Positions 1 through 64,000 of a DNA stretch of 64,000 nucleotides are shown here, piece by piece. The stretch is from Sedimentisphaerales bacterium (lineage in GTDB: Bacteria > Planctomycetota > Phycisphaerae > Sedimentisphaerales > SG8-4): assembly GCA_016928975.1 (NCBI GenBank), contig JAFGJR010000182.1, positions 10,463-74,462 on the forward strand. The letters run 5' to 3'. How positions within the stretch are numbered: the stretch's first letter is position 1; each line of letters begins with the position of its first letter. Position numbers and translations under genes: made by a program. The notes under the pieces were generated by a model, which worked only from the letters and a program-made list of their open reading frames with translations, did not search any database and was not told where the DNA came from.

Positions 1-1
1 C

Positions 2-637
2 GGCCTGATCGGCGGTGGGCTGGTGGATATCTTCGCCCATTCCTCCGAGACTCCGCCCGAGCCACCGAAGCCCGCAGAGGATGCCTGCTGTTGCCACAAG
101 CCGAAGCACAGGTTCCTCGAGGCCTTACGCTATGGCTTCGTATCGCTGCCCCGCGATATCGGCAAGCCGCTTCTGGTCGGTCTCGTGGTTGCCGCCCTGA
201 TCGGGGTGATCGTGCCGGATGACTTTCTCGCGGAGCGATTGGGGACGGGCCTGCCCGCCATGCTGGTGATGATGGCCGTCGGGATACCGCTCTATGTCTG
301 TGCATCGGCCTCTGTGCCGGTGGCGGCCGCTCTGATCCTCAAGGGGCTCAGTCCTGGAGCGGCTTTCGTCTTCCTCATGACCGGCCCGGCCACCAACGCC
401 GCCGGCCTGGCGACCATCTGGAGCACACTGGGCCGGCGCGCCGCCATCATCTACCTTCTGACCGTCGCCGGCTGCGCTCTCGCCAGCGGTCTGCTTCTGG
501 ATTCCCTCATCTCCAGCGTTGACGTGGCAATGGCCAGCCACGACCATCAAATGGGTCCCGGCCTACTCGGTCACCTCTCCGCCGTCATCCTGCTGGCAGT
601 TCTGGGATATGCCTTCCTCTCGCCCAAACGGCACTGA
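2..637 (+). CDS. Permease, SO_0444/ArsP-like family, C-terminal part (5' truncated by window edge)
   Basis: The reading frame is open from base 2, so the gene begins before the window. The visible 211 residues start with a membrane-like glycine-rich stretch (GLIGGGLVD), then a short cytoplasmic segment containing a DACCCH cysteine/histidine cluster, then at least four hydrophobic segments. One of these carries ASASVPVAAALILKG and the next GPATNAAG, both typical of the DUF318/ArsP-like permeases that export arsenic or other soft metals. The CCCH cluster in the central loop fits the SO_0444 copper/zinc-efflux group, where it may bind the metal. Substrate cannot be decided from this fragment. 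The gene stands alone: the next gene is on the opposite strand. Confidence 0.75.
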   Translation, partial: GLIGGGLVDIFAHSSETPPEPPKPAEDACCCHKPKHRFLEALRYGFVSLPRDIGKPLLVGLVVAALIGVIVPDDFLAERLGTGLPAMLVMMAVGIPLYVCASASVPVAAALILKGLSPGAAFVFLMTGPATNAAGLATIWSTLGRRAAIIYLLTVAGCALASGLLLDSLISSVDVAMASHDHQMGPGLLGHLSAVILLAVLGYAFLSPKRH

Positions 638-818
638 TGCCCGATCTCGAGCCGTCCTTTGTTGCACAGACTGCACTGAAGCACGATCCTGTGTATGGCA
701 GGCGAAAAGGGGTCAGCTACGGCTGGCCCAAGACTGTGGAGGATGGAGGCGAATGTCATTCCGGCGGCTCTGAAGGTGCGGGCTGCGGATGTCGCCAAAG
801 TCGTGGCATGAGATCAGT

Positions 819-1907
819 CTACGGGATGATCCGGTCGATCACGTAAGGCGGTCTGTGGACCTGATCGTAAAGCCGGTAGATGTATTGCCCCTGGACCGCG
901 AGGACGAAGAACATGACACTGAATAGCAGGGTCAAGATGCCGGTGACGGACGCCCATCCTGGCACGGTGCGTCCCATCGCCCACACGACGAGAATGTAGA
1001 CCAGCTCAGCGATACTCAGGAGTGACGTTGCCACGGCGGCCCACAAGGCGATCATGAAGGGAATGGTCGAGAAGCTGAGGATTCCGTCTGCCGCAAGCCG
1101 TGTCATCTTTCGCAACGAGTACTTCGTTTTGCCGGAATGTCGTCGTTGGGGCACGTACTCCACCACGGCACTGCCGAACCCCATCCAGGGGATCATCCCC
1201 CTGAGAAAGACCTGGTTGAGCCTCAGCCTGGTGATCTCATCCACTACTTTCCTATCCAGCAATCTGAAATCGGCCATGCCCGCACTGAGGGGCACTCCGC
1301 ACAGCAGGGAGAAGCACTTGTAGAACAGCGCGGATGCCGAACGCTTGAGCCGGGGCGCACCTTCGGAATCACGTCGCTTCGTGTATACGATCGACGCGCC
1401 TTTGCGCCATTGCCCGATGAGCTGCGGGAGCAGGGCGGGAGGGTGTTGCATATCGCCGTCCATGGTGACCACGACGTCGCCTTTGGCGAATGCCAACCCT
1501 GCGGTCAGAGCCTGCTGATGACCAAAGTTGCGGGAGAAGGAGACGCCTCGGACTCGCGGATCGAGTTTGGCGAGCGACTCCACACGGCGGAAGGTGTCGT
1601 CTTCGCTGCCGTCGTCCACGAAGACCAGCTCGTAGTCCCATTCCCTCATGCTTTCGGAAATAGCCGTGTGTAATACATCGACATTCCCCCCTTCGTTGTA
1701 CACGGGAACGACAATGCTGATCAGACGGGGCCGGCGCAGGGTTCCAGGCTCTTCACTCGCTTCCTTCGAGGGACTCTCCACATGCTTGGGTCGATGCATG
1801 TCTCCCATTGGCTTCGCGGACCGTCCGCCATCCAGGCGGGTGACTTCGCGGCGGCGCAGAACCTCAGAGAACTCGCTGCTCGACGTGCTGTCCTGACGGA
1901 CATCCAT
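819..1907 (-). CDS. Family 2 glycosyltransferase, polyprenyl-phosphate (DPM1/GtrB-like) type
   Basis: This 362-residue protein has an N-terminal disordered extension of about 60 residues. A GT-A glycosyltransferase domain follows, with ISIVVPVYNEGGN at the nucleotide-binding start, FVDDGSEDDT, and MDGDMQHPP as the metal-binding DxD region. Two or three C-terminal transmembrane helices follow (FMIALWAAVATSLLSIAELV and ILTLLFSVMFFVLAV). This architecture matches enzymes that transfer a sugar from a nucleotide donor to undecaprenyl phosphate, feeding envelope or exopolysaccharide glycosylation. The ATG at 1907 follows AGGGGA at a five-base gap and was preferred over a TTG twelve codons upstream. 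It lies just downstream of a polytopic membrane protein on the same strand, which could use the lipid-linked sugar. Confidence 0.85.
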   Translation of the reverse strand: MDVRQDSTSSSEFSEVLRRREVTRLDGGRSAKPMGDMHRPKHVESPSKEASEEPGTLRRPRLISIVVPVYNEGGNVDVLHTAISESMREWDYELVFVDDGSEDDTFRRVESLAKLDPRVRGVSFSRNFGHQQALTAGLAFAKGDVVVTMDGDMQHPPALLPQLIGQWRKGASIVYTKRRDSEGAPRLKRSASALFYKCFSLLCGVPLSAGMADFRLLDRKVVDEITRLRLNQVFLRGMIPWMGFGSAVVEYVPQRRHSGKTKYSLRKMTRLAADGILSFSTIPFMIALWAAVATSLLSIAELVYILVVWAMGRTVPGWASVTGILTLLFSVMFFVLAVQGQYIYRLYDQVHRPPYVIDRIIP

Positions 1908-2070
1908 TCGATTCCCCTGTTGGCGGCCTGTTTCTTTCTCCAAGACAATGATCCAGCGTCATTCCTTCGTCCTCATAGCCTACCGGAAGGTCGCGTTGGA
2001 GTAAAGGTGCGCATGCGGATCGACGCGGCATTCCCGCTCGCACGAAGCCAGGAGGGCCAACCATACTGGC

Positions 2071-3912
2071 TCATGGCTCGCGGTCAGGGTCCTTCCAACG
2101 CTCCCCCAGCGGAACGGTTTCGCCGACACCGGGAGGCGACCAGGGCGACAGCTTGTTGCCGGCGACTGCCAGCCATACCATGGACGGGGACTCCAGGGGC
2201 TCGGAGAAGGCAAACACCAGGGTCTTGGGGAGGTTGGCTGAATCCACCTGAGAGATCGTGACGGTCATGCCGTCCAGCTCGATTCGGTCGCCCACACACA
2301 GAGGTCGTCTGCGTCCTCGTTCCAGTTGGATCGGAATCCCGCTTGTCCTTTCGATCTGGAGGCGGTAAGGATCCAGTCGCGTGCAGCGCGTGGCCTCACG
2401 TTCGTGGGCGAAGTATCCGGGCGCCAGGGCCCACACGTGAGCGGGCAAGGGTTGACCCGCCAGGGCCAGGTGGATCTGTAGATAACTCGCATACGACGCG
2501 TGCGGCGGGCTGGGGAAGATGATGGTCTTTCCGGCGAGGTCCGGCAGGACGGCAACACGGGCGAGTAGATCGTCGCGGTTGGCCAGTGCTTCGCTGAATT
2601 TCCAGTGGGAGATGAAGAAGCTGACGGGCGAACAGATGAAATGAAAAGAAACAAGGGCGGACAATACGATCCGGCCCGGCCAGGGATTGGACACTTGCGC
2701 GGAACGTTTCCATTGCCGGGCCAAGACATTCAAGAGCATCGCCAGCAGGCCAATGCCGCCGATGCCGACGTACTCCAGCATGCGGTTGGTCACCATTCCC
2801 ATACAGGCGGGCACGGTGGCCAGAAGCATCCCTGCAAAGAAGAACCGCGCAGTACGCTCGGTCTTCAACAGCGGCACGAGGAAGTAAAGGAGCACGGCGA
2901 GCCAGATCACCGCCGCGAACCAGAAGATGTGGCGCCCGGCAGGGGTCAATAGCCAAACCGTCTCTGCGGGAGGGAAGCCCCATTGGCCAAAGAGCAGGAT
3001 CGGCCCTCTTTCGAACACGGCTCTCAGGGCAGAGAGCGGCGAGCCTGCTGGGTCGGTGTAGAATCTGGAGTCGCTGACGCCGAGACCCAACGCACGATAG
3101 CTGGTCTGCCAAAGGAGGGCGGTCAGAGCGTAGGGCATCAGGCTCCAGGCTCTGGATTTCGTGCCCCCCGTGTCCATGAAAAGCGCATAGGCAAACAGGT
3201 AGGCGCAGATTCCGATGGCGGATTCCTTGCTCAACAAGGCCAGGCCAAACGCCGCAGTGCTGAGGAAGGCCCACGGCCAGGCTCTTTTCCTGCGCCAGAC
3301 ATCATGCAGGAGCAGAGAGACGACCGCAAACGTCGCCCCGATGACCGTATTGCGCGACGCAATCCAGCAGGCCGGTAAGGCATGAGCGTCATCGATGGCG
3401 AAAAGGAAGGCCGCCAGTCCTGCCACCCACGCAATCGGTATCATGCGACGATACAGGATCGCTATGCAGAACGTCCACGCGCCATACCAGAGTATATTGT
3501 GCAGATGCATGAGTGACGCGTCCTTCGGCCATAGAGCGAAATCCAGCCGGTGAGTGAGATTGCTCACCGGTCTCAAGAACGACAGCCGGAAGTCTGGACA
3601 AGACCACCACGGAAGCAAGCCGAGATTCATCATGCGCCTGGTTCTCTCGGGGTCGCCATCCGCCACCAGGTTGAATGCCCCTGGCTTCTGGAAAATCCGT
3701 TCCAATCCCGGCGGGCGCTCCATGGCGCAACGATACCAGAGATCATCGCCTTGGAGCCCGGAGCGAAGAGAGGGCAGCGCCATGGCCATGGCGAGAAGGG
3801 CCGCGATCAGGGGGAAAAGCCTGTGACTGAGGATTCCTGAGCAGAAATGGAGGGCGGTGTACCCGCGACCTGTGCCCACCGTCAGAATGGACGTTTCTGC
3901 CATTTCTACCAT
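2071..3912 (-). CDS. Polytopic membrane protein, possible GT-C type glycosyltransferase
   Basis: The protein is about 613 residues. Roughly ten hydrophobic helices fill residues 25-450, and a soluble C-terminal region of about 150 residues follows. After the first helix, a loop carries GLQGDDLWYR; an acidic pair after helix 1 is typical of GT-C enzymes that use lipid-linked sugars (PMT/ArnT/O-antigen-type). No closer family is recognised. The start is uncertain: MVEMAETS at 3912 (or the second ATG at 3903) sits just ahead of the first hydrophobic segment, and the frame stays open upstream to 4017 with unlikely sequence. It is transcribed ahead of the GT2 gene and diverges from the polysaccharide-export operon, so a role in glycan assembly is inferred from context. 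Confidence 0.6.
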   Translation of the reverse strand: MVEMAETSILTVGTGRGYTALHFCSGILSHRLFPLIAALLAMAMALPSLRSGLQGDDLWYRCAMERPPGLERIFQKPGAFNLVADGDPERTRRMMNLGLLPWWSCPDFRLSFLRPVSNLTHRLDFALWPKDASLMHLHNILWYGAWTFCIAILYRRMIPIAWVAGLAAFLFAIDDAHALPACWIASRNTVIGATFAVVSLLLHDVWRRKRAWPWAFLSTAAFGLALLSKESAIGICAYLFAYALFMDTGGTKSRAWSLMPYALTALLWQTSYRALGLGVSDSRFYTDPAGSPLSALRAVFERGPILLFGQWGFPPAETVWLLTPAGRHIFWFAAVIWLAVLLYFLVPLLKTERTARFFFAGMLLATVPACMGMVTNRMLEYVGIGGIGLLAMLLNVLARQWKRSAQVSNPWPGRIVLSALVSFHFICSPVSFFISHWKFSEALANRDDLLARVAVLPDLAGKTIIFPSPPHASYASYLQIHLALAGQPLPAHVWALAPGYFAHEREATRCTRLDPYRLQIERTSGIPIQLERGRRRPLCVGDRIELDGMTVTISQVDSANLPKTLVFAFSEPLESPSMVWLAVAGNKLSPWSPPGVGETVPLGERWKDPDREP

Positions 3913-4352
3913 CGTATCGGGGAGGTTTCTTCTGCCTGCACCTGGATTTCGGCGGTCATTATAGGAATCGGGTCCCCCCGCGCCAATACCGTAGTGAATG
4001 TGAAACCACAACGGCACAGAGAAGAACCCCGGCAGGAGGTCGTTCCTTCTGCGACATCAGTCCTGAATCGGCGGTTTCAGTGCTGCAAACGCGGCGCCTT
4101 TGCCGGCCCACGTACGGCTTCCTGCCCAAGGGAGTCCGCCGGTTCGGCCTCGGAGCTATCGCGAGCGCCTTCTACGATCCAAAAACTTAAGCGTGATACG
4201 CATGGAGCCGATAAGCGCTTGGGTATTTGCGATTTACGATTGGCGATCAGCGATTTGAGGACGTGGTGTTGGGACAGGCCCGGCTCACTGGTCGGCGACG
4301 TCAATAGTGAATCCTGAAGGATACGTCACAGGTCCCAAGGGGTGTCGGCGTT
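3913..4352. other. Divergent intergenic region of the polysaccharide locus
   Basis: This 440-bp gap lies between divergent genes and should hold both promoters; I cannot pick either out with confidence. It contains a tract of GATT-type repeat at 4221-4260 (annotated separately) and a short inverted repeat, ATCCT-GA-AGGAT, at 4311-4322 about 30 bases before the export lipoprotein gene, which could be an operator. No convincing reading frame is present. Confidence 0.5.
4221..4260. repeat. GATTTACGATT-type interspersed repeat tract
   Basis: Four imperfect units of the form TTGCGATTTACGATT follow one another here. The same kind of AT-rich tract occurs at 37870-37950 and 38990-39055 between genes. 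A related A-rich GATCAAA tract at 36570-36607 lies inside a gene. Confidence 0.7.
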
Positions 4353-6176
4353 ATGGGTAGCATTCGCAGAGTGCCGGTAGTTTTGGCCGTGATCGGCTTG
4401 AGCTTTGCAGGATGCGACAACAAGCTCCTCGACCCCACGCAGGTGGGTCGATTCCGGCCCACGCCGGCGGTGAATGTCATCCTGGACTCGTTGGGTGTCG
4501 CGGAGGAAACGCCGGTAGCCTGGGAGAATGCGGAGGAGCCTCGTCCCAAGGACATCGTCGCCCAGAAGGGCGACTATGCCTTGCGGCCGGCCGACCTGGT
4601 GCAGATCTCGATCTACGAGCTGTTCCAGGAGGGAGTGCCGCTGGTCGGCCAGTTCCTCGTCTCGGAGACCGGTCACGTGTCGATCCCCGATGTCGGGCAC
4701 GTGCAAGCGGCGGGACTGACCGAGACCCAGTTGGAGGACGAGATCAAGCGGATGCTGTCGCCGAACATCCTGAAGGAACCGACGGTGACAGTGACTCTGG
4801 CGGACTCTCAGCAACGGACATTCTCCGTCATGGGCAATGGCGTGCCCCGGCCCGGACGGTTTCTCATTCCCCGCTACGATTTCCGGCTGACCGATGCGCT
4901 GGCCACCGCCGGTGGTCCCATGCAGTTCAATGTCAGCTACGTGTATCTGTCCCGAAAGGACGAGACGCAAGTCGCCTCCACCGCCCGACCGGCCGCAGTC
5001 ACGCCGGGCAAACCCACGGCGAGACCCGAACTCGAATTGCTCGGGCCGAGGTCGGGCCAGCCGAACGCACAGAAAAAGCAGACATCTCCAGAGCCCCAGC
5101 CTCTACCTTCTGTGGTTCCCGGCGGGCGATCCGAGATCCCGGAGCCCAGGGAGCCGGCCGAGAAATTCGAGCTGGAGCGGGAGATGCTCGACATGATCGC
5201 CCCATCTGCCGACAAGAGCAAATGGCCGACGAGCACGCGAGCGGTCCCGGCTGCCCCGGTGAGCCAGCCGAAGGACGAGGATGTCGCCGCGACGGTAATG
5301 CCGTACGGCTTCCAACTTCTCGTGCCCCCCAAAGCTACGCAGGACCGGCTCGCGCGGGCGCAGGATGTGGTCCAGACGCCGATGGTGCTGGCGGCCGAAC
5401 CGAACAAACCGGCACAGGCGACCTTGTCCGCGCCGAAAGAGGGGCAGAGATATGACTGGGTCTTCCGCGACGGCCAGTGGGTTCCGGTCCCGGTAAAACC
5501 CGGCGCGGAGCAGCGTCCAATACCCAAAGAAACCGGTCCAGGCGTACAGACGGAATGGGTCTTTCGCGATGGCCAGTGGGTCCAGATCCGCAAAGGAGAG
5601 ACTCCTGCGCCGACGCCGCCGGCAGTGGCGGCTCAGCCCCAGATCCGTCAACCGACGTTGCCGATCGGGGACGAGCAGTTGCCTCCGGAGGTCGAGTGGG
5701 AGCAGGCGGCGCAGACCCGCGTGCTGAGAATCCCCACCGACAAGCTCCTGGCCGGCGACCCTCGATACAATGTGGTCATCAGGCCGGGGGACACCCTGTA
5801 CGTGCCGGTTGACATCATTGGCGAGTTCTTCATAATGGGCAATGTCAATCGCAGCGGGGTGATCAATCTCACCGGTCGGCCGATGACGCTGAAGATGGCC
5901 ATAGCGGCCGCCGGCGGACTCGGACCTCTGGCTTGGCCCAAAACCGTCGAGGTGGTTCGACGCATCGGAAAGGAAAAGGAAGAGATCGTCATGGTGGACT
6001 TGGACAGGATCGCCGCGGGGGAGCAGCCCGATTTCTTCATCAAGCCGCATGACCTGATCAACGTCGGGACGCACCCCAGTGCTCGCTGGCGCGCCGTCCT
6101 GCGCAACGCCTTCCGGGCGGCCTACGGCTTCGGATTCGTCTACGACCGGAACTTCGTTGACGTGGACTTTCTATGA
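4353..6176 (+). CDS. Polysaccharide export outer-membrane lipoprotein, Wza/BexD-like
   Basis: The 607-residue protein begins with a lipoprotein signal (hydrophobic stretch ending in LSFAGC, lipidated cysteine near residue 22). Residues 70-150 form a polysaccharide-export domain (YALRPADLVQISIYELF ... VGQFLVSETGHVSIPDVG), followed by an SLBB segment (VMGNGVPRPGRFLIPRYDFRLTDALATAGG). A long proline-rich insert of about 230 residues follows, with a twice-repeated WVFRDGQWV motif, and then a second SLBB-like domain near residues 470-560. It would form the periplasmic/outer-membrane exit channel working with the Wzc-like protein encoded downstream. The insert is unusual for the family and carries the internal repeat. 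AAGGGGTG stands nine bases before the start. Confidence 0.88.
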   Translation: MGSIRRVPVVLAVIGLSFAGCDNKLLDPTQVGRFRPTPAVNVILDSLGVAEETPVAWENAEEPRPKDIVAQKGDYALRPADLVQISIYELFQEGVPLVGQFLVSETGHVSIPDVGHVQAAGLTETQLEDEIKRMLSPNILKEPTVTVTLADSQQRTFSVMGNGVPRPGRFLIPRYDFRLTDALATAGGPMQFNVSYVYLSRKDETQVASTARPAAVTPGKPTARPELELLGPRSGQPNAQKKQTSPEPQPLPSVVPGGRSEIPEPREPAEKFELEREMLDMIAPSADKSKWPTSTRAVPAAPVSQPKDEDVAATVMPYGFQLLVPPKATQDRLARAQDVVQTPMVLAAEPNKPAQATLSAPKEGQRYDWVFRDGQWVPVPVKPGAEQRPIPKETGPGVQTEWVFRDGQWVQIRKGETPAPTPPAVAAQPQIRQPTLPIGDEQLPPEVEWEQAAQTRVLRIPTDKLLAGDPRYNVVIRPGDTLYVPVDIIGEFFIMGNVNRSGVINLTGRPMTLKMAIAAAGGLGPLAWPKTVEVVRRIGKEKEEIVMVDLDRIAAGEQPDFFIKPHDLINVGTHPSARWRAVLRNAFRAAYGFGFVYDRNFVDVDFL

Positions 6177-6203
6177 GAAAGGTTTCGTCCTGCCGCACAG
6201 GCT

Positions 6204-7271
6204 GTGACGAAAAGACAGGGTATGGCGCAGACGCTTTGCACGTCACCTGCCTGCCTGACTGGCACGGACCCATCCCTGCAAGATCGCCGATGGGCCGAGC
6301 TTGGGCTGCACAGTTACGTGAAGATCGTGATCCTCGGAGGTCTGTTCTGCTTTCTGTTCCACAGTGAGCTGGCGGAGCTGATTCATCTGTGGGCCACCGA
6401 CTCCAGTTGGTCGCACGGGTTCCTCATCCCGTTGTTCAGCCTGTACTTCCTCAACCAGCGGCGCCGCGAGATTCTCAGTCTCCAGTACGTTCGAGACCCG
6501 TTGACCGGGCTGCTGCGGGGCCGCCGGCCGGGGCGCCTGTCCGCGGGCCAGACACGGCCGGACTACCTCGGCCTGCTCCTGCTGCTGGGCATTCTCGCCT
6601 GCCATGTCTTCAACGTCGTGAGTCCCTCCGGATACGCCTACTTGCGGCCTCTGTCGGTGATTGCCGCTCTCGGGGCGGTCGTGCTGTTCCTGGGCGGGTG
6701 GCGTCTGGTCCAATACACATGGTTGCCGATAGCCTTCCTCGTGTTTGCAGTCCCTCTGCCCAGGCGCTACTACGAGGGCATGACGATCCCCCTGCGGCAG
6801 ATTTCCGCTTCGGTGGCTACTGCGTTGCTGAACGTGCTTGCCGGCGTGGACGCGACGGCCAGCGGCGTCGTCATCGACATTGTCTACAAAGGGCATCGGC
6901 TGTCCCCTGCGCTGGACGTGGCCGAGGCGTGCAGCGGCATGCGGCTGCTGATGGCCTTTGTTGCCCTCGGCGTCGCGATGGCCTATCTGCACGAGCGGCC
7001 CGCGTGGCAGCGGGTCGTTCTGCTGGTGAGCACGGTGCCGATCGCGGTGCTGTGCAACGTCATTCGCGTGGCCGTGACGGGTTTCCTCTATGTCCTGGCG
7101 GATCCACGGTACACGCAGGGCGTCTATCATGACGCACTCGGCCTGGCCATGCTGCCGCTTGCCTTCGTCTTCTACGGACTGCTCGCGACGTTCCTGTCGA
7201 ACCTGTTCGTGGAGGAAGAGGAAGGTCCGCACGGAGGCGATGTCATCGTGAGAAGACCGGGGGTCAGATGA
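6204..7271 (+). CDS. Exosortase (EpsH/XrtA superfamily)
   Basis: This integral membrane protein of about 355 residues with eight or so helices carries the three exosortase active-site elements: cysteine in VAEACSGMRLL, arginine in CNVIRVAVTG and histidine in VYHDALGL. Family members are thought to cleave and anchor exported proteins bearing C-terminal sorting signals such as PEP-CTERM, and are tied to exopolysaccharide production. It is followed with a 4-bp overlap by an EpsI-like gene, the usual partner. The start is unsure: GTG at 6204 or ATG at 6222, with no clear ribosome site for either. No protein with a PEP-CTERM-like tail was found in this window, so its substrates lie elsewhere. Confidence 0.9.
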   Translation: MTKRQGMAQTLCTSPACLTGTDPSLQDRRWAELGLHSYVKIVILGGLFCFLFHSELAELIHLWATDSSWSHGFLIPLFSLYFLNQRRREILSLQYVRDPLTGLLRGRRPGRLSAGQTRPDYLGLLLLLGILACHVFNVVSPSGYAYLRPLSVIAALGAVVLFLGGWRLVQYTWLPIAFLVFAVPLPRRYYEGMTIPLRQISASVATALLNVLAGVDATASGVVIDIVYKGHRLSPALDVAEACSGMRLLMAFVALGVAMAYLHERPAWQRVVLLVSTVPIAVLCNVIRVAVTGFLYVLADPRYTQGVYHDALGLAMLPLAFVFYGLLATFLSNLFVEEEEGPHGGDVIVRRPGVR

Positions 7272-8011
7272 ACAGACCGCGCTTCAACAAGGCGGCCTGC
7301 TTCCAGCCGGCATTTGTGATCTGTGCCGCGGTGCTGGGACTGGCCGGGGCGGGCATGACCGCGGCCAGGCAAGAGCTTGGTCTGTACGTGAAGAAGGAGC
7401 CGCTGCCGTTGAAGAAGCGGCTCAGCGAGATGGACGAGGCGAAGCTGGCCCCGTACCAGGTTGCGGCCAAGCAGAGCATCGACAATCCCGAGGTGCTGAA
7501 GAAGCTCGGGACGCAGGACTATATCCAGTGGGTCCTGGAGGACCCCCGGGTCTCTGTGGACAGTTCCGTGCGGCGCGTGCTGCTGTTCGTCACGTACTAC
7601 CCGCTCCCGGACCGCGTGCCGCACGTGCCGGAGGAGTGTTACGCGGGCAGCGGCTATCATCGAGTCGCGACGAATGGCGTCACCTTCCGAATCGATGCAT
7701 CGGGCGGTGTGCGCAGCGTCCCCGGCCGGTATCTGCTCTTCGGCGCCTCGGCCGGCAACGCCCTTCAGGGTGGGGGCCAGTTCCCGGTCCTGTACCTGTT
7801 CCGCGTCAACGGGGAGTATGCCGGCGACCGGGATGGCGCCCGTCTGGCCTTGAACAAGGATCTCTTCCGCCGGCACGCGTATTTCTGCAAGATTGAGCTG
7901 GTCTTCAACCAGGGGTATGTCGCCCCGACCAGGGCAGCCGCCACAGAGGCCGGTGAGAGGCTCCTGAGTGTGCTCCTGCCCCTGTTGGAGCAGGAGCATT
8001 GGCCGGATTGA
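7268..8011 (+). CDS. Exosortase-associated EpsI-like protein (DUF3485)
   Basis: The 247-residue protein has one N-terminal membrane segment (VICAAVLGLAGAGMTAA) and a soluble domain with RVLLFVTYYPLPDRVPHVPEECYAGSG. It ends in a stretch with RHAYFCKIELVFN. This resembles the EpsI/DUF3485 domain that is either fused to exosortases or encoded right after them. The ATG overlaps the exosortase stop in an ATGA arrangement, indicating translational coupling. The biochemical function of the family is not established; it probably acts at the outer face of the inner membrane with the exosortase. Confidence 0.8.
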   Translation: MNRPRFNKAACFQPAFVICAAVLGLAGAGMTAARQELGLYVKKEPLPLKKRLSEMDEAKLAPYQVAAKQSIDNPEVLKKLGTQDYIQWVLEDPRVSVDSSVRRVLLFVTYYPLPDRVPHVPEECYAGSGYHRVATNGVTFRIDASGGVRSVPGRYLLFGASAGNALQGGGQFPVLYLFRVNGEYAGDRDGARLALNKDLFRRHAYFCKIELVFNQGYVAPTRAAATEAGERLLSVLLPLLEQEHWPD

Positions 8012-8022
8012 AAGGGAATGGA

Positions 8023-11000
8023 ATGTCGAGGAGACGTCTGAACAAGAAGGTCGCCCTGATCGGCTCGACGATATTTCTACTGCTGTCGCTGGGGGCCGTG
8101 GCGGTCATTCTCAAGCTGAGCCGCAATCCGGCCCCGTTCATCGCCGATGGTGACGCCGCCAAGGCGGCCGCGGACTACGAATCCGCCCGGCGCAGCTATG
8201 GCAAAGCGCTCGGCCTGACGCGATCCCCGCAGGACAAGATCGATCTCTACTTCAAGCTGGCGGATGTCTTCACCCTGACGCAAGACTGGCGCAGCATCCT
8301 CGGCTGTTGGCAACAGATCGTCACCGCCGACCCCCAGAACCTGCGGGCGCGGGTCGGGCGGCTCAAATACGCCTACATTCTGGCGGACAGTCTCAGCGGA
8401 GTGGGCCAGAGCGCCAACGAATACTGGGCAGAGGTGCTCAAGCAGACGGCGGAGCTGATGGAGGTCGCCCGGAGCGCCGGTGCGCTGGATGAGCCGGTAG
8501 CGCAGTGGGAGCCGTCCTTCGGGGCGGCGGAGGAACCTCGCTGGGCTGGAGGCATTGCGCGACTGGGCCCACGTCTGCACTTCATTCAGGGTCGGGCGGC
8601 GCTGGAGATGGCGAGCCTTGGGTCCGGGACATCGCCCGATGATCTGCTGGAGCAGGCGCAGGGCAGTCTGGAGAAGTCGAGGGAAATGGACCCGAACAAT
8701 CCGGATGTCTACTACTACCTGGCGCAGGTGGTTCTGCGCAAGGGTGAGAGTGCGGCGTCGCGAGGGAATCTCGAACAGAGGCAGGTCGCCTCGAAGCGGG
8801 CCGAGGAGATCCTGTCGGAAGGGGTGAAGGCCACCGGCGGCGCGGCGCTGGCGTGCGTGAATCTCGTCACTCGCAAGTTCGCTGTGGCGCGGACCGCCGG
8901 TGTCGCGGCGGCGCGGACCCGGATGGAAGCCTTGCAGCCGGAGTACCAGAAGCTCACGGAGACGTTTCCCCAGAGCGCGAACGTGTTTGCCGCAACGGCG
9001 GAATTCCATTCCGTATACTCGGCGTACCTGGGGCCGGCCGTCGCGGCGGGAGCCTTGAATCGGGCCATCGAGGCCGTGGAGAAGGCCGGCACCCTCGACA
9101 GGGACAATGTCTTGTATGCGAGATTCGCCTCGCGACTGTGCTACCGCAAATACTCGCTCTTCGGCGACGAGCCGGCATTGCTCGAAGCGATCGAGACAGC
9201 CGAGCGAGCCATGAAGCTGCCGGATGCGCAGGATACGCCGGGGCCAAGGCAATATGCCAGACAAGCCGTACGACTGTCCCTGTGCTCGTTTCTTACGGGA
9301 CGATGCGTGGAGCGCATACTGACCCTCGACAGGTCGTCGCCGCAGCGAGCGGAGATGCTCGCCAAGGCCGAAGAAGCCGTGCACGAGATCGAGCAGATCC
9401 GTGGCAGCGGCCAGAACCCGCAGGTGGTGATGTGGCAGGGCATGCTCGATCTGGCCAAAGGCAACACCAGCAAGGCCATCCGGAATTTGTACGCTGCCTA
9501 TGAGCAGCTCAAGGCATCCGGTGCGCCGCAGGAAAGGGACCCCTTCCTTTCTTATACGCTTGCCAACATCTTCCAAGGGACGCCGGAGATCGGAGCGGTC
9601 ATCGAGTTCCTGGGTTCCGCCCTGGGCGCCGGGGCCGTGGAGATGAAGCCCAGCGTGCTCCTCGACTACGCCGAAGCGCTGCTCCAGGCGAAATCGTATG
9701 ATATGGTCTTGAATGCCGTCGGCGTTTTCGATGAGAGGTTCGGGGCCACGGACCGAAGCAAGGTCCTTCGTACCGGCGCCCTGATCGCCAAGGGACATAT
9801 CCCCGAGGCGGAGGAAGCGATCTCCCGGTTGAGCGCCCAGGATCCCAATACGCTTCGGCTCGGCATACACCTGGCACGGGCCAAGGCCGCACAGCTTCGC
9901 AATGCACTTCGCCAGGAGCGAACGGCCGACGGGCAGTCCGTCGAGGGCCTGACCACCGAGCTGCACAACTGCGAGCAGCAGCAGGTGGACCTCACGCTCC
10001 AGTTGCTCACGATTGCCCCGGCGGTGGTGGAAGAGCGGGATGTCACGCCGCTGTGCGAATCGCTCCTGGCGCAGAAGGAGATCGCCCAGGCCGGCCGGAT
10101 CGTGGATGCGTTTCTCAAGCGGTCCCCGCACAGCGTGGAGATGCTGTCATACAAGGGGCTGCTCGCGGAACCCGATCCGTCGAATTGTCCGGAGCCGAGG
10201 CGTCGGGAAATCCGGGAGCAGGCGATTCGCGGCATCGAGGACCCCGTGCGACGATCGATCGAGCTTGGCCTGTTCTACCAGCAACAGGAACAGTGGGATC
10301 GGGCGGCGGCACAGTGGCGCGACGTGCTCGACGCGACGACTGCCGGGACTGCCGACGCCGGGCCAGCCTATCTGCGTGCCAGGCAGCCGAGTCCGCGTCA
10401 CGAGGCGGCCAGCTATCTGTTCGATCTGGCGCGACGCCAGAGGAAATGGGCTCTTGCCGAGGAGATGGCGAAGATCGCCAAACAGGAAGACCTCGACGAT
10501 TGCGGCGGGTATCTCTTTGCCGCTCGCCTGGCGTTCGCCAGGGGCGAGAACAAGGATGCCCTGTCTGATCTGGGCGAGTGTCTGAAACAGCGGCCGATCT
10601 TCTCATACGGATACATGCTGCGAGGCAACGTCCAGACGGCACTGGGCAACCAGCTTGCCGCCATCGCGGATATCAAGAAGGCCGCCAGCCTCAATCCGAT
10701 CGACCCTCTGGTCGCCAAGGTCCTGGCGAACGCGCTGTACGTCCGCAACGCGCAGCTTGGCGACAAGGCGTCGTCGGAGCAGGAGCTTGAGGCGAAACAG
10801 GCGGTCGAGCAAGCCATCCAGCTCGAACCGCGGGATGTCAGTCTGCTGAGCGCCTATGCCGAGATGATCGGCAAGGACGACCCGATGAAGGCCCTCGCGC
10901 TGTACCAGACGATGCAGGTCAACGCGCCCAGCGTGACCACCGCGGTCATGCTTGGGCGGCTGGCGACGCAGGTCGCGTTGAAGGAGACGGACGCCGCGAA

Positions 11001-12954
11001 GAAGCAAACGCTTCTCGCTCTGGCGGAATCCGCGTTCGAACAGGCCAGGAAGATGGAGCCCGGCAGCCAGTTCATGCTCGAAAACTACGCTCAATACTAT
11101 CGCGCCAGAGGGGAAGACGAGAAGGCCTCGCAGTTGCTCGCCGAGTCCAGGGACAACCAGCTCCTGTGGCGTCACTACATCCGCGTCGGCCGATTCGAAG
11201 AGGCCAGAAAGCTCCTGTTGCGGATGTACGACGAGCCGGCCAGTCGCGTGGACGCGCTGAAAGGCCTGGTTCTGATCGCGGAGCAGACCGGGGAGAGAGA
11301 GGACACGAAGAAGTACTCGCAGGAGTTGCTGGCGCTGGAGGACAACCCGACCAACCGCGCCGGCCAAATCCGGGCTTATCTGGCGGTCGGGCTCGTCGAG
11401 GAGGCGCAGGTCGCGCTGACGAGCTTCAAAGCGAAATACCCGGACGAGCCTCGCATCGGCTTGATGGAGGCGCTGCTGGCCAAGCGGCGAGGGGACCTGG
11501 ACCGAGCCCTGGAGCTGGTGAATCGCAGCCTCCAGAGCGACCAGGAGAACGCCTCGGCGTGGCGGCTGCATGGCGAGATCGCCTTCTTGAAGGGCGATTA
11601 CGACCAGGCGGTGACGGACCTGAAGAAGAGCCGCTCGCTGGAGGATGACGTCGTGACGACGACGATGCTCGCCAGGGCATACCTGTGGGCGGGCAGGAGT
11701 GACGAGGCTATCGCCGAACTCAAAGGCATTCTCGACAAGCCCGGGACTCCGGGACAGGCAAGACAGTTGCTGGAGAGCATCTACCAGAGGCTCGGGCGCA
11801 ACGATGCGCTCAGACAACTGTACACCGACACACTGGCGCAGGACCCGGAGAACGTCGAGTGGCTCAGTCGAGCCGGGGCTTTTGCGATCAACCAGCGTGA
11901 GTACGCGCGAGCGGAGGAGCTGTATGAGAAGGCCTACAAACTCCAACAGCAGGTGGCGACGGATCAGTCGCCGGCTGAGGTGGTGCGCAGGCCGCGGTTC
12001 ACCGCTGCGCTGGACGGATACCTGCTCTCGCTGATCCTCGGGGCCGGCGAGCCCGGCGCTGCGTGGCATCCGGAGAAGCTCAGCCAGGCCCTGGACGAGG
12101 GCGGAAAATACGTTGACACGCCGTACGGTGCCGCTGCCCTGTGTCGCATGGCGGAGGCCGAGAAGAAACTCGGCGATGTGGAGGCCACTCGCGACTACTG
12201 CCAGAAGGCCGTGGACAGGGCGTGGACCGACGAGCAGATGGCGGTGGAGGTCCTCCTGCGCGTGTATCTTCTCCTGGGCGGTGACGAGGTCTCGAAATAC
12301 TGCAACGAAAGGCTGCGGACGAACCCGGACTCGCTGCCCGCCAACTACACGATGTTCCATCTCGCCAAGCTCAAGGAGGACTACGACGGGGCTGTGGACT
12401 ACATCGATACGTGCATCGCGTTGTGCCCGCCGGACGCCGAGCGGCGCGCCGAGTACATGGCCCAGAGAGCCCAGATCCTTGTGGTTGCTCACGAGAAAAC
12501 TTCCGATAATAAGTATCTGGAAAAGGCTATCGGTGCCTATGAAAGTCTCCTGGAGAAAACGCCGAAGAACAGTAACGACGTTGTATTGAACAATCTGGCG
12601 TATATGCTGGCTTGCAGCAATCAGAGGCTCGCCGACGCGCTGCAATACGTGAAAGAGGCCTTGCAGCAGAAGCCGGATGAGGCCAGTTACCTGGATACCT
12701 ACGCCTACGTATTGCATAAGAACGGCAGGAACGACGAGGCGATCCGGTCTCTGACGGCGGCGATCCGGCAGTACGAGACGCGAGGGGCTGTCCCGCCCGA
12801 CGTGTACGAGCATCTGGGCATGGTGTACGAGGCGGTGGGCGATGGCGTCAAGGCGTTGGCCGCGTATCGCCGGGCCCTGGAGGTGGGGACGGGCACGATG
12901 CCCAGGCTGATGAAGGATCGGATCGACGCCGCTGTCGGGCGGCTGACGCAATGA
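8023..12954 (+). CDS. Giant TPR-repeat membrane-anchored protein of the exopolysaccharide locus
   Basis: The 1643-residue protein has one N-terminal transmembrane anchor (residues about 12-35, IFLLLSLGAVAVILKL); almost all of the rest is helical tetratricopeptide repeats. Recognisable units include DAAKAAADYESARRSYGKAL near the N-terminus, NPDVYYYLAQVVLRKGE, and NNLAYMLACSNQRLADAL to DTYAYVLHKNGRNDEAI near the C-terminus. TPR proteins of this size occur next to exosortase/EPS genes (PrsT-like) and are thought to scaffold the export complex in the periplasm. ATG at 8023 is chosen because AAAGGGA lies just upstream and it opens MSRRRLNKK before the anchor; it starts 11 bases after the EpsI stop. 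The length is exceptional for the PrsT type. Confidence 0.85.
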   Translation: MSRRRLNKKVALIGSTIFLLLSLGAVAVILKLSRNPAPFIADGDAAKAAADYESARRSYGKALGLTRSPQDKIDLYFKLADVFTLTQDWRSILGCWQQIVTADPQNLRARVGRLKYAYILADSLSGVGQSANEYWAEVLKQTAELMEVARSAGALDEPVAQWEPSFGAAEEPRWAGGIARLGPRLHFIQGRAALEMASLGSGTSPDDLLEQAQGSLEKSREMDPNNPDVYYYLAQVVLRKGESAASRGNLEQRQVASKRAEEILSEGVKATGGAALACVNLVTRKFAVARTAGVAAARTRMEALQPEYQKLTETFPQSANVFAATAEFHSVYSAYLGPAVAAGALNRAIEAVEKAGTLDRDNVLYARFASRLCYRKYSLFGDEPALLEAIETAERAMKLPDAQDTPGPRQYARQAVRLSLCSFLTGRCVERILTLDRSSPQRAEMLAKAEEAVHEIEQIRGSGQNPQVVMWQGMLDLAKGNTSKAIRNLYAAYEQLKASGAPQERDPFLSYTLANIFQGTPEIGAVIEFLGSALGAGAVEMKPSVLLDYAEALLQAKSYDMVLNAVGVFDERFGATDRSKVLRTGALIAKGHIPEAEEAISRLSAQDPNTLRLGIHLARAKAAQLRNALRQERTADGQSVEGLTTELHNCEQQQVDLTLQLLTIAPAVVEERDVTPLCESLLAQKEIAQAGRIVDAFLKRSPHSVEMLSYKGLLAEPDPSNCPEPRRREIREQAIRGIEDPVRRSIELGLFYQQQEQWDRAAAQWRDVLDATTAGTADAGPAYLRARQPSPRHEAASYLFDLARRQRKWALAEEMAKIAKQEDLDDCGGYLFAARLAFARGENKDALSDLGECLKQRPIFSYGYMLRGNVQTALGNQLAAIADIKKAASLNPIDPLVAKVLANALYVRNAQLGDKASSEQELEAKQAVEQAIQLEPRDVSLLSAYAEMIGKDDPMKALALYQTMQVNAPSVTTAVMLGRLATQVALKETDAAKKQTLLALAESAFEQARKMEPGSQFMLENYAQYYRARGEDEKASQLLAESRDNQLLWRHYIRVGRFEEARKLLLRMYDEPASRVDALKGLVLIAEQTGEREDTKKYSQELLALEDNPTNRAGQIRAYLAVGLVEEAQVALTSFKAKYPDEPRIGLMEALLAKRRGDLDRALELVNRSLQSDQENASAWRLHGEIAFLKGDYDQAVTDLKKSRSLEDDVVTTTMLARAYLWAGRSDEAIAELKGILDKPGTPGQARQLLESIYQRLGRNDALRQLYTDTLAQDPENVEWLSRAGAFAINQREYARAEELYEKAYKLQQQVATDQSPAEVVRRPRFTAALDGYLLSLILGAGEPGAAWHPEKLSQALDEGGKYVDTPYGAAALCRMAEAEKKLGDVEATRDYCQKAVDRAWTDEQMAVEVLLRVYLLLGGDEVSKYCNERLRTNPDSLPANYTMFHLAKLKEDYDGAVDYIDTCIALCPPDAERRAEYMAQRAQILVVAHEKTSDNKYLEKAIGAYESLLEKTPKNSNDVVLNNLAYMLACSNQRLADALQYVKEALQQKPDEASYLDTYAYVLHKNGRNDEAIRSLTAAIRQYETRGAVPPDVYEHLGMVYEAVGDGVKALAAYRRALEVGTGTMPRLMKDRIDAAVGRLTQ

Positions 12955-13031
12955 CACGGTGGTGAGCGGTTTGTCAAGCAGTGCATCCTCGGACTGCCGG
13001 ATCGGTCTGCGGATGTTGATCGGAGAACAAC

Positions 13032-15263
13032 ATGATGGGCCGAAATCCAGGGGCTGCCGGCAAGGCGTCGAGACCCTCCGGAGCGAGGAAGGCGTCCGCC
13101 GCTTCCTTGACGCCGAGGGAAGTCCTGGGTATGCTGCGCCGCCACGTGTGGCTGGTGTTCTTCATGACCATCCTCGGTGGTGCGGCCGGCACGGGAGGGT
13201 GGTACCTGATCCGCCGTTACTTGCCTCTGTACAAGGCGGAGACCGTCATCAAAGTCCTGCCGCCCATCACGACCGACCCAATGGAAATCGTCGCCTCCCA
13301 GGTTCAGCAGGACATCCAGTACGGGCACCGCGTCTCTCTTGCCAACCTGATGAAGATGCAGAGCAGTCTGCAAGAGCTGATTCGGATCAGCGACAAGGTG
13401 CGCGCCACGAAGTGGTTCCGGCGGACGGTGCATGGGGATTCCAGGGACGCCGTGAAGGCTCTCGAGAAGCACTTGAACGCCTATCCTCAACGCGAGGCGG
13501 AGCACATCACCGTGTCGATGACGTGCGGCAACCCCACGGAGGCTGCCTTGATCGTCAACGAGATGGCCCGTCTGTTCGTCAGCCAGCACACGGACACCGA
13601 GAAGGCGGACGTCGGCCAGAAGCTCACCGAGCTGACGGAACGCCAGAACATCGTGCAGCGGGAGATGGAGGACAGCGAGCGGGCCATGCAGCAGGTCCGC
13701 GAGAAGACCGGCATCTCCGACCTGGAGAGACCGGCGGGTCGCTACTTCCAGCATACGATCACGCTTCGCCTGAACGACCTGGAGCTACAGGAAAGCGAGA
13801 TGAGCCTGGCGATCAAGCAGCTTCAGGCCGACATCGGGAACCTTCGGCAACTGGCGGAAGGCCCGATCACCGAGCAGATCGAGCATGCCATCGAGCAGGA
13901 CCCTGTGATGGTCTCGTTGGCCCAGCAGATCGCTCTGTACCAGGCGCAACTGTCCGGCCGACTCACGAAATTCGGCGAGAACCATCGGATCGTGCGCCAG
14001 ACGCAGGAGCTGATCGACAAGATCGAGGCGGAGAGGACGCAGCGCAAGATGCTCATCGCCGAGCAGACCCGGCGGGCCAATCTCTTGAATGCCCGCGACA
14101 TGCTGCACGTGCTGGAGGAACGGTTGGCCGAGCTTCAGCGCCTGCGCGGTGAGGCGCAGCAGAAGCAGAATACTCTGGACAGCGCGCGGTCGGAGTACGA
14201 GCAGGCGATGAAGAAACGCGACGAGCGAGCGGAGATGCTCAACCAGATCAAGGCGCAGATCGAGAAGTACCGGATCATGCTGGACGATCCGGCCACGCCG
14301 AAAGTGCAGCTCATCGGCCCGGCTCCCGATCCGCTGGAGATGGTGATCTCGCGTCACATCCTGCTGTGGATTCCGGGCGGCACGATGCTCGGGCTGGTCC
14401 TGGGCCTGGCGTTCGCCTTCCTGATCGAGATGCTCAACGACCTGGTGCGCACCTCGAGTGATGTGCGTCGAGCCCTGGGCATTCCTCTGCTGGCCGTGAT
14501 TCCGCATGCGAACGAGGACCGGGCCGTGGATGACGTGGACCTGTGCCACGTCGTGGAGGCCGCGCCGTACTCTTTTCTGGGCGAAGCATATCGTAAATGC
14601 CGGACCAATCTGGAACTCTCGAGCGAGGCGCCGTTGAAGACGCTCCTTGTCGCCAGCGGCAGCGCCGGGGACGGACGGACCTCGGTCGCGTGCAACCTTG
14701 CCGCCGCGTTTGTGGCCAAGTTCGAGAAGGTGTTGTTGATCGACGGAAATCTGCGGCAGCCGAGTCTGCATCTGGCCTATCCGCTGGGCAGCTCGGACGA
14801 CGACGCCCGCCGGGACCGGCCCGGACTGACAAGCATCCTGAAGGGCGAATGTGACTATCACGAGGCGATCCAGTCGGGCGGCGCGGACGGCCTGGACCTG
14901 ATCTATGCAGGCCCGCCCACCGCCAATCCCGCTGAGCTGCTGGCGAGCCAGCGGATGAAAGAGCTGCTCGAAAGCGTCGTTCCCAGCTACGATCGCGTCA
15001 TCATTGACAGCCCGCCGGTGCTTCTGGTCAGCGACGTGAAGATTCTCGCCAAGCTGGTCAGTGCGACGCTCATCGTGTTCAACGCCGCCGTCACCCGGCG
15101 GGGGGCGGCCGAGCGAACGATCTGCGAATTGCAGGACGTGGGCGCCAACGTGGTCGGGTGTGTGCTGTTTGGGGCCGAGGCCATCAAGGGCGGCTACTTC
15201 CGCCAGCAGTTCAAGGCCTACCGCCGCTACCTCAAAGCCCAGTTGGCCGCCAGCCCCACGTGA
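13032..15263 (+). CDS. Wzc/GumC-like chain-length determinant with C-terminal BY-kinase-like domain, degenerate nucleotide site
   Basis: The 743-residue protein has a Wzz-like N-terminal region with a membrane helix around residues 42-62 and a long periplasmic coiled coil (about 150-440). A second helix (about 450-475, HILLWIPGGTMLGLVLGLAF) precedes a cytoplasmic P-loop domain (about 525-720). In active bacterial tyrosine kinases the Walker A lysine and two A' aspartates bind ATP. Here the Walker A reads GSAGDGRTS (Lys replaced by Arg) and the A' motif reads LLIDGNLRQP (second Asp replaced by Asn). Walker B (VIIDSPPVLLVSD) is intact. The C-terminus lacks the usual tyrosine cluster. It probably controls polymer length and export with the Wza-like protein, but kinase activity is doubtful. 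GGAGA precedes the start at five bases. Confidence 0.85.
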   Translation: MMGRNPGAAGKASRPSGARKASAASLTPREVLGMLRRHVWLVFFMTILGGAAGTGGWYLIRRYLPLYKAETVIKVLPPITTDPMEIVASQVQQDIQYGHRVSLANLMKMQSSLQELIRISDKVRATKWFRRTVHGDSRDAVKALEKHLNAYPQREAEHITVSMTCGNPTEAALIVNEMARLFVSQHTDTEKADVGQKLTELTERQNIVQREMEDSERAMQQVREKTGISDLERPAGRYFQHTITLRLNDLELQESEMSLAIKQLQADIGNLRQLAEGPITEQIEHAIEQDPVMVSLAQQIALYQAQLSGRLTKFGENHRIVRQTQELIDKIEAERTQRKMLIAEQTRRANLLNARDMLHVLEERLAELQRLRGEAQQKQNTLDSARSEYEQAMKKRDERAEMLNQIKAQIEKYRIMLDDPATPKVQLIGPAPDPLEMVISRHILLWIPGGTMLGLVLGLAFAFLIEMLNDLVRTSSDVRRALGIPLLAVIPHANEDRAVDDVDLCHVVEAAPYSFLGEAYRKCRTNLELSSEAPLKTLLVASGSAGDGRTSVACNLAAAFVAKFEKVLLIDGNLRQPSLHLAYPLGSSDDDARRDRPGLTSILKGECDYHEAIQSGGADGLDLIYAGPPTANPAELLASQRMKELLESVVPSYDRVIIDSPPVLLVSDVKILAKLVSATLIVFNAAVTRRGAAERTICELQDVGANVVGCVLFGAEAIKGGYFRQQFKAYRRYLKAQLAASPT

Positions 15264-15292
15264 GCCGTGAGCCACAATGGGCAAGATAGGGC

Positions 15293-15322
15293 TTGACATG
15301 TGCGCCGCCAGGCGACTATACA
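15293..15322 (+). promoter_or_regulatory. Sigma70-type promoter of the MNT/HEPN pair
   Basis: TTGACA at 15293-15298 and TATACA at 15317-15322 are separated by 18 bases. The expected transcription start falls at about 15329, at or next to the ATG at 15330, so the message may be leaderless; no ribosome-binding site is visible before that ATG. Confidence 0.6.
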
Positions 15323-15329
15323 AGCCACG

Positions 15330-15674
15330 ATGAGGTCGATCGATAGCATTTTGATGGCACCGGAGCAACGTAAGGCTTTGGAGGAGATCAAGCAGAGGTT
15401 GCTTGAGAAGCCCGAAGTGAAAGCCATTGTGCTCTATGGTTCCTACGCACGCGGCCTGGGAGATGACGAGTCGGACGTGGATCTGTTGGTCGTGACGAAT
15501 CGACCCCTGACCCGCTGTGAGCGTCACGAGATCACGGATGCCGTCTTTGAAGTGAATCTTCGCCACGACACCAATTTCAGCACGTTGGTCGTCGATCAGG
15601 AATCGTGGGAGGGAGGCATCATTTCCGTCTTGCCTATACGCGATGAGATCATTCGGGATGGTATCCAAATATGA
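15330..15674 (+). CDS. MNT-type nucleotidyltransferase, probable antitoxin of a MNT/HEPN module
   Basis: The 114-residue protein is a minimal nucleotidyltransferase with the intact signature YGSYARG ... DVDLLVV (GSxxxG and DxD metal ligands). In MNT/HEPN toxin-antitoxin modules the MNT protein neutralises its HEPN partner, in characterised cases by AMPylating it. The gene overlaps the HEPN gene by four bases (ATGA), which supports joint function. The start is chosen at ATG 15330, close behind a strong promoter; ATG 15354 is an alternative. The pair interrupts the exopolysaccharide operon between the Wzc-like gene and the epimerase gene. Confidence 0.85.
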   Translation: MRSIDSILMAPEQRKALEEIKQRLLEKPEVKAIVLYGSYARGLGDDESDVDLLVVTNRPLTRCERHEITDAVFEVNLRHDTNFSTLVVDQESWEGGIISVLPIRDEIIRDGIQI

Positions 15675-16084
15675 CCGCCAAGGAAGCACGGTCGGACATC
15701 GTTCGATATTGGTGGTCCAAGGCCAGGGATAGTCTGGCTTCCGCCCGGCGCGAGTTCGAGGCCGGCTCGTACGCTTTTGCCGTGAATCGACTCTATTATG
15801 TTGCCTTTTATGGAGCCTGTGCGGCGTTGCTCGAGCGACAGCAGTCATTCCGCAAGCACTCTGGCGTTCGCGCCGCCTTTCACCGGCAATTCATCAAGAC
15901 CGGCGTGCTGGACGTGAAGTGGGGCCGGCTATACGATCGTCTGTTTGAAGATCGCCAGGAGGGGGACTATGTTGTATTCATCTCCTTTGAGCCGGAGTAT
16001 GTCCAGCTCCAATTGGAGCAGTGCACGCAGTTCTTGGAGGAACCGCGTATGGTTCCGTCTTCTTTGGATGAAGCCCGGGGGTAG
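15671..16084 (+). CDS. HEPN-domain protein (UPF0332-like), probable toxin partner of the MNT protein
   Basis: This helical protein of 137 residues has the UPF0332/HEPN hallmarks NRLYYVAFYGACAALL, KHSGVRAAFHRQF and LFEDRQEGDYV. HEPN toxins are usually ribonucleases with an RX4-6H motif. That canonical motif is not clearly present here, as in many UPF0332 members, so nuclease activity is uncertain. Translation is coupled to the MNT gene by overlapping stop and start. Its 3' end also provides the ribosome-binding region (GGGGG at 16077) for the epimerase gene six bases downstream, so the pair is physically merged into the polysaccharide operon. Confidence 0.8.
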   Translation: MTAKEARSDIVRYWWSKARDSLASARREFEAGSYAFAVNRLYYVAFYGACAALLERQQSFRKHSGVRAAFHRQFIKTGVLDVKWGRLYDRLFEDRQEGDYVVFISFEPEYVQLQLEQCTQFLEEPRMVPSSLDEARG

Positions 16085-16089
16085 AACGG

Positions 16090-17028
16090 ATGGAAAAGTA
16101 TCTGGTGACCGGCGGGGCCGGGTTCATTGGCTCCAACATCTGCATGCGGCTTGTCAAAGAGGGTTGTTTTGTCCGGGTGGTGGACAACCTGCTGACGGGC
16201 AAGCGGAGCAACCTCTCGCCGATCCTGGACAAGATCGAGTTCGTCGAGGCGGACATGGGCGAGCCGGAGGTGGCCCGGCAGGTCTGTAAGGGGATCGACG
16301 TGGTCCTGCACGAGGGAGCGCTGCCGTCGGTGCCGCGAAGCGTGGACGATCCGGCGCTGACGCACCGGCACTGCGTGGACGCCACGTTCACGATGTTGAT
16401 GGCGGCCCGGGATGCCCACGTGAAGCGGTTCGTGTATGCCGCCAGTTCGTCCGCGTACGGTGACACGCCGACGCTGCCGAAGGTGGAGACGATGCAGCCC
16501 AGTCCGCTGTCACCCTACGCCGTGGGAAAGCTTGTTGGGGAGTACTACTGCTCGGTCTTTTCGAGTGTCTTCGGCCTCCAGACGATTTCACTTCGCTACT
16601 TCAACGTGTTCGGGCCGCAGCAGGACCCTGCCAGCCAATACGCCGCCGCGATCCCGGCCTTTGTGACCGCCATCCTGAAAGACCGCCCGCCCACAGTCTA
16701 TGGTGACGGCGAGCAGAGCCGCGACTTCACCTACATCGACAACGTCGTCGAAGCCAATCTCCTGGCCGCACGTGCAAACGAAACGCACGGCGAGGTCGTC
16801 AATGTCGCCTGTGGCGAGGCGGTGACGGTCAATGCGATCATCCATACGATCAACGATCTGCTCGGCAAGAACGTTCCCCCGGTCTACGCCCCCTCGCGAC
16901 CCGGCGACGTCAAGCACTCCCTCGCCGACATCACCGCCGCACAGAAGCTGATCGGCTTCCAGCCCGTCGTCCTCTTCCGCGAGGGACTCGAAAAGTCCAT
17001 CGACTGGTACCGTAACAACCTTGGCTGA
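16090..17028 (+). CDS. NAD-dependent sugar-nucleotide epimerase/dehydratase (GalE/WbpP-like)
   Basis: The 312-residue short-chain dehydrogenase has the NAD-binding TGGAGFIGS at residues 7-15 and the catalytic SSSAYG plus YAVGK (Tyr-x3-Lys). LRYFNVFGPQQDPASQYAAAIPAF is split over the substrate-binding loop, and YGDGEQSRDFTYIDNVV follows. This profile is that of UDP-hexose or UDP-N-acetylhexosamine 4-epimerases. It would supply activated sugars to the exopolysaccharide machinery encoded upstream. It begins five bases after the HEPN stop codon. Confidence 0.88.
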   Translation: MEKYLVTGGAGFIGSNICMRLVKEGCFVRVVDNLLTGKRSNLSPILDKIEFVEADMGEPEVARQVCKGIDVVLHEGALPSVPRSVDDPALTHRHCVDATFTMLMAARDAHVKRFVYAASSSAYGDTPTLPKVETMQPSPLSPYAVGKLVGEYYCSVFSSVFGLQTISLRYFNVFGPQQDPASQYAAAIPAFVTAILKDRPPTVYGDGEQSRDFTYIDNVVEANLLAARANETHGEVVNVACGEAVTVNAIIHTINDLLGKNVPPVYAPSRPGDVKHSLADITAAQKLIGFQPVVLFREGLEKSIDWYRNNLG

Positions 17029-17187
17029 CATCACCCGCGGGTCCCTGTGGACAGCGGGTGTCCACGCCTCGATTCCACCGGGGTACATTGAGGATTGACT
17101 AATCGACATGGCAAGCGCATGCTATTTGCCAATGACGGTTCCTTCGGGCAGTCATTGTAGTTTCCAGCAGGATATCGAGGTCGGATT

Positions 17188-18243
17188 ATGTTTAGAAGCG
17201 TGCATATAAGGAACTTCCGCACTATCACAGACCTGCAGATCGAGGGCCTGAGTAGGGTGAATCTGTTTGTCGGACACAACGCATGCGGCAAGACGACCTT
17301 GCTGGAGAGCCTCTTCTTCCTCATCGGAGCCACGAATCCAAAGCTACCTGTGAGCGCGAACGCACTGAGGGGTTTCCCCTACGTTGATAGGGCAGTGTGG
17401 CCAACATATTTCCACAATATGGATGTGAGTATCCCGATTCAGATTTGCGCAACCGACGATGAGACCGGCGAAGAACAGCGGCTACTGATCCGGCCCTACT
17501 ACGCGCATCGCGGGGCCGATCAAGAGACTCCTCTGCCGATTATCTCAACGAGCGGTGCACCCACTGGCTCTGAGAATGATGGTAGCCTGAATGGGCTTGA
17601 ATTGGAGTATCATGCTTCGGCTGACTCCACGTCAAGAGAGACATCCAGGGTATTCATCAGAGACGGGAAACTGGTAGACGAGGGGACGAAACCTCGCGTG
17701 CCGCGCGGCACGTTTGTTGTGCCACTGCCTATGGACTTGAAGGACAGATTCAGTGAGGTGCAGCGAAAGAAACAAGTCCAGGAGGTTGTGACCTTGTTGA
17801 AAGACATCGAACCGGCTGTTGAGGACCTCAGGTTACTCGATCCTCCGGGGGTCCTCTATGCAGATACAGGGGGCGCCGAACTAATCCCGGTGAATCTGAT
17901 GGGCGGGGGCATCATGAAACTGCTGAGCACGGCGATCGCGATGCTTAGCATGCAGGATGGCTTTGTGCTTATAGATGAGATTGAGAACGGTCTGGGTTAT
18001 CTATCCCAGCGAAGGTTGTGGGAGGCGGTCTTTAGTTGGGCGCGCAAGCTGAATATTCAGGTGTTTGCGAGTACACATTCCATGGAATGCATCCGGGCCT
18101 TCAACGATTGTGCGGAAGGCGGCCTGTTCGGCGCGGATGCCATGTTGTTTCGGATTGAGCGCAAAGGCGATGATTTCAGGGCCGTTGAATACACGCGCGA
18201 GTCACTTGCCGAGTCCCTGGAGAGTGAGTGGGAGGTGAGGTAG
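17188..18243 (+). CDS. OLD-type AAA ATPase (AAA_15/AAA_21), first gene of an ATPase-TOPRIM pair
   Basis: The 351-residue ATPase of the ABC/SMC-like OLD group starts with FRSVHIRNFRTITDLQIEGL. It has Walker A GHNACGKTTLLESLF (residues about 31-45), a signature-like NLMGGGIMKLLSTAIAML, Walker B GFVLIDEIENGL and the H-loop ASTHSMECI. It lacks a TOPRIM domain of its own, but the next gene encodes one, so the two together resemble a split OLD nuclease or the two-gene PARIS arrangement, where the ATPase senses phage proteins and releases a TOPRIM effector. Base composition is visibly less GC-rich than in the flanking genes, suggesting recent arrival. ATG 17188 is preceded by GAGGTCGG. A defence role is inferred. 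Confidence 0.82.
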   Translation: MFRSVHIRNFRTITDLQIEGLSRVNLFVGHNACGKTTLLESLFFLIGATNPKLPVSANALRGFPYVDRAVWPTYFHNMDVSIPIQICATDDETGEEQRLLIRPYYAHRGADQETPLPIISTSGAPTGSENDGSLNGLELEYHASADSTSRETSRVFIRDGKLVDEGTKPRVPRGTFVVPLPMDLKDRFSEVQRKKQVQEVVTLLKDIEPAVEDLRLLDPPGVLYADTGGAELIPVNLMGGGIMKLLSTAIAMLSMQDGFVLIDEIENGLGYLSQRRLWEAVFSWARKLNIQVFASTHSMECIRAFNDCAEGGLFGADAMLFRIERKGDDFRAVEYTRESLAESLESEWEVR

Positions 18244-18875
18244 TGGCGAGCAGGAGACCAAGCACTATCACGAGTCGAAGAGTGCTGGCCGTGGAGGGCG
18301 AGGATGAGCGGCAATTCTTCGATGGATTGCTGCGACATATCGGTATTCCTGATGTTCAGATCGAGTGCGTTGGTGGGAAGAACCAGTTTGCAGCGAAGCT
18401 CCCTGCCTTGCTCAACACGCCGGGCTTTTTCGATGCCGGAGGTCGTTCGCTAGTCACGCATCTGGGGGTCGTTCGAGACAAAGATGAAGATCATGCCTTT
18501 CTCAGCATAGCGAGTATTGTGACGAAGTTGAAGCTCGCGGCTCCTGATCGGCATGGCGACTTCTCGCGGGGGAGCCCCTCCGTGGGGATCTTCATAATGC
18601 CAGGTGAGCATATCACGGGCACCATGCTGGAAGACCTGTGCTTGGAAGCTGTGAAGACCCATTCAGTCATGCCATGCGTCGAGCAGTTCATGGGATGCAT
18701 CGAGCCCCTGTCGAATTGTCCCTCCGTAAGATCATCAAAGGCGAAATGCCAAGTCTTCCTGGCTGCTCAGAATGAGATCGTGAATTGTGTCGGGTTGGGA
18801 GCGCAAAAAGGCTACTGGAACTTTGACTCGTCGGCTCTTCTTGAACTCAGAGCCTTCCTAATGCAGATGAGGTAG
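18243..18875 (+). CDS. TOPRIM-domain protein (DUF3226-like), partner of the OLD-type ATPase
   Basis: The 210-residue protein has a TOPRIM-like core: VLAVEGEDERQFFDGLL carries the catalytic-type glutamate, GVVRDKDEDHAFLSI the DxD-type acidic cluster, and GIFIMPGEHITGTMLEDLC matches DUF3226 proteins. GTG at 18243 is chosen because a strong GGGAGGTGAGG lies directly upstream and the codon overlaps the ATPase stop (TAGTG), indicating coupled translation in equal amounts. TOPRIM effectors paired with OLD-type ATPases are nucleases in characterised systems (OLD; AriB of PARIS cleaves a tRNA). The activity of DUF3226 members is, to my knowledge, undefined. Confidence 0.75.
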   Translation: MASRRPSTITSRRVLAVEGEDERQFFDGLLRHIGIPDVQIECVGGKNQFAAKLPALLNTPGFFDAGGRSLVTHLGVVRDKDEDHAFLSIASIVTKLKLAAPDRHGDFSRGSPSVGIFIMPGEHITGTMLEDLCLEAVKTHSVMPCVEQFMGCIEPLSNCPSVRSSKAKCQVFLAAQNEIVNCVGLGAQKGYWNFDSSALLELRAFLMQMR

Positions 18876-18947
18876 ACTGAGGCATGCAGGTCTTGCCGCG
18901 TAGCATTGCGAATCGCCTGGCGGATTCACGACGACGAGTGTGCCCGC

Positions 18948-19352
18948 CTACGGATCGGCATTAGTCAAGTTGTTCTTCAACCGTTGTGCCTCGTCGATCA
19001 GCGTCTCGCGGGGGGGATACTCCTTGACCGTCAGGTCGAAGCTCCATTCGTACGAGTCGACGATGCGGCCGGGGTAGAGAATCTGGACGAAGAAGTCGAA
19101 GGGGAAGTAGTCGTGCAGCGGAGCCTTGAGCTTGCGGTGCGTGTCGAGCGTCTCGTAGCCGTCCTTGCTGATCCGGACCCAGTAGTTGCCGTACCAGTTG
19201 AAGGGGACTGTCACGGGGGAAGCTCCGACCTCCTGGTCGTTCAGAACGACGGTTGCACCCGGCGGCGTCGTTTGAATCGTCAGCCGGCGCTCGACGCAGC
19301 CGCCAAGCAGGGCGGGCATCAGCACGAGGAGCCACACCAACTCTCTGGTCAT
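18948..19352 (-). CDS. PEGA-domain lipoprotein
   Basis: The 134-residue protein has a short lipoprotein signal (WLLVLMPALLGGC, cysteine at about residue 19). A PEGA domain follows (LTIQTTPPGATVVLNDQEVG ... VRISKDGYETLD), a beta-sandwich fold common on surface proteins. AAGGGA stands nine bases before the ATG. The gene starts 25 bases after the stop of the AAA ATPase gene, on the same strand, so the two are probably cotranscribed. Function unknown; likely anchored in the outer membrane or periplasmic face. Confidence 0.8.
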   Translation of the reverse strand: MTRELVWLLVLMPALLGGCVERRLTIQTTPPGATVVLNDQEVGASPVTVPFNWYGNYWVRISKDGYETLDTHRKLKAPLHDYFPFDFFVQILYPGRIVDSYEWSFDLTVKEYPPRETLIDEAQRLKNNLTNADP

Positions 19353-19377
19353 ATCAGATATCCCTTCTGTTCATCGG

Positions 19378-20865
19378 TCAATCCGCGGGCATGCAACGCC
19401 CCTTGGCCCATTCTCGCAGGGCGATCACCCTCTCCGCCATCGTCGCCGACAGCGGAGGCGAGCACCGTGCCGCCGCGATGACCCGATCTGCGTCGAGCTG
19501 GGTCTTATCTGCATAGGCGGCGTGCAGGGCGGCGATCACGGCCTGCTCGATCTCCGAGCCACTGAAGCCCTCGGTGGCATGCGACAGGGCGTCCAGATCG
19601 AAAGCGGCCGGATCGCGGCCCCGCTTGCGCAAGTGGATCGCATAGATCTCCTTTCGGACCTCCTTCGTCGGCAGATCGACGAAGAAGATCTCATCGAATC
19701 GTCCCTTGCGCAGCAGCTCCGGCGGCAGAGCCTCGATGTCGTTCGCCGTGGCGACGACGAACACCGGCCCCTGGTGCTCCTGCAGCCAGGTCAGCAGCGT
19801 GCCAAACATCCGCTGGGACAAACCGCCGTCCGCGCTTCGACTGGCAGCGGAGGCGAAGGCCTTCTCGATCTCGTCGATCCACAGGATCACCGGGGCCATC
19901 ATCTCCGTCTGGCGAAGGGCCTCGCGCAGGTTCCGCTCCGATTCGCCGATGAAGCTCGCGTACAGCGTGCTCGGATCCAGTCGCAACAGCGGCTGCTGCC
20001 AGCCGGTTGCGATGGCCTTGGCGCAGAGGCTCTTGCCCGCCCCCTGGACGCCCAGCATGAGGACGCCCTTGGGCGGCACGATGCCGAACGCCCTCGCCTC
20101 GGGACTGAACACATCCCGCCGGTCGTTGAGCCATTTCTTCAGGCGGCTCATGCCGCCGATCTCGCTCAAGTCGAGGGGGGTCTGGATGTATTCGAGCAGG
20201 CCGCCTTGCTGGATTATTCGGCGCTTGTTCGCGATGACGACGTTGATGTCGTCGTCATTGAAGCTCTGATCGGCGCCGACGGCATCGGTGATGATTCTCA
20301 CGGCCTGTCGGCGCGTCAGTCCCCGCAGGTTGCGGACAATCGTATCGAGTCCCCGCTGCGTGATGCCGACCTCGATCGGCTTCTTGCGATGCAGCCGTTG
20401 CAGCGTGGCCCGGATGAGCTGTTGCAGCTCCTGTTCGTCGGGATAGGAGAGCTCGAACGATCTTGCATAGGCCTTGATCACGTCGGGCAGGCATTCGTTG
20501 CAGTCGATCATGATGATCGCGATGCCGGTCTTGTGGAAGTTGTCCACCAGCTCTCGAAGGACGCGCAGGGCCTTACCGCCCCTGAGGTGCTCGGCCAGGT
20601 CGAGGGTGACGCAGAGCGAGCCCGGCCTGGCCTGCGACAGGTTCGTCAGGCCTCCGGCGGGGGTGTCTGTGCCCACGATGCAAGGGCCGCCGTCGATGGC
20701 GCCGTCGCGAACGCCGTCGGCGACCGACCAGACCCACATGTCGCGTTTGAGCTTGGCGGCGGTTTTGCGGACGATCTCCAGCGCGTAGCGCTCCTCGTAC
20801 GTGACGATGGAGATGCAGTATGCCCCGCTCTGAATCAACTGCTCGAACCGCTCGAAATCATTCAT
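19378..20865 (-). CDS. AAA+ ATPase, Ycf46-like
   Basis: The protein is about 495 residues. The N-terminal half (about 1-230) is a degenerate AAA-like domain (MNDFERFEQLIQSGAYCISI, then IIMIDCNECLPDVIKAYA). The C-terminal half is a classical AAA+ module: Walker A GVQGAGKSLCAKAIATGW, Walker B VILWIDEIEKAF, sensor-1 VFVVATANDIEALP and the arginine-finger region LLRKGRFDEIFFVDLP. This two-part layout is that of Ycf46-like ATPases of plastids, cyanobacteria and other bacteria; the function of the family is poorly defined. The ATG at 20865 is preferred to upstream codons because it opens the conserved MNDFERF segment. It sits between a VOC gene and a PEGA lipoprotein gene on the same strand. Confidence 0.82.
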   Translation of the reverse strand: MNDFERFEQLIQSGAYCISIVTYEERYALEIVRKTAAKLKRDMWVWSVADGVRDGAIDGGPCIVGTDTPAGGLTNLSQARPGSLCVTLDLAEHLRGGKALRVLRELVDNFHKTGIAIIMIDCNECLPDVIKAYARSFELSYPDEQELQQLIRATLQRLHRKKPIEVGITQRGLDTIVRNLRGLTRRQAVRIITDAVGADQSFNDDDINVVIANKRRIIQQGGLLEYIQTPLDLSEIGGMSRLKKWLNDRRDVFSPEARAFGIVPPKGVLMLGVQGAGKSLCAKAIATGWQQPLLRLDPSTLYASFIGESERNLREALRQTEMMAPVILWIDEIEKAFASAASRSADGGLSQRMFGTLLTWLQEHQGPVFVVATANDIEALPPELLRKGRFDEIFFVDLPTKEVRKEIYAIHLRKRGRDPAAFDLDALSHATEGFSGSEIEQAVIAALHAAYADKTQLDADRVIAAARCSPPLSATMAERVIALREWAKGRCMPAD

Positions 20866-20916
20866 TCGCTCTTGCGGCGGCATCACGGCTGCCCCCGAAT
20901 GCAACTGCACGCGGGC

Positions 20917-21471
20917 CTATTGCATCGGCCCGATCAACTCTATGATATTGCCGTCGGGGTCTTTGACAAGGATCAGGTAGCTGTTTCCGTTGCCCAGGCG
21001 GTAGGGTGGTTTGACCGGCGCGACTTGGAATTGCCTGAGTCGCTCGATGGCCTTGCCCAGGTCGGCAACGAACACCGTCAGGTATCGAAAGCCCAGGCTG
21101 GACCCGATGTACTGATTGTCCACCTTCTTCGATCCGGCATCGGGGATTTGCATAATCTTGAGGGTGGTCGCGGTCGGCTCGTTGCCGAGGTTGAAGGTGC
21201 GGACCTTGAAGGGATGGTTGTCGGTCAGGCCGGTATCGGCCGCCATCTGGCCGGAGACGTCGAAGCCGCCGGTCTGCGTGAAGCCCAGGGCCTGCGTGTA
21301 GAATTTCGCGGCCTTGTCCACGTCGCTGACCACCACGCCGATATCGATCGTCGTCCTGGCGAACTCCGGCTTACCGGAATCTGACCGGGCGATCTGGATT
21401 ATCAAGACGCCCACGGTGGCCCATGCAACCAAGAGTGCATACGCTTTGTACTTCGTTCGGATCGGGATCAT
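20917..21471 (-). CDS. Membrane-anchored VOC/glyoxalase-fold protein
   Basis: The protein has about 184 residues, with an N-terminal hydrophobic anchor or signal (YALLVAWATVGVLIIQIA). A single vicinal-oxygen-chelate domain follows (DIGVVVSDVDKAAKFYTQALGF ... FRYLTVFVADLGKAIERL ... LILVKDPDGNIIELIGP). The FYTQALGF and DPDGNIIEL elements are typical; the substrate cannot be told. AGGAG lies upstream of both GTG 21477 and ATG 21471. It is the first gene of a three-gene minus-strand group. Confidence 0.8.
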   Translation of the reverse strand: MIPIRTKYKAYALLVAWATVGVLIIQIARSDSGKPEFARTTIDIGVVVSDVDKAAKFYTQALGFTQTGGFDVSGQMAADTGLTDNHPFKVRTFNLGNEPTATTLKIMQIPDAGSKKVDNQYIGSSLGFRYLTVFVADLGKAIERLRQFQVAPVKPPYRLGNGNSYLILVKDPDGNIIELIGPMQ

Positions 21472-21655
21472 GTTCACTGTTCTCCTGTCATAAGCTTCGC
21501 TTGTCTTTCGTCCGGAAGATGGCCTCACGGCAACCATCGGACCGTCAGCTTACCCAATGTCGCGTACGCTGACAAGAGTGGTGGGGCTCGATACGCTCTG
21601 GCTCTTCTGTCGCAATCGCTGCGCGAACGCGGTGTGCGTGAAAACACCCTGGCGA

Positions 21656-21750
21656 CGGGTGGCAGCGGCAAGCGGAGTCTTCGGAGCTTGCCGATGGTGG
21701 CGCGTGATCTGACGAACCATCGGCAAGCTGGCGCTTGCCACTGCCACCCG
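21656..21750. repeat. 95-bp nested inverted repeat (cruciform-forming element)
   Basis: The outer arms CGGGTGGCAG (21656-21665) and CTGCCACCCG (21741-21750) match perfectly. Next come GGCAAGCG (21667-21674) with CGCTTGCC (21732-21739), then AGCTTGCCGATGGT (21685-21698) with ACCATCGGCAAGCT (21716-21729). The whole could fold as one long hairpin. It lies between two divergent genes and looks like a MITE-type palindrome, or could act as an upstream control structure. Confidence 0.75.
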
Positions 21751-21805
21751 GCACAGTGCCCTGAAACCTGCACAGACACAGCGCGGGCGGTCCCGTCTGC
21801 ACGGA

Positions 21806-21834
21806 TTGACATCCGCGGCGGCTTGCGGTACTGT
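21806..21834 (+). promoter_or_regulatory. Sigma70-type promoter of pheT
   Basis: TTGACA at 21806-21811 and TACTGT at 21829-21834, 17 bases apart, end about 36 bases before the pheT start codon. Confidence 0.6.
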
Positions 21835-21870
21835 GGTGTCGCAAAGCTGGAACCTGGAAGGATTTGTGGC

Positions 21871-23883
21871 ATGAAGATTTCTCTCAATTGGTTGAGCGAT
21901 TACGTGCAAACCGGCCTGCAGGCGGAGCAGATCGCGGAGATTCTGAGCAATCTGGGCCTGCCGTGCGAGGGGATCGAGCACTTGGCCGACGACTCGGTCA
22001 TCGACGTGGAAGTAACGAGCAATCGCGGCGATTGCCTCAGTCACATCGGCATCGCCAGGGAGCTGGCGGCCGCCACAGGCAAGCCGCTGAGCCTGCCCGC
22101 GATCGACTTCCCGGAGACGGACAAGCCCGCCTCCGACTTCGTTCAGGTGGAGATTCGCGAGCCGGACCTGTGCAAGCGATACACCGCCCGCGTCATCGAG
22201 GGCGTCAAGATCGGCCCGTCGCCCGAGTGGATGCAGAAGCGTCTCGAAGCGGTCGGCATGCGGCCCGTCAGCAACGTCGTCGACGCCACGAACTACGCGA
22301 TGATGGAGACCGGCCAGCCTCCGCATGCGTTCGACTTCGCCACGATTGAGGGACGCCGGATCATCGTTCGCAAAGCGGCGCCCGGCGAGCAGATCGTCAG
22401 TATCGACGGCACCCAGTGCGCCCTGGCGCCCGAGATGCTCGTCATCGCCGATGCGCAACGGCCCGTGGCGGTCGCCGGTATCATGGGCGGCCTGGCCACC
22501 GAAGTCAATGACGCCACGACGACGATCCTTCTGGAGGATGCCTACTTCGATCCCGTCTGCATCCGGACGACGTCGCGCCGGCTGGCGCTGCCGTCGGAGG
22601 CGTCGTTCCGGTTCGAGCGGATTGTGGATATCGAGAGGATGGATTGGGCGTCGCGCCGGACCACGCAACTGATCGTGCAATTGTCGGGCGGCCGGGTCGC
22701 CAAAGGATTCGTGGACGCCTATCCGCGAAAGCCCCAGCCGCTCCAGGTGACGATGAGGTTGTCCCGCGTGAGCGCGCTGCTGGGCATCGAGGTGCCGACG
22801 GAGCAGGTGATGAAGATCCTGGCGGCGCTGTGCTTCGAGCCCCGGTTGCACGACGGCTCGGTCCTCTGCTCGGTCCCCGGTTGGCGGAGCGACATCAGCC
22901 GGGAGGTGGACCTGATCGAGGAGGTGGCCCGCGTGCACGGCTACGACAAGGTGCCGACTCGCAGGAAGATCCAGATCGAGGCGGTACCCGCCGATCCCCG
23001 CCATTCGATGCAAGAGCACATCGGCACGTTGCTCAACGGCTGCGGCTTCTACGAGACGATCACCGTCGATTTCGTGGACCAGGGCGTCGCGGACCTGTTC
23101 TCGCCGGGCGGTTCTCGGCCGTACCTGGCAGCGCGGCAGACCGCGAGAAGAGAGGCCGGCATTCTCCGCCGCACGCTGCTGGGCTCGCTGCTCGAAGTCC
23201 TCAAGACGAACGTCAACGCGAAGAACCTGCCGTGCCAGGTGTACGAGATCGCCGACACGTTCATCCCCCCCGACGAACGCAATTCCCTGCCGGTTGAGCG
23301 GTCGAAGCTGGGACTGGTGGTCGATGCCGACTTCCGCCTGCTGCGCGGCGCCATCGAGGGCCTCATCGAGAGTCTCAATCGCAACGCGAAAGTGGAGTTC
23401 GCACCCGCTGAGTTCGCGTGGGCGGAAGCAGGGGCGCGCGTACTCGTCGATGGGAAGGAGATCGGCCAGGCCGGCGTATTTTCCGAAGCTGTCCGCCGCA
23501 AGCTCGACTTCAAGGACCTGACCCCGTGCGGCGCCGAGCTGGACTTCGACGACCTGATGGCCCTCAAGTCCGGCCCGGTCAAGATCCGTCCGATCCCGCG
23601 ATTCCCGGCCATCGACCGCGACCTGTCCATTGTCGTCACGGATACGACCCGCTGGTCCCAGATCGCCGCCACGGTCCAGAGCGCCGCCCCCGTTGAGCTG
23701 GAGACCGTCCAGTTCGTCGATATCTATCACGGCAAGGGAATCCCGGCAGGCAAGAAGAGCCTGACCCTGTCCCTGCGCTTCCGCGACGAAGACGGGACGC
23801 TGACCCACGAGACCGTGGACGCCTACCAGGCCAAGATCCTCGAAAGCCTGAAGAGCGTCGTCGCCGCCGAGTTGCGGACATAG
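21871..23883 (+). CDS. pheT: Phenylalanine-tRNA ligase beta subunit lacking the N-terminal tRNA-binding domain
   Basis: The 670-residue protein opens with MKISLNWLSDYVQ, the usual PheT beginning. It continues through the B3/B4 editing domain (ARVIEGVKIGPSP ... VVDATNYAMMETGQPPHAFD, AGIMGG), the B5 domain (MRLSRVSALLGIEVPTEQV), the catalytic-like core and a C-terminal FDX-ACB anticodon-binding domain (IPRFPAIDRDLSIVVTDTT). Typical bacterial PheT is close to 800 residues because an EMAP/OB-type tRNA-binding domain of 110-120 residues follows the first 40. Here GIEHLADDSVIDVEVTSNRGDCLSH follows immediately, so that domain is absent. No pheS is adjacent. It should still charge tRNA-Phe together with PheS. 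The start is fixed by homology. Confidence 0.9.
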   Translation: MKISLNWLSDYVQTGLQAEQIAEILSNLGLPCEGIEHLADDSVIDVEVTSNRGDCLSHIGIARELAAATGKPLSLPAIDFPETDKPASDFVQVEIREPDLCKRYTARVIEGVKIGPSPEWMQKRLEAVGMRPVSNVVDATNYAMMETGQPPHAFDFATIEGRRIIVRKAAPGEQIVSIDGTQCALAPEMLVIADAQRPVAVAGIMGGLATEVNDATTTILLEDAYFDPVCIRTTSRRLALPSEASFRFERIVDIERMDWASRRTTQLIVQLSGGRVAKGFVDAYPRKPQPLQVTMRLSRVSALLGIEVPTEQVMKILAALCFEPRLHDGSVLCSVPGWRSDISREVDLIEEVARVHGYDKVPTRRKIQIEAVPADPRHSMQEHIGTLLNGCGFYETITVDFVDQGVADLFSPGGSRPYLAARQTARREAGILRRTLLGSLLEVLKTNVNAKNLPCQVYEIADTFIPPDERNSLPVERSKLGLVVDADFRLLRGAIEGLIESLNRNAKVEFAPAEFAWAEAGARVLVDGKEIGQAGVFSEAVRRKLDFKDLTPCGAELDFDDLMALKSGPVKIRPIPRFPAIDRDLSIVVTDTTRWSQIAATVQSAAPVELETVQFVDIYHGKGIPAGKKSLTLSLRFRDEDGTLTHETVDAYQAKILESLKSVVAAELRT

Positions 23884-24066
23884 TCACCGCTTCCCAGGCC
23901 CACGCCCGGGAGAATTGGCTTTGTTTGCGCGCCTGGCCTTTTGCGGTGATGCCGCAACGCGTTTCCGCGCCGGACCATCCCGACCCCGGCTTCGGCGTTT
24001 GGCTTTGTTCTACATATCCGGCCCCTCCAAATTGGCTTTGTTTCGCACGACCCGGCCATGTCCCAT

Positions 24067-24114
24067 GTAGCCCAGCCGCCCTCGGCTGGGATCACCCCCG
24101 GGGCGGGCGTGCCA
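24067..24114. repeat. Double-hairpin interspersed element (same family as in hisA)
   Basis: It starts GTAGCCCAGCC and contains the hairpin CCCAGCCG-CCCT-CGGCTGGG followed by a second GC-rich hairpin around CACCCCCGGGGCGGG. Compare 24473-24521, 37331-37388 and 37587-37644. Confidence 0.75.
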
Positions 24115-24178
24115 CCTGGGACTTCCCCCGATTGGGTTTGTCTGACAAAATGGCAGTTGTCCGCAGCGACGTCTTCTT

Positions 24179-24206
24179 GTAGAGACGCAAGATCTTGCGT
24201 CTCCAC
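24179..24206. repeat. 28-bp palindrome, copy 1
   Basis: The left arm GTAGAGACGCAAGA is followed directly by its reverse complement with one mismatch (CTCC for CTCT near the right end). Related copies lie at 24314-24341, 39586-39613 and 49552-49579. Confidence 0.8.
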
Positions 24207-24313
24207 GAATGTCCCGCCAGCCACGGCACGGGGCTCGCTGCACCGATTGGCTCGGCCATCGTTCAGCGGTTGGCTTTGTTTGGCGCAGCCGGGGTCGTTC
24301 ACGGCCTTGCTTT

Positions 24314-24341
24314 GCGCAGACGCAAGATCTTGCGCCTCTAC
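24314..24341. repeat. 28-bp palindrome, copy 2
   Basis: This is a diverged copy: the core GACGCAAGATCTTGCG is intact and the right end reads CCTCTAC. Confidence 0.75.
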
Positions 24342-24472
24342 GGTCACCTGCCATTGGCGTTGGCTGGCAGATTCCACCTTGCCGGTAGACGGCGGCACAC
24401 TCAAAGCTCTTTCTCCAAGCACCCCATCCCTCCCAGATTTGGCTTTGTTTCGCATGTCGCATTAGCCCCCAT

Positions 24473-24521
24473 GTGGCCTAGTCCCCTCGCTTGGGATCGC
24501 CCCGGCGGGTGGAGGTGCTAC
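24473..24521. repeat. Double-hairpin interspersed element, degenerate copy
   Basis: It begins GTGGCCTAG and ends GGTGCTAC, with a decayed first hairpin (CCCTCGCTTGGG) and a second one (GCCCCGGCGGG). It belongs to the family found twice in hisA. Confidence 0.6.
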
Positions 24522-25008
24522 TTGAAACGTCACACTTCAAACTTGACACATCCTCTAATTGGCTTTGTTTCGCGTGCCCACGGACCGGGGATGTTATATC
24601 CCCGGACCCCTGGCATTTTGCGCCTTGTGCCAATGGCATGATGGGGTAACTTGATGTCGCCGGCAAATGCGTCACGATGTGGGCTCGCTATTCCATTGAG
24701 ACTCCAGCTCAATCGTTGCGTATACATCATACACCAAGCACCTTTTTCTGTCAAGAAAAATCCGGGAAATGGAGAGATTCTCACGCCCGCAGGGCCGGAC
24801 ACAAACCCTCGTCCTCAAATGACTTACAACTGCCGGCCCCGACAGCCAAGAACGGCCAGCGACAATTGGGCCACCGAGGTCCCCGGGACACAGAGGAAGA
24901 GCCCGCCAACGATGTCAACTCGCCGGATCACGCTTTTTCACTGTGGTTGGGCGGGTGCTACTGTGGTAGAATCGGCGTCGTAGACGTGGCTGTCGTAGGG
25001 GAGTTCTT

Positions 25009-28000
25009 ATGCACCAGAACGATGACCATACCGGACGAGAGGATGAGGATGGCGCTCGGACCCTGGATGCGGGCAAGCTGCTCGGCAACCTGCTCTATGG
25101 GATCGGCAGCACCATCGGGAGCTATAAGCTCCTGAGAATCCTGGGCGAGGGAGGTTTTGGGGTCGTCTATCTGGCGGAGCAGCAACGGCCGATCAAACGC
25201 CAGGTGGCGCTCAAGGTCATCAAGCCCGGCATGGATTCGGCGCAGGTCATCCGCCGCTTTGAAGCGGAGAGGCAGGCGCTGGCCCTACTCGATCATCCCA
25301 ATGTTGCTCACGTGTATGACGCCGGCACGACGGAAGCGGGCCGGCCGTACTTTGCGATGGAGTACGTCAAGGGCGTGCCTATCACCGAGCACTGCGACCG
25401 TCAGAAGCTTACCATTGAGGAGCGTCTGAAGCTCTTTGTGCAGGTCTGTGAGGCCATCCAGCATGCGCATCAGAAGGGCATTATCCACCGCGATATCAAG
25501 CCTTCGAACATCCAGGTGTGCATTCAAGACGAGCAGGCTATCCCGAAGGTGATTGACTTTGGAGTGGCCAAGGCCCTCAGTCAGCCGTTGACCGAGCGCA
25601 CACTGGTGACCGAGCAAGGTCAACTGATCGGTACGCCCGAGTACATCAGTCCGGAGCAGGCGGAGATGACGAACCAGGATATCGACACCCGCTCGGACAT
25701 TTATTCGCTGGGAGTGCTCCTATATGAACTCTTGACCGGGACCTTGCCTTTCGAGTCCGAGACACTCAGGCGAGGCAGTCTGGATCAGATGCGTCAGATG
25801 ATCCGGGAGACTGAGCCCAAGACTCCGAGCACCCGTGTCAGCACCTTGGATGCGGAGATCTTAACCAGAGTGGCCAAGTGCTGTCAAAGTGATGTCGCTA
25901 CCCTGCAACGCAGACTCCATGGCGACCTGGACTGGATCACGCTCAAGGCGATGGAGAAGGACCGAATGCGGCGGTATCAGACGGCGCATGCTCTCGCCGA
26001 GGACATCCAGCGGCACCTGAGCAATGAGCCGGTACTGGCCGGCCGGCCCGGCACGCTCTATCGGTTCCAGAAACTGGTCCGGCGGAACCAGGGGGTTTTT
26101 GCTGCGGCCGTCGCCGTCGCCGTGGTCCTGTTGCTGGGAGTGGTTGTGAGCTCTTGGCAGGCGCTTCGGGCACGACGCGCGGAGCAGACAGCCACCGCGA
26201 AGTCCGTAGTCGCAGAGACACAGCGCCAACGCGCGGAGGCCAAGGAGCTGGCCATGCGCCAACTCGCCTACGCCTCCGATATGAGCCTGGCGCAGCAGGC
26301 GCTTGCGACGAACGATTTGGGGCGTGCACTCCGGTTGCTGAACGACCATCGACCTGCGCTCGGCAAGGTCGATCTGCGTGATTGGGAGTGGCGCTACCTT
26401 TGGCAGGAGTGTCGTAGCGATGCTGTCAGTGAGTTGTGCCGCTATCCGAACTCTGCCTACTCGGTTGCTTACTCCCCCGACGGCAAGGCTCTCGGCGTGG
26501 CCGGCCAGATTCAAGAATTCGTCGAGATTTGGGATGTGCCCAGCCGCAGACGAATTAAGACCATACAACCGAAGGAAGGCCACCTCGTGGCCTTCTCGCC
26601 ACGAGGCGATCTGTTGGCGACTGATGCCGGAAACCGTATCCGACTCTGGCGGGCCGACACTTGGGATTCTGTCACTGAACGTACTCTCGATGGTGAGGTC
26701 GCGTTTCTTAAGTTCTCGCCCGATGGAAGCCGGCTGGCTGCGATGGTCATTCCGGATGAAATCATCGTATGGGAGCTTGACCAATGGCGCGTGGTTTGTC
26801 AAATCCATGATGTTGGGTGGTTCCGGTACTGGAACGGCGTGCTGGACTTTTCGCCGGATGGCACGGCCATTGTCATTGGTGTTGCCGATGGTCACCTTCA
26901 AGTGGTGGATCTCGCCAGAGGAAAGACGAGGTTCAACATTCCGGAGGCCCACCCGGAATCCATAGTGTCTGTAGCATGGTCTCCGGATGGTTCCATCATT
27001 GCCAGTGGCAGCGGTTGGTTAGGTGGTCCGATCAAATCTTGGGAGGCCGCCTCTGGCAGAGAATTGGAGCCACTCGAAGGACATACCTCATGGATTTCCG
27101 AACTGGTCTTCTCCACAGATGGTCAATGTTTGTATTCGGCCAGCGGTGACCAAACTGTCCGAATCTGGGATGTAGGGCAACACCAGTGTCTGGCCACCCT
27201 TCGTGGCAGCAGACATGAAGTCCTTGGACTGGCGCTTTCACCGGATGGCACCACACTTGCGAGCGGCTGTAAGGATGGTGTCGTTTCCTTTTGGAGTGCC
27301 CTGCCTCGCACCGATGAGAAACAACCCAGGCTAATCCGTCTGGGTCAGTATTCCTGGCCTGCCTTCGCTCCAGACGGCCGCATATTGGCGGTGCCTCGCA
27401 GGGGAACTGTCAGCCTGTTCGAGATGAGCACTCTCGGAGAAATCGAGCAACTGCACGAGCTGGGCACTGACGTTTCGATACTCGCATATTCACCGGATGG
27501 GACCCTCTTGGTAAGTGGAAACATGGATGGAACAATCCGTGTGTGGTCCTGTGCTGGGCGACGTCTGCTGCAAGAGCGGCACGAACACCAGAAAATGGTG
27601 CATTCGTTCCACTTCCGGCCGGATGGCAAGCAGTTGCTTTCTCTTGACGATGGTGGAAATGCTATCTGGTGGGACACCCTCACGTGGCAAGCCAGCCGAG
27701 TCTTCACGATGGAAATTTCTGACAGGGATCGTTTCTCGCAACCGGTGGCTGTTTCACCGGATGGAAGCCTCTTGGCGGCTATCACAAAAGAGGAGACTAT
27801 GCACTGGCTCAATGCCAAAACGGGAGAACTCATAAAAACTACATCACGCCCACCGGGCCCCTCATCTCTCAGAGCTAAGGTCGCCTTCTCCGGTGACGGC
27901 TCGAAGGTCGCCAGTGTCTCTACATACGGCACCGTGGCGCTGTGGGATCCGTCCTCATTCACACTGATCGAAGCCTTCAAGGGCCACATGTTAGGCGCCC

Positions 28001-28272
28001 ACGGGGTGGCGTTCTCCACTGACGGCCGGCGCCTGGCCACCGGTGGTGGAAGCAGCCCAGACGCCGTCAAGCTCTGGGATCCGGTAACTCGCCGCGAGCT
28101 TCTGACGCTCTCGGGGCAGGGCTCCATTTTCGCATCTGTAGTCTTTTCACCGGACGGCCGGTGGTTGGCCGCTTGCAGCATGGAAGGCCGGCTCAATCTC
28201 TGGCGCGCGCCGTCGTGGGCGGAGATCGAGGCGGCGGAGAAGCAGGGAGGTTCTTATGAGCCAGAACGATGA
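25009..28272 (+). CDS. Membrane Ser/Thr protein kinase with WD40-repeat sensor domain
   Basis: The 1087-residue protein has an N-terminal protein kinase domain (about 38-340) with LGEGGFGVVYLAEQ (glycine loop), VALKVIKPG (catalytic Lys), IIHRDIKPSNIQV (catalytic Asp) and VIDFGVAKAL (DFG). A single membrane helix follows (about 364-384, VFAAAVAVAVVLLLGVVV) and then a short coiled coil. The C-terminal 600 residues are WD40 repeats marked by recurring FSPDG and WD/LWD pairs, probably two seven-bladed propellers. Such kinases are greatly expanded in planctomycetes and are thought to sense ligands through the propeller. GGGGAG lies before the ATG. The last codons of this gene overlap a copy of its own start region (see 28256-28282). 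Confidence 0.93.
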   Translation: MHQNDDHTGREDEDGARTLDAGKLLGNLLYGIGSTIGSYKLLRILGEGGFGVVYLAEQQRPIKRQVALKVIKPGMDSAQVIRRFEAERQALALLDHPNVAHVYDAGTTEAGRPYFAMEYVKGVPITEHCDRQKLTIEERLKLFVQVCEAIQHAHQKGIIHRDIKPSNIQVCIQDEQAIPKVIDFGVAKALSQPLTERTLVTEQGQLIGTPEYISPEQAEMTNQDIDTRSDIYSLGVLLYELLTGTLPFESETLRRGSLDQMRQMIRETEPKTPSTRVSTLDAEILTRVAKCCQSDVATLQRRLHGDLDWITLKAMEKDRMRRYQTAHALAEDIQRHLSNEPVLAGRPGTLYRFQKLVRRNQGVFAAAVAVAVVLLLGVVVSSWQALRARRAEQTATAKSVVAETQRQRAEAKELAMRQLAYASDMSLAQQALATNDLGRALRLLNDHRPALGKVDLRDWEWRYLWQECRSDAVSELCRYPNSAYSVAYSPDGKALGVAGQIQEFVEIWDVPSRRRIKTIQPKEGHLVAFSPRGDLLATDAGNRIRLWRADTWDSVTERTLDGEVAFLKFSPDGSRLAAMVIPDEIIVWELDQWRVVCQIHDVGWFRYWNGVLDFSPDGTAIVIGVADGHLQVVDLARGKTRFNIPEAHPESIVSVAWSPDGSIIASGSGWLGGPIKSWEAASGRELEPLEGHTSWISELVFSTDGQCLYSASGDQTVRIWDVGQHQCLATLRGSRHEVLGLALSPDGTTLASGCKDGVVSFWSALPRTDEKQPRLIRLGQYSWPAFAPDGRILAVPRRGTVSLFEMSTLGEIEQLHELGTDVSILAYSPDGTLLVSGNMDGTIRVWSCAGRRLLQERHEHQKMVHSFHFRPDGKQLLSLDDGGNAIWWDTLTWQASRVFTMEISDRDRFSQPVAVSPDGSLLAAITKEETMHWLNAKTGELIKTTSRPPGPSSLRAKVAFSGDGSKVASVSTYGTVALWDPSSFTLIEAFKGHMLGAHGVAFSTDGRRLATGGGSSPDAVKLWDPVTRRELLTLSGQGSIFASVVFSPDGRWLAACSMEGRLNLWRAPSWAEIEAAEKQGGSYEPER

Positions 28273-28282
28273 CCGCATCTGA
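28256..28282 (+). pseudogene. Remnant start of a second, deleted kinase paralogue
   Basis: At the 3' end of the kinase gene, GGAGGTTCTTATG is followed by an eight-codon frame MSQNDDRI and a stop. It matches the kinase start region (GGGGAGTTCTTATG, MHQNDDHT) with CCAGAACGATGACC identical. A ribosome site and the first codons of a paralogous kinase therefore survive, overlapping the first kinase's stop as in a tandem operon, while the body of the second gene is gone. Confidence 0.65.
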
Positions 28283-28430
28283 GAAGGGGTCTGGGCACTC
28301 CACTTCCCTGGTTGCTGCTCCTTGCGTGGGGACCTATAGAAGGGGCAGGGACACGAGACCGGGTGTCAGTTCTTTTTGTGGGAGGGCTTTGTTGTTGCCT
28401 CGCATTCGGCCGGAACGTTATGCTGGCGCT

Positions 28431-28760
28431 ATGGTGACGACACGGGAACAGGCGTTGGAGATTGCGGCGAAGGTTCGCGCCGGGCTGGAGAAGCTCTATG
28501 GCCCGCGGCTGCGGGGCGTGTACCTCTATGGCTCGGCGGCGCGCGATGAGCTGCGCGCCGAGAGCGACATCGACATCGCCGTCGTGCTCGATGAGGTGAC
28601 CGATAGCTTTGCCGAGCACATGCGCATCAGCGATCTCCGTTCCGACATCAGCCTGGAATACGACACGCTTGTCAGCTTCCTGCTGATCGGCGAGACCGAC
28701 TTCGAGACGGGGCGATTCGCTGTTTGTAGAGCCGTGAGAGAGGAAGGGATTGCCGCGTGA
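28431..28760 (+). CDS. Orphan MNT-type nucleotidyltransferase
   Basis: The 109-residue minimal nucleotidyltransferase has the complete catalytic signature YLYGSAARDELRAESDIDIAVVL. Most such genes are paired with a HEPN gene, but the next gene encodes an SGNH hydrolase, so this one is solitary. It may be the survivor of a MNT/HEPN module or a stand-alone enzyme. ATG at 28431 is the first plausible start in the frame; only a weak promoter-like TTGTTG/TTATGC lies upstream. Confidence 0.8.
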   Translation: MVTTREQALEIAAKVRAGLEKLYGPRLRGVYLYGSAARDELRAESDIDIAVVLDEVTDSFAEHMRISDLRSDISLEYDTLVSFLLIGETDFETGRFAVCRAVREEGIAA

Positions 28761-28777
28761 TCAATGGAGGTGGTTCT

Positions 28778-29602
28778 ATGATGTGGCTGAGGTTTCTGAT
28801 TCTGGTCTCGATCTCTTGGACGACTCTTGCCTCGCCGGTTCGGGCGGCGACCGGTGCGGATCAGCCTGTTCCTCGGACCGATGAGAATTCTCGGATCGCG
28901 CACGCCCAGTTGCTGGAAAAGGCTCGGCGCGGCGGGATCGACATCTATTTTGAGGGTGACTCCATCACTCGCCGCTGGGGAGCGCTCGACTATCCCAGGC
29001 TGCTGGCCAACTGGAAGGAGAATTTCTTCGGCTGGAACGCCGCCGACTTCGCCTGGGGCGGCGACCGCGTCCAGAATATTCTCTGGCGACTCTACAACGG
29101 CGAACTGGACAACGTCCATCCCAAGATCATCGTCCTCCTCGCCGGCACGAACAACGTCGGCAACCAGCCCTCCAGAGGAGAGGACGACCCCAGGATCGCG
29201 GAGGTGACGACCGGGATCAAGGCGGTTCTGTCCATCTGTCGGGAGAAGGCGCCTCAAGCCACGATCATCCTCACGGGCATATTCCCGCGCAACGACGACC
29301 GCAGCAATCCCACGGGCGTCATGCCCGTGATCGACAGGATCAACGGGAATCTCGCTCGACTCGCCGACGGCAAGAAGGTTCGATATCTCAACATCAACGA
29401 CAAGCTGGCCGACAAGGACGGCCGGTTGCTTCCCGGCATGACGATGGACAAGCTGCATCCCGCGCTCAAAGGCTACCAGGTCTGGGCGGACGCCCTGAAA
29501 CCCATCTTCACGGAACTGCTCGGCCCGCCGGCCAAGGAGGACCACGCTCCACCGCCGACCGGCGACCCGAGCGCTGCGAACAAACCTTCTGCCGCAGGTT
29601 GA
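28778..29602 (+). CDS. Exported SGNH/GDSL-type hydrolase
   Basis: The 274-residue protein has a Sec signal (MMWLRFLILVSISWTTLASP, cleavage after VRA) and an SGNH hydrolase domain. Block I is DIYFEGDSITRRWG (nucleophile Ser), block III is VLLAGTNNVG, and block V is MDKLHPALKGY (Asp and His). It resembles the platelet-activating-factor acetylhydrolase-like esterases that deacetylate glycans or lipids outside the cytoplasm. ATG 28778 is chosen because GGAGG stands seven bases upstream; an earlier GTG overlapping the MNT gene lacks such a site. The target is unknown. Confidence 0.88.
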   Translation: MMWLRFLILVSISWTTLASPVRAATGADQPVPRTDENSRIAHAQLLEKARRGGIDIYFEGDSITRRWGALDYPRLLANWKENFFGWNAADFAWGGDRVQNILWRLYNGELDNVHPKIIVLLAGTNNVGNQPSRGEDDPRIAEVTTGIKAVLSICREKAPQATIILTGIFPRNDDRSNPTGVMPVIDRINGNLARLADGKKVRYLNINDKLADKDGRLLPGMTMDKLHPALKGYQVWADALKPIFTELLGPPAKEDHAPPPTGDPSAANKPSAAG

Positions 29603-29755
29603 TCGCCCGCGCAGCCGCCGACGTCGCGCAAACCTTTGTTCTGTCGGCAGTTGACAGCAGGGCGGGAAATCGTTGCAGGGAAGGCAGGGGGCTGGCCGAT
29701 AGAAGAGGCGGGCACTGTGGGTCGTAGGTTCGACGAAGTGCGGCCTCCATTTTCC

Positions 29756-29784
29756 TTGACGGGAGGCCGGGGATTTGCTATACA
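29756..29784 (+). promoter_or_regulatory. Sigma70 promoter of the probable 6S RNA
   Basis: TTGACG at 29756-29761 and TATACA at 29779-29784 have the ideal 17-base spacing. Transcription would begin near 29791. Confidence 0.75.
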
Positions 29785-29790
29785 TTACAA

Positions 29791-29990
29791 TGCAAGCTGA
29801 CCCCTGCAGTGTTCGTGTGAAAGCGATAAGTTGAAGGAACCGATACCCGTACTGAGGGAGATCAGGCCTTGTCGGATCGGGGACGCCTGCTCGTCAGGAC
29901 CCTCGGACGCAAGCAACGATCACCCACCTAGAAGTAATGGGTTCCCTTCACGAGCTTTCATACGGCACAGGTGGAGGTGAGCTGCAGTAC
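29791..29990 (+). ncRNA. ssrS: Probable 6S RNA
   Basis: A transcript of about 200 nt lies between a near-consensus promoter and an intrinsic terminator, with no reading frame. Its ends pair (TGCAAGCT near 29800 with AGCTGCA near 29981). Then GTGTTCGTGTGAAAGC (around 29818) pairs with GCTTTCATACGGCAC (around 29955) with one bulge, and GAAGGAACC pairs with GGTTCCCTTC. The interior is GC-rich with CACCCACCTAGAAG followed by GGGTTCC, like the downstream strand of the 6S bubble. A long rod with an open middle and a length near 190 nt is the shape of 6S RNA, which binds sigma70-RNA polymerase. The assignment is by eye and not covariance-tested. Confidence 0.7.
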
Positions 29991-30023
29991 AAAAAGGCCT
30001 GTGTTTGATCGCGGGCCTTTTTT
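29991..30023 (+). terminator. Intrinsic terminator of the probable 6S RNA
   Basis: AAAAAGGCC at 29991-29999 pairs with GGCCTTTTTT at 30014-30023, giving a GC-core stem and a run of six T. Confidence 0.85.
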
Positions 30024-30201
30024 CATTGGTCGCCGGCAGTCGGTGCCGGCCTCAAATCGCAATTGCAATCTCCATCCCGCGCAGGTACAGTAGCGCCGTG
30101 CCCTGTGGATAGGCCCTATCCTATGGGTCCAACGCGTCCTATGCGGACGACACGTGAGGTCGACGCGGGATGCGATAAGGACGTTGATCGAGGTGCTGGA
30201 C

Positions 30202-30792
30202 ATGGCGGAGCCGAAGCCGACTCGAGATGAGGCGTTGACGCTGCTGACGCAGTACAACGAGAACGAGGCGTTGATCAAGCACGCCCTGGCTGTGGAAGCG
30301 GTCATGCGTTACTGCGCCCGCAAACGGGGCCAGGACGAGCAGATGTGGGGCGTCATCGGCCTGGTCCACGACCTGGACTACGAGCGGTTCCCCGAGCAGC
30401 ACTGCCACAAGAGCGCCGAGATCCTCCGCGAGCACCAGTGGCCGGAGGAGTACATCCGGGCCGTGCTGTCGCATGGGTGGGGCATTTGCACCGACGTGCA
30501 GCCGCAGACGGACCTGGAAAAGACCCTCTATGCGATAGACGAGCTGACGGGGCTCGTCGCCGCCACGGCGCTGGTCCGGCCGAGCCGCAGTGTCCTGGAC
30601 ATGGCGCCCAAGTCCGTGAAGAAGAAGTGGAAGGAAAAGTCCTTTGCCGCCGGCGTGAACCGCGAGGTGATCGAGAAGGGGGCCCAGATGCTCGGCGTCG
30701 ACGTCAATTCGCTGATCGAGGACGCCATCATGGGAATGCGAGACGTGGCGGATGCGATCGGCCTCAAGGGCGAAGCGACCGCGGATGCATAG
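30202..30792 (+). CDS. HD-domain phosphohydrolase (HDIG-type)
   Basis: This 196-residue protein of the HDIG-type hydrolase group has NLIKHA-like ALIKHALAVEAVMRYCAR near the start, the HD pair in GLVHDLDYERFP and CHKSAEILREHQWPEEYI. Members are common small metal-dependent phosphohydrolases of unknown substrate. The start ATG 30202 fits the family's usual N-terminus (TRDEALTLL) and has GAGGTG six bases upstream; the frame is open further upstream. It lies downstream of the probable 6S RNA and upstream of a parvulin lipoprotein gene on the same strand. Confidence 0.82.
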   Translation: MAEPKPTRDEALTLLTQYNENEALIKHALAVEAVMRYCARKRGQDEQMWGVIGLVHDLDYERFPEQHCHKSAEILREHQWPEEYIRAVLSHGWGICTDVQPQTDLEKTLYAIDELTGLVAATALVRPSRSVLDMAPKSVKKKWKEKSFAAGVNREVIEKGAQMLGVDVNSLIEDAIMGMRDVADAIGLKGEATADA

Positions 30793-30824
30793 CGGGTGTT
30801 TGTGTGAGCGAAGTGGATAGGCTA

Positions 30825-32057
30825 ATGCGTAAGATGAGCATGTGGATGAATTCGCAAGTCAGCACGAGGCCCGGGCAGGCGTTCTTCACCTGCGGCGTCT
30901 CGTGTTTCATGACGGCCGCCGCGGGTGTCTGCCTGGCGATGCTCCTGCTGGGCGGCGGGGGCTGCGAAGGCCAGAGGAAGTCGAGGCTGGCGGACGAGGA
31001 GATCCAGCGGTACCGGCTGGCTCACAGACCGCAGCGGCCGGACGAGTTGCTTGTCAGCGGCGAGAGGGTGACATTGGACGACGTGCTGAGCCCGGCCCCC
31101 GACATGGACGTGTCCTCGCCGACCCTGAAGGAGGAGCTTCTCCAGAGGGCCAGGCAGGTGCCACTGGAGCAGTTCAAGAGGGAGGCCAGGGGCGTCCTGG
31201 AGAGGAGGCTCAGCAGCAACATCGTGAACATCGTGCTGTACAAGCGCGCCCTGCGAGAGCTCAAGGGCAAGATCGACGAGCAGCAGCAGGAGAAGGCGAT
31301 GGAGAGGGAGATGATCCGGTTCACGATGGAACACGGGGGGAATGCGGCGGCGGCGGACGCGGCCCTGCAGGAGATGGGACTGAGCCGCGAACGCTTCAAG
31401 GAGTACCGGAAGAGGCAGGCCCTGGTCCAGTACTACATCGCCACGAAGTTCCCCTACAACCGGCCCATCACACACCATGATCTGCTCGAATGCTACGACC
31501 AGATGAAGGCGGACAACTTCTTCCAGCCGGGGGTGATTCAATTTCGTCTCATCGATGTCCAGATTACGAAAGTGCCGCTGTCCGGAGTAGATGACGATCC
31601 GGTTCAAGTGGCTCGGTCTCTGGCCAAAGAGGTGATGGAGAAGGTCCAGGCCGGCGAGGACTTCGCGGAGCTGGCCAAGAAATACTCGACGGGCCCAAGG
31701 GGCGCCACCGGCGGTCTGTGGCCGCCGTGCGACCCGGAGGCGCTGGCCGAACCGTATGACACGCTGGGAGAGAAGGCAGAGGACATGGAGCCGGGCGAGG
31801 TCGCCGGGCCGATCGAGGCCATCGATCACGTGTTCCTCATGAAGCTGGAGAAGAAGCAGAAGAAGGGCTATCGACCCTTGACGGAGGTTCAAGACGTGGT
31901 GGAGGGGAGGATTCTGGCCGATCGTCGCAGTGCCGCTCTGAAGCAGCTCAACGAGGAGTTCCAGCAGTTGGACGCGGGCGGGGGCACGGACCGTTTCATC
32001 GACTACTGTCTGGAGAGTCTGTATCGCCAGGCCCGGGCGCCCGCTCAGGCTTCATGA
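30825..32057 (+). CDS. Parvulin-type peptidylprolyl isomerase lipoprotein (PpiC/SurA-like)
   Basis: The protein is about 410 residues. It has an N-terminal lipoprotein signal (CLAMLLLGGGGC), a helical SurA-like chaperone region (about 75-220) and a parvulin domain (about 235-345: VIQFRLIDVQI ... GEDFAELAKKYSTGPRGATGGLWPPC ... MEPGEVAGPIEAIDHVFLMKLEKK). It should assist folding of exported proteins at the membrane surface. ATG 30825 is taken because it lies shortly before the signal; other ATGs follow within nine codons. AcpS follows three bases after its stop. Confidence 0.85.
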   Translation: MRKMSMWMNSQVSTRPGQAFFTCGVSCFMTAAAGVCLAMLLLGGGGCEGQRKSRLADEEIQRYRLAHRPQRPDELLVSGERVTLDDVLSPAPDMDVSSPTLKEELLQRARQVPLEQFKREARGVLERRLSSNIVNIVLYKRALRELKGKIDEQQQEKAMEREMIRFTMEHGGNAAAADAALQEMGLSRERFKEYRKRQALVQYYIATKFPYNRPITHHDLLECYDQMKADNFFQPGVIQFRLIDVQITKVPLSGVDDDPVQVARSLAKEVMEKVQAGEDFAELAKKYSTGPRGATGGLWPPCDPEALAEPYDTLGEKAEDMEPGEVAGPIEAIDHVFLMKLEKKQKKGYRPLTEVQDVVEGRILADRRSAALKQLNEEFQQLDAGGGTDRFIDYCLESLYRQARAPAQAS

Positions 32058-32060
32058 CCT

Positions 32061-32459
32061 ATGGAAATCATCGCTCACGGCATAGACCTGGTGGATTTTC
32101 CCCGGATTGCGGGCATGATCGAGCGGCACGGGGACCGGTTTGTCGGCCGCGTGTTCACTGCCGCCGAGCAGGCATACGCACGGGCCAACCGCGACACCGT
32201 GGAGAAATACGCGGGCCGGTTCGCCGCCAAGGAGGCGATTCTCAAGCTCCTGGGCACCGGCTGGCGCGGCCGGATCGCCTGGACCGACGTCGAGGTGACG
32301 AACAACAGCGCCGGCCGGCCCGAGGTGACCTTGTCCGGCGAGGTGAAGGAGATCGCGGATCGCATGGGGATCACGCACATCAGCATCAGCATCACGCACA
32401 CGGCCAACTTCGCGATTGCCTCGGCCGTCGCGCTGATCGCATCCCATGACAAGGAATGA
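32061..32459 (+). CDS. acpS: Holo-[acyl-carrier-protein] synthase
   Basis: The 132-residue enzyme transfers 4'-phosphopantetheine from CoA to apo-acyl carrier protein. Conserved AcpS motifs are visible: GIDLVDFPRI (metal-binding Asp), RVFTAAEQAYA, YAGRFAAKEAILKLLGTGW (Glu and Lys) and ISITHTANFAIASAVA. Length is normal. It begins three bases after the parvulin gene, so the two are probably cotranscribed; no biosynthetic link is evident. Confidence 0.93.
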   Translation: MEIIAHGIDLVDFPRIAGMIERHGDRFVGRVFTAAEQAYARANRDTVEKYAGRFAAKEAILKLLGTGWRGRIAWTDVEVTNNSAGRPEVTLSGEVKEIADRMGITHISISITHTANFAIASAVALIASHDKE

Positions 32460-32493
32460 ACTCCCAGAGCGTATAGTGGAATGGGTTGCACCA

Positions 32494-32590
32494 TGTCACC
32501 CCCGCGCAGGGCCTGCCCTCGACCTGATCGGGGGCGGGGGTCCAGGATCGTTCGATGCGTGCCTGGATTCCCGCTTTCGCGGGAATGACA
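32494..32590. repeat. MITE-like palindromic element (TGTCA ... TGACA, dRS3-like core)
   Basis: The element runs from TGTCACCCCCGCG to CGCGGGAATGACA, complementary over most of the ends. An inner palindrome, ATTCCCGC-TTTC-GCGGGAAT, lies at 32567-32586. When translated, this type gives the FPRKRESR peptide seen in many bacterial genomes. It sits between acpS and mnmG. Confidence 0.75.
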
Positions 32591-32670
32591 TATGGGGGCA
32601 GCCTGATCCTCTTGTCATTCTGTTCTTACAGGATGTAAGCCAAATCTCCATTCTGCGAGAGTCACGCTGA

Positions 32671-34452
32671 ATGAATGACTTCGATTGTATCGTGATCGGA
32701 GGGGGGCACGCGGGCATCGAGGCGGCGCACGCGGCCGCGAGGATCGGCGCCCGGACCTGCCTTCTCACGCTGAGCAAAGCCACTATTGGCAAGATGAGCT
32801 GCAACCCCGCCATCGGCGGCCTCGGCAAGGGGCAGATTGCCCGCGAGGTCGATGCCCTCGGCGGCCTGATGGGTCTGGCGACGGACGCCACCGGCATCCA
32901 GTTCCGGCTGCTCAATCGCTCCAAAGGCCCGGCGGTACACGCTCCGCGCGCCCAGACGGACAAGTACAGGTACCACGACTTCGTGCGTCAACGTCTTGAG
33001 CAGACGCCCAACCTGACAATCGTTGAGGCGATGGCCTCTGAGATACTGACGGAGGACGGGCAGGTCCGCGGCGTCCGGTCTGCGGCGGGCGACGTCGCCT
33101 CTGCCCCAACGGTCATTCTTACGACCGGTACATTCCTTCGTGGCCTGATGCACATCGGCACGGAACAGTTTCCGGGCGGCCGGTTGGGCGAGCCGGCGGC
33201 CAACGAGCTGTCCGGGAGTCTCGAACGTATGGGGCTCGAGCTGCGACGGCTCAAGACCGGTACGCCGGTCCGCCTCGACGCGACCACCGTCGATCTGGAC
33301 AAGCTCGAAGTCCAGCACGGCGATCCGGACCCCTCGCCCTTCTCGTTCATGACCGACCGGATCGACCGGCCCCAGACGCCGTGCTGGATCACGTACACGA
33401 ACGAGGCCATCCACCGGCTCATTCGCGACAACCTGCACCAGGCCCCGCTCTATACCGGCCAGATCAAATCCGTCGGCCCGCGATACTGTCCCAGCATCGA
33501 GACGAAGATCGTTCGCTTCGCCGACAAGGACCGCCACCAGGTCTTCCTGGAGCCGGAGGACGAGGCCCGCACGACGATCTACTGCAACGGCATCAGCACC
33601 TCGCTCCCGAAGGACGTGCAGGAACAGATGCTCAGGCTCATGCCGGGCACGGAGAATGCCCGCATCGTGCACTACGCGTACGCCATTGAATACGACTACT
33701 GTCCTCCGGTTCAACTGCAACCGAGCCTCGAGACGCGACGAGTCGCCGGGCTGTTCTTAGCCGGGCAGATCAACGGCACCAGCGGATATGAGGAAGCCGC
33801 CGGGCAGGGCATCATCGCCGGCATTAACGCTGCCCGCAGGCTCCAGGGCAAGGAGCCGTTAGCCCTGGGCCGCGATCAGGCCTATATCGGCGTGCTCATC
33901 GACGATCTGCTCACGAGGGGCATCGACGAGCCGTACCGGATGTTCACCAGCCGGGCCGAGTATCGCCTCTCGCTCCGCTCCGACAACGCCGACCGGAGAC
34001 TGACCGAGATCGGCCGGTCCGTCGGACTCGTCGATCAGGGCCGCTACGACAGATTCCAGCGCAAACGGAAGGCCGTTGAATCGCTCAGGGAGCACCTTGA
34101 AACGACGCGCCCTGGAGGAATCAGCTTGTGGGACCGGCTGCGGCGACCTGACGGACCCCCGCTGGACACAACCGGGTGGCCGCCTGATGTCTTCGAAGCC
34201 GTTGCGATTGACGCAAAATACGAGGGGTATCTGGCGAAGCAGGAGCGGCTCATCGCCCAACAGCACAGTCTCGACGGCAAGAGAATTCCGCCGGACCTGG
34301 ACTACATGGTGATTGAGCACCTGCGGATGGAAGCCAAGGAAAGGCTAACAACCTTCAAGCCAGCGACGCTCGGCCACGCTTCGCGCATCAGCGGCATCAC
34401 CCCCGCCGATATCACCGTCCTGCAGGTGTACCTCAAGAGGAGTTCCAGATGA
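32671..34452 (+). CDS. mnmG: tRNA uridine-5-carboxymethylaminomethyl modification enzyme
   Basis: The 593-residue FAD protein has the dinucleotide-binding VIGGGHAGIEAAHAAAR and the conserved SCNPAIGGLGKGQIAREVDALGG. TGTFLRGLMHIG and the GidA signatures GPRYCPSIE and INGTSGYEEAAGQG are also present, as is the C-terminal MnmE/tRNA-binding domain (HLRMEAKERLTTFKPATLGHASRISG). With MnmE it modifies the wobble uridine of several tRNAs. Length matches the family. mnmE is not in this window. Confidence 0.95.
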   Translation: MNDFDCIVIGGGHAGIEAAHAAARIGARTCLLTLSKATIGKMSCNPAIGGLGKGQIAREVDALGGLMGLATDATGIQFRLLNRSKGPAVHAPRAQTDKYRYHDFVRQRLEQTPNLTIVEAMASEILTEDGQVRGVRSAAGDVASAPTVILTTGTFLRGLMHIGTEQFPGGRLGEPAANELSGSLERMGLELRRLKTGTPVRLDATTVDLDKLEVQHGDPDPSPFSFMTDRIDRPQTPCWITYTNEAIHRLIRDNLHQAPLYTGQIKSVGPRYCPSIETKIVRFADKDRHQVFLEPEDEARTTIYCNGISTSLPKDVQEQMLRLMPGTENARIVHYAYAIEYDYCPPVQLQPSLETRRVAGLFLAGQINGTSGYEEAAGQGIIAGINAARRLQGKEPLALGRDQAYIGVLIDDLLTRGIDEPYRMFTSRAEYRLSLRSDNADRRLTEIGRSVGLVDQGRYDRFQRKRKAVESLREHLETTRPGGISLWDRLRRPDGPPLDTTGWPPDVFEAVAIDAKYEGYLAKQERLIAQQHSLDGKRIPPDLDYMVIEHLRMEAKERLTTFKPATLGHASRISGITPADITVLQVYLKRSSR

Positions 34453-34456
34453 ACGC

Positions 34457-34580
34457 CTACAGGTTGCCGATCAACCTCATGTAGGAATTGTGGTCCCCGA
34501 TCCAGAACCAATAGAAGGTATCCTCCTGAAGAAGAGCCAGCATAGGAGTCCCAGAAATCAGGAGTCGTCGAGGATTTCAT
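34457..34580 (-). pseudogene. Broken RelE/HigB-like toxin gene
   Basis: Starting at the ATG overlapping the antitoxin stop, the frame reads MKSSTTPDFWDSYA, like the beginning of RelE/ParE-fold toxins. After about 17 codons it runs on out of frame. The other frame carries a typical toxin C-terminus (EDTFYWFWIGDHNSYMRLIG and a stop at 34457). The middle of the toxin, roughly 45 residues, is missing and the frame has shifted. The toxin is therefore dead while the antitoxin gene upstream is intact. Confidence 0.7.
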
Positions 34581-34794
34581 CCAGCGGTTTGGTCCTCCCT
34601 GCCTTGATCTCCGCGCGGACTCGCTTGAGCGTGGGACTCAGAGCCTCGCCATTCTGGGAATCCCGTTCGATTTCCTTGTCCCAGGTATCCGGGTGCCCCA
34701 GGCCATATTCCGTGAGCCAGGAAAGGAACTCGTCCAACTCGCTCTCCGAAAGGGCTTTGACCTGCTCTGCGATCTTCTTCACGGCTGCTTTCAT
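34558..34794 (-). CDS. Small antitoxin-like protein, partner of the broken toxin
   Basis: The 78-residue, charged, helical protein (MKAAVKKIAEQVKALSESEL ... TKPLDEILDDS) resembles addiction-module antitoxins whose genes precede RelE/ParE toxins. Its stop overlaps the toxin start (ATGA-type coupling), the usual layout. Since the toxin is truncated, this is likely an orphan antitoxin. The DNA-binding fold is not assignable by eye. Confidence 0.65.
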   Translation of the reverse strand: MKAAVKKIAEQVKALSESELDEFLSWLTEYGLGHPDTWDKEIERDSQNGEALSPTLKRVRAEIKAGRTKPLDEILDDS

Positions 34795-35065
34795 ACTGTT
34801 CTCATGATCTCAAATTCCGACCAGAAAATCAACCCTTTCCCGAACCGATTCTGTGACCGACCTGGCCGTCCAAGAGCACCCTGCCAAACTGGCGGTCGGA
34901 ATGAGTCAGATTCGAGGCCTTGATTGTTCGACGAGCGTGCAAGAGTCGCTGGAAAAAGCACTTGGAGAGCGGTATCGTAGCAGGCGTGGTCGGGGCACGG
35001 GATTTGCTCTCTCTTGGAGTGATTCCTGGTTATTGTTTGGCACACATGCGCCGAAGGTTCGATCG

Positions 35066-35890
35066 ATGATCCAAATGAAGGGGTTCTCAGTGGCACGAGC
35101 GAAACCTATCACATTCATCGAAAGTAACGGTCAGATGTTAGCACAAGTGGACGAGGTCAGGCTGGAGGAAGCGTATGCAGTCGGGCTCCAAGTGGCCAAA
35201 AAGCACACGTGCATGATCGCGAAAGAAGACGGTCTACCAATACCAAAAGGCTCGGGGACCTTTGTTCAGGTCAACGGCCAGTTGTTCATAGCCACAGCAG
35301 CGCACCTCTTCGGGGTCTTTCGACCGGATGAGCCTGTTGGTATCTATTGGGGCGAAGATGATAACAGGACTGAAGTACTCAGAAAGAGCGTCATTGTAAA
35401 CGATAGGCTGGACCTCGCAGCCATTCCATTGCCGGCGGGTACAGCCGCTTGTAGCGTGTCATTGAAGGGCAGTCAGGCTGAGCAAGAAGGACCAGAATCC
35501 GGTCTCCTCGTTGTTAGCGGCATTCCGTCGCAGAATTGCAGAACGGACCGAGAATCACGAACAGTCTTTGTAGGGCATTACTCGGTTGCGTGCGTGAAGC
35601 TCCCTCCTGAGCGCTGGCCAACGAATCCGGACGAACCGATCAGTTGTGATGACGATCTGTTTCTGAACTACACGCGACTCGCCACCGATAGTCGCGGCGA
35701 ACCGATGTGCCAAGTTGATCCACATGGCATGAGCGGTGGGGGCGTCTGGTCTGTTCCAGAGGTGCCACACGGGATCTGGTCGCCAGCCAATGCAAGATTA
35801 GTTGCTGTCCAATTGAGCGTGGAGGACAGTCAATGGAGGTATCTGCGGGCCAAGCGAATCGGGTGTTGGATGCGCCTACTAACAGGTTGA
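35066..35890 (+). CDS. Trypsin-like serine protease domain protein
   Basis: The protein is about 274 residues with a chymotrypsin-fold triad: histidine in FIATAAHLFGVF, aspartate in NDRLDLAAIPL and serine in PHGMSGGGVW (GxSGG). The oxyanion-loop context GSGTFVQVNGQLFIATAAHL also fits. No signal peptide is seen, so it is probably cytoplasmic. ATG 35066 is preferred because GAAGG precedes it by eight bases; the frame is open up to a GTG at 34853, but that part looks non-coding and covers the antitoxin promoter area. Base composition is lower in GC than in the neighbours. Similar stand-alone trypsin-like proteins occur in genomic islands; its role is unknown. Confidence 0.7.
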   Translation: MIQMKGFSVARAKPITFIESNGQMLAQVDEVRLEEAYAVGLQVAKKHTCMIAKEDGLPIPKGSGTFVQVNGQLFIATAAHLFGVFRPDEPVGIYWGEDDNRTEVLRKSVIVNDRLDLAAIPLPAGTAACSVSLKGSQAEQEGPESGLLVVSGIPSQNCRTDRESRTVFVGHYSVACVKLPPERWPTNPDEPISCDDDLFLNYTRLATDSRGEPMCQVDPHGMSGGGVWSVPEVPHGIWSPANARLVAVQLSVEDSQWRYLRAKRIGCWMRLLTG

Positions 35891-36035
35891 TCGAAGGGAT
35901 ACAACATAACCACTGCGCGGTCAAAGGAGTTCTGTCTCCAAATCCACGGGCGTGCGTGGTCTTGGGGGCAAGACGCCCTCTTGCCGCACAGATGGATGCT
36001 GGACGCTGGGTAGGGCTGGCTGTAGGCTCATAGGC

Positions 36036-37046
36036 ATGATCGATCTTTCTGAGAACATCTATAATCGCGCAGCGGCTCGCAATCAGTCGAAGTTCAAGCT
36101 TTGGCGGTCGGGGGGGCTGCTGCTCACATACAAGTGCAATGCGGCGTGCGAGTTTTGCTACTATAGTTGCTCGCCTCAGAAGGGGGGGCTGATGCCTGTG
36201 GCGACTTGCCTCGCCGCGTGGCGGTCTCTCAAGAACCTTGCCGGCGATCAGGCGAAGATCCATCTGACCGGAGGCGAGCCGTTTCTCTACTGGGATCACC
36301 TCATCGAGATTCTCCGGGAAGGACAGAAACAGAACCTCGGCCCGGTCGATATGGCGGAGACCAATGGCTTTTGGGCTACTGACGACGATCTTGTCGCGGA
36401 TCGGCTCAGGACGTTAATCGGACTGGGTGTGCAGCGGCTGAAGGTCAGCGTCGATCCATTTCACCAGGAATACGTGGAGATCGAGCCTGTGCGTCGGTTA
36501 GCTCGCATGGCCAAAGAAGTGTTCAGCCCGGATCGCGTGCTGGTCCGCTGGGAGAAGTACCTCGAGGAAGATCAAAGATCAAAGATCAAAAATCAAAAAT
36601 CTGATCAGTACGTCCAGGCGTATCGCGACTACCCGTTCCGTTTCACCGGCCGGGCGGGGGGGCGTGTGGCCGATTTACTCGCCGCGAAACCGGCCGAGGC
36701 TTTTGCCAACGAGAACTGTCTGGCGGGTTTCCTTGGTGCCAAGGGCGTCCACATCGATTCCTACGGCAATGTCTTCAGTGGCACGTGTAGCGGCATCGTC
36801 CTCGGCAACATCAATGAGAAGCCGCTGGAGGACATCTGGAGGCAATTCCATCCGGGACAGAATGCCTTCATTCAGACCCTCTGTGACAAAGGTCCGTGCG
36901 GACTGCTCGAGCAGGCCAGTTCGCTGGGCTACCGAGAGCTGCCTGCTTATGCGGCCAAGTGCCATCTCTGCACGCACATCCGTCAGTTCCTCTTTGACAG
37001 GGGCCTGATGCAGCCGACCGTCGGTCCCGCCGAGTGCTATACATAG
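36036..37046 (+). CDS. Radical SAM protein with in-frame A-rich repeat insertion
   Basis: The 336-residue protein has the radical SAM cluster motif in [18 protein letters not shown] (Cx3Cx2C), the glycine-rich [11 protein letters not shown] and [12 protein letters not shown]. The C-terminal third has extra cysteines ([23 protein letters not shown]), suggesting auxiliary Fe-S clusters as in SPASM-like proteins. Substrate unknown. The codons at 36570-36607 consist of repeated GATCAAA units and encode [12 protein letters not shown], apparently an insertion between two conserved segments that keeps the frame. Start ATG 36036 gives [10 protein letters not shown] just ahead of the domain. It converges with hisA. 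Confidence 0.82.
36570..36607. repeat. GATCAAA-type repeat tract inside the radical SAM gene
   Basis: The tract reads GATCAAAGATCAAAGATC, then AAAAATCAAAAATCTGATCA. It is strikingly A-rich within a GC-rich gene and is translated in frame. It resembles the AT-rich tracts at 4221-4260 and 37870-37950, though the unit differs. Confidence 0.75.
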
Positions 37047-37056
37047 ACGGCGCGTT

Positions 37057-37857
37057 CTACTTCGCGGCGGCGAGGGCTTCTTTCAGAGTGAGGGTGCCTT
37101 CGTAGAGGCTTCGGCCGACGATCACGCCGGCGACGCCGATGGGCTTGAGCTTGCGGATATCATCGGCCTCTTTGACGCCACCGGAGGCGATGACGGGTGT
37201 TTTGACGGCCTTGACGAGAGTGCCGGTTCGCTCGATGTTCGGGCCGCAGAGCATGCCGTCCTTGCTGATATCGGTGTAGATGATGGCCGCCAGCGGCAGC
37301 TTGTCGGCCTGGGCGGCGAATTCGAGCACTGTGGCCCAGCCGCCCTCGGCTGGGACCGAGGGATCACCCCCGGGGGCGGGGGTGCTACAGAGCCAGGCGT
37401 GTGTAGCTACCGTGTCGCCACGTGCGTCCAGCCCGAGCACGATCTGACCACGGAATTCCTCTGCCATCCGGGTGAACCACTCGAAATCGTCCACCGCCTT
37501 TGTACCGATGATGACTCGTGTGACGCCCAGGTCCAGCAACTGTCGGATGGAGGCTTCGTCGCGGATGCCTCCGCCCACTTCGACCTGTAGCCCAGCCGCC
37601 CCCGGCTGGGAATCCGCCGTGCCCCCCGATGGCGGGGGGGCTACACTCGCGATCGCGGCGATCATTTCCGTGTTGACAGGCCGGCCTGCCTTGGCGCCGT
37701 CGAGGTCCACGACGTGAAGCCACGCAGCTCCGTCCGCGTGGAACTCGCGGGCCTGCTCGGCCGGGTCGTCCTTGTACGTGATCTGCCGGTCGTAGCGGCC
37801 CTGGATCAGCCGGACGCACTTGCCGTCCCGCAGGTCGATGGCGGGGATAATCTCCAT
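37057..37857 (-). CDS. hisA: Phosphoribosylformimino-AICAR ribotide isomerase with two in-frame repeat insertions
   Basis: The 266-residue TIM-barrel enzyme of histidine synthesis opens the sugar of ProFAR. Active-site elements are intact: AIDLRDGKCVRL, VEVGGGIRDEASI, VLGLDARGDTVATHAW, IIYTDISKDGML and VIASGGVKEADD. The usual length is near 245. The excess comes from two stretches of about 20 residues (VAPPPSGGTADSQPGAAG before the third strand, and CSTPAPGGDPSVPAEGGWA after THAW) encoded by copies of a 58-bp double-hairpin element. ATG 37857 follows AAGGGTG at a good distance. No other his gene is adjacent. The second insertion lies in the loop that in HisA covers the substrate, so activity may be affected. 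Confidence 0.92.
   Translation of the reverse strand: MEIIPAIDLRDGKCVRLIQGRYDRQITYKDDPAEQAREFHADGAAWLHVVDLDGAKAGRPVNTEMIAAIASVAPPPSGGTADSQPGAAGLQVEVGGGIRDEASIRQLLDLGVTRVIIGTKAVDDFEWFTRMAEEFRGQIVLGLDARGDTVATHAWLCSTPAPGGDPSVPAEGGWATVLEFAAQADKLPLAAIIYTDISKDGMLCGPNIERTGTLVKAVKTPVIASGGVKEADDIRKLKPIGVAGVIVGRSLYEGTLTLKEALAAAK
37331..37388. repeat. 58-bp double-hairpin element inserted in hisA, copy 1
   Basis: It runs from GTGGCCCAGCC to GGTGCTAC. First hairpin CCCAGCCG-CCCT-CGGCTGGG, second hairpin around CACCCCC-GGGGGCGGGGGTG. With two extra bases it adds 20 codons without breaking hisA. Confidence 0.85.
37587..37644. repeat. 58-bp double-hairpin element inserted in hisA, copy 2
   Basis: It runs from GTAGCCCAGCC to GGGGCTAC; the outer ends GTAGCCC and GGGCTAC are inverted repeats. 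First hairpin CCCAGCCG-CCCC-CGGCTGGG, second hairpin GCCCCCCGATGGCGGGGGGGC. Same length and orientation as copy 1, about 200 bases away. Confidence 0.85.
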
Positions 37858-37869
37858 GAGCACCCTTCA

Positions 37870-37950
37870 CAATTGACTATTTGTGATTCGCGATTTACGA
37901 TTTGACCACGAATCATAGATCGTGATTCGTAATTCGTAAATCAGAAATTG
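37870..37950. repeat. GATTCGCGATTTACGATT-type interspersed repeat
   Basis: This AT-rich tract between the divergent hisA and nucleoside hydrolase genes has units GATTCGCGATTTACGATT on the left and GATTCGTAATTCGTAAATC on the right, partly inverted. It ends about a dozen bases before the nucleoside hydrolase start, just short of the GGAGG site, so it may influence both promoters. Confidence 0.7.
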
Positions 37951-37963
37951 CTGGAGGCAAATC

Positions 37964-38986
37964 ATGATCAGACGGCATTGTTGCTCCGCCGGCTCTGTCC
38001 TGCTGGTGTTCCTGGTGCTGGCTGTGGGTCTCGGACCCGTCCACCGGGTCAAATCCGCGACCCCGACGCCGGTGATCCTGGATACGGATCTCTGCGACGA
38101 CATCGACGACACGTGGGCGATTGCAGCGATGTTGCAGTCGCCGGAGCTGGACTGCAAACTGATCGTCTCGGCGGTCGGCAACACCGAGGCGAAGGCGAAA
38201 GTCGTGGCGAAGTTCCTCCAGCGGGTCGGCCGGACAAGCATCGCCGTCGGTATCGGCGTCAAACAGAGCGACGGCGCCCATCGCCAGACGCCCTGGGCGG
38301 CCGACTACGATCTGGCGTCCTATCCGGGCAAGGTCCACCGAGACGGCGCGCAGGCGCTCATCGACACGATCATGAGCTCGCCCACTCGCATCACGCTCAT
38401 CGCCGTCGGCCCATTGCCGAATGTGGCGGAGGCCCTGAAGCGCGAGCCGCGAATTGCGGAGAAGGCGGATTTCATCGGCATGCACGGCAGCGTCTATCGC
38501 GGCTACGGCAGCGACAAGCCCGACGCCGAGTACAACGTCAAGCAGAACGTCGAGGCGGCCAAGAAGGTGTTCACGGCTGCGTGGCCGATGACGATCACGC
38601 CGCTGGACACCTGCGGGCTCGTCGTCCTCGACGGCGACAAGTATCAGACGGTGCTCAAGAAGGGCAGCACGCTCACCAACGATCTGATGGAGAACTACCG
38701 GATCTGGTACAAGGCCGGCTTGAAGGGCCGCAAGGACCTCGACGAGGCCGGCATAGATCGTCTCGTGGATGAGAAGCTCAACAGCAGCAGCTCGACGCTC
38801 TTTGACACGGTGGCGATCTACCTGGCCGTCGGCCGGCAATTGGTCGAGATGGAGCGGCTGCCCATTCGCGTCACCGACGACGGCTTCACGCGGGTCGAGA
38901 ACGGCGCCAAGATGGTCAACTGTGCCGTCAAGTGGAAGGACCTGGACGGCTACGAGAGCTGGCTTGTGGAGAGGCTCACGAGATAA
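37964..38986 (+). CDS. Exported nucleoside hydrolase (inosine-uridine preferring family)
   Basis: The 340-residue protein has a Sec signal (SVLLVFLVLAVGLGPVHRVKSA) and a nucleoside hydrolase domain. The calcium-binding VILDTDLCDDIDDTWAI near residues 37-53 is the family hallmark; LIAVGPLPNVAEAL matches the conserved GPLTN region. It hydrolyses N-ribosides to base and ribose, here probably in the periplasm. The genes after it encode a ribokinase and a complete ribose-type ABC importer, which fits a salvage chain. GGAGG precedes the ATG by six bases. Confidence 0.88.
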   Translation: MIRRHCCSAGSVLLVFLVLAVGLGPVHRVKSATPTPVILDTDLCDDIDDTWAIAAMLQSPELDCKLIVSAVGNTEAKAKVVAKFLQRVGRTSIAVGIGVKQSDGAHRQTPWAADYDLASYPGKVHRDGAQALIDTIMSSPTRITLIAVGPLPNVAEALKREPRIAEKADFIGMHGSVYRGYGSDKPDAEYNVKQNVEAAKKVFTAAWPMTITPLDTCGLVVLDGDKYQTVLKKGSTLTNDLMENYRIWYKAGLKGRKDLDEAGIDRLVDEKLNSSSSTLFDTVAIYLAVGRQLVEMERLPIRVTDDGFTRVENGAKMVNCAVKWKDLDGYESWLVERLTR

Positions 38987-38989
38987 TTT

Positions 38990-39055
38990 CGGATTCCGGA
39001 TTGCGGATTTGGGTCGCGGCGCTAATCCGCAATCCACAATCGTCAATCCGCAATC
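38990..39055. repeat. GGATTGCGGATT-type interspersed repeat with inverted arms
   Basis: GGATTGCGGATT at 38998-39009 is mirrored by AATCCGCAATCC at 39024-39035, followed by further AATCCGCAATC. It fills the gap between the nucleoside hydrolase and ribokinase genes and ends directly at the ribokinase ribosome site (AAAGGG). Confidence 0.75.
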
Positions 39056-39069
39056 AGAAAGGGTGTTCT

Positions 39070-40011
39070 ATCGCTGAGGATCGCGTCAAGCTCGTCGTGG
39101 TGGGCAGCTCCAACATGGACCTGGTGGTCAAGTCGCCCCGGATTCCGGTCCCGGGCGAGACGATCCTGGGCGGGGACTTCCTCATGGTCCCCGGCGGCAA
39201 GGGGGCGAACCAGGCCGTGGCGGCGGCCCGGCTGGGCGCACGCGTCTGCTTCGTGGCCCGGCTTGGCGACGATCTGTTCGGCCGCAAGTCCCTGGAGAAC
39301 TTCCAGCGAGAAGGGCTGGACACGACGTTCGTGACGCTGACCTCGCAGACGGCCTCTGGCGTCGCGCTCATCACAGTGGATGAGGTCGGCAACAACGCCA
39401 TCGTTGTGGCTCCCGGGGCCAATGCGAAGCTCTCCCCTGAAGATGTGTATCGTGCAGAGGCAGAGATCCGCTCGGCAGGGGCCGTGGTCGCGCAGCTCGA
39501 AGTGCCTATGGTCGCGGTCCAATGTGCGGCGGAACTGGCCGACGAAGCCGGCGTACCGTTCATCCTGAATCCCGCGCCGGCCCCGGTAGGGCCGCAAGAT
39601 CTTGCGTCTCTACAAACGCTGCTGGCCACAGTGGCGGTGCTGACGCCGAACGAAACGGAGGCCCAGATCCTGACCGGAGTGGAAGTGGTGGATGACGCTT
39701 CGGCCCGTGAAGCGGCCGAGAGGCTGCTCGGCACCGGTGTCAAGGCCGTGATTCTGACGATGGGCGTCAGGGGATTCCTGCTGGCTGCCGATGGCGCGAT
39801 GGAGTTTGTCCCGGCGTTGAAGGTCAAGGCGATCGATGCGACCGCGGCGGGGGACGCCTTCACAGGCAGCTTAGCCGTCAGCCTGGCCCAGGGCCGGACC
39901 CTCCGCGAGGCGGCTCTGTTTGCCAACCGCGTTGCGGCCCTGTGCGTGACCAGACTGGGCGCCCAGCCGTCGATGCCCACGAGAAAGCAAGTCGAGGAAT
40001 TCGCCGCGTAA
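39070..40011 (+). CDS. rbsK: Ribokinase (PfkB family) with in-frame palindrome insertion and unclear start codon
   Basis: The protein is about 313 residues and phosphorylates ribose to ribose-5-phosphate. PfkB signatures are present: VVGSSNMDLVVKSPRIPVPG, GGKGANQAVAAARLGA, LTPNETEA and DATAAGDAFTGSLAVSLAQG (catalytic Asp). There is no ATG, GTG or TTG between the upstream repeat and the conserved N-terminus. The codon placed correctly behind AAAGGG is ATC at 39070, and initiation there, or readthrough from an upstream codon inside the repeat, is possible. Bases 39586-39613 are a copy of a 28-bp palindrome that encodes GPQDLASLQT between two conserved segments. Gene symbol by context with the ABC genes. 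Confidence 0.85.
   Translation: MAEDRVKLVVVGSSNMDLVVKSPRIPVPGETILGGDFLMVPGGKGANQAVAAARLGARVCFVARLGDDLFGRKSLENFQREGLDTTFVTLTSQTASGVALITVDEVGNNAIVVAPGANAKLSPEDVYRAEAEIRSAGAVVAQLEVPMVAVQCAAELADEAGVPFILNPAPAPVGPQDLASLQTLLATVAVLTPNETEAQILTGVEVVDDASAREAAERLLGTGVKAVILTMGVRGFLLAADGAMEFVPALKVKAIDATAAGDAFTGSLAVSLAQGRTLREAALFANRVAALCVTRLGAQPSMPTRKQVEEFAA
39586..39613. repeat. 28-bp palindrome inside the ribokinase gene, copy 3
   Basis: The core CCGCAAGATCTTGCG and right arm TCTTGCGTCTCTAC match the intergenic copies; the left arm differs at two positions (GTAGGGCC). It is translated in frame. Confidence 0.85.
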
Positions 40012-40050
40012 GGTCGCACTGGACTTCTGCAAAATGGACATTGGGCCTAT

Positions 40051-40091
40051 ATTCTTCAAGGAAATCTCATTCTTCGATTTCCTTGGAGAAT
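40051..40091. promoter_or_regulatory. Long inverted repeat upstream of the sugar-binding protein gene
   Basis: ATTCTTCAAGGAAATC and GATTTCCTTGGAGAAT flank a nine-base loop and pair over 15 of 16 positions. There is no T-run after it, so it is more likely an operator or an mRNA structure between ribokinase and the ABC genes than a simple terminator. Confidence 0.55.
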
Positions 40092-40221
40092 CGGCGTCAG
40101 TCTTTATGTATGCGGTAGTTCAGATTTGGCAAGGAAGAACCGAGGAACAAGACTCTTCCTTCCCAGAGCAGGCTCAATGTCCGTTTTGCAGACGTCCAGG
40201 TTGTAGTTCGAGGAGTACGGA

Positions 40222-41208
40222 ATGGCTACCGGAAGAACATGGATCGGTCGCGTGGCAGTTGCACTGGTGACTGTGGGCTTGATTCTGTGCTGTGGTTGCC
40301 GGCACAAGACCGGCGTGCACGGTAAGCCCGACAGGCCGACGGTCGTGCTCGTGATGAAGTCCCTGGCCAACGAGTTCTTCAAGACGATGGAGGAGGGCGC
40401 CCGGGCCCACCACCAGCAGCATCCGGACCAGTACAACCTGCGAGTCGTGGGTATGAAGAACGAGACGGATGTGGCCGAGCAGATCGCGACCGTCGAGCTG
40501 ATCATCGCGCAAAAAGCGGACGCCATCGTCATTGCGCCCGCCGATTCCAAGGCGCTGGTGCCGATCTGCAAACGCGCCATGGACTCCGGCGTCATCGTGG
40601 TCAACATCGACAACAAGTTCGACGAGGCCGTGCTCAAGGACAAGAACGCCAAGATTCCCTTCGTCGGCCCGGACAACCGTAAAGGGGCGAGGTTGGCCGG
40701 CGAGTACCTGGCCAAGAAGCTCCAGCGGGGTGACAAGGTGGCGATCATCGAGGGCGCCCCGAACGCCTTCAACGGCATTCAGCGAAAGCTCGGCTTCGAG
40801 GACGCGATGAACGCCGCCGGGATGAACATCATCAGCTCCCAGACCGGCTACTGGGAGACGGACAAGGCCCAGCCGGTCGCCTCCGCGATGGTCAACGAGC
40901 ACCCGGACCTCAAGGCGCTTCTTTGTGCCAACGACAGTATGGCTCTCGGGGCGGTGGCGGCAGTGCGCGAGGCGGGCAAGCAGGACAGCATCTACGTGAT
41001 CGGGTTCGACAACATCGCCGCTACACAACGGCTGCTCAAGGAAGGCAGGATCCTCTGCACGGTGGACCAGCACGCCGACAAGCTCGCGCTGTTCGGCATC
41101 GAGTACTCGCTGGAGATGCTCAAGGGCAGCGCTCAGCCGGCCGACAAGGAGACGCCGGTCGATCTGGTCACGGCCGAAACGCTCCAGGGGTCCGCGCAGA
41201 AACGATGA
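40222..41208 (+). CDS. rbsB: Ribose-type ABC transporter substrate-binding lipoprotein
   Basis: The 328-residue protein has a lipoprotein-like signal (VGLILCCGC) and a type I periplasmic binding domain: VVLVMKSLANEFFKTMEEGA, ADAIVIAPADSKALVPICKRA, VGPDNRKGARLAGEYLAKKL and VIGFDNIAATQRLLKEG. This is the RbsB/XylF-like sugar-binding family. GGAG precedes the ATG. The ATPase gene begins within its stop codon. Ribose as ligand is inferred from the neighbouring nucleoside hydrolase and ribokinase. Confidence 0.85.
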   Translation: MATGRTWIGRVAVALVTVGLILCCGCRHKTGVHGKPDRPTVVLVMKSLANEFFKTMEEGARAHHQQHPDQYNLRVVGMKNETDVAEQIATVELIIAQKADAIVIAPADSKALVPICKRAMDSGVIVVNIDNKFDEAVLKDKNAKIPFVGPDNRKGARLAGEYLAKKLQRGDKVAIIEGAPNAFNGIQRKLGFEDAMNAAGMNIISSQTGYWETDKAQPVASAMVNEHPDLKALLCANDSMALGAVAAVREAGKQDSIYVIGFDNIAATQRLLKEGRILCTVDQHADKLALFGIEYSLEMLKGSAQPADKETPVDLVTAETLQGSAQKR

Positions 41209-42752
41209 TGGAGTCCGCGACCGACAAGCTTCTTACGGTGACGAGCGTCGACAAGGCCTTTCCGGGTGTGCAGGCGCTGTCGTCCGTCGATTTCGAGTTG
41301 CTTGGCGGCGAGGTGCATGCCCTCGTCGGGGAGAACGGAGCGGGCAAGAGCACGTTGACCCGAATCATCGCGGGAGTGGAGACACCCGACGCCGGACAGA
41401 TGTCTCTGGCAGGTCAGCCCTATCAGCCGAAGTCGCGAACGGAGGCGGAGGCCCACGGCGTTCGCATGGTCATGCAGGAGCTGAACCTGATCGGAAACCT
41501 GACCGTCGCGGAGAACATCTTCATCGAGCGGCTGCCGAGCCGGCTCGGATTCATCGACTACAGAAGGCTCCACCAGGCGGCGAGGGAGGCGATGGCCAGA
41601 GTCGGTCTGGAGGGGGTGGACCCTGCTACGCCAGTGCGCTCGTTGGGCGTCGGACGTCAGCAGATGGTGGAGATCGCGGCGGGATTGTCCCGCCGGTGCC
41701 GGGTGCTCGCTCTCGATGAGCCCACCGCCTCGCTGACCGACAGCGAAGTGTCGCTGCTGTTCTCCCAGATTCGCCGGCTCAAGGCTGACGGGGTCGGCGT
41801 CATCTACATCTCACATCGCATCGAAGAGGTGTTGAGCATCGCCGACCGCATCACGATCCTGCGGGACGGCAAGGGAGTGGCGACGCATTCGACTCGCCAG
41901 GTCGATGCGGACGCGGTGATCCGCCTGATGGTCGGCCGGGACTTGCAGCGCGAGCACCTGGCGCCGCCGGGCGCGGGGGGCAAACCGGCCCTTCGCGTCG
42001 TAGGGCTCACTCGCGGCGACAAAGTCCGCGATGTGTCCTTCGAAGCGCATTGCGGCGAGATCCTGGGCATCGCCGGGCTCATGGGGTCCGGCCGGACGGA
42101 AACGATGCGCGCCGTCTTCGGCGCCGATCCACCGGAATCGGGAAGGGTGTACCTGCACGGCAGTGATCGGCCCACGCGTATCCGCACGCCGAGCGACGCC
42201 GTCCGCAATCGAATTGCTCTGTTGACGGAGGACCGCAAGGAGCAGGGCTTGTTTCTCCCGCTTCCCGTGCGGGCGAATATCTCCATCACCCGGCTGCGTG
42301 ACGTGAGCCGGCTGGGTTGGATGAAGCCCCTTCGGGAGCGGCAGGTGGCCCGCCGGTACATCGATTCTCTGGGGATCCGGGCCTGGTCCACGGAGCAGCC
42401 CGTCGGGCAGCTCAGCGGCGGGAATCAGCAGAAGGTGGTGATCGCCAAGTGGCTGTACCGGGACTGCGACGTTCTCATCTTCGACGAGCCGACCCGCGGC
42501 ATCGACGTCGGGGCCAAGTTCGAGATCTACCGGATGCTGCGCGAGCTGGCCGGGCGGGGCAAGGCGATCTTGTTCGTCTCCTCCGACCTCAAGGAGCTTA
42601 TGGCCCTGTGTCACCGGATTCTCGTCATGTCCGCCGGCCGTGTGGCGGGTGTTTTCGAGCGGGGGCAATGGAGCGAGCAGGTCATCACCGCCGCCGCGTT
42701 CAGCGGGTACGTCAGAGCTCCGGTCACAAGCCAATCAGGGGAAGGATCGTGA
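41205..42752 (+). CDS. rbsA: Ribose-type ABC transporter ATP-binding protein (two nucleotide-binding domains)
   Basis: The protein is about 515 residues with two ABC domains. The first has GENGAGKSTLTRI, LGVGRQQMVEIAAGL and LALDEPTASLT. The second has GLMGSGRTETMRAVFG (a degenerate Walker A, normal for RbsA), QLSGGNQQKVVIAKWL and LIFDEPTRGIDVGAK. It energises import with the permease encoded next. ATG 41205 overlaps the stop of the binding-protein gene, indicating coupled translation. Confidence 0.9.
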   Translation: MMESATDKLLTVTSVDKAFPGVQALSSVDFELLGGEVHALVGENGAGKSTLTRIIAGVETPDAGQMSLAGQPYQPKSRTEAEAHGVRMVMQELNLIGNLTVAENIFIERLPSRLGFIDYRRLHQAAREAMARVGLEGVDPATPVRSLGVGRQQMVEIAAGLSRRCRVLALDEPTASLTDSEVSLLFSQIRRLKADGVGVIYISHRIEEVLSIADRITILRDGKGVATHSTRQVDADAVIRLMVGRDLQREHLAPPGAGGKPALRVVGLTRGDKVRDVSFEAHCGEILGIAGLMGSGRTETMRAVFGADPPESGRVYLHGSDRPTRIRTPSDAVRNRIALLTEDRKEQGLFLPLPVRANISITRLRDVSRLGWMKPLRERQVARRYIDSLGIRAWSTEQPVGQLSGGNQQKVVIAKWLYRDCDVLIFDEPTRGIDVGAKFEIYRMLRELAGRGKAILFVSSDLKELMALCHRILVMSAGRVAGVFERGQWSEQVITAAAFSGYVRAPVTSQSGEGS

Positions 42753-42753
42753 C

Positions 42754-43734
42754 GTGGATGAAGTGAGCCGAACCGGCAGAATCGATCTCAGGAGGCTGGC
42801 CGCCGACTATCTCGGCATGGCGGCGGCGCTGGCGTTGCTGGTCATCATCTTCGGTGCCACCGCCGAGAATTTCTTCAGCAGAGCGACGTTTCTGACGATC
42901 TCCAATCAGATTCCCGACGCGACGGTAGTGGCCGTGGGGATGACCTTTGTCCTGGTCATCGCGGGTATCGATCTGTCGGTGGGCTCGGTCATGGCGCTGG
43001 CGGGCGCGGTGCTTGGCGTTTTGCTGATCCACTGGGGCCTGCCTCTGTCCGTGGCGGTCCTCGCGTGCCTGATTGTCGGCGTGGTCTGTGGGGCCGCCAA
43101 CGGGCTGATCGTCATTCGCTGGAAGCTCCCTTCGTTCATCGTCACGCTGGGCATGCTCGAAGTGGCCCGCGGCGCCGCGTATCTGGTGACGGGGTCTCGC
43201 ACGGTGTACGTGGGCGGGCCGATCGAGGTGGTCACAGCGACCTCCCTCTTCGGCCTGTCGCTGCCTTTTCTGCTGGCGATCCTCGTCGTCATCGCCGGCC
43301 AACTCGTGCTTTCGCGGACGGTGTTCGGGAGGTACCTGGTGGCGATCGGGACGAACGAGGAGGCGGTCCGGCTGTCGGGCATCGACCCTCGGCCGTACAA
43401 GGTGGCGGTCTTCGTGATTTCCGGCCTGCTCTGTGCGGTCGGCGCCGTGATCCAGACGGCCCGGATGTCCTCGGCGAATCCCAATACCGCGATCGGGTTC
43501 GAGCTGCAGGTGATCGCCGCCGTGGTGATCGGGGGGACCAGCTTGATGGGGGGCCGGGGCTCGGTCGTCAGCTCCTTTTTCGGTGTCCTGATCATCGCCG
43601 TCCTCGGGGCCGGCCTGGCCCAGGTGGGGGCCCAGGAGTCCACCAAGCGCCTGATCACCGGCTGTGTCATCGTCGCCGCCGTGATTCTCGACCAGTACCG
43701 CCACCGCGTCGCGAAGAGTCCCAAACGTGCCTGA
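42754..43734 (+). CDS. rbsC: Ribose-type ABC transporter permease
   Basis: The 326-residue membrane protein of the BPD_transp_2 family has about nine helices, with the family-typical VAVGMTFVLVIAGIDLSVGS, GMLEVARGAAYLVTG and AVVIGGTSLMGGRGSV. It forms the inner-membrane channel of the sugar importer. GTG 42754 is selected because GGGGAAGGA lies seven bases upstream and the codon is just behind the ATPase stop. Confidence 0.9.
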   Translation: MDEVSRTGRIDLRRLAADYLGMAAALALLVIIFGATAENFFSRATFLTISNQIPDATVVAVGMTFVLVIAGIDLSVGSVMALAGAVLGVLLIHWGLPLSVAVLACLIVGVVCGAANGLIVIRWKLPSFIVTLGMLEVARGAAYLVTGSRTVYVGGPIEVVTATSLFGLSLPFLLAILVVIAGQLVLSRTVFGRYLVAIGTNEEAVRLSGIDPRPYKVAVFVISGLLCAVGAVIQTARMSSANPNTAIGFELQVIAAVVIGGTSLMGGRGSVVSSFFGVLIIAVLGAGLAQVGAQESTKRLITGCVIVAAVILDQYRHRVAKSPKRA

Positions 43735-43815
43735 CGGCCCTATCTGTGAACGGCCAATGCTCGGAATCCGCCCGCCAAGGGTCGATTTTTGTCTTACGAA
43801 TCTCCAATTGTTTTC

Positions 43816-43844
43816 TTGACACGGTCCTGCTGGCACGCCATAAT
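43816..43844 (+). promoter_or_regulatory. Sigma70 promoter of the FHA-GAF gene
   Basis: TTGACA at 43816-43821 and CATAAT at 43839-43844 with 17-base spacing, 37 bases before the start codon. Confidence 0.8.
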
Positions 43845-43881
43845 GAGATACTAACAAGAACCCGGATGCGGAGATACAACG

Positions 43882-44763
43882 ATGCGTCTGGTACTGAAAC
43901 AAAAGGATGGGGAAGTCAGGGAGTATCAGTTCGCGCAGGGTCCGATCCACATCGGCAGGGCCGCGGACAGTCACGTTCTATTGGCTGATCGAGCCGTCTC
44001 CAAGAAGCACGCGATCATCGTCTGCAATGGCGAGGGCAATTGGACGGTTCAGGACCTGGATTCCGCCAACAAGACCTACCTCAACGGTCAGGCAGTCCGC
44101 CTGGCGCCGATCAAGACGGGCGATGCGATCCGGATCACGGAGTTCACGATCGAGGTCAATCTCGACGAGAAACCTGCGGCGGAGCACGTGGAGGAGTTCG
44201 AGGACACTCTGAACCTGGAAGCAGGTCTGGCAACCCCGGTGCACGAGACGGTCGTAAGGAAACCGGACGCCGGACACGCCCCTGCGATGCGACTGCCGGC
44301 CAAGCGGCTCACCGATTTTCTCCAGGCCTGTGACATGATCTGCAAGGGCAAGAACATCGAGGACCTGCTGGTCGCGTTGTTGAACATCTCGCTGAAGCAG
44401 TTCAGCGCTTTCCATACGTGGTGTGCCTTGCGGGAGCAGCCGAGCGGCCCCATGACGTATCATGCGGGCAAGCGCCGGGACGGTCATCCCGTAGAGCTCG
44501 GCGACCTCAAGCTGGCCGACAAGATCAACCAGGCGGTCGAGCGGGGCCAGTCGCTGGTCATGCCGAGGGTGGCCGCCGACCTGGAGGAGAAGGAGCGTAT
44601 CCGCTCGGCGTTGATCGTTGCAATCAATGCGCCGGCTGGTTGTTTCGGCGTCATCTACATCGACAATGCGATGGTCCACGACCACTACACGCTTGGGGAT
44701 CTGGACTATTTGATGCTCGTGGCCATCCACACGGCGACCACGCTCAATCGCGTCCTGACGTAG
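43882..44763 (+). CDS. FHA domain-GAF domain signalling protein
   Basis: The 293-residue protein has an N-terminal FHA domain (about 1-95: GPIHIGRAADSHVLLADRAV, SKKHAIIV, NKTYLNGQAV) with the conserved GR, S-x-x-H and N residues that bind phosphothreonine. A linker leads to a GAF-like domain (about 145-290: LPAKRLTDFLQACDMICKGK ... FGVIYIDN). This pairing resembles phosphorylation-dependent regulators; it could read signals from Ser/Thr kinases such as the WD40 kinase encoded at 25009-28272. It has its own near-consensus promoter and no partner gene. Confidence 0.82.
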   Translation: MRLVLKQKDGEVREYQFAQGPIHIGRAADSHVLLADRAVSKKHAIIVCNGEGNWTVQDLDSANKTYLNGQAVRLAPIKTGDAIRITEFTIEVNLDEKPAAEHVEEFEDTLNLEAGLATPVHETVVRKPDAGHAPAMRLPAKRLTDFLQACDMICKGKNIEDLLVALLNISLKQFSAFHTWCALREQPSGPMTYHAGKRRDGHPVELGDLKLADKINQAVERGQSLVMPRVAADLEEKERIRSALIVAINAPAGCFGVIYIDNAMVHDHYTLGDLDYLMLVAIHTATTLNRVLT

Positions 44764-44871
44764 CCGCCCAGCGCCGTCGGGACAATCCCCGATTCTTCGG
44801 GGGGGAATTCGCGTGGTCTGGACATCGTGCCCCGATTCGGACGTTCTGCGACGTTTCCCGAGTGTTTCCTA

Positions 44872-44900
44872 TTGACGTGCCTGCGTCCCTGTAATATAAT
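44872..44900 (+). promoter_or_regulatory. Sigma70 promoter of the FG-GAP/dockerin gene
   Basis: TTGACG at 44872-44877 and a perfect TATAAT at 44895-44900 with 17-base spacing. Transcription from near 44907 leaves a leader of about 95 bases. Confidence 0.8.
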
Positions 44901-45002
44901 AATGAAATCATGGAGGAGGTGGAGAAGAAGGCTCTTCATGTCTTGTTTCGGCCCGCGAGCAGCGACTCGGACGGGTCCACTCTTATTGGAGGAAGGATGA
45001 CG

Positions 45003-46190
45003 ATGAGGTACGCGAGATTGTCAATAGCGGTATTTCTGGCGGTCGCCTGTGTTGGCCTGCCGGCGTTGGCGGACGAGACGGCGATCAATCTGGGACCTGA
45101 GGAACTCGTGAAGGCCGACGGCAGTGACATCGTTGTGCCCGGCTATTCCGTCCCGTCCTTCGAGGACTGGAACGGGGATCACCTTCAGGACCTCATCGTC
45201 GGCGAAGGCGGCAGCGGCTTCGACGGCAAAGTGCGCGTGTATCTGAACGTCGGGACGGAATCCGATCCGTGCTTCACCGGCTTTTTCTACGCGCGGTATG
45301 CGAACGGTGAGGACCTGACCTGCACGCCCCAGGGCTGCCTGGGGTGTTTTCCACGCGTCGTGTACTGGGATGAGGACAACCGCAAGGATCTGCTCGTCGG
45401 CCTGGCGGACGGCACCGCGAAAGTCTTCCTGAACGTCGCCAGCGCCAACGAGCCGGCGTTCGATGGCGGCCAGAACGTCATGGTCGGCAATGAATCGGCC
45501 TACTGGCTCGACACCGGCTCGCGGGCCACACCGGACCTGGTCCACTGGAACGACGACGGGATGCTCGACATCGTCTCCGGCGGCCTGGATGGCCTGATTC
45601 ACGTCTACTACAACTGCGGCTGTGGAGGCGCCATCCCGCCGCACTTCTTCTACTGCCCGCCCGACGGCGCCTACGTGCAGGAGAACAACCGCGACCTGCA
45701 AGTGCCCGCCGGACGTTCCAGCCCGGTGGTCGTGGACGCCGACGGGGACGGCAAGAAGGACCTGCTCTCCGGAAACACCGACGGCATGATCTTCTTCTAC
45801 AAGAACGTCGGCCTGGATTCGCTTCCGGCGTTCTCCGGCTATTCCCTCGTCAAATCGAACGGCCAGCCCATCGATCTGGCCGGCTCGCTCCGCTCCCGTC
45901 CCGCCGTCTGCTACTGGACCGGCACCGGCCGGTTCGGCCCCAGGGACGGCTACTGGGACCTGCTCGTCGGGTACGGCGACGGCAAAGTCCGCCTCTATCG
46001 CGGCATTGCGAAGACGGGCGATTTCGATGCGGATGGCGAGCTTGACGCGGACGACTTCACGTTCCTGGTCAAGGCTCTGGACCAGCCAATCCCGCCGGAA
46101 GGGACTGCCGCCGACCTCAATGGCGACGGTGCCGTGGATGATCTCGACTTGCGTCTCTTCGCCGATCTCTGGCTGGCCGCACACAAGTAG
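45003..46190 (+). CDS. Exported FG-GAP/VCBS-repeat protein with C-terminal dockerin-type module
   Basis: The protein is about 395 residues with a Sec signal (LSIAVFLAVACVGLPALA). FG-GAP/VCBS propeller repeats follow, each with a calcium-loop-like D-x-D/N-x-D (EDWNGDHLQDLIVGEG, VDADGDGKKDLLSGN, YWDEDNRKDLLVG). The last 55 residues have two dockerin-type loops, GDFDADGELDADDF and ADLNGDGAVDDLDL. No cohesin is known to me for planctomycete dockerin-like tails, which may serve another anchoring role. GGAGGAAGG precedes ATG 45003 (ATG 44997 is an alternative). A frame beginning at 44910 is open but lacks a signal start. Confidence 0.85.
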   Translation: MRYARLSIAVFLAVACVGLPALADETAINLGPEELVKADGSDIVVPGYSVPSFEDWNGDHLQDLIVGEGGSGFDGKVRVYLNVGTESDPCFTGFFYARYANGEDLTCTPQGCLGCFPRVVYWDEDNRKDLLVGLADGTAKVFLNVASANEPAFDGGQNVMVGNESAYWLDTGSRATPDLVHWNDDGMLDIVSGGLDGLIHVYYNCGCGGAIPPHFFYCPPDGAYVQENNRDLQVPAGRSSPVVVDADGDGKKDLLSGNTDGMIFFYKNVGLDSLPAFSGYSLVKSNGQPIDLAGSLRSRPAVCYWTGTGRFGPRDGYWDLLVGYGDGKVRLYRGIAKTGDFDADGELDADDFTFLVKALDQPIPPEGTAADLNGDGAVDDLDLRLFADLWLAAHK

Positions 46191-46199
46191 TCGCTGGTT

Positions 46200-46778
46200 T
46201 CATCGCGCCCCCTGGCGTGCGTTGTAGATGAGTCCGCCGGTCCAGGCGTACTGGCGAAGGATATCCCGGGCCTCCTCGCGCAGCACGTCGCGGAGCACCT
46301 CGATCCCGCGTTTGCGCAGCTCGCCCACCCAGTCGGCCGGCTTGGCGCCCTCGTCGAATCCGATCTCGCAGGCGTCCTCGCCCCGCGCCCCGCAGACAAC
46401 GCGCCGAACGCCCGACCACGGAATCGCCCCCAGGCACATCGCGCAAGGCTCGGCGCTGGTCACCAGCTCATACACCGCCGTACTACCGCCGAGATCGTAG
46501 TGTCCCACCGCCTGCTGCGCCGTCGCGATAGCGACCATCTCCGCATGGGCCAGCGAGCAATTCGACGCCTCCACCAGATTGACGCCCACGCCGACAACCC
46601 ATCCGCTGTCAGCTTCAAACACCGCCGCCCCGAACGGCCCGCCCGTCCGCCGCTCGATATTCATCTTCGACAGCCCGATCACAAACCGCATCCGGGCCTC
46701 AACCGTCGTGAGCCCGCCGCCTCTCTCCGCGACCATCGCCTCGATCCACTCTGGCAACCGAATCTCAATCGTCGTCAT
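46200..46778 (-). CDS. Nucleoside/guanine deaminase-like zinc enzyme (CDA superfamily)
   Basis: The 192-residue cytidine-deaminase-fold enzyme has zinc ligands in SLAHAEMVAIATAQ (HAE, His ligand and catalytic Glu) and SAEPCAMCLGAI (PCxxC). This matches the guanine deaminase/TadA-like group; the N-terminal 50 residues and the C-terminal tail point to a nucleoside or guanine deaminase, not TadA. ATG 46778 has GAGG seven bases upstream. It is divergent from the ankyrin lipoprotein gene and convergent with the FG-GAP gene. Confidence 0.82.
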   Translation of the reverse strand: MTTIEIRLPEWIEAMVAERGGGLTTVEARMRFVIGLSKMNIERRTGGPFGAAVFEADSGWVVGVGVNLVEASNCSLAHAEMVAIATAQQAVGHYDLGGSTAVYELVTSAEPCAMCLGAIPWSGVRRVVCGARGEDACEIGFDEGAKPADWVGELRKRGIEVLRDVLREEARDILRQYAWTGGLIYNARQGAR

Positions 46779-46978
46779 CCACAACCTCATTCCTTGTCTC
46801 AAGTTCCGTCGCTCCCCCTTGTCCGGGCACGCTATCATGGTAAACCTCAACAGCCCGCCGGGCAAGCCAATGTGGCTTCTCCGCCGAATTTCCACTTCGC
46901 CGGCCGTTACTTTTCCCGCCGCAAGTGCCTATAATGAAGGAACTGGCGACATGTAATCTACGCAGGAGGAAACAGGAA

Positions 46979-49045
46979 GTGAAAACGAGAGTACTGCTGT
47001 CCGTGATGCTCACGGCCGTCCTTCTCGCCGGCGGCTGCAAGAAATGGCCCCGTCAGAGCGGTAACTCCCTGTGGCAGGCGGCCCGCGCCGACGACGTGGA
47101 ACGTGTACGACGATTGCTGGACCATGGCGACAATCCCAACATACGGGACTCCGATGGTATCACGCCTCTGCACGTGGCTGCCTCGCACGGACATCTCCCT
47201 CTGGCGCAACTGCTCCTGAGTTATCGCGCCGATGTCAATGTTGCCAACAAGTACGGGGTCACGCCATTGCACGTGGCGGCGCGCAGCAGCCCCAAGGCAC
47301 TAATCGAACTGCTCATTGACCACGGGGCCGACGTCAATGCCAGAACAACCGGAGAGCAGGCCGGCGGCTCCACGGCGCTCCACGCTGCGATTCGCGCACG
47401 CCGTGCGGAGATTGTGTCAATACTTATCGCCCGTGACGCGGATCTGGACGCCTTAGACAACGCAGGTCGGGCCCCTGTCGACAGGGCGGCAGAACATGAT
47501 TACGGGGAGATGGTGCAACTCCTGCTGGGTGCGCGTGCAAAGGTCACTCTCAGTTCGGCCGTCTATCTCGGGGACATGGAGAAGGCCAAGGACGCTATCG
47601 AACATGGAGCCAACGTCGGGGCAGCAGGCGGTACTGACGTGCACATTGCCGCTCGACATGGCGATGCCAATATGGTTAGCCTTCTCATCACCGCCGGCGC
47701 AGATTTGAACGGCGCACCGGACTACAGTTGGCCACCGCTATACATGGCAGTCGCCAAGGGCCACATCCGCGCAGCAGAGATGTTGATCGAGGCCGGTGCC
47801 GATACCAGCACTGCTCCAAGCCGGTGGCCGCTACTGCATGAGGCCATATATAGAGGCCAAATAGAGATCGTCCGCCTGCTCCTGGCGAAGGGCGCCGACG
47901 TGAACCTCCGGAGGCGTGATGGTGTGTCGCCTCTATATGAGGCAGCGCGCAGAGGCGACTTGGGAATCGTACAATTCCTCTTGGATCGCGGCGCCGATCT
48001 GAACTTGGCGGATGAACGAGGCAGCAAGCCAATACATGCTGGCGTGTGTGACAAGGCCACGTTGGAACTGCTCATCGCCAACGGAGCGGACGTAAATGCG
48101 AGAGATGACACTGGACGTACTCCTTTGCACATCGTGTTCGTGCATGGCCACTGGAAAGAGGGTGACGCGAGTGAACCTGTCGACGTGGTGGAGTCTCTTA
48201 TCGCGCATGGCGCCGATGTGAATGCGGCCGATAGGAACGGCGACACTCCCCTCCATCTGGCGGCTAGGCGTGGGTGCACGCGCAGCCTGGAACTCCTCAT
48301 CGCCCGGGGGGCCGACATCAACGCACGAAACAAGGGCATCAACAATTACTTCGTTCGGGAACCTGCCGACCAGACCCCTCTGATGCTGGCAATTGACCGT
48401 GGTGCGTTTGATGCGGCCAATGTGTTGATTGCGAGGGGTGCAGACGTCAACGCGCAGGATGCTGCTGGGGCAACAGCTCTGCTGCAGGCCCTCGACCGTG
48501 AACGGGTGATCAAGAGATATGTCCTGGAGATGCCGTGGAGACGGCATCCTGACGGAGCGGTTGACAGGAAAGAGGCAGAGCGGGATACCGCTCGGCGCGA
48601 CGCTTATCGTCAGCTTGTGATGAAACTCCTCGATGTCGGGGCTGATCCCAACGCCAAGGATGAGGAAGGCAACGCGCCTCTGTACAACGCAGCGCGCGAC
48701 GGCGATGAGGAGTTGGCCAGATTGCTCGTGACCAAAGGTGCGGATGTCAATGCGCAGAGCAGCCGGGGCGCAACCGCGTTGCACCAGGCTGCATACAAGT
48801 CCAAGGGCATCACTGAGCTGCTCCTGGTGCATGGGGCGACCATCGATGCGCGGGATCGGCAGGGGGACACGCCGTTGCACAATGCTTCTTTCAAGGGCCA
48901 GGCGGATGTCGTCACGCTCCTGTTGAGCAAGGGCGCCGACCCCAACGCCAGAAACCGTGCCAGCCAGACGCCTCTCGACAAAGCCATGCGCCGGGGACAG
49001 AAGAAGGTCATTGAATTGCTCAGCAAGCACGGGGCGAGGGAATAG
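46979..49045 (+). CDS. Ankyrin-repeat lipoprotein
   Basis: The 688-residue protein has a lipoprotein signal (VMLTAVLLAGGC, cysteine near residue 20); nearly all the rest is ankyrin repeats. Some 16-18 units of about 33 residues are visible, with the consensus G-x-TPLHxAA ... LLLxxGADVN (for example DGITPLHVAASHGHLPLAQ, QGDTPLHNASFKGQADVV). GTG 46979 is chosen because AGGAGGA lies eight bases upstream and the signal follows directly. Ankyrin lipoproteins probably mediate protein binding at the envelope; no partner is evident. Confidence 0.85.
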   Translation: MKTRVLLSVMLTAVLLAGGCKKWPRQSGNSLWQAARADDVERVRRLLDHGDNPNIRDSDGITPLHVAASHGHLPLAQLLLSYRADVNVANKYGVTPLHVAARSSPKALIELLIDHGADVNARTTGEQAGGSTALHAAIRARRAEIVSILIARDADLDALDNAGRAPVDRAAEHDYGEMVQLLLGARAKVTLSSAVYLGDMEKAKDAIEHGANVGAAGGTDVHIAARHGDANMVSLLITAGADLNGAPDYSWPPLYMAVAKGHIRAAEMLIEAGADTSTAPSRWPLLHEAIYRGQIEIVRLLLAKGADVNLRRRDGVSPLYEAARRGDLGIVQFLLDRGADLNLADERGSKPIHAGVCDKATLELLIANGADVNARDDTGRTPLHIVFVHGHWKEGDASEPVDVVESLIAHGADVNAADRNGDTPLHLAARRGCTRSLELLIARGADINARNKGINNYFVREPADQTPLMLAIDRGAFDAANVLIARGADVNAQDAAGATALLQALDRERVIKRYVLEMPWRRHPDGAVDRKEAERDTARRDAYRQLVMKLLDVGADPNAKDEEGNAPLYNAARDGDEELARLLVTKGADVNAQSSRGATALHQAAYKSKGITELLLVHGATIDARDRQGDTPLHNASFKGQADVVTLLLSKGADPNARNRASQTPLDKAMRRGQKKVIELLSKHGARE

Positions 49046-49135
49046 CTGATTGCTGGCTGTTTGGCGAGACGATATTGTGTCGGTGGGATAGAGAGGCATG
49101 GAATGTCTGTCGATTCGGGCTGGAAAGGGATGGCT

Positions 49136-49459
49136 ATGATGCGTCGATACCTGGGGATCGTTGGGATCGTGGTTGGGGTGCTGGCGGTGATCGCGCTGGC
49201 GGGGGCAAGCGGGGCGGGGCCGGAGGGTGGGCTGTGGGAGTATGGGATCTTTCGGGGGGAGGGGGTGTGGACCTGGTATGGGTCGCGCGAGGCGGTGGAC
49301 AACGCGGATGCGGGGCAGTTCGCCTCGGCGATCCAGGCGACCTACTCGCAGAAGGGGACGGAACTGGAGGCGAACGTGCTCAACGCTCTGGCGGCACGGG
49401 GCTGGGAGGTCGTCGCGACGCCAGAGAAGAACAAGTACGTGCTCCGGCGGCGGAAGTAG
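49136..49459 (+). CDS. Small exported protein with a DUF4177-like C-terminus
   Basis: The protein is about 107 residues with an N-terminal hydrophobic segment (IVGIVVGVLAVIALAGASG), probably a signal peptide. The rest, WEYGIFRGEGVWTWYG to LNALAARGWEVVATP and YVLRRRK, resembles the short DUF4177-like fold in which a LNxLGxxGWELV motif precedes a final strand. Function unknown. AAAGGGA lies just before; ATG 49136 or 49139 is the likely start. Confidence 0.6.
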   Translation: MMRRYLGIVGIVVGVLAVIALAGASGAGPEGGLWEYGIFRGEGVWTWYGSREAVDNADAGQFASAIQATYSQKGTELEANVLNALAARGWEVVATPEKNKYVLRRRK

Positions 49460-49551
49460 GCGGGCCCACGAGGGCCGATCTGCGCGAGCGTTGACATCCG
49501 GGACGGGGGGCTCTATGATGCCCCAGCCGTGGTTCTGATCGCAGTGACTTC

Positions 49552-49579
49552 GTGGAGACGCAAAATCTTGCGTCTCTAC
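49552..49579. repeat. 28-bp palindrome, copy 4
   Basis: Arms GTGGAGACGCAAAA and TCTTGCGTCTCTAC, two mismatches from the perfect palindrome. It lies in the 212-bp gap before mdh. Confidence 0.8.
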
Positions 49580-49671
49580 AGGAGATGCCCTTGCGGGCAC
49601 ACTGCGACCGGTGAGACGTGCGCTGGATTGTGACGCATGGGGCGTCAGGTACGATGGTTTGAGGGGCTGGG

Positions 49672-50604
49672 ATGGGCAAGGACAAGATTACCGTGGTCGG
49701 GGCCGGCAACGTAGGGGCGACGACGGCGTATATCGCCGCGACCCGAGGGCTGGGCGAGATCGTTTTGGTGGATATCGTGAAGGGTCTTCCGGAGGGCAAG
49801 GCGCTCGACATGGCGGAGGCCAGCCCGATCTATCTGTCGCAGCAGGATGTCGTCGGCACGATGGACTGGTCGGCGACCGCGGGCAGCGATGTGGTCATCA
49901 TTACCAGCGGCGTGCCGCGAAAACCGGGCATGAGCCGCGACGACCTGCTCGCCACGAACGCGAAGATCGTGCGGGATGTCAGCCGCAAGGTCGTCGAGCA
50001 CTCGCCCGATGCGTTTGTGATCGTCGTGTGCAATCCGCTGGACGCGATGGTGTACGTGGCTGCGAAGGTCACCGGATTTCCGACGCGCCGCGTGATGGGG
50101 ATGGCAGGGGCGCTCGATTCCGCCCGCTTCAGTTACTTCCTCGCTTCCGAGCTGGGCGTCAGTGTCGAGGACGTCAAGTGCGTGCTGATGGGCGGCCACG
50201 GCGACGACATGGTCCCCTTGCCCCGTTTCACCTCGGTCAGCGGCATTCCGATCAGCCAGCTCCTCGCATCCGACCGGATCGACGCGCTGATTGACCGGGC
50301 TCGCAAGGGGGGCATTGAGATCGTGAACCTTCTTGGCTACAGTGCCTACTACGCACCGGCCGCCGGTGCGGTGAAAATGGCGGAGGCAATCCTGCGCGAC
50401 ACGAAGAGCGTCATTTGCTGCTGTGCCTACTGTGACCGGCAGTACAACGCGGGCGGGTACTTCGTCGGGGTGCCGGCCGTGCTCGGCAAAGCCGGCGTCG
50501 AGCGGATCATCGAGATCGACCTGAACGAGTCGGAAAAGAAGCAGTTCGCCACATCGCTCGGCCACGTCAAAGAGCTCGTTGCCCACGTGGACAAGCTCCT
50601 GTGA
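49672..50604 (+). CDS. mdh: Malate dehydrogenase (LDH-like type)
   Basis: The 310-residue NAD-dependent enzyme of the TCA cycle oxidises malate to oxaloacetate. The NAD-binding VVGAGNVGATTAYIAA and the substrate-binding arginine loop GVPRKPGMSRDDLL are present. So are VCNPLDAMVYVAAKVTGFP and the catalytic-histidine region LMGGHGDDMVPLPRFTSVSG. The arginine after PRKPGMS and the GGHGDDMVPL segment favour malate over lactate. Length is normal for this bacterial type. Confidence 0.95.
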   Translation: MGKDKITVVGAGNVGATTAYIAATRGLGEIVLVDIVKGLPEGKALDMAEASPIYLSQQDVVGTMDWSATAGSDVVIITSGVPRKPGMSRDDLLATNAKIVRDVSRKVVEHSPDAFVIVVCNPLDAMVYVAAKVTGFPTRRVMGMAGALDSARFSYFLASELGVSVEDVKCVLMGGHGDDMVPLPRFTSVSGIPISQLLASDRIDALIDRARKGGIEIVNLLGYSAYYAPAAGAVKMAEAILRDTKSVICCCAYCDRQYNAGGYFVGVPAVLGKAGVERIIEIDLNESEKKQFATSLGHVKELVAHVDKLL

Positions 50605-50708
50605 GCACGCGCGATCACCGAACATGACGCGGCCGGGACCACCAGGCCAGGGAGCATTCGACGGCATGGGTCGATGGGCTGCCCCGCGTGTGGCCTGAAG
50701 AGGGTGTC

Positions 50709-53423
50709 TCATCCCTGCGCCGGAACAGGAGTCGGGTCGCTGCGGCGTTTCCGCAGGCGAAGCACCCGCTTCTCCACTTCTACAAGGATGAACACGGAGG
50801 CGCCGACCGCGATGATGCGCAGCCATTCCGCCCAGCCCAGACTCACCGTATGAAACAGGTGCTGCATGGGAGGGGCGTAGGTGAAGGCCAGTTGAAGGAT
50901 AATGAGAGTTATTATCGTGATCGGCACGTATTTGTTGCCCAGAAGGCCCTCGCGCGAGAGCGTGGATCTCAGCAAATAGCGAGAGCTGAGCAGGTAGAAG
51001 ATCTCGAACACGACCAGCGTATTGACGGCGACGGTTCGAGCGGCCTCAATGTGAGGATCACGACCCAACTCCCACAGGAACAGGCCGAACGTTCCAACGA
51101 CAAGGATCGACGCGACAAAAGCAAGTCGCCAGATGAGAAATCGCGTGAGAATCGGCTCCTTCGGCTCCCGCGGCGGGCGTTTCATGACACCGGACTCGGC
51201 GGGCTCGAAGGCCAGCGCCAGCGCGAGCGTCACCGCGGTCACCATGTTCACCCAGAGTATTTGCACGGGTATCATGGGAAGAAGGTAGCCAAGAAAGACG
51301 GCGATCACGATGATCATCATCTCGGCGGCGTTGGTGGGCAGGATGAAGAGAATGGACTTGCGGATATTGTCATAGACCGTCCTGCCCTCCGATACGGCGT
51401 TGGCGATGGAGGCGAAATTGTCGTCGGCCAGCACCATCTCCGAGGCTTCTTTGGCGACCTCCGTCCCCTTGATTCCCATGGCGACGCCGACATCGGCCTG
51501 TCTCAGGGCGGGCGCGTCATTCACGCCGTCCCCGGTCATCGCGACCACCTCGCCTTGTGCCTGAAGCGCCTGGACCAGAATGAGCTTGTGCTCCGGGCTC
51601 ACTCTGCCGAAGATGTCCGCATCGTTGACGTATGTCCGAAGCACGTCGTCGCCCACGTGCTCCAACTGTTCCCCGGTCATCGCGGTCCGACCGGCGCCGA
51701 TTCCCATCTGGGCGCCTATCGCCTGCGCGGTCTTGGCATGATCGCCGGTGATCATTTTCACGCGGATTCCCGCCTGCCGGCACTGCTCGATGGCCTTGAC
51801 AGCCTCCTCCCGCGGAGGATCGATGATGCCGCACAGGCCGAGCAGGACCATGTCGCCCTCGACGTCCGCGAACGACAGTTCGCGTCTGTCGGCAGACGCC
51901 GGCTTGGAGGCAATCGCAATGGCACGTTGCCCGTTCGCGGCGATTGCGTCGATCCGGCGATCCCAGTACGCCTTGTCCAGCGGCTGTCGTCCCTTGTCGC
52001 TTTGCTGCCGGGCGCACATTTTCAGCACGGTTTCCGGCGCTCCCTTGAGGCAGATCATCCAGTGACCCTCATGGTCGTGATTCAAAGTTGCCATGAAGCG
52101 GTGCTTGGACTCAAACGGGATCGCGTCGACCCGCCGCCAGCTCCCCTGAAGTTGGTGAGGATCGAGTCCGCACTTGATTCCAAAGGGAATCAGCGAGGCT
52201 TCGGTGGGATCGCCGCCGATGGCCCACTGCCCGTCCTTCTGAATAAGAGAGGAATCATTGCAGAGGATAGCGGCGCGTGCCAGTTCCATCAGTTGCGGCG
52301 ATGTCCCGGCCGGAAACGGTTTCCCGTCCTGCCGAATCTCCCCATGCGGGTCATAGCCGGTTCCGGTCACCGTCAGAACGTGGTCCACGGTGACCACCGT
52401 CGTTACCGTCATTTCATTCCGTGTGAGGGTCCCGGTCTTGTCCGAGCAGATGACGGTGACCGAGCCGAGGGTCTCCACGGCCGGCAGCCGGCGGATGATA
52501 GCGTTTCGACGCGCCATGCGATTGACGCCGATGGCCAGAGTGATCGTGATGATGGCCGGCAGACCCTCTGGGATCGCTGCGACCGCCAGACCCACGCCGA
52601 CCAGGAACATCTCGCGGATGGGAATGTCCTGGACGAATGTGCCGTAGAGAAAGACGATCATCGCGGCGGCGAGAATCGCCACCGTCAATTGGCGCCCGAA
52701 CTGGGATATCTTCCGCAGCAGAGGGGTCTGCAGCGGCTCCACCGTGCGGACCATGTCGTGGATTCGGCCGATTTCCGTGTCGGTGCCCGTGCCTGTGACA
52801 ACACCGCTGCCCTGGCCGGAGGTGACCAGCGTCCCGGCATAGGCCAGGTTCTTGCGTTCCGCCAGAACCGTGTCCGCAGGCACCACGGCCGCCTGTTTCT
52901 CGATGGGCACCGATTCCCCGGTCAGCATGGCTTCATCGACGTTCAGGTCCTTGACCTTGAACAGACGCATGTCCGCGGGGATCTTGTCTCCGGATTCGAC
53001 GAAAATGACGTCCCCGGGGACCACCTCCTCCACCGGCAGGGCGATGCGCCTGCCATCACGCACCACAGACGACTGGAACGTCAGCATCTTCTGAATGGAT
53101 TCCAGAGCTTTCTCGGCTTTGCCTTCCTGGATGAAGCCGATAGTGGCGTTGATAAGGACCACCCCGAAGATGACCCCGGCGTCCACCCAGTGCGCCATCA
53201 ACGCCGTGATGCCCGCCGACGCCAGCAGGACATAGATGAGCAAGTTGTCAAACTGGCTGAGGAACCGGACGATCGGGCTTCGTTTCTTGCCGCGGGGCAG
53301 TCGGTTCGGACCGTAACGGGCATATCGCTCGCGAGCTTCCGTTTCAGTCAGCCCGTTCGGGGCACTGAGAACCTTCCCAAATACCTCGGAGACATCCATG
53401 GCGTGCCAGTTGCCGTCAGACAT
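50709..53423 (-). CDS. P2-type cation-transporting ATPase
   Basis: The 904-residue membrane pump has the actuator TGES ([10 protein letters not shown]), the phosphorylation site [13 protein letters not shown] and the hinge [22 protein letters not shown]4 carries [18 protein letters not shown] and M5 has [13 protein letters not shown]. In SERCA-type calcium pumps M6 reads NLVTDGLP with a calcium-binding Asp; here it is [16 protein letters not shown], so that Asp is replaced by Ala. The protein belongs to the P2A-like bacterial group, but ion specificity is open. Start ATG 53423 gives [16 protein letters not shown] with AAGGA upstream. It is convergent with mdh. Confidence 0.88.
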
Positions 53424-53698
53424 ATGGTGGTCCTTCAATAAGCTATCCTTAATTCCCCGCCTGGAGCGACGATTCAGCGGGAACCATCGAATGAGGCGTG
53501 TTTCTCTGCCCTCACAGGTTCGGCACTGCCACGGCGTCGTCCGTCGTCGGTGAGCGATCCGGGGTCGGCTGACGGGGCGGCCGGAACACAGAGCCCTCGT
53601 GACCGTACTCAGGACGAACGCACATGGTGCGATGGATCGCAGAATTTTCCGTGATTTCGCGATCCCCGAGGGGCACAAGATGAACTGGGAGCGGGGGA

Positions 53699-54754
53699 CT
53701 ACACCAGCATCAGGATGACAAAGTACACGGTCAGCAGAGCCAACCCAAGCGGGACGCCGAAGGTGGCCCAGTCCCGGCTCTTGATCCCCAACTTGCCGGC
53801 ACAGATGATGTTCGGGATGTTGCCCGGGATCAGCATGCCACCGGCGATCAGCAGGCCCATCAGAATGCCCTGGATCTGCTTCGGAGACATTCTGGGCGAG
53901 AGTTCGGCGGCCGTAAGGGTCGCGTTGTCCAGGACGGCGGAAATCATGTTGATCCAGTAGAGGGCCGGTGTCGGGAGGTGGATGATGTACCTGTCGATCA
54001 GCGGCTGGAAGCCGGTGCCCAGAAGCACAAGGGCCATGACGAACAGGTACACCTTGCCGGCGCGGATGAAGACGTTACTGAACTTCTCCAGCCCGCTCTG
54101 GCTGAGGGACTCCACGTAGCTGACTTCTCTGCCGCTGAGGAACATCGCCAGGACGCCCAGGGCCAACACGCCGGGGATGATGAAGATCGCCAGCTTCTGG
54201 AACAGGAACCAGAACCCGGCGTGATAGGGCTCGCCTCCCAGCTTGGCGACGGCGATGGTGGCCAACGGCTCTCCTACGGGTGTGAGGGCGGCGCCCAGGC
54301 CGATGGAAAAACAGGTGACGATCACCAGCCGGGTCTCGATCTTCTTGTCCAGTCGCAGGCCGGTGATGATCTCCGCCAGCACCAGCGATGCGATGATGGC
54401 CGTGATCACGCTGGAGAGAAGCCCCAGCACGACCACGACGAGGAACAGGAAGAACCGCTGGCCCACTGCCCGCTCGACACCCATCACGTGGTGACGGATG
54501 GGGTCTCGGAAGATCCGAAAGAGCAGTCCCGCCACCAGCACGGCCTCAACGATGGGGTGCTTGGGGCGGATCGGATCCAGCAGAGCGTCGATCACCAGGT
54601 GTCCGCTCCATTGGCTGGAGATTGTTACAGCCAGAGCGCCCATGACGAACAGGAATGCCTCAAGCTGCTTCTCGATTCTGTGCACGAGAAACGGCAGCAC
54701 CAAAACCAGGACGATGATCGCGGTCAGACCGCCGGTTACCAGATGCTCATTCAT
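53699..54754 (-). CDS. Predicted cation transporter, DUF1646 family
   Basis: The 351-residue membrane protein has about ten helices. The closing half carries the DUF1646 pattern: SAVLDNATLTAAELSPRMS, then AGGMLIPGNIPNIICAGKLG and KSRDWATFGVPLGL. The fold is akin to NhaD/ArsB-type ion transporters, and sodium or proton coupling is likely but unproven. AGGTGG precedes ATG 54754. It lies upstream of the P-type ATPase gene on the same strand with a 275-bp gap, so separate control is likely. Confidence 0.8.
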   Translation of the reverse strand: MNEHLVTGGLTAIIVLVLVLPFLVHRIEKQLEAFLFVMGALAVTISSQWSGHLVIDALLDPIRPKHPIVEAVLVAGLLFRIFRDPIRHHVMGVERAVGQRFFLFLVVVVLGLLSSVITAIIASLVLAEIITGLRLDKKIETRLVIVTCFSIGLGAALTPVGEPLATIAVAKLGGEPYHAGFWFLFQKLAIFIIPGVLALGVLAMFLSGREVSYVESLSQSGLEKFSNVFIRAGKVYLFVMALVLLGTGFQPLIDRYIIHLPTPALYWINMISAVLDNATLTAAELSPRMSPKQIQGILMGLLIAGGMLIPGNIPNIICAGKLGIKSRDWATFGVPLGLALLTVYFVILMLV

Positions 54755-55002
54755 AGACAACCACCTGCCATTAAGGTTCCGAAAGTCGAGCAGCCTACCA
54801 GAATCAACGGCGATGTCAAGAGCCTCCTGCACAGTGACCGCATGGCAGCAGACTGACCCCAATGTCATTGCTGCGAAAGCGAACATCCACCTGCGAAGAC
54901 GCTACGACCGTCAGTCTGTTTGGGGCTTGCGCAGAGAGACGGTGGGGCTAGAAAGGAGCCCCACCGTGCGTGATGTCGAGGAGACCGCGAGGGGGAATCC
55001 GG

Positions 55003-56331
55003 TCAGCCGTTGAGGGTCCAGCCTTCGCGGTATTTGCGGCGGAGCAGGGCGTTGGCCTCCTCGCTGTTGGCGACGTGGCCGGTTGCACCGTCGTAGTCCA
55101 GCTTCTTGCCGACGCGGTAGGCTACCAGGCCCAGGAGCATCATCTCGATCATCGTGCCGCCGTAATCGAAGTCGCACGAGGTCTTGAGATTCCCCTTGCA
55201 GGCGTTGATCCATTCCTTCTGGAAATGCCCGACGTCCGGGAGCATCTTGTCCTTCGGGCGACGGTCATAGTAGCTCATGTCCGCGCTGTCCCCGAAGGGG
55301 ATGATCAGGCGCGAGTCGAAATCGGCGATCAAGTAGCCCTTGGAGCCCTTGAACATCGCGCCGTGGCCGATCTTCTTCAGGTCGACGTAATTCCTGGGCG
55401 ATCTGGGCATGGCGCCACCCTGGTACCAGCCGACCCGGACGCCGGGTCGCCAGTCGTTGGCCGGGAGATCCCAGTGGGCCTCCATTTCGACGGGCGTGAC
55501 CTCCGGATTGAAGGGGTCGCCCTTGGCCTCGGCGGTCGTCGGCAGGGCGTAGCCGATCGCGTCCCAGACGATATCCATCGTATGACTTCCCATGTCGCCG
55601 ACCTGCCCGCTGCCGAAGTCCCAGTACATGTTCCACTGGAGACAGTTGGCGCCCGGACCGCCAGTGAAGTAGCCAGGGTTGTACGGGTGCATGGGTGACG
55701 GGCCGATCCACAGGTCGTAGTGCAGGTGCTTCGGCGGCTCGCCCTCGGCAGGCAGATAGCCCGGCCGGCGGATCTGACGGTTGCCCCAGGCGTAGGCATC
55801 GCTGACCACGCCGATGGCCCCGTCGCGGATCAGCTCCTGCACGCGATTGAAGTTCGGATGGGCGTGGCGCTGCATTCCGACCTGCGTCGCCAGCTTGTTC
55901 CTCTTCTTGAGCCAGTTGGCGCGTACCACGCGGGCCTCCTCGACGCTGTTGGCCAGGGGCTTCTCGCAGTACACGTGCATGTCACGGTTCAAGGCCCAGT
56001 TGGCGACGAAGGCGTGCGTGAAATCCGTCGTGCAGCAGACGACGGCGTCAACGCCTTTCTGATCGAGGCACTTTCGCCAATCGACATACGTCTTGGCATT
56101 CGGGAATCGCCTGGCGCCGAAGGCCAGGTGCTCTTCGTTCACGTCGCACAGGGCAACCACGTTCTCGCTCGAAAGGGCGTCGAAATGCGCCTCGCCCCGG
56201 CCCCAGGTCCCGATCAGGGCCACGTTGAGCTTGTTGCTGGGCGCGTTGGCGCCACTGAGCGCGCCGCTGGGAAGGATGAGCCACCCGGCCCCGGTGGTAG
56301 CTGCGGCTTTGAGGAAGTCACGTCGTTTCAT
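55003..56331 (-). CDS. Tat-exported Gfo/Idh/MocA family oxidoreductase
   Basis: The 442-residue protein has a twin-arginine signal (MKRRDFLKAAATTGAGWLIL). The NAD(P)-binding domain contains LNVALIGTWGRGEAHF (an altered GxGxxG), VVALCDVNEEHLAF and the family motif HVYCEKPLANSVEEA. A C-terminal substrate domain follows (MGSHTMDIVWDAIGYALP). Such proteins are numerous in planctomycetes and act on sugars or polyols, often with a tightly bound cofactor. GGAGAAG precedes ATG 56331. It has no adjacent partner gene. Confidence 0.9.
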   Translation of the reverse strand: MKRRDFLKAAATTGAGWLILPSGALSGANAPSNKLNVALIGTWGRGEAHFDALSSENVVALCDVNEEHLAFGARRFPNAKTYVDWRKCLDQKGVDAVVCCTTDFTHAFVANWALNRDMHVYCEKPLANSVEEARVVRANWLKKRNKLATQVGMQRHAHPNFNRVQELIRDGAIGVVSDAYAWGNRQIRRPGYLPAEGEPPKHLHYDLWIGPSPMHPYNPGYFTGGPGANCLQWNMYWDFGSGQVGDMGSHTMDIVWDAIGYALPTTAEAKGDPFNPEVTPVEMEAHWDLPANDWRPGVRVGWYQGGAMPRSPRNYVDLKKIGHGAMFKGSKGYLIADFDSRLIIPFGDSADMSYYDRRPKDKMLPDVGHFQKEWINACKGNLKTSCDFDYGGTMIEMMLLGLVAYRVGKKLDYDGATGHVANSEEANALLRRKYREGWTLNG

Positions 56332-56559
56332 GCGATCTTCTCCTTTCGGTTGCGGATTTCTCGTTGCGTGACGGGCGTTGGCCGAATGTCTCCAGCCGGC
56401 AGCAGTGTAGGCCCCATCCGTCATGAAAGCAAGCTCGCCCCTTGAAAATCAAGTCTTCCTGCTCTTCGAGGACGACCTTTCAGGCGGGCATCGCGAGGCG
56501 CTCGCGAGCAGATGGGGGGGAGGTGCCAGATGCGATCTTCGAGACCTGCGACGGAGGTT

Positions 56560-58142
<1,583 letters not shown>

Positions 58143-58145
58143 CCT

Positions 58146-58988
58146 CTATGGCCTCGTGTAAATTGTCGGTTGCACATAGCGGAACCTGTGCTCGATACCA
58201 GTGAGGGACTCGGAGTGGCCGGTGAACAGAATCCCTCCGGGGACCAGCAAGTCGTAGAATCGCCGGATCAGCCGGTCTTGTGTGGGCTTGTCGAAGTAGA
58301 TCATCACGTTGCGACAGAAGATGAAGTCCAGAGGTGTCCTGATCGGCCAGTCCTTCATGAGGTTCAGATACCGAAAGAGCACGATGTCGCGCAGACAGTC
58401 GGCCACTTCGTACGCGTCGTCGTCTGCATGCGTTCGCACGAGGTACTTGTGCCGAAGCGGCGACGGGATCGACTCCACTCGGCCGGTCTCGTAAACGCCT
58501 CTGCGGGCCCGCTCCAACACGCGAGTGGAAACGTCGGAGGCAAGAACCTTGATATCCCATCGGCCCCTGCCCGCAATGGCCTCCAGCAGGATGATCGCGA
58601 TCGAGTAGGGCTCTTCTCCGGAAGAACAGCCGGCGCTCCAGCCGCGGATGCGGAAGTCCCCGCGACGTCGCCTGGCCTCCAGCAGACCGGGCAGAAATCG
58701 CGACCGGAGGAAGTCGAAGTGCTGCTCCTCGCGGAAGAACTTCGTCAGATTCGTGCTCAGGGAATCAACGAGGATGGACAACTCCCTGCCCGTCGTGTCC
58801 TCGAGCACGTTGCGCAGGTAATCGGAGAATGTCGCGAAGCTGCCCTCTCGAAGCCGCTTGGCCAGCCGGGCGCGGACCAGTTCCTTCTTCCCGTCATGCA
58901 GGTTGATCCCGCAGTGCTCATAGACCAGATCGCTGATCAGGCAGAACTCCCTCTCGTCCAGAACCACGTCTTGCATCGCCAGCGTCAT
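58146..58988 (-). CDS. cheR: Chemotaxis protein methyltransferase
   Basis: The 280-residue protein has an N-terminal helical CheR domain (CLISDLVYEHCGINL ... LSTNLTKFFREEQHF) and a SAM-binding domain (WSAGCSSGEEPYSIAI, FIFCRNVMIYFD). It methylates glutamates of chemoreceptors. The start overlaps the cheA stop by four bases (ATGA), so the two are translationally coupled. Confidence 0.95.
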   Translation of the reverse strand: MTLAMQDVVLDEREFCLISDLVYEHCGINLHDGKKELVRARLAKRLREGSFATFSDYLRNVLEDTTGRELSILVDSLSTNLTKFFREEQHFDFLRSRFLPGLLEARRRRGDFRIRGWSAGCSSGEEPYSIAIILLEAIAGRGRWDIKVLASDVSTRVLERARRGVYETGRVESIPSPLRHKYLVRTHADDDAYEVADCLRDIVLFRYLNLMKDWPIRTPLDFIFCRNVMIYFDKPTQDRLIRRFYDLLVPGGILFTGHSESLTGIEHRFRYVQPTIYTRP

Positions 58989-61060
58989 GGGCGGGACTCC
59001 CTCAGCGTGTACCGCTCCTGGGCCAACTGCACCAGGCCCGGAACATCCAGGATCAGGGTCACGAGGCCGTCGCCCATGATGGCTCCGCCGGAGGTGCCCC
59101 GGGTCTGTCCCAGGGTTTCTCCGAGATTCTTGATAACCACTTGTTGCTGAGCCAGCAGATCGTCCACCAGGAGGCAGCAGTTCCTGCCGTTGCCCTCGAC
59201 GATGACGATCAGGGCCTGTGTGGGGTCTTCGGTGGACGGCTGAACGCCGAACAGCCTGTATAGCCGGATCAGCGGCATGAGCTGGCCTCGCTCCAACACC
59301 ATCTCCCCTCGTCCCTGCACGGAGGAGATCTGCTCGCGCGAAGGACGCAGGCTGCGCACGATCGAGTTGATCGGAATGATGTAGCGAGCATCGCCAACCC
59401 GAACGACCTGGCCGTCAATGACCGCCAGCGTCAGCGGCAGACGGATCGTGAATGTCGTCCCTTTGCCTCGCGTGGAGCTGATGTCGATTCTGCCTCGCAG
59501 GGCCTCGATGTTCTTCTTGACGACGTCCATCCCGACGCCCCGGCCGGAGACCGCGGTCACAGTCTGAGCCGTCGAGAGGCCCGGATGGAAGATCAACTTG
59601 AAGATCTCCTCGTCGGGCAGTTCCTGGCCCGGCTCGACCAGGTGCTGTTCGACAGCCTTCTTGAGAATCCGGTCCTTGTCCAGCCCTTTGCCGTCGTCCT
59701 GCAACTCGATGATGATGTTGCCCGCCTGATGAAAGGCGCGCAGCTCCACGCGCCCGGTAGGGCTCTTGCCGGCCGCGATACGGTCCTCCGGAGACTCGAT
59801 GCCGTGATCCACGGCGTTGCGCACCATGTGAACCAGCGGATCGGAGATCTGATCCACCACCGTGCGATCCAGCTCCGTTTCCTCGCCGAGGGTGACGAAA
59901 TCCACGGACTTGGCGGCCTTGTGCGACAGGTCGCGGGCCAGTCGTGTCATCTTCTGGAACACTCCCTGGACCGGCACCATCCGCATGGACATCGAGAGTT
60001 CCTGCAACTCCCGCACGATCTTGCCTTGGTGGGTGACCTTGCGAGCCAGCTCGTGTTCGAAGGACCGGCTTGTGCGGATCTCCTCCGCCACCATCAACTG
60101 TGCGATGACCAGTTCACCCGCGAGATTGACCAAGTTGTCCAGGCGCGTGACGCTGACCTTGATCTTCTCCTCTACCGCGTGGGTCGCCGAGGCGACGGTC
60201 TTTCTGGCGTCCGGCGGGTCTTCCAGGATCGCATCGAGCTTGCGATCGGTTTGCTGCGCGTTGGCGACGGCTTTCGGACTGGAGGGAGCTCTGCCCTGGG
60301 CAGCGGCCTGGAGCTCCTCCAGCAGTCGGGGCAAGCTGTCACAAGGGACGGCCGCCTGGTTCGATTCCAGTGCCTGCTTCAAGCCGCTCACCATCTTTTT
60401 CAGGACATCGATGGCTTTGAACACGACGTCGCTGTTGTCGCCGGTGAGGACCAGTTGGCTCTTCCGGGCCAGGTCGAGCAGGTTCTCCGCGGAATGGGCC
60501 AGCGACTGGATCTCGGCCAGATTCAGGAACCCTGCCATGCCTTTGATGGTGTGAAAGGCCCGGAAGATCTTGTTGATCAGCTCGTTATCACCCGGGTGGT
60601 TCTCCAGTTCGAGCATCGCCGATTCCGCCGTCTCCACGTGTTCACTCGCTTCCGCGACGAAATCCAGGACCAGAGGAGCGTCCTCCGGGGAGATCGTCAT
60701 TGCCTTCGGGCTGGCGAGCGGCGCGGCCTGAGGCGGGGTGGATGTCATCTGAGCCACCAGGCTCTGAAGAGCGCAGATCGCCTTGGAGACGGTGTCGAGG
60801 GCCGTGGCGGTATCCTGCACCTGCTGGTGCAGAATCTGTTGCAGCGTGGACATGGCCTCCGCGGTCGTTCCTTCCAGCTTCTGTCGCAGATCGCTCGGGC
60901 CGGGGCACATCCCTCTGGCCAGATCGCCGATCTGGCCAAGAAGGGCATCGAGGGCCTGCGCATCCGATGCATCCGCCGGCGTCAACATGTTGAAACAGCA
61001 GGCCGCCTGCTCGATCAGTTGGCTCAGTGTGTTCTCGGTTTCTGTCATATTCGTTTCCAC
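58985..61060 (-). CDS. cheA: Chemotaxis histidine kinase
   Basis: The 691-residue protein starts with about 120 residues of unassigned helical sequence before the HPt domain, whose phosphorylatable histidine is about residue 170 (FRAFHTIKGMAGF). No clear P2 (CheY-binding) domain is seen between it and the dimerisation domain (EKIKVSVTRLDNLVNLAGEL). The catalytic domain has the N box HMVRNAVDHGIE, G1 LQDDGKGLD and G2 GRGVGMDVVKKN. The CheW-like domain closes the protein (VIDGQVVRVGDARYIIP). It phosphorylates CheY and CheB in response to receptors. ATG 61060 or the fifth codon at 61048 could start it. Confidence 0.95.
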   Translation of the reverse strand: METNMTETENTLSQLIEQAACCFNMLTPADASDAQALDALLGQIGDLARGMCPGPSDLRQKLEGTTAEAMSTLQQILHQQVQDTATALDTVSKAICALQSLVAQMTSTPPQAAPLASPKAMTISPEDAPLVLDFVAEASEHVETAESAMLELENHPGDNELINKIFRAFHTIKGMAGFLNLAEIQSLAHSAENLLDLARKSQLVLTGDNSDVVFKAIDVLKKMVSGLKQALESNQAAVPCDSLPRLLEELQAAAQGRAPSSPKAVANAQQTDRKLDAILEDPPDARKTVASATHAVEEKIKVSVTRLDNLVNLAGELVIAQLMVAEEIRTSRSFEHELARKVTHQGKIVRELQELSMSMRMVPVQGVFQKMTRLARDLSHKAAKSVDFVTLGEETELDRTVVDQISDPLVHMVRNAVDHGIESPEDRIAAGKSPTGRVELRAFHQAGNIIIELQDDGKGLDKDRILKKAVEQHLVEPGQELPDEEIFKLIFHPGLSTAQTVTAVSGRGVGMDVVKKNIEALRGRIDISSTRGKGTTFTIRLPLTLAVIDGQVVRVGDARYIIPINSIVRSLRPSREQISSVQGRGEMVLERGQLMPLIRLYRLFGVQPSTEDPTQALIVIVEGNGRNCCLLVDDLLAQQQVVIKNLGETLGQTRGTSGGAIMGDGLVTLILDVPGLVQLAQERYTLRESRP

Positions 61061-61106
61061 GACCGTGCAGAACGTTATCGCTCTGTGCTACAGATCAAAC
61101 GCGGCC

Positions 61107-62537
61107 TCATAGCAGCAAGGCGGGGGCCTGGGGCGGCTTGCCTTTCCACGACAGACTCCCATCAGCCTGCAGGAAGTACAGGAGGATATCGAAGGTCGTG
61201 ACGATGCCCTGCACGGCCCCCTTCTCATCCACAACGGGCAAGCAGCGCCCGCCGCAGCGGCGCATACTCTCGATCGTCCCTTCCAGCGTCGTGTCCGGCC
61301 CAATCGTACGGACCGGCCGACTCATGATCCATTTCACCTTCACCCCAAGCGTTGCATCATCCTCCGGGCGATGCCACTTGGCGAACACCGGACGCAAATA
61401 CAGGCTCACTGCCCCCAGAATGTTCGAATTGGAGACAAGCCCTTCGAGATCTCCATTCTGGCCGATCAACACGTAACCGGCGTTGTGTTGCTGCATTTTC
61501 GCCAGCACGGCCTGGACGGTATCCTCCGGGGTTGCCCAGACGATGTCCCGCTGCATGATCCGCGCCACCGGCGTGCGCAGCAGCTCGGTCAGGCCGCCGT
61601 CCGGCGCGCGGGTCTGCCGCGAGAGGGGTGCCACCGGATCGGGCTCTCGCGGAGCGGCGTCGGTATCCTGGGCAGCAGTCGGTGGTGCCTCGTCCGGGGG
61701 ACGGGGCTTTGTCGGTGGCTCGCCACGATCCGCGGGCACCGGAGCCTGTGCGACGGCCGCCGGGACGACGTCACAGGCAGGATTACCGGACGTCAGGGAA
61801 CGAGGCGGCACGTCGGAAGCCGGTGTGGACTGCTCGTTTCCCCTCTTGCTGTCGCCATCGTCGGCTGAGACCCCAGGGGTCGCCACATTCACGTCCGCCG
61901 GTTTCTGTTGTGGCGGCGTCCTGCCTCCAGGTTCCATTCCTGTGTTGTCAACGCTGCCCAAAATGGACTTGGGGAACACCACGGCGCAGGTGAAGCTCGG
62001 GTAGGGCTCAACGGTCATGTCATACAGGGCCGCCAGAACCTGGTCTTCGGGCGACAGTGGCATCTGGCCAGGCTTGTCCCATAGCTTGCCGATGAACGTG
62101 TCTTTCTTCAGGAAGTGCCTGTGGCCCTTGCACTGCTCCCGGAAGACCGTGTCCCAGGAGCCCACCAGGAGGTTGCCCACCTCCCTGGCGGCATCCTGCA
62201 GACTCTCGGTGTTCTCCATGGACCCGCGTTTGACCTGCTCGAGAATCCGTTTCTCCGGGAGCATGATGACGACACCCGAGAGGATGAACAGTCCTGCCTG
62301 GTCAAACAGGAGATGGAAGGTCCCGGTCAGGGCTCCGTCCGCACTGACCACGTGGATTGCGGTCAGCTTCTTGAAATGGTCACGCAGACTTCCGGCCGCC
62401 TCCATGCCCGCCTGCCGGCGGTCGCACCGCACATCTGCCTCGAACATGCTGGTGATTCCTTCGCAGAAGCTCTGGTACGCCGCATCGGATAGCTCGATGA
62501 TCCGTGCCGTGGTGTCGATCGCCATTGTAGCTGTCAT
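61107..62537 (-). CDS. Fusion of a CheX-like phosphatase domain to a tandem CBS domain
   Basis: The protein is about 476 residues. The N-terminal 175 residues resemble CheX/CheC: ALTGTFHLLFDQAGLFILSG and the helix AAREVGNLLVGSWD with the ExxN signature of CheY-P phosphatases. A Pro/Asp-rich linker (about 200-310) follows. The C-terminus is a CBS pair: VARIMQRDIVWATPEDTVQA ... GYVLIGQNGDLEGLVS, and WIMSRPVRTIGPDTTLEGTI ... CLPVVDEKGAVQGIVTTFD. CBS pairs bind adenine nucleotides in many proteins. Placed between cheX and cheA, it may let the phosphatase step respond to energy state; this is inference. I do not know this fusion as a characterised chemotaxis protein. Confidence 0.75.
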   Translation of the reverse strand: MTATMAIDTTARIIELSDAAYQSFCEGITSMFEADVRCDRRQAGMEAAGSLRDHFKKLTAIHVVSADGALTGTFHLLFDQAGLFILSGVVIMLPEKRILEQVKRGSMENTESLQDAAREVGNLLVGSWDTVFREQCKGHRHFLKKDTFIGKLWDKPGQMPLSPEDQVLAALYDMTVEPYPSFTCAVVFPKSILGSVDNTGMEPGGRTPPQQKPADVNVATPGVSADDGDSKRGNEQSTPASDVPPRSLTSGNPACDVVPAAVAQAPVPADRGEPPTKPRPPDEAPPTAAQDTDAAPREPDPVAPLSRQTRAPDGGLTELLRTPVARIMQRDIVWATPEDTVQAVLAKMQQHNAGYVLIGQNGDLEGLVSNSNILGAVSLYLRPVFAKWHRPEDDATLGVKVKWIMSRPVRTIGPDTTLEGTIESMRRCGGRCLPVVDEKGAVQGIVTTFDILLYFLQADGSLSWKGKPPQAPALLL

Positions 62538-62572
62538 GGTCTATCCGGAGTGCCCTGACTCTCTTGGCCTGC

Positions 62573-63073
62573 TCATGTGCCCTGCGTCGGCTTCTGGGAC
62601 GGGCCGTTGCGATACAACAGCGAGAACTCGGCGCTGTGTTGCCCTTCGATATCCGCCACGACTGTTACCGAGTTGGCCCCCTCGCCGAGACGGTTCTTCA
62701 GCTCCCGTCCGCGGACCACCGACGGGATCGAGACCTCAATGGCCCCCACGTCGTCCTGGATCTTCGATTTGATGGCGCCCATCACCATGTTGGCCAGTTC
62801 CCCGATCGCATCGCAGATGTCCGCCTCGCCAAGCTCGGCGCTGGTGTCCATGCCGAGCATGTTGGCTGCGATCGTCCTGGCGCAGGCCACGTCGCAGCAG
62901 ATTGCCAGACAGCCCTCGAGACGGCCCTTGAACGTGATCGATCCCAGCAGCGCCACGTCCTCGATGGGGGGACTGTTCCCATCGGATTCCGCCAACGCCA
63001 CGAAGACCATGGTTTCGAATACTTCCCTGGCACTGTCCAGCAGGAAGTCCTTGAGGGATGCTGTTGTCACCAT
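62573..63073 (-). CDS. cheX: CheX-type CheY-P phosphatase
   Basis: The protein is about 166 residues and matches CheX: TFKGRLEGCLAICCDVACAR, then ADICDAIGELANMVMGAIKS with the ExxN catalytic pair (E and N in ELAN). It dephosphorylates CheY-P to end the signal. ATG 63073 (MVTTASLKDF) is preferred; an upstream codon at 63094 would add seven residues. cheY precedes it in the operon. Confidence 0.85.
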   Translation of the reverse strand: MVTTASLKDFLLDSAREVFETMVFVALAESDGNSPPIEDVALLGSITFKGRLEGCLAICCDVACARTIAANMLGMDTSAELGEADICDAIGELANMVMGAIKSKIQDDVGAIEVSIPSVVRGRELKNRLGEGANSVTVVADIEGQHSAEFSLLYRNGPSQKPTQGT

Positions 63074-63140
63074 TTTCTGCTCCCTATCAGGCATGTCTCG
63101 GGACGGGTCTCAAACCCGCTCCGACACGCGTTTTCCACGT

Positions 63141-63515
63141 TCAGTTCAACAGAGGGGCCAGCTTCTCGTGAAACTGCTCCGGCGTGAACGGCTTGGTGAT
63201 GTACCCATCGGCACCGTCGGCCATGAGGCGGTCAATCAGGTCCTGGGCGCTTTCGGTGGACACCATCACGATCTTGGTGCCAGCGCAGTTCGCCAACTCC
63301 CGGGCCTTCTTGACGAGCTCTGTGCCGCTCATCTCAGGCATGTTGATGTCGCATAACACGACATCGACGGCGCCTGCCTTGAGTTTCTCCAACGCCTCGA
63401 CGCCGCTACCGGCCTCCTCCGTCTTCTCGAATTCCAGGCCCGACATGCGCACCGTTCGCATGACGATCTTTCGCATCGTGGCCGAATCATCCACTATCAT
63501 TAGTGATTTTCCCAT
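63141..63515 (-). CDS. cheY: CheY-type response regulator
   Basis: The 124-residue single receiver domain has SLMIVDDSATMRKIV (acidic pair), phospho-acceptor Asp in VVLCDINMPEMSG, VMVSTES at the switch position (Ser where E. coli CheY has Thr87) and ITKPFTPEQF with the conserved Lys. It is phosphorylated by CheA and should act on the flagellar or type IV pilus motor. It lies directly upstream of cheX. Confidence 0.93.
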   Translation of the reverse strand: MGKSLMIVDDSATMRKIVMRTVRMSGLEFEKTEEAGSGVEALEKLKAGAVDVVLCDINMPEMSGTELVKKARELANCAGTKIVMVSTESAQDLIDRLMADGADGYITKPFTPEQFHEKLAPLLN

Positions 63516-63611
63516 GGCATGTCTCTCACTCTCATCGCAGAAGAACGGCTCGGACGGGCCTCAGGTCCGCCCGAGCCAGATCGAATCCAACATCCCGTCG
63601 ATGGAACGCGC

Positions 63612-64000
63612 TTATCCGTTGAAGGCCTTGAGGTCGTCTTCGTGAGGATCCAGTGGGATTGCCTTGTGTGCCGCCGACTTGGGCGTTGCCTTGGGCTTGG
63701 CCTTGGCGTCGCCGTGGGCGATCTTATGGAACGGCTCATCCGACCTGCCGAAGCCGTGCGGTTTGCCTGTGCCGTGTTCTGACGGATGGGCAGCCCTGGA
63801 CAGATTGGCGACCTTGGGACTCTCGGCCGTCTGTTTGGCCGCGGAGCTGCCCGTTCGTGAGGTCTTGCCTCCAACGACGGCCACCAGTTGGGCGACGACT
63901 TCCTGCATCGACGCGGCCTGGGCGCTGAGCTCCTCGGAGGCGCTGGCGCTTTCCTCGGCGTTGGCGGCGTTCTGCTGGGTGACCTTGTCCATCTGGGCCA
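63612..64000 (-). CDS. Methyl-accepting chemotaxis protein, C-terminal end (5' part beyond the window)
   Basis: The frame is open to the window edge. The visible 129 residues begin AQMDKVTQQNAANAEESASA, the end of the MCP signalling domain with its second methylation helix, and continue QAASMQEVVAQLVAVVGG. A low-complexity tail rich in Ala, Lys and His follows (DAKAKPKATPKSAAHKAI). No CheR-docking NWETF-type pentapeptide ends the protein. It is the first visible gene of the chemotaxis operon. Confidence 0.9.
   Translation of the reverse strand, partial: AQMDKVTQQNAANAEESASASEELSAQAASMQEVVAQLVAVVGGKTSRTGSSAAKQTAESPKVANLSRAAHPSEHGTGKPHGFGRSDEPFHKIAHGDAKAKPKATPKSAAHKAIPLDPHEDDLKAFNG

What the first reader, a model, noticed from the sequence alone, without database searches (positions are those of the whole stretch)
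37331..37644. hisA carries two in-frame copies of a 58-bp palindromic element
HisA is a compact enzyme of about 245 residues; this one has 266, and the extra residues come from two copies of the same double-hairpin sequence (37331-37388 and 37587-37644), each adding about 20 codons without a stop or frameshift. Other copies of the family lie between genes at 24067-24114 and 24473-24521. This is the behaviour of Rickettsia palindromic elements, which enter protein genes and are tolerated at the surface, but I know of no such description for planctomycetes. Two copies in one essential-type enzyme is striking.
Basis: partly seen in the sequence, partly recalled or inferred. Interest (0 to 1): 0.85.

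Follow-up and report, generated by a model that had tools for sequence, protein, structure and literature searches.

The report
Palindromic repeats inside a histidine enzyme
In a planctomycete, two copies of a small dispersed DNA hairpin pair sit in frame inside a gene for histidine synthesis, and in related bacteria the same loops of this and other conserved enzymes appear to have been invaded repeatedly, so such repeats seem to be reshaping ordinary proteins.

Summary
hisA (minus strand, 37057-37857, 266 aa) carries two in-frame 60-nt copies of one double-hairpin element, at 37586-37645 and 37330-37389. The intergenic copy at 24066-24116 is good, that at 24472-24522 degenerate. Relatives' HisA is about 237 aa; net gain is 15 + 14 codons. 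The element is an inverted pair of GTAG-tagged REPs, dispersed in related Phycisphaerae MAGs. In three of them it flanks a gene passing NCBI's model for REP-associated tyrosine transposases (RAYT), the likely mover. So it is a GTAG REP dimer that behaves like a Rickettsia RPE. By a codon model, 30 of 123 sampled copy clusters lie in frame inside coding sequence, 3 out of frame. HisA site 1 and turns of two other enzymes carry different repeats in different relatives. HisA site 2 lies just after the conserved Trp of active-site loop 5. In-gene GTAG REPs were described in 2013. What looks new is recurrent, multi-family invasion of fixed turns; host-base loss was seen at five sites but not at five others. 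Recombination between alleles is not excluded.

The parts
37057..37857 (-). hisA, 266 aa (ATG start), phosphoribosylformimino-5-aminoimidazole carboxamide ribotide isomerase, carrying two in-frame elements
37586..37645 (-). element copy at HisA site 1 (residues ~71-91, SVAPPPSGGTADSQPGAAGLQ), between helix 63-70 and strand 91-95 of the model; REP-b first in the sense of hisA; 15 nt of host sequence missing
   Evidence: (70.6 bits)
37330..37389 (-). element copy at HisA site 2 (residues ~157-176, CSTPAPGGDPSVPAEGGWAT), two residues after the conserved Trp 155 of active-site loop 5; REP-b first in the sense of hisA; 18 nt of host sequence missing
   Evidence: (78 bits)
24066..24116 (+). intergenic copy of the same element (REP-a first, short spacer)
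   Evidence: 59.2 bits; between the pheT-like ORF ending at 23883 and the kinase-like ORF starting at 25009 (both names by eye)
24472..24522 (+). degenerate, doubtful copy
   Evidence: 20.2 bits, E 5e-4; no fold signal, z 0.27

Best explanation
The inserts are GTAG-tagged REP dimers (BIME/REPIN-like): two different hairpins, REP-a GTAGCCCAGCCGCCCTCGGCTGGG and REP-b GTAGCACCCCCGCCCTCGGGGGTG, facing each other with 3-13 unpaired bases between the helices in 20 aligned copies. They are most likely dispersed by a cognate RAYT, an HUH/Y1 single-strand endonuclease. Copies that land in genes survive only if the net length change keeps the frame, the reading frame avoids the TAG of the GTAG tag, and the site is a loop or turn that can hold a disordered, Pro/Gly/Ala-rich peptide. 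hisA has two such sites and this genome has a copy in each. Shown: identity of the element, dispersal in relatives, RAYT genes embedded in it in three relatives, in-frame bias, missing host bases at five of ten compared sites, recurrence at the same turns. Inferred: RAYT moves it, the enzyme stays active, host bases are lost at insertion.
For: Consensus with GT[AG]G tag at the REP-a foot in 20 of 20 copies and at the REP-b foot in 18 of 20; 97.8% of paired cells against 35-52% when the partner is slid. Dispersal: blastn hits in 5 of 7 related genomes; model hits at E<=1e-4 in 18 of 161 genomes of the order, 28-40 each in G002, G005, G006, G007, G077 and G079, with both strands sometimes counted and only 33 candidates scored per genome. 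RAYT: Y1_Tnp genes lie between element copies in G006, G007 and G077, are 73-95% identical to each other, score 91.8, 85.2 and 88.3 bits against a cut-off of 80 for NF047646 REP-associated tyrosine transposase, and relatives at E<=1e-20 occur in those 3 of 161 genomes only. In frame: 123 clusters = 30 same strand/same frame/open, 3 same strand/other frame, 33 coding on one side, 53 neither, 4 at an edge; if frame did not matter about one third of in-gene insertions would be in frame. TAG frame: closed in 16 of 20 and 11 of 20 copies by orientation, the other frames in 1-3 of 20. Genes: in 5 of 20 scanned ORFs the copy lies inside one Pfam match (encapsulin, protein kinase, CLP1_P, HemD, CcsA). 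Parts of both HisA inserts have pLDDT under 50 (81-86, 153-162, 168-174).
Against: The cognate RAYT was not found in five of the eight element-bearing genomes (G001, G002, G005, G079, G080) nor in the window; several of these assemblies are in hundreds of contigs, so absence is weak. PF01797 genes occur in 139 of 161 genomes, so their presence alone says nothing, and by that Pfam model two of the three RAYTs (G007, G077) score under or about the cut-off of 23 bits. As recalled from IS200/IS605 work, Y1 transposition neither duplicates nor deletes target bases, which does not fit the missing host bases. Copies are rarer in genes than random windows of the same loci by the same test (30 of 123 against 1078 of 2718). 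No activity, mobility or expression data exist here.
Confidence: 0.85

Rival explanations
1. One old insertion per site, then spread and loss by recombination or transfer of gene segments between species, rather than repeated insertion at the same turn.
For: Type-B inserts in two distant HisA groups are nearly the same peptide (P0004, P0012). A, B and D inserts share ends (A and most B begin ..VAP, nearly all end GL[QHRK]), as if later repeats were built into an older copy. Many branches of the tree are weak (56 of 116 open, 11 starred).
Against: In the cyclotransferase turn the element sits REP-a first in G002 and G005 but REP-b first in G006 and G077. At the alanyl-tRNA synthetase turn G079 and G006 carry other repeat peptides than G002. 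Parsimony on that weak tree needs at least 12 insert/no-insert changes at site 1 and 7 at site 2.
Confidence: 0.35
2. A member of the Rickettsia palindromic elements (RPE) or a direct relative.
Against: GTAG tags, REP-pair layout and embedded RAYT define it as a GTAG REP dimer; Di Nocera 2013 equates the intragenic CGTC-type repeats of R. conorii with RPE-4 and RPE-6.
Confidence: 0.03
3. Ordinary inherited loop insertions of low-complexity Pro/Gly/Ala peptide, with chance resemblance to intergenic palindromes.
For: The encoded peptides are low in complexity.
Against: The best full-length blastn matches in other genomes are 80-85% identical over 52-60 nt, hairpins and tags included; 82 of 120 homologs lack the residues at site 1 and 113 of 120 at site 2.
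Confidence: 0.02
4. Part of the apparent turnover is assembly chimerism between dispersed repeats in metagenome contigs.
For: P0002 and P0023 are 97.7% identical outside the sites but differ at site 2; many of the proteins come from short contigs.
Against: The hisA frame of the window is open through both sites; G002 shows the site-1 insert in an independent MAG; the same peptides recur in many clusters, some on long contigs, e.g. P0007 on 7.5 Mb.
Confidence: 0.1

Closest known systems
GTAG-tagged REP dimers / BIMEs / REPINs (Di Nocera et al. 2013, PMC3733652: abstract, section 15, passages; PMC8049555: abstract start and passages)
   Same: GTAG tag at the foot of each hairpin, inverted pairs, many dispersed copies, RAYT genes flanked by the repeats, in-gene dimers coding 20-30 aa, two dimers in one gene (O. 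terrae uvrA), different REPs at about the same site of recB in two Xanthomonas species
   Different: A sequence family in Phycisphaerae MAGs that I did not find described; two unlike hairpins per unit (E. coli too has unlike REPs, Y and Z, PMC6006769 passage); about a quarter of the sampled clusters lie inside genes; turns of HisA (site 1), glutaminyl-peptide cyclotransferase and AlaS carry several repeat families across relatives; 12-19 host bases missing at five of ten compared sites
RAYT / TnpA-REP (NF047646; TnpA-Y1 classes in PMC6006769, passages)
   Same: Y1-type genes above the curated NCBIfam cut-off, embedded in the repeats (REPtron-like)
   Different: Not assigned to a published subclass here; found in only 3 of the element-bearing genomes
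Rickettsia palindromic elements (RPE)
   Same: In-frame palindromic insertions in conserved genes
   Different: Different tag from the RPE-4/RPE-6 (CGTC) repeats; RAYT present; sequence kinship not examined

Membership tests
GTAG-tagged REP dimer (BIME/REPIN) | GTAG (or GTGG) tetranucleotide at the foot of the hairpin | tested here: met
   GT[AG]G at the REP-a end in 20 of 20 aligned copies and at the REP-b end in 18 of 20
GTAG-tagged REP dimer (BIME/REPIN) | 20-40 nt palindromes forming stem-loops, in inverted pairs | tested here: met
   Two 8-pair helices, 97.8% of cells paired, 2 pairs with changes on both sides; DNA folding of the hisA copies
GTAG-tagged REP dimer (BIME/REPIN) | Many dispersed copies, singles and pairs | tested here: met
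   (in relatives; the window's own genome is not held)
GTAG-tagged REP dimer (BIME/REPIN) | Cognate RAYT gene flanked by the repeats | tested here: met
   In G006, G007, G077; not found in the window nor in five other carriers
GTAG-tagged REP dimer (BIME/REPIN) | RAYT cleaves and mobilises the repeat | not testable with these tools
   Needs biochemistry
Rickettsia palindromic element | Sequence kinship with an RPE family | not tested
   No RPE sequence was fetched; an Rfam scan of the window found only 6S RNA
CGTC-tagged REPs (which include R. conorii RPE-4/RPE-6 in Di Nocera 2013) | CGTC tag at the hairpin foot | tested here: not met
   Tag is GT[AG]G

The most novel reading that the evidence does not exclude
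Fixed turns of conserved enzymes act as recurrent landing pads: several unrelated families of palindromic repeats enter the same turn again and again, often overwriting some 12-19 bases of host gene (and sometimes each other), by a replacement-type insertion unlike known Y1 transposition. In effect a running natural loop-grafting experiment on housekeeping proteins, including next to the active site of HisA.
Probability: 0.28. Interest if true: 0.8.

Novelty: new variant of a known kind. Interest (0 to 1): 0.65.

Why it matters
It links a selfish-type DNA element to visible change in core enzymes, with many natural before/after pairs. That makes directly testable how proteins accept new segments, which turns are permissive, and whether REP/RAYT systems can insert by replacing target bases. 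It also suggests that odd Pro/Gly/Ala-rich loops in such planctomycete proteins may be repeat-derived.

Tried and rejected
Presence of any Y1_Tnp gene as evidence: rejected, 139 of 161 genomes have one. The first HisA tree used misparsed states and is discarded; scripts 52 and 54 failed; one search is used. Rfam gave nothing for the element. Simple inheritance of low-complexity loops was rejected on nucleotide evidence. A shared 'ATCGAT' in one cyclotransferase copy and an empty site looked like retained host sequence, but a like spacer peptide occurs in HisA copies, so I dropped it. A microhomology rule at insertion sites was looked for by eye; nothing consistent was seen.

Five further filled sites gain as much as or more than the copy: CcsA of G079 (+28 codons against 23-24-residue relatives), AlaS of G002 (+18), cyclotransferase of G002 (+29), G006 (+34) and G005 (+43). 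Most hold further inserted sequence, so loss cannot be read there; the AlaS copy is degenerate.

Limits of the counts. The 140 element hits were listed by hand (one strand per place; weaker, short or duplicate hits left out) plus three window copies. One search covered 100 loci; of the loci fetched around element copies it left out L011, L012, L013, L016, L022, L027, L032, L036, L037 and L159. Loci were chosen from the best hits, so the sample favours well-kept copies. The codon model was trained on the same loci. 20 of 21 chosen ORFs went to Pfam, out of 34 hits with positive coding score; 4 of the 20 had no Pfam match. HisA and cyclotransferase homologs are the best 120 of about 8000 scored in each search; both queries carry an insert, which favours insert-bearing relatives. 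State A at HisA site 1 means any insert not recognised as B or D; one protein (P0009) counted as empty at site 2 has a partial match there. 25 of 120 cyclotransferase proteins and 11 of 33 cyclotransferase loci could not be parsed. Not used: one of three protein searches, one of two structure jobs, one of 12 genome searches, two of 10 paper searches.

Full report
What is in the window. hisA lies on the minus strand at 37057-37857 (ATG; 266 aa; Pfam His_biosynth). It holds two 60-nt copies of one double-hairpin sequence, 37586-37645 (site 1) and 37330-37389 (site 2), both in frame and without stops. A third good copy is intergenic at 24066-24116; the copy at 24472-24522 is degenerate. The window's genome is not held, so the rest of that genome could not be searched.

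Comparison with relatives. HisA of 16 genomes of the order was aligned by codon with the window's: 15 have 237 aa and neither insert; G002 has 251 aa and the site-1 insert only, whose DNA matches the window copy (blastn 82% over 60 nt). Where insert-free relatives read xLGLLK or similar before VEVGGG, the window reads the element; where they read EDSQQT or similar after the conserved Trp-Leu, it reads the second copy. Net gains are 45 and 42 nt for 60-nt copies, so 15 and 18 nt of host sequence are missing.

What the element is. Twenty copies from the window and relatives align to TGTAGCCCAGCCGCCCTCGGCTGGG - spacer - CACCCCCGAGGGCGGGGGTGCTACA: two hairpins in inverted order, each with a GT[AG]G tag at its foot (20 of 20 and 18 of 20 copies), 3-13 unpaired bases between the helices. 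Pairing is 97.8% of cells and 35-52% when slid. REP-a without a clear partner also occurs. A covariance model finds matches at E<=1e-4 in 18 of 161 genomes of the order; nine have a best E of 1e-14 or lower and six have 28-40 hits (33 candidates scored per genome, strands sometimes both counted).

The likely mover. In G006, G007 and G077 a Y1_Tnp gene lies between copies of this very element: L118:789-1241 with copies at 641-730 and 1241-1288; L139:653-1108 with copies at 529-621 and 1132-1192; L090:5332-5784 with copies at 5253-5307 and 5784-5873. All three pass NCBI's cut-off for REP-associated tyrosine transposase, though by Pfam's Y1_Tnp they are marginal (24.5, 21.8 and 22.6 bits, cut-off 23). 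At E<=1e-20 relatives of the G077 gene were found in these 3 of 161 genomes and in no other. They were not found in five other carriers or in the window. That RAYT moves REPs is from the literature (PMC3733652 abstract and passages; PMC6006769 passages), not shown here.

Copies inside genes. With a codon-usage model trained on the fetched loci, 123 clusters of copies were sorted by coding signal on both flanks: 30 are in one open frame across the copy, 3 are on one strand but out of frame, 33 have coding on one side, 53 on neither, 4 lie at an edge. Random 60-nt windows in the same loci: 1078 of 2718 in one frame, 20 in another frame, 23 on opposite strands, 835 coding on one side, 762 on neither; so genes hold fewer copies than random placement, but not many fewer. 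If frame did not matter, about two thirds of in-gene copies would be out of frame. The TAG in the tag closes one frame per orientation in most copies (16 of 20, 11 of 20); by eye the in-gene copies use the other frames. Pfam places copies inside the match to encapsulin, a protein kinase, CLP1_P, HemD and CcsA, and others between domains (20 ORFs scanned).

Hot turns. HisA site 1: among the best 120 homologs (the window's own included), 82 have no insert, 19 this element or a variant (A), 18 another repeat (B..WRGRPALASRGHPG..), 1 a third (D); site 2: 113 none, 5 this element, 2 a longer form that looks like one copy inside another. A tree without the insert columns needs at least 12 insert/no-insert changes at site 1, 14 A/B changes among insert-bearers and 7 at site 2 (quick tree, many weak branches). 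Some proteins 94-96% identical elsewhere differ in site-1 state, and P0002/P0023 (97.7%) differ at site 2. Glutaminyl-peptide cyclotransferase: the turn LNELEYV-YANVW holds this element REP-b first in G077 and G006 and REP-a first in G002 and G005 (there followed by more sequence), another insert in G079, and is empty (4 residues) in 17 of 22 loci that parsed, of 33; among 120 database homologs 17 are empty, 78 carry more than 6 residues and 25 could not be parsed. Alanyl-tRNA synthetase: the turn GDTGVI-FVVE holds a degenerate copy in G002, other repeat peptides in G079 and G006, other insertions in G001 and G008, and is short in six of the ten relatives shown. HemD and encapsulin of G079 carry the element where G005 is empty.

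Missing host bases. At five filled sites the net gain is smaller than the copy: HisA-1 60 nt for +45, HisA-2 60 for +42, cyclotransferase of G077 57 for +45, HemD 57 for +42, encapsulin 58 for +39, that is 15, 18, 12, 15 and 19 host bases missing. At five others it is not: CcsA of G079 +28 codons, AlaS of G002 +18, cyclotransferase of G002 +29, G006 +34 and G005 +43; most of these hold further inserted sequence. So the loss is frequent among simple single-copy cases, not a rule, and whether it happens at insertion or by later trimming is not known.

Relation to what is known. By the features testable here the element is a GTAG REP dimer. In-gene REP dimers, two dimers in one gene, and different REPs near one site in recB of two Xanthomonas species are in Di Nocera 2013 (section 15). 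Three searches naming Planctomycetes returned that paper alone or with PMC6006769; broader searches listed other papers, seen as titles and abstract starts only, none with a title on planctomycete in-gene REPs. The library holds open-licence papers only. New here, as far as those searches go: this family and its RAYT, the planctomycete proteins, the multi-family recurrence at fixed turns, and the missing host bases.

Noticed in passing
window 24179-24209, 24314-24344, 39586-39616, 49552-49582: A second palindromic family, GTAGAGACGCAAGATCTTGCGTCTCTAC-like, also with GTAG/CTAC-type ends; four copies, 77-100% identical to the reference copy.
   Followed up: no
window 24032, 24270, 24439, 24559: Four copies of a 24-nt repeat TTGGCTTTGTTT.. 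within 550 bp, interleaved with the palindromes, in the repeat-rich gap between the ORFs ending at 23883 and starting at 25009.
   Followed up: no
window 29798-29981: 6S RNA, 65.8 bits against a gathering score of 46.4.
   Followed up: no
L090:6127-7779 (G077) and L118 around 3646-3774 (G006): An ORF that looks by eye like a radical SAM protein carries two neighbouring element copies in frame in G077, and a like pair of copies in an open frame lies in G006.
   Followed up: partly
HisA homologs P0004, P0012, P0032 and others; cyclotransferase P0150, P0185 and others; L157, L134, L150: A second coding repeat (..WRGRPALASRGHPGLA..GQDALAT..) occupies the same turns; similar peptides are read from several other loci, G079 among them.
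   Followed up: partly
L240 (G079) and L241 (G006), alaS: Long repeat-derived inserts (..GQDARDTQGQDALAT....GRDAHATHRQDARAT..) in the same AlaS turn.
   Followed up: partly
P0010 and P0013 (HisA site 2): One element copy seems to be inserted inside another, replacing its middle.
   Followed up: no
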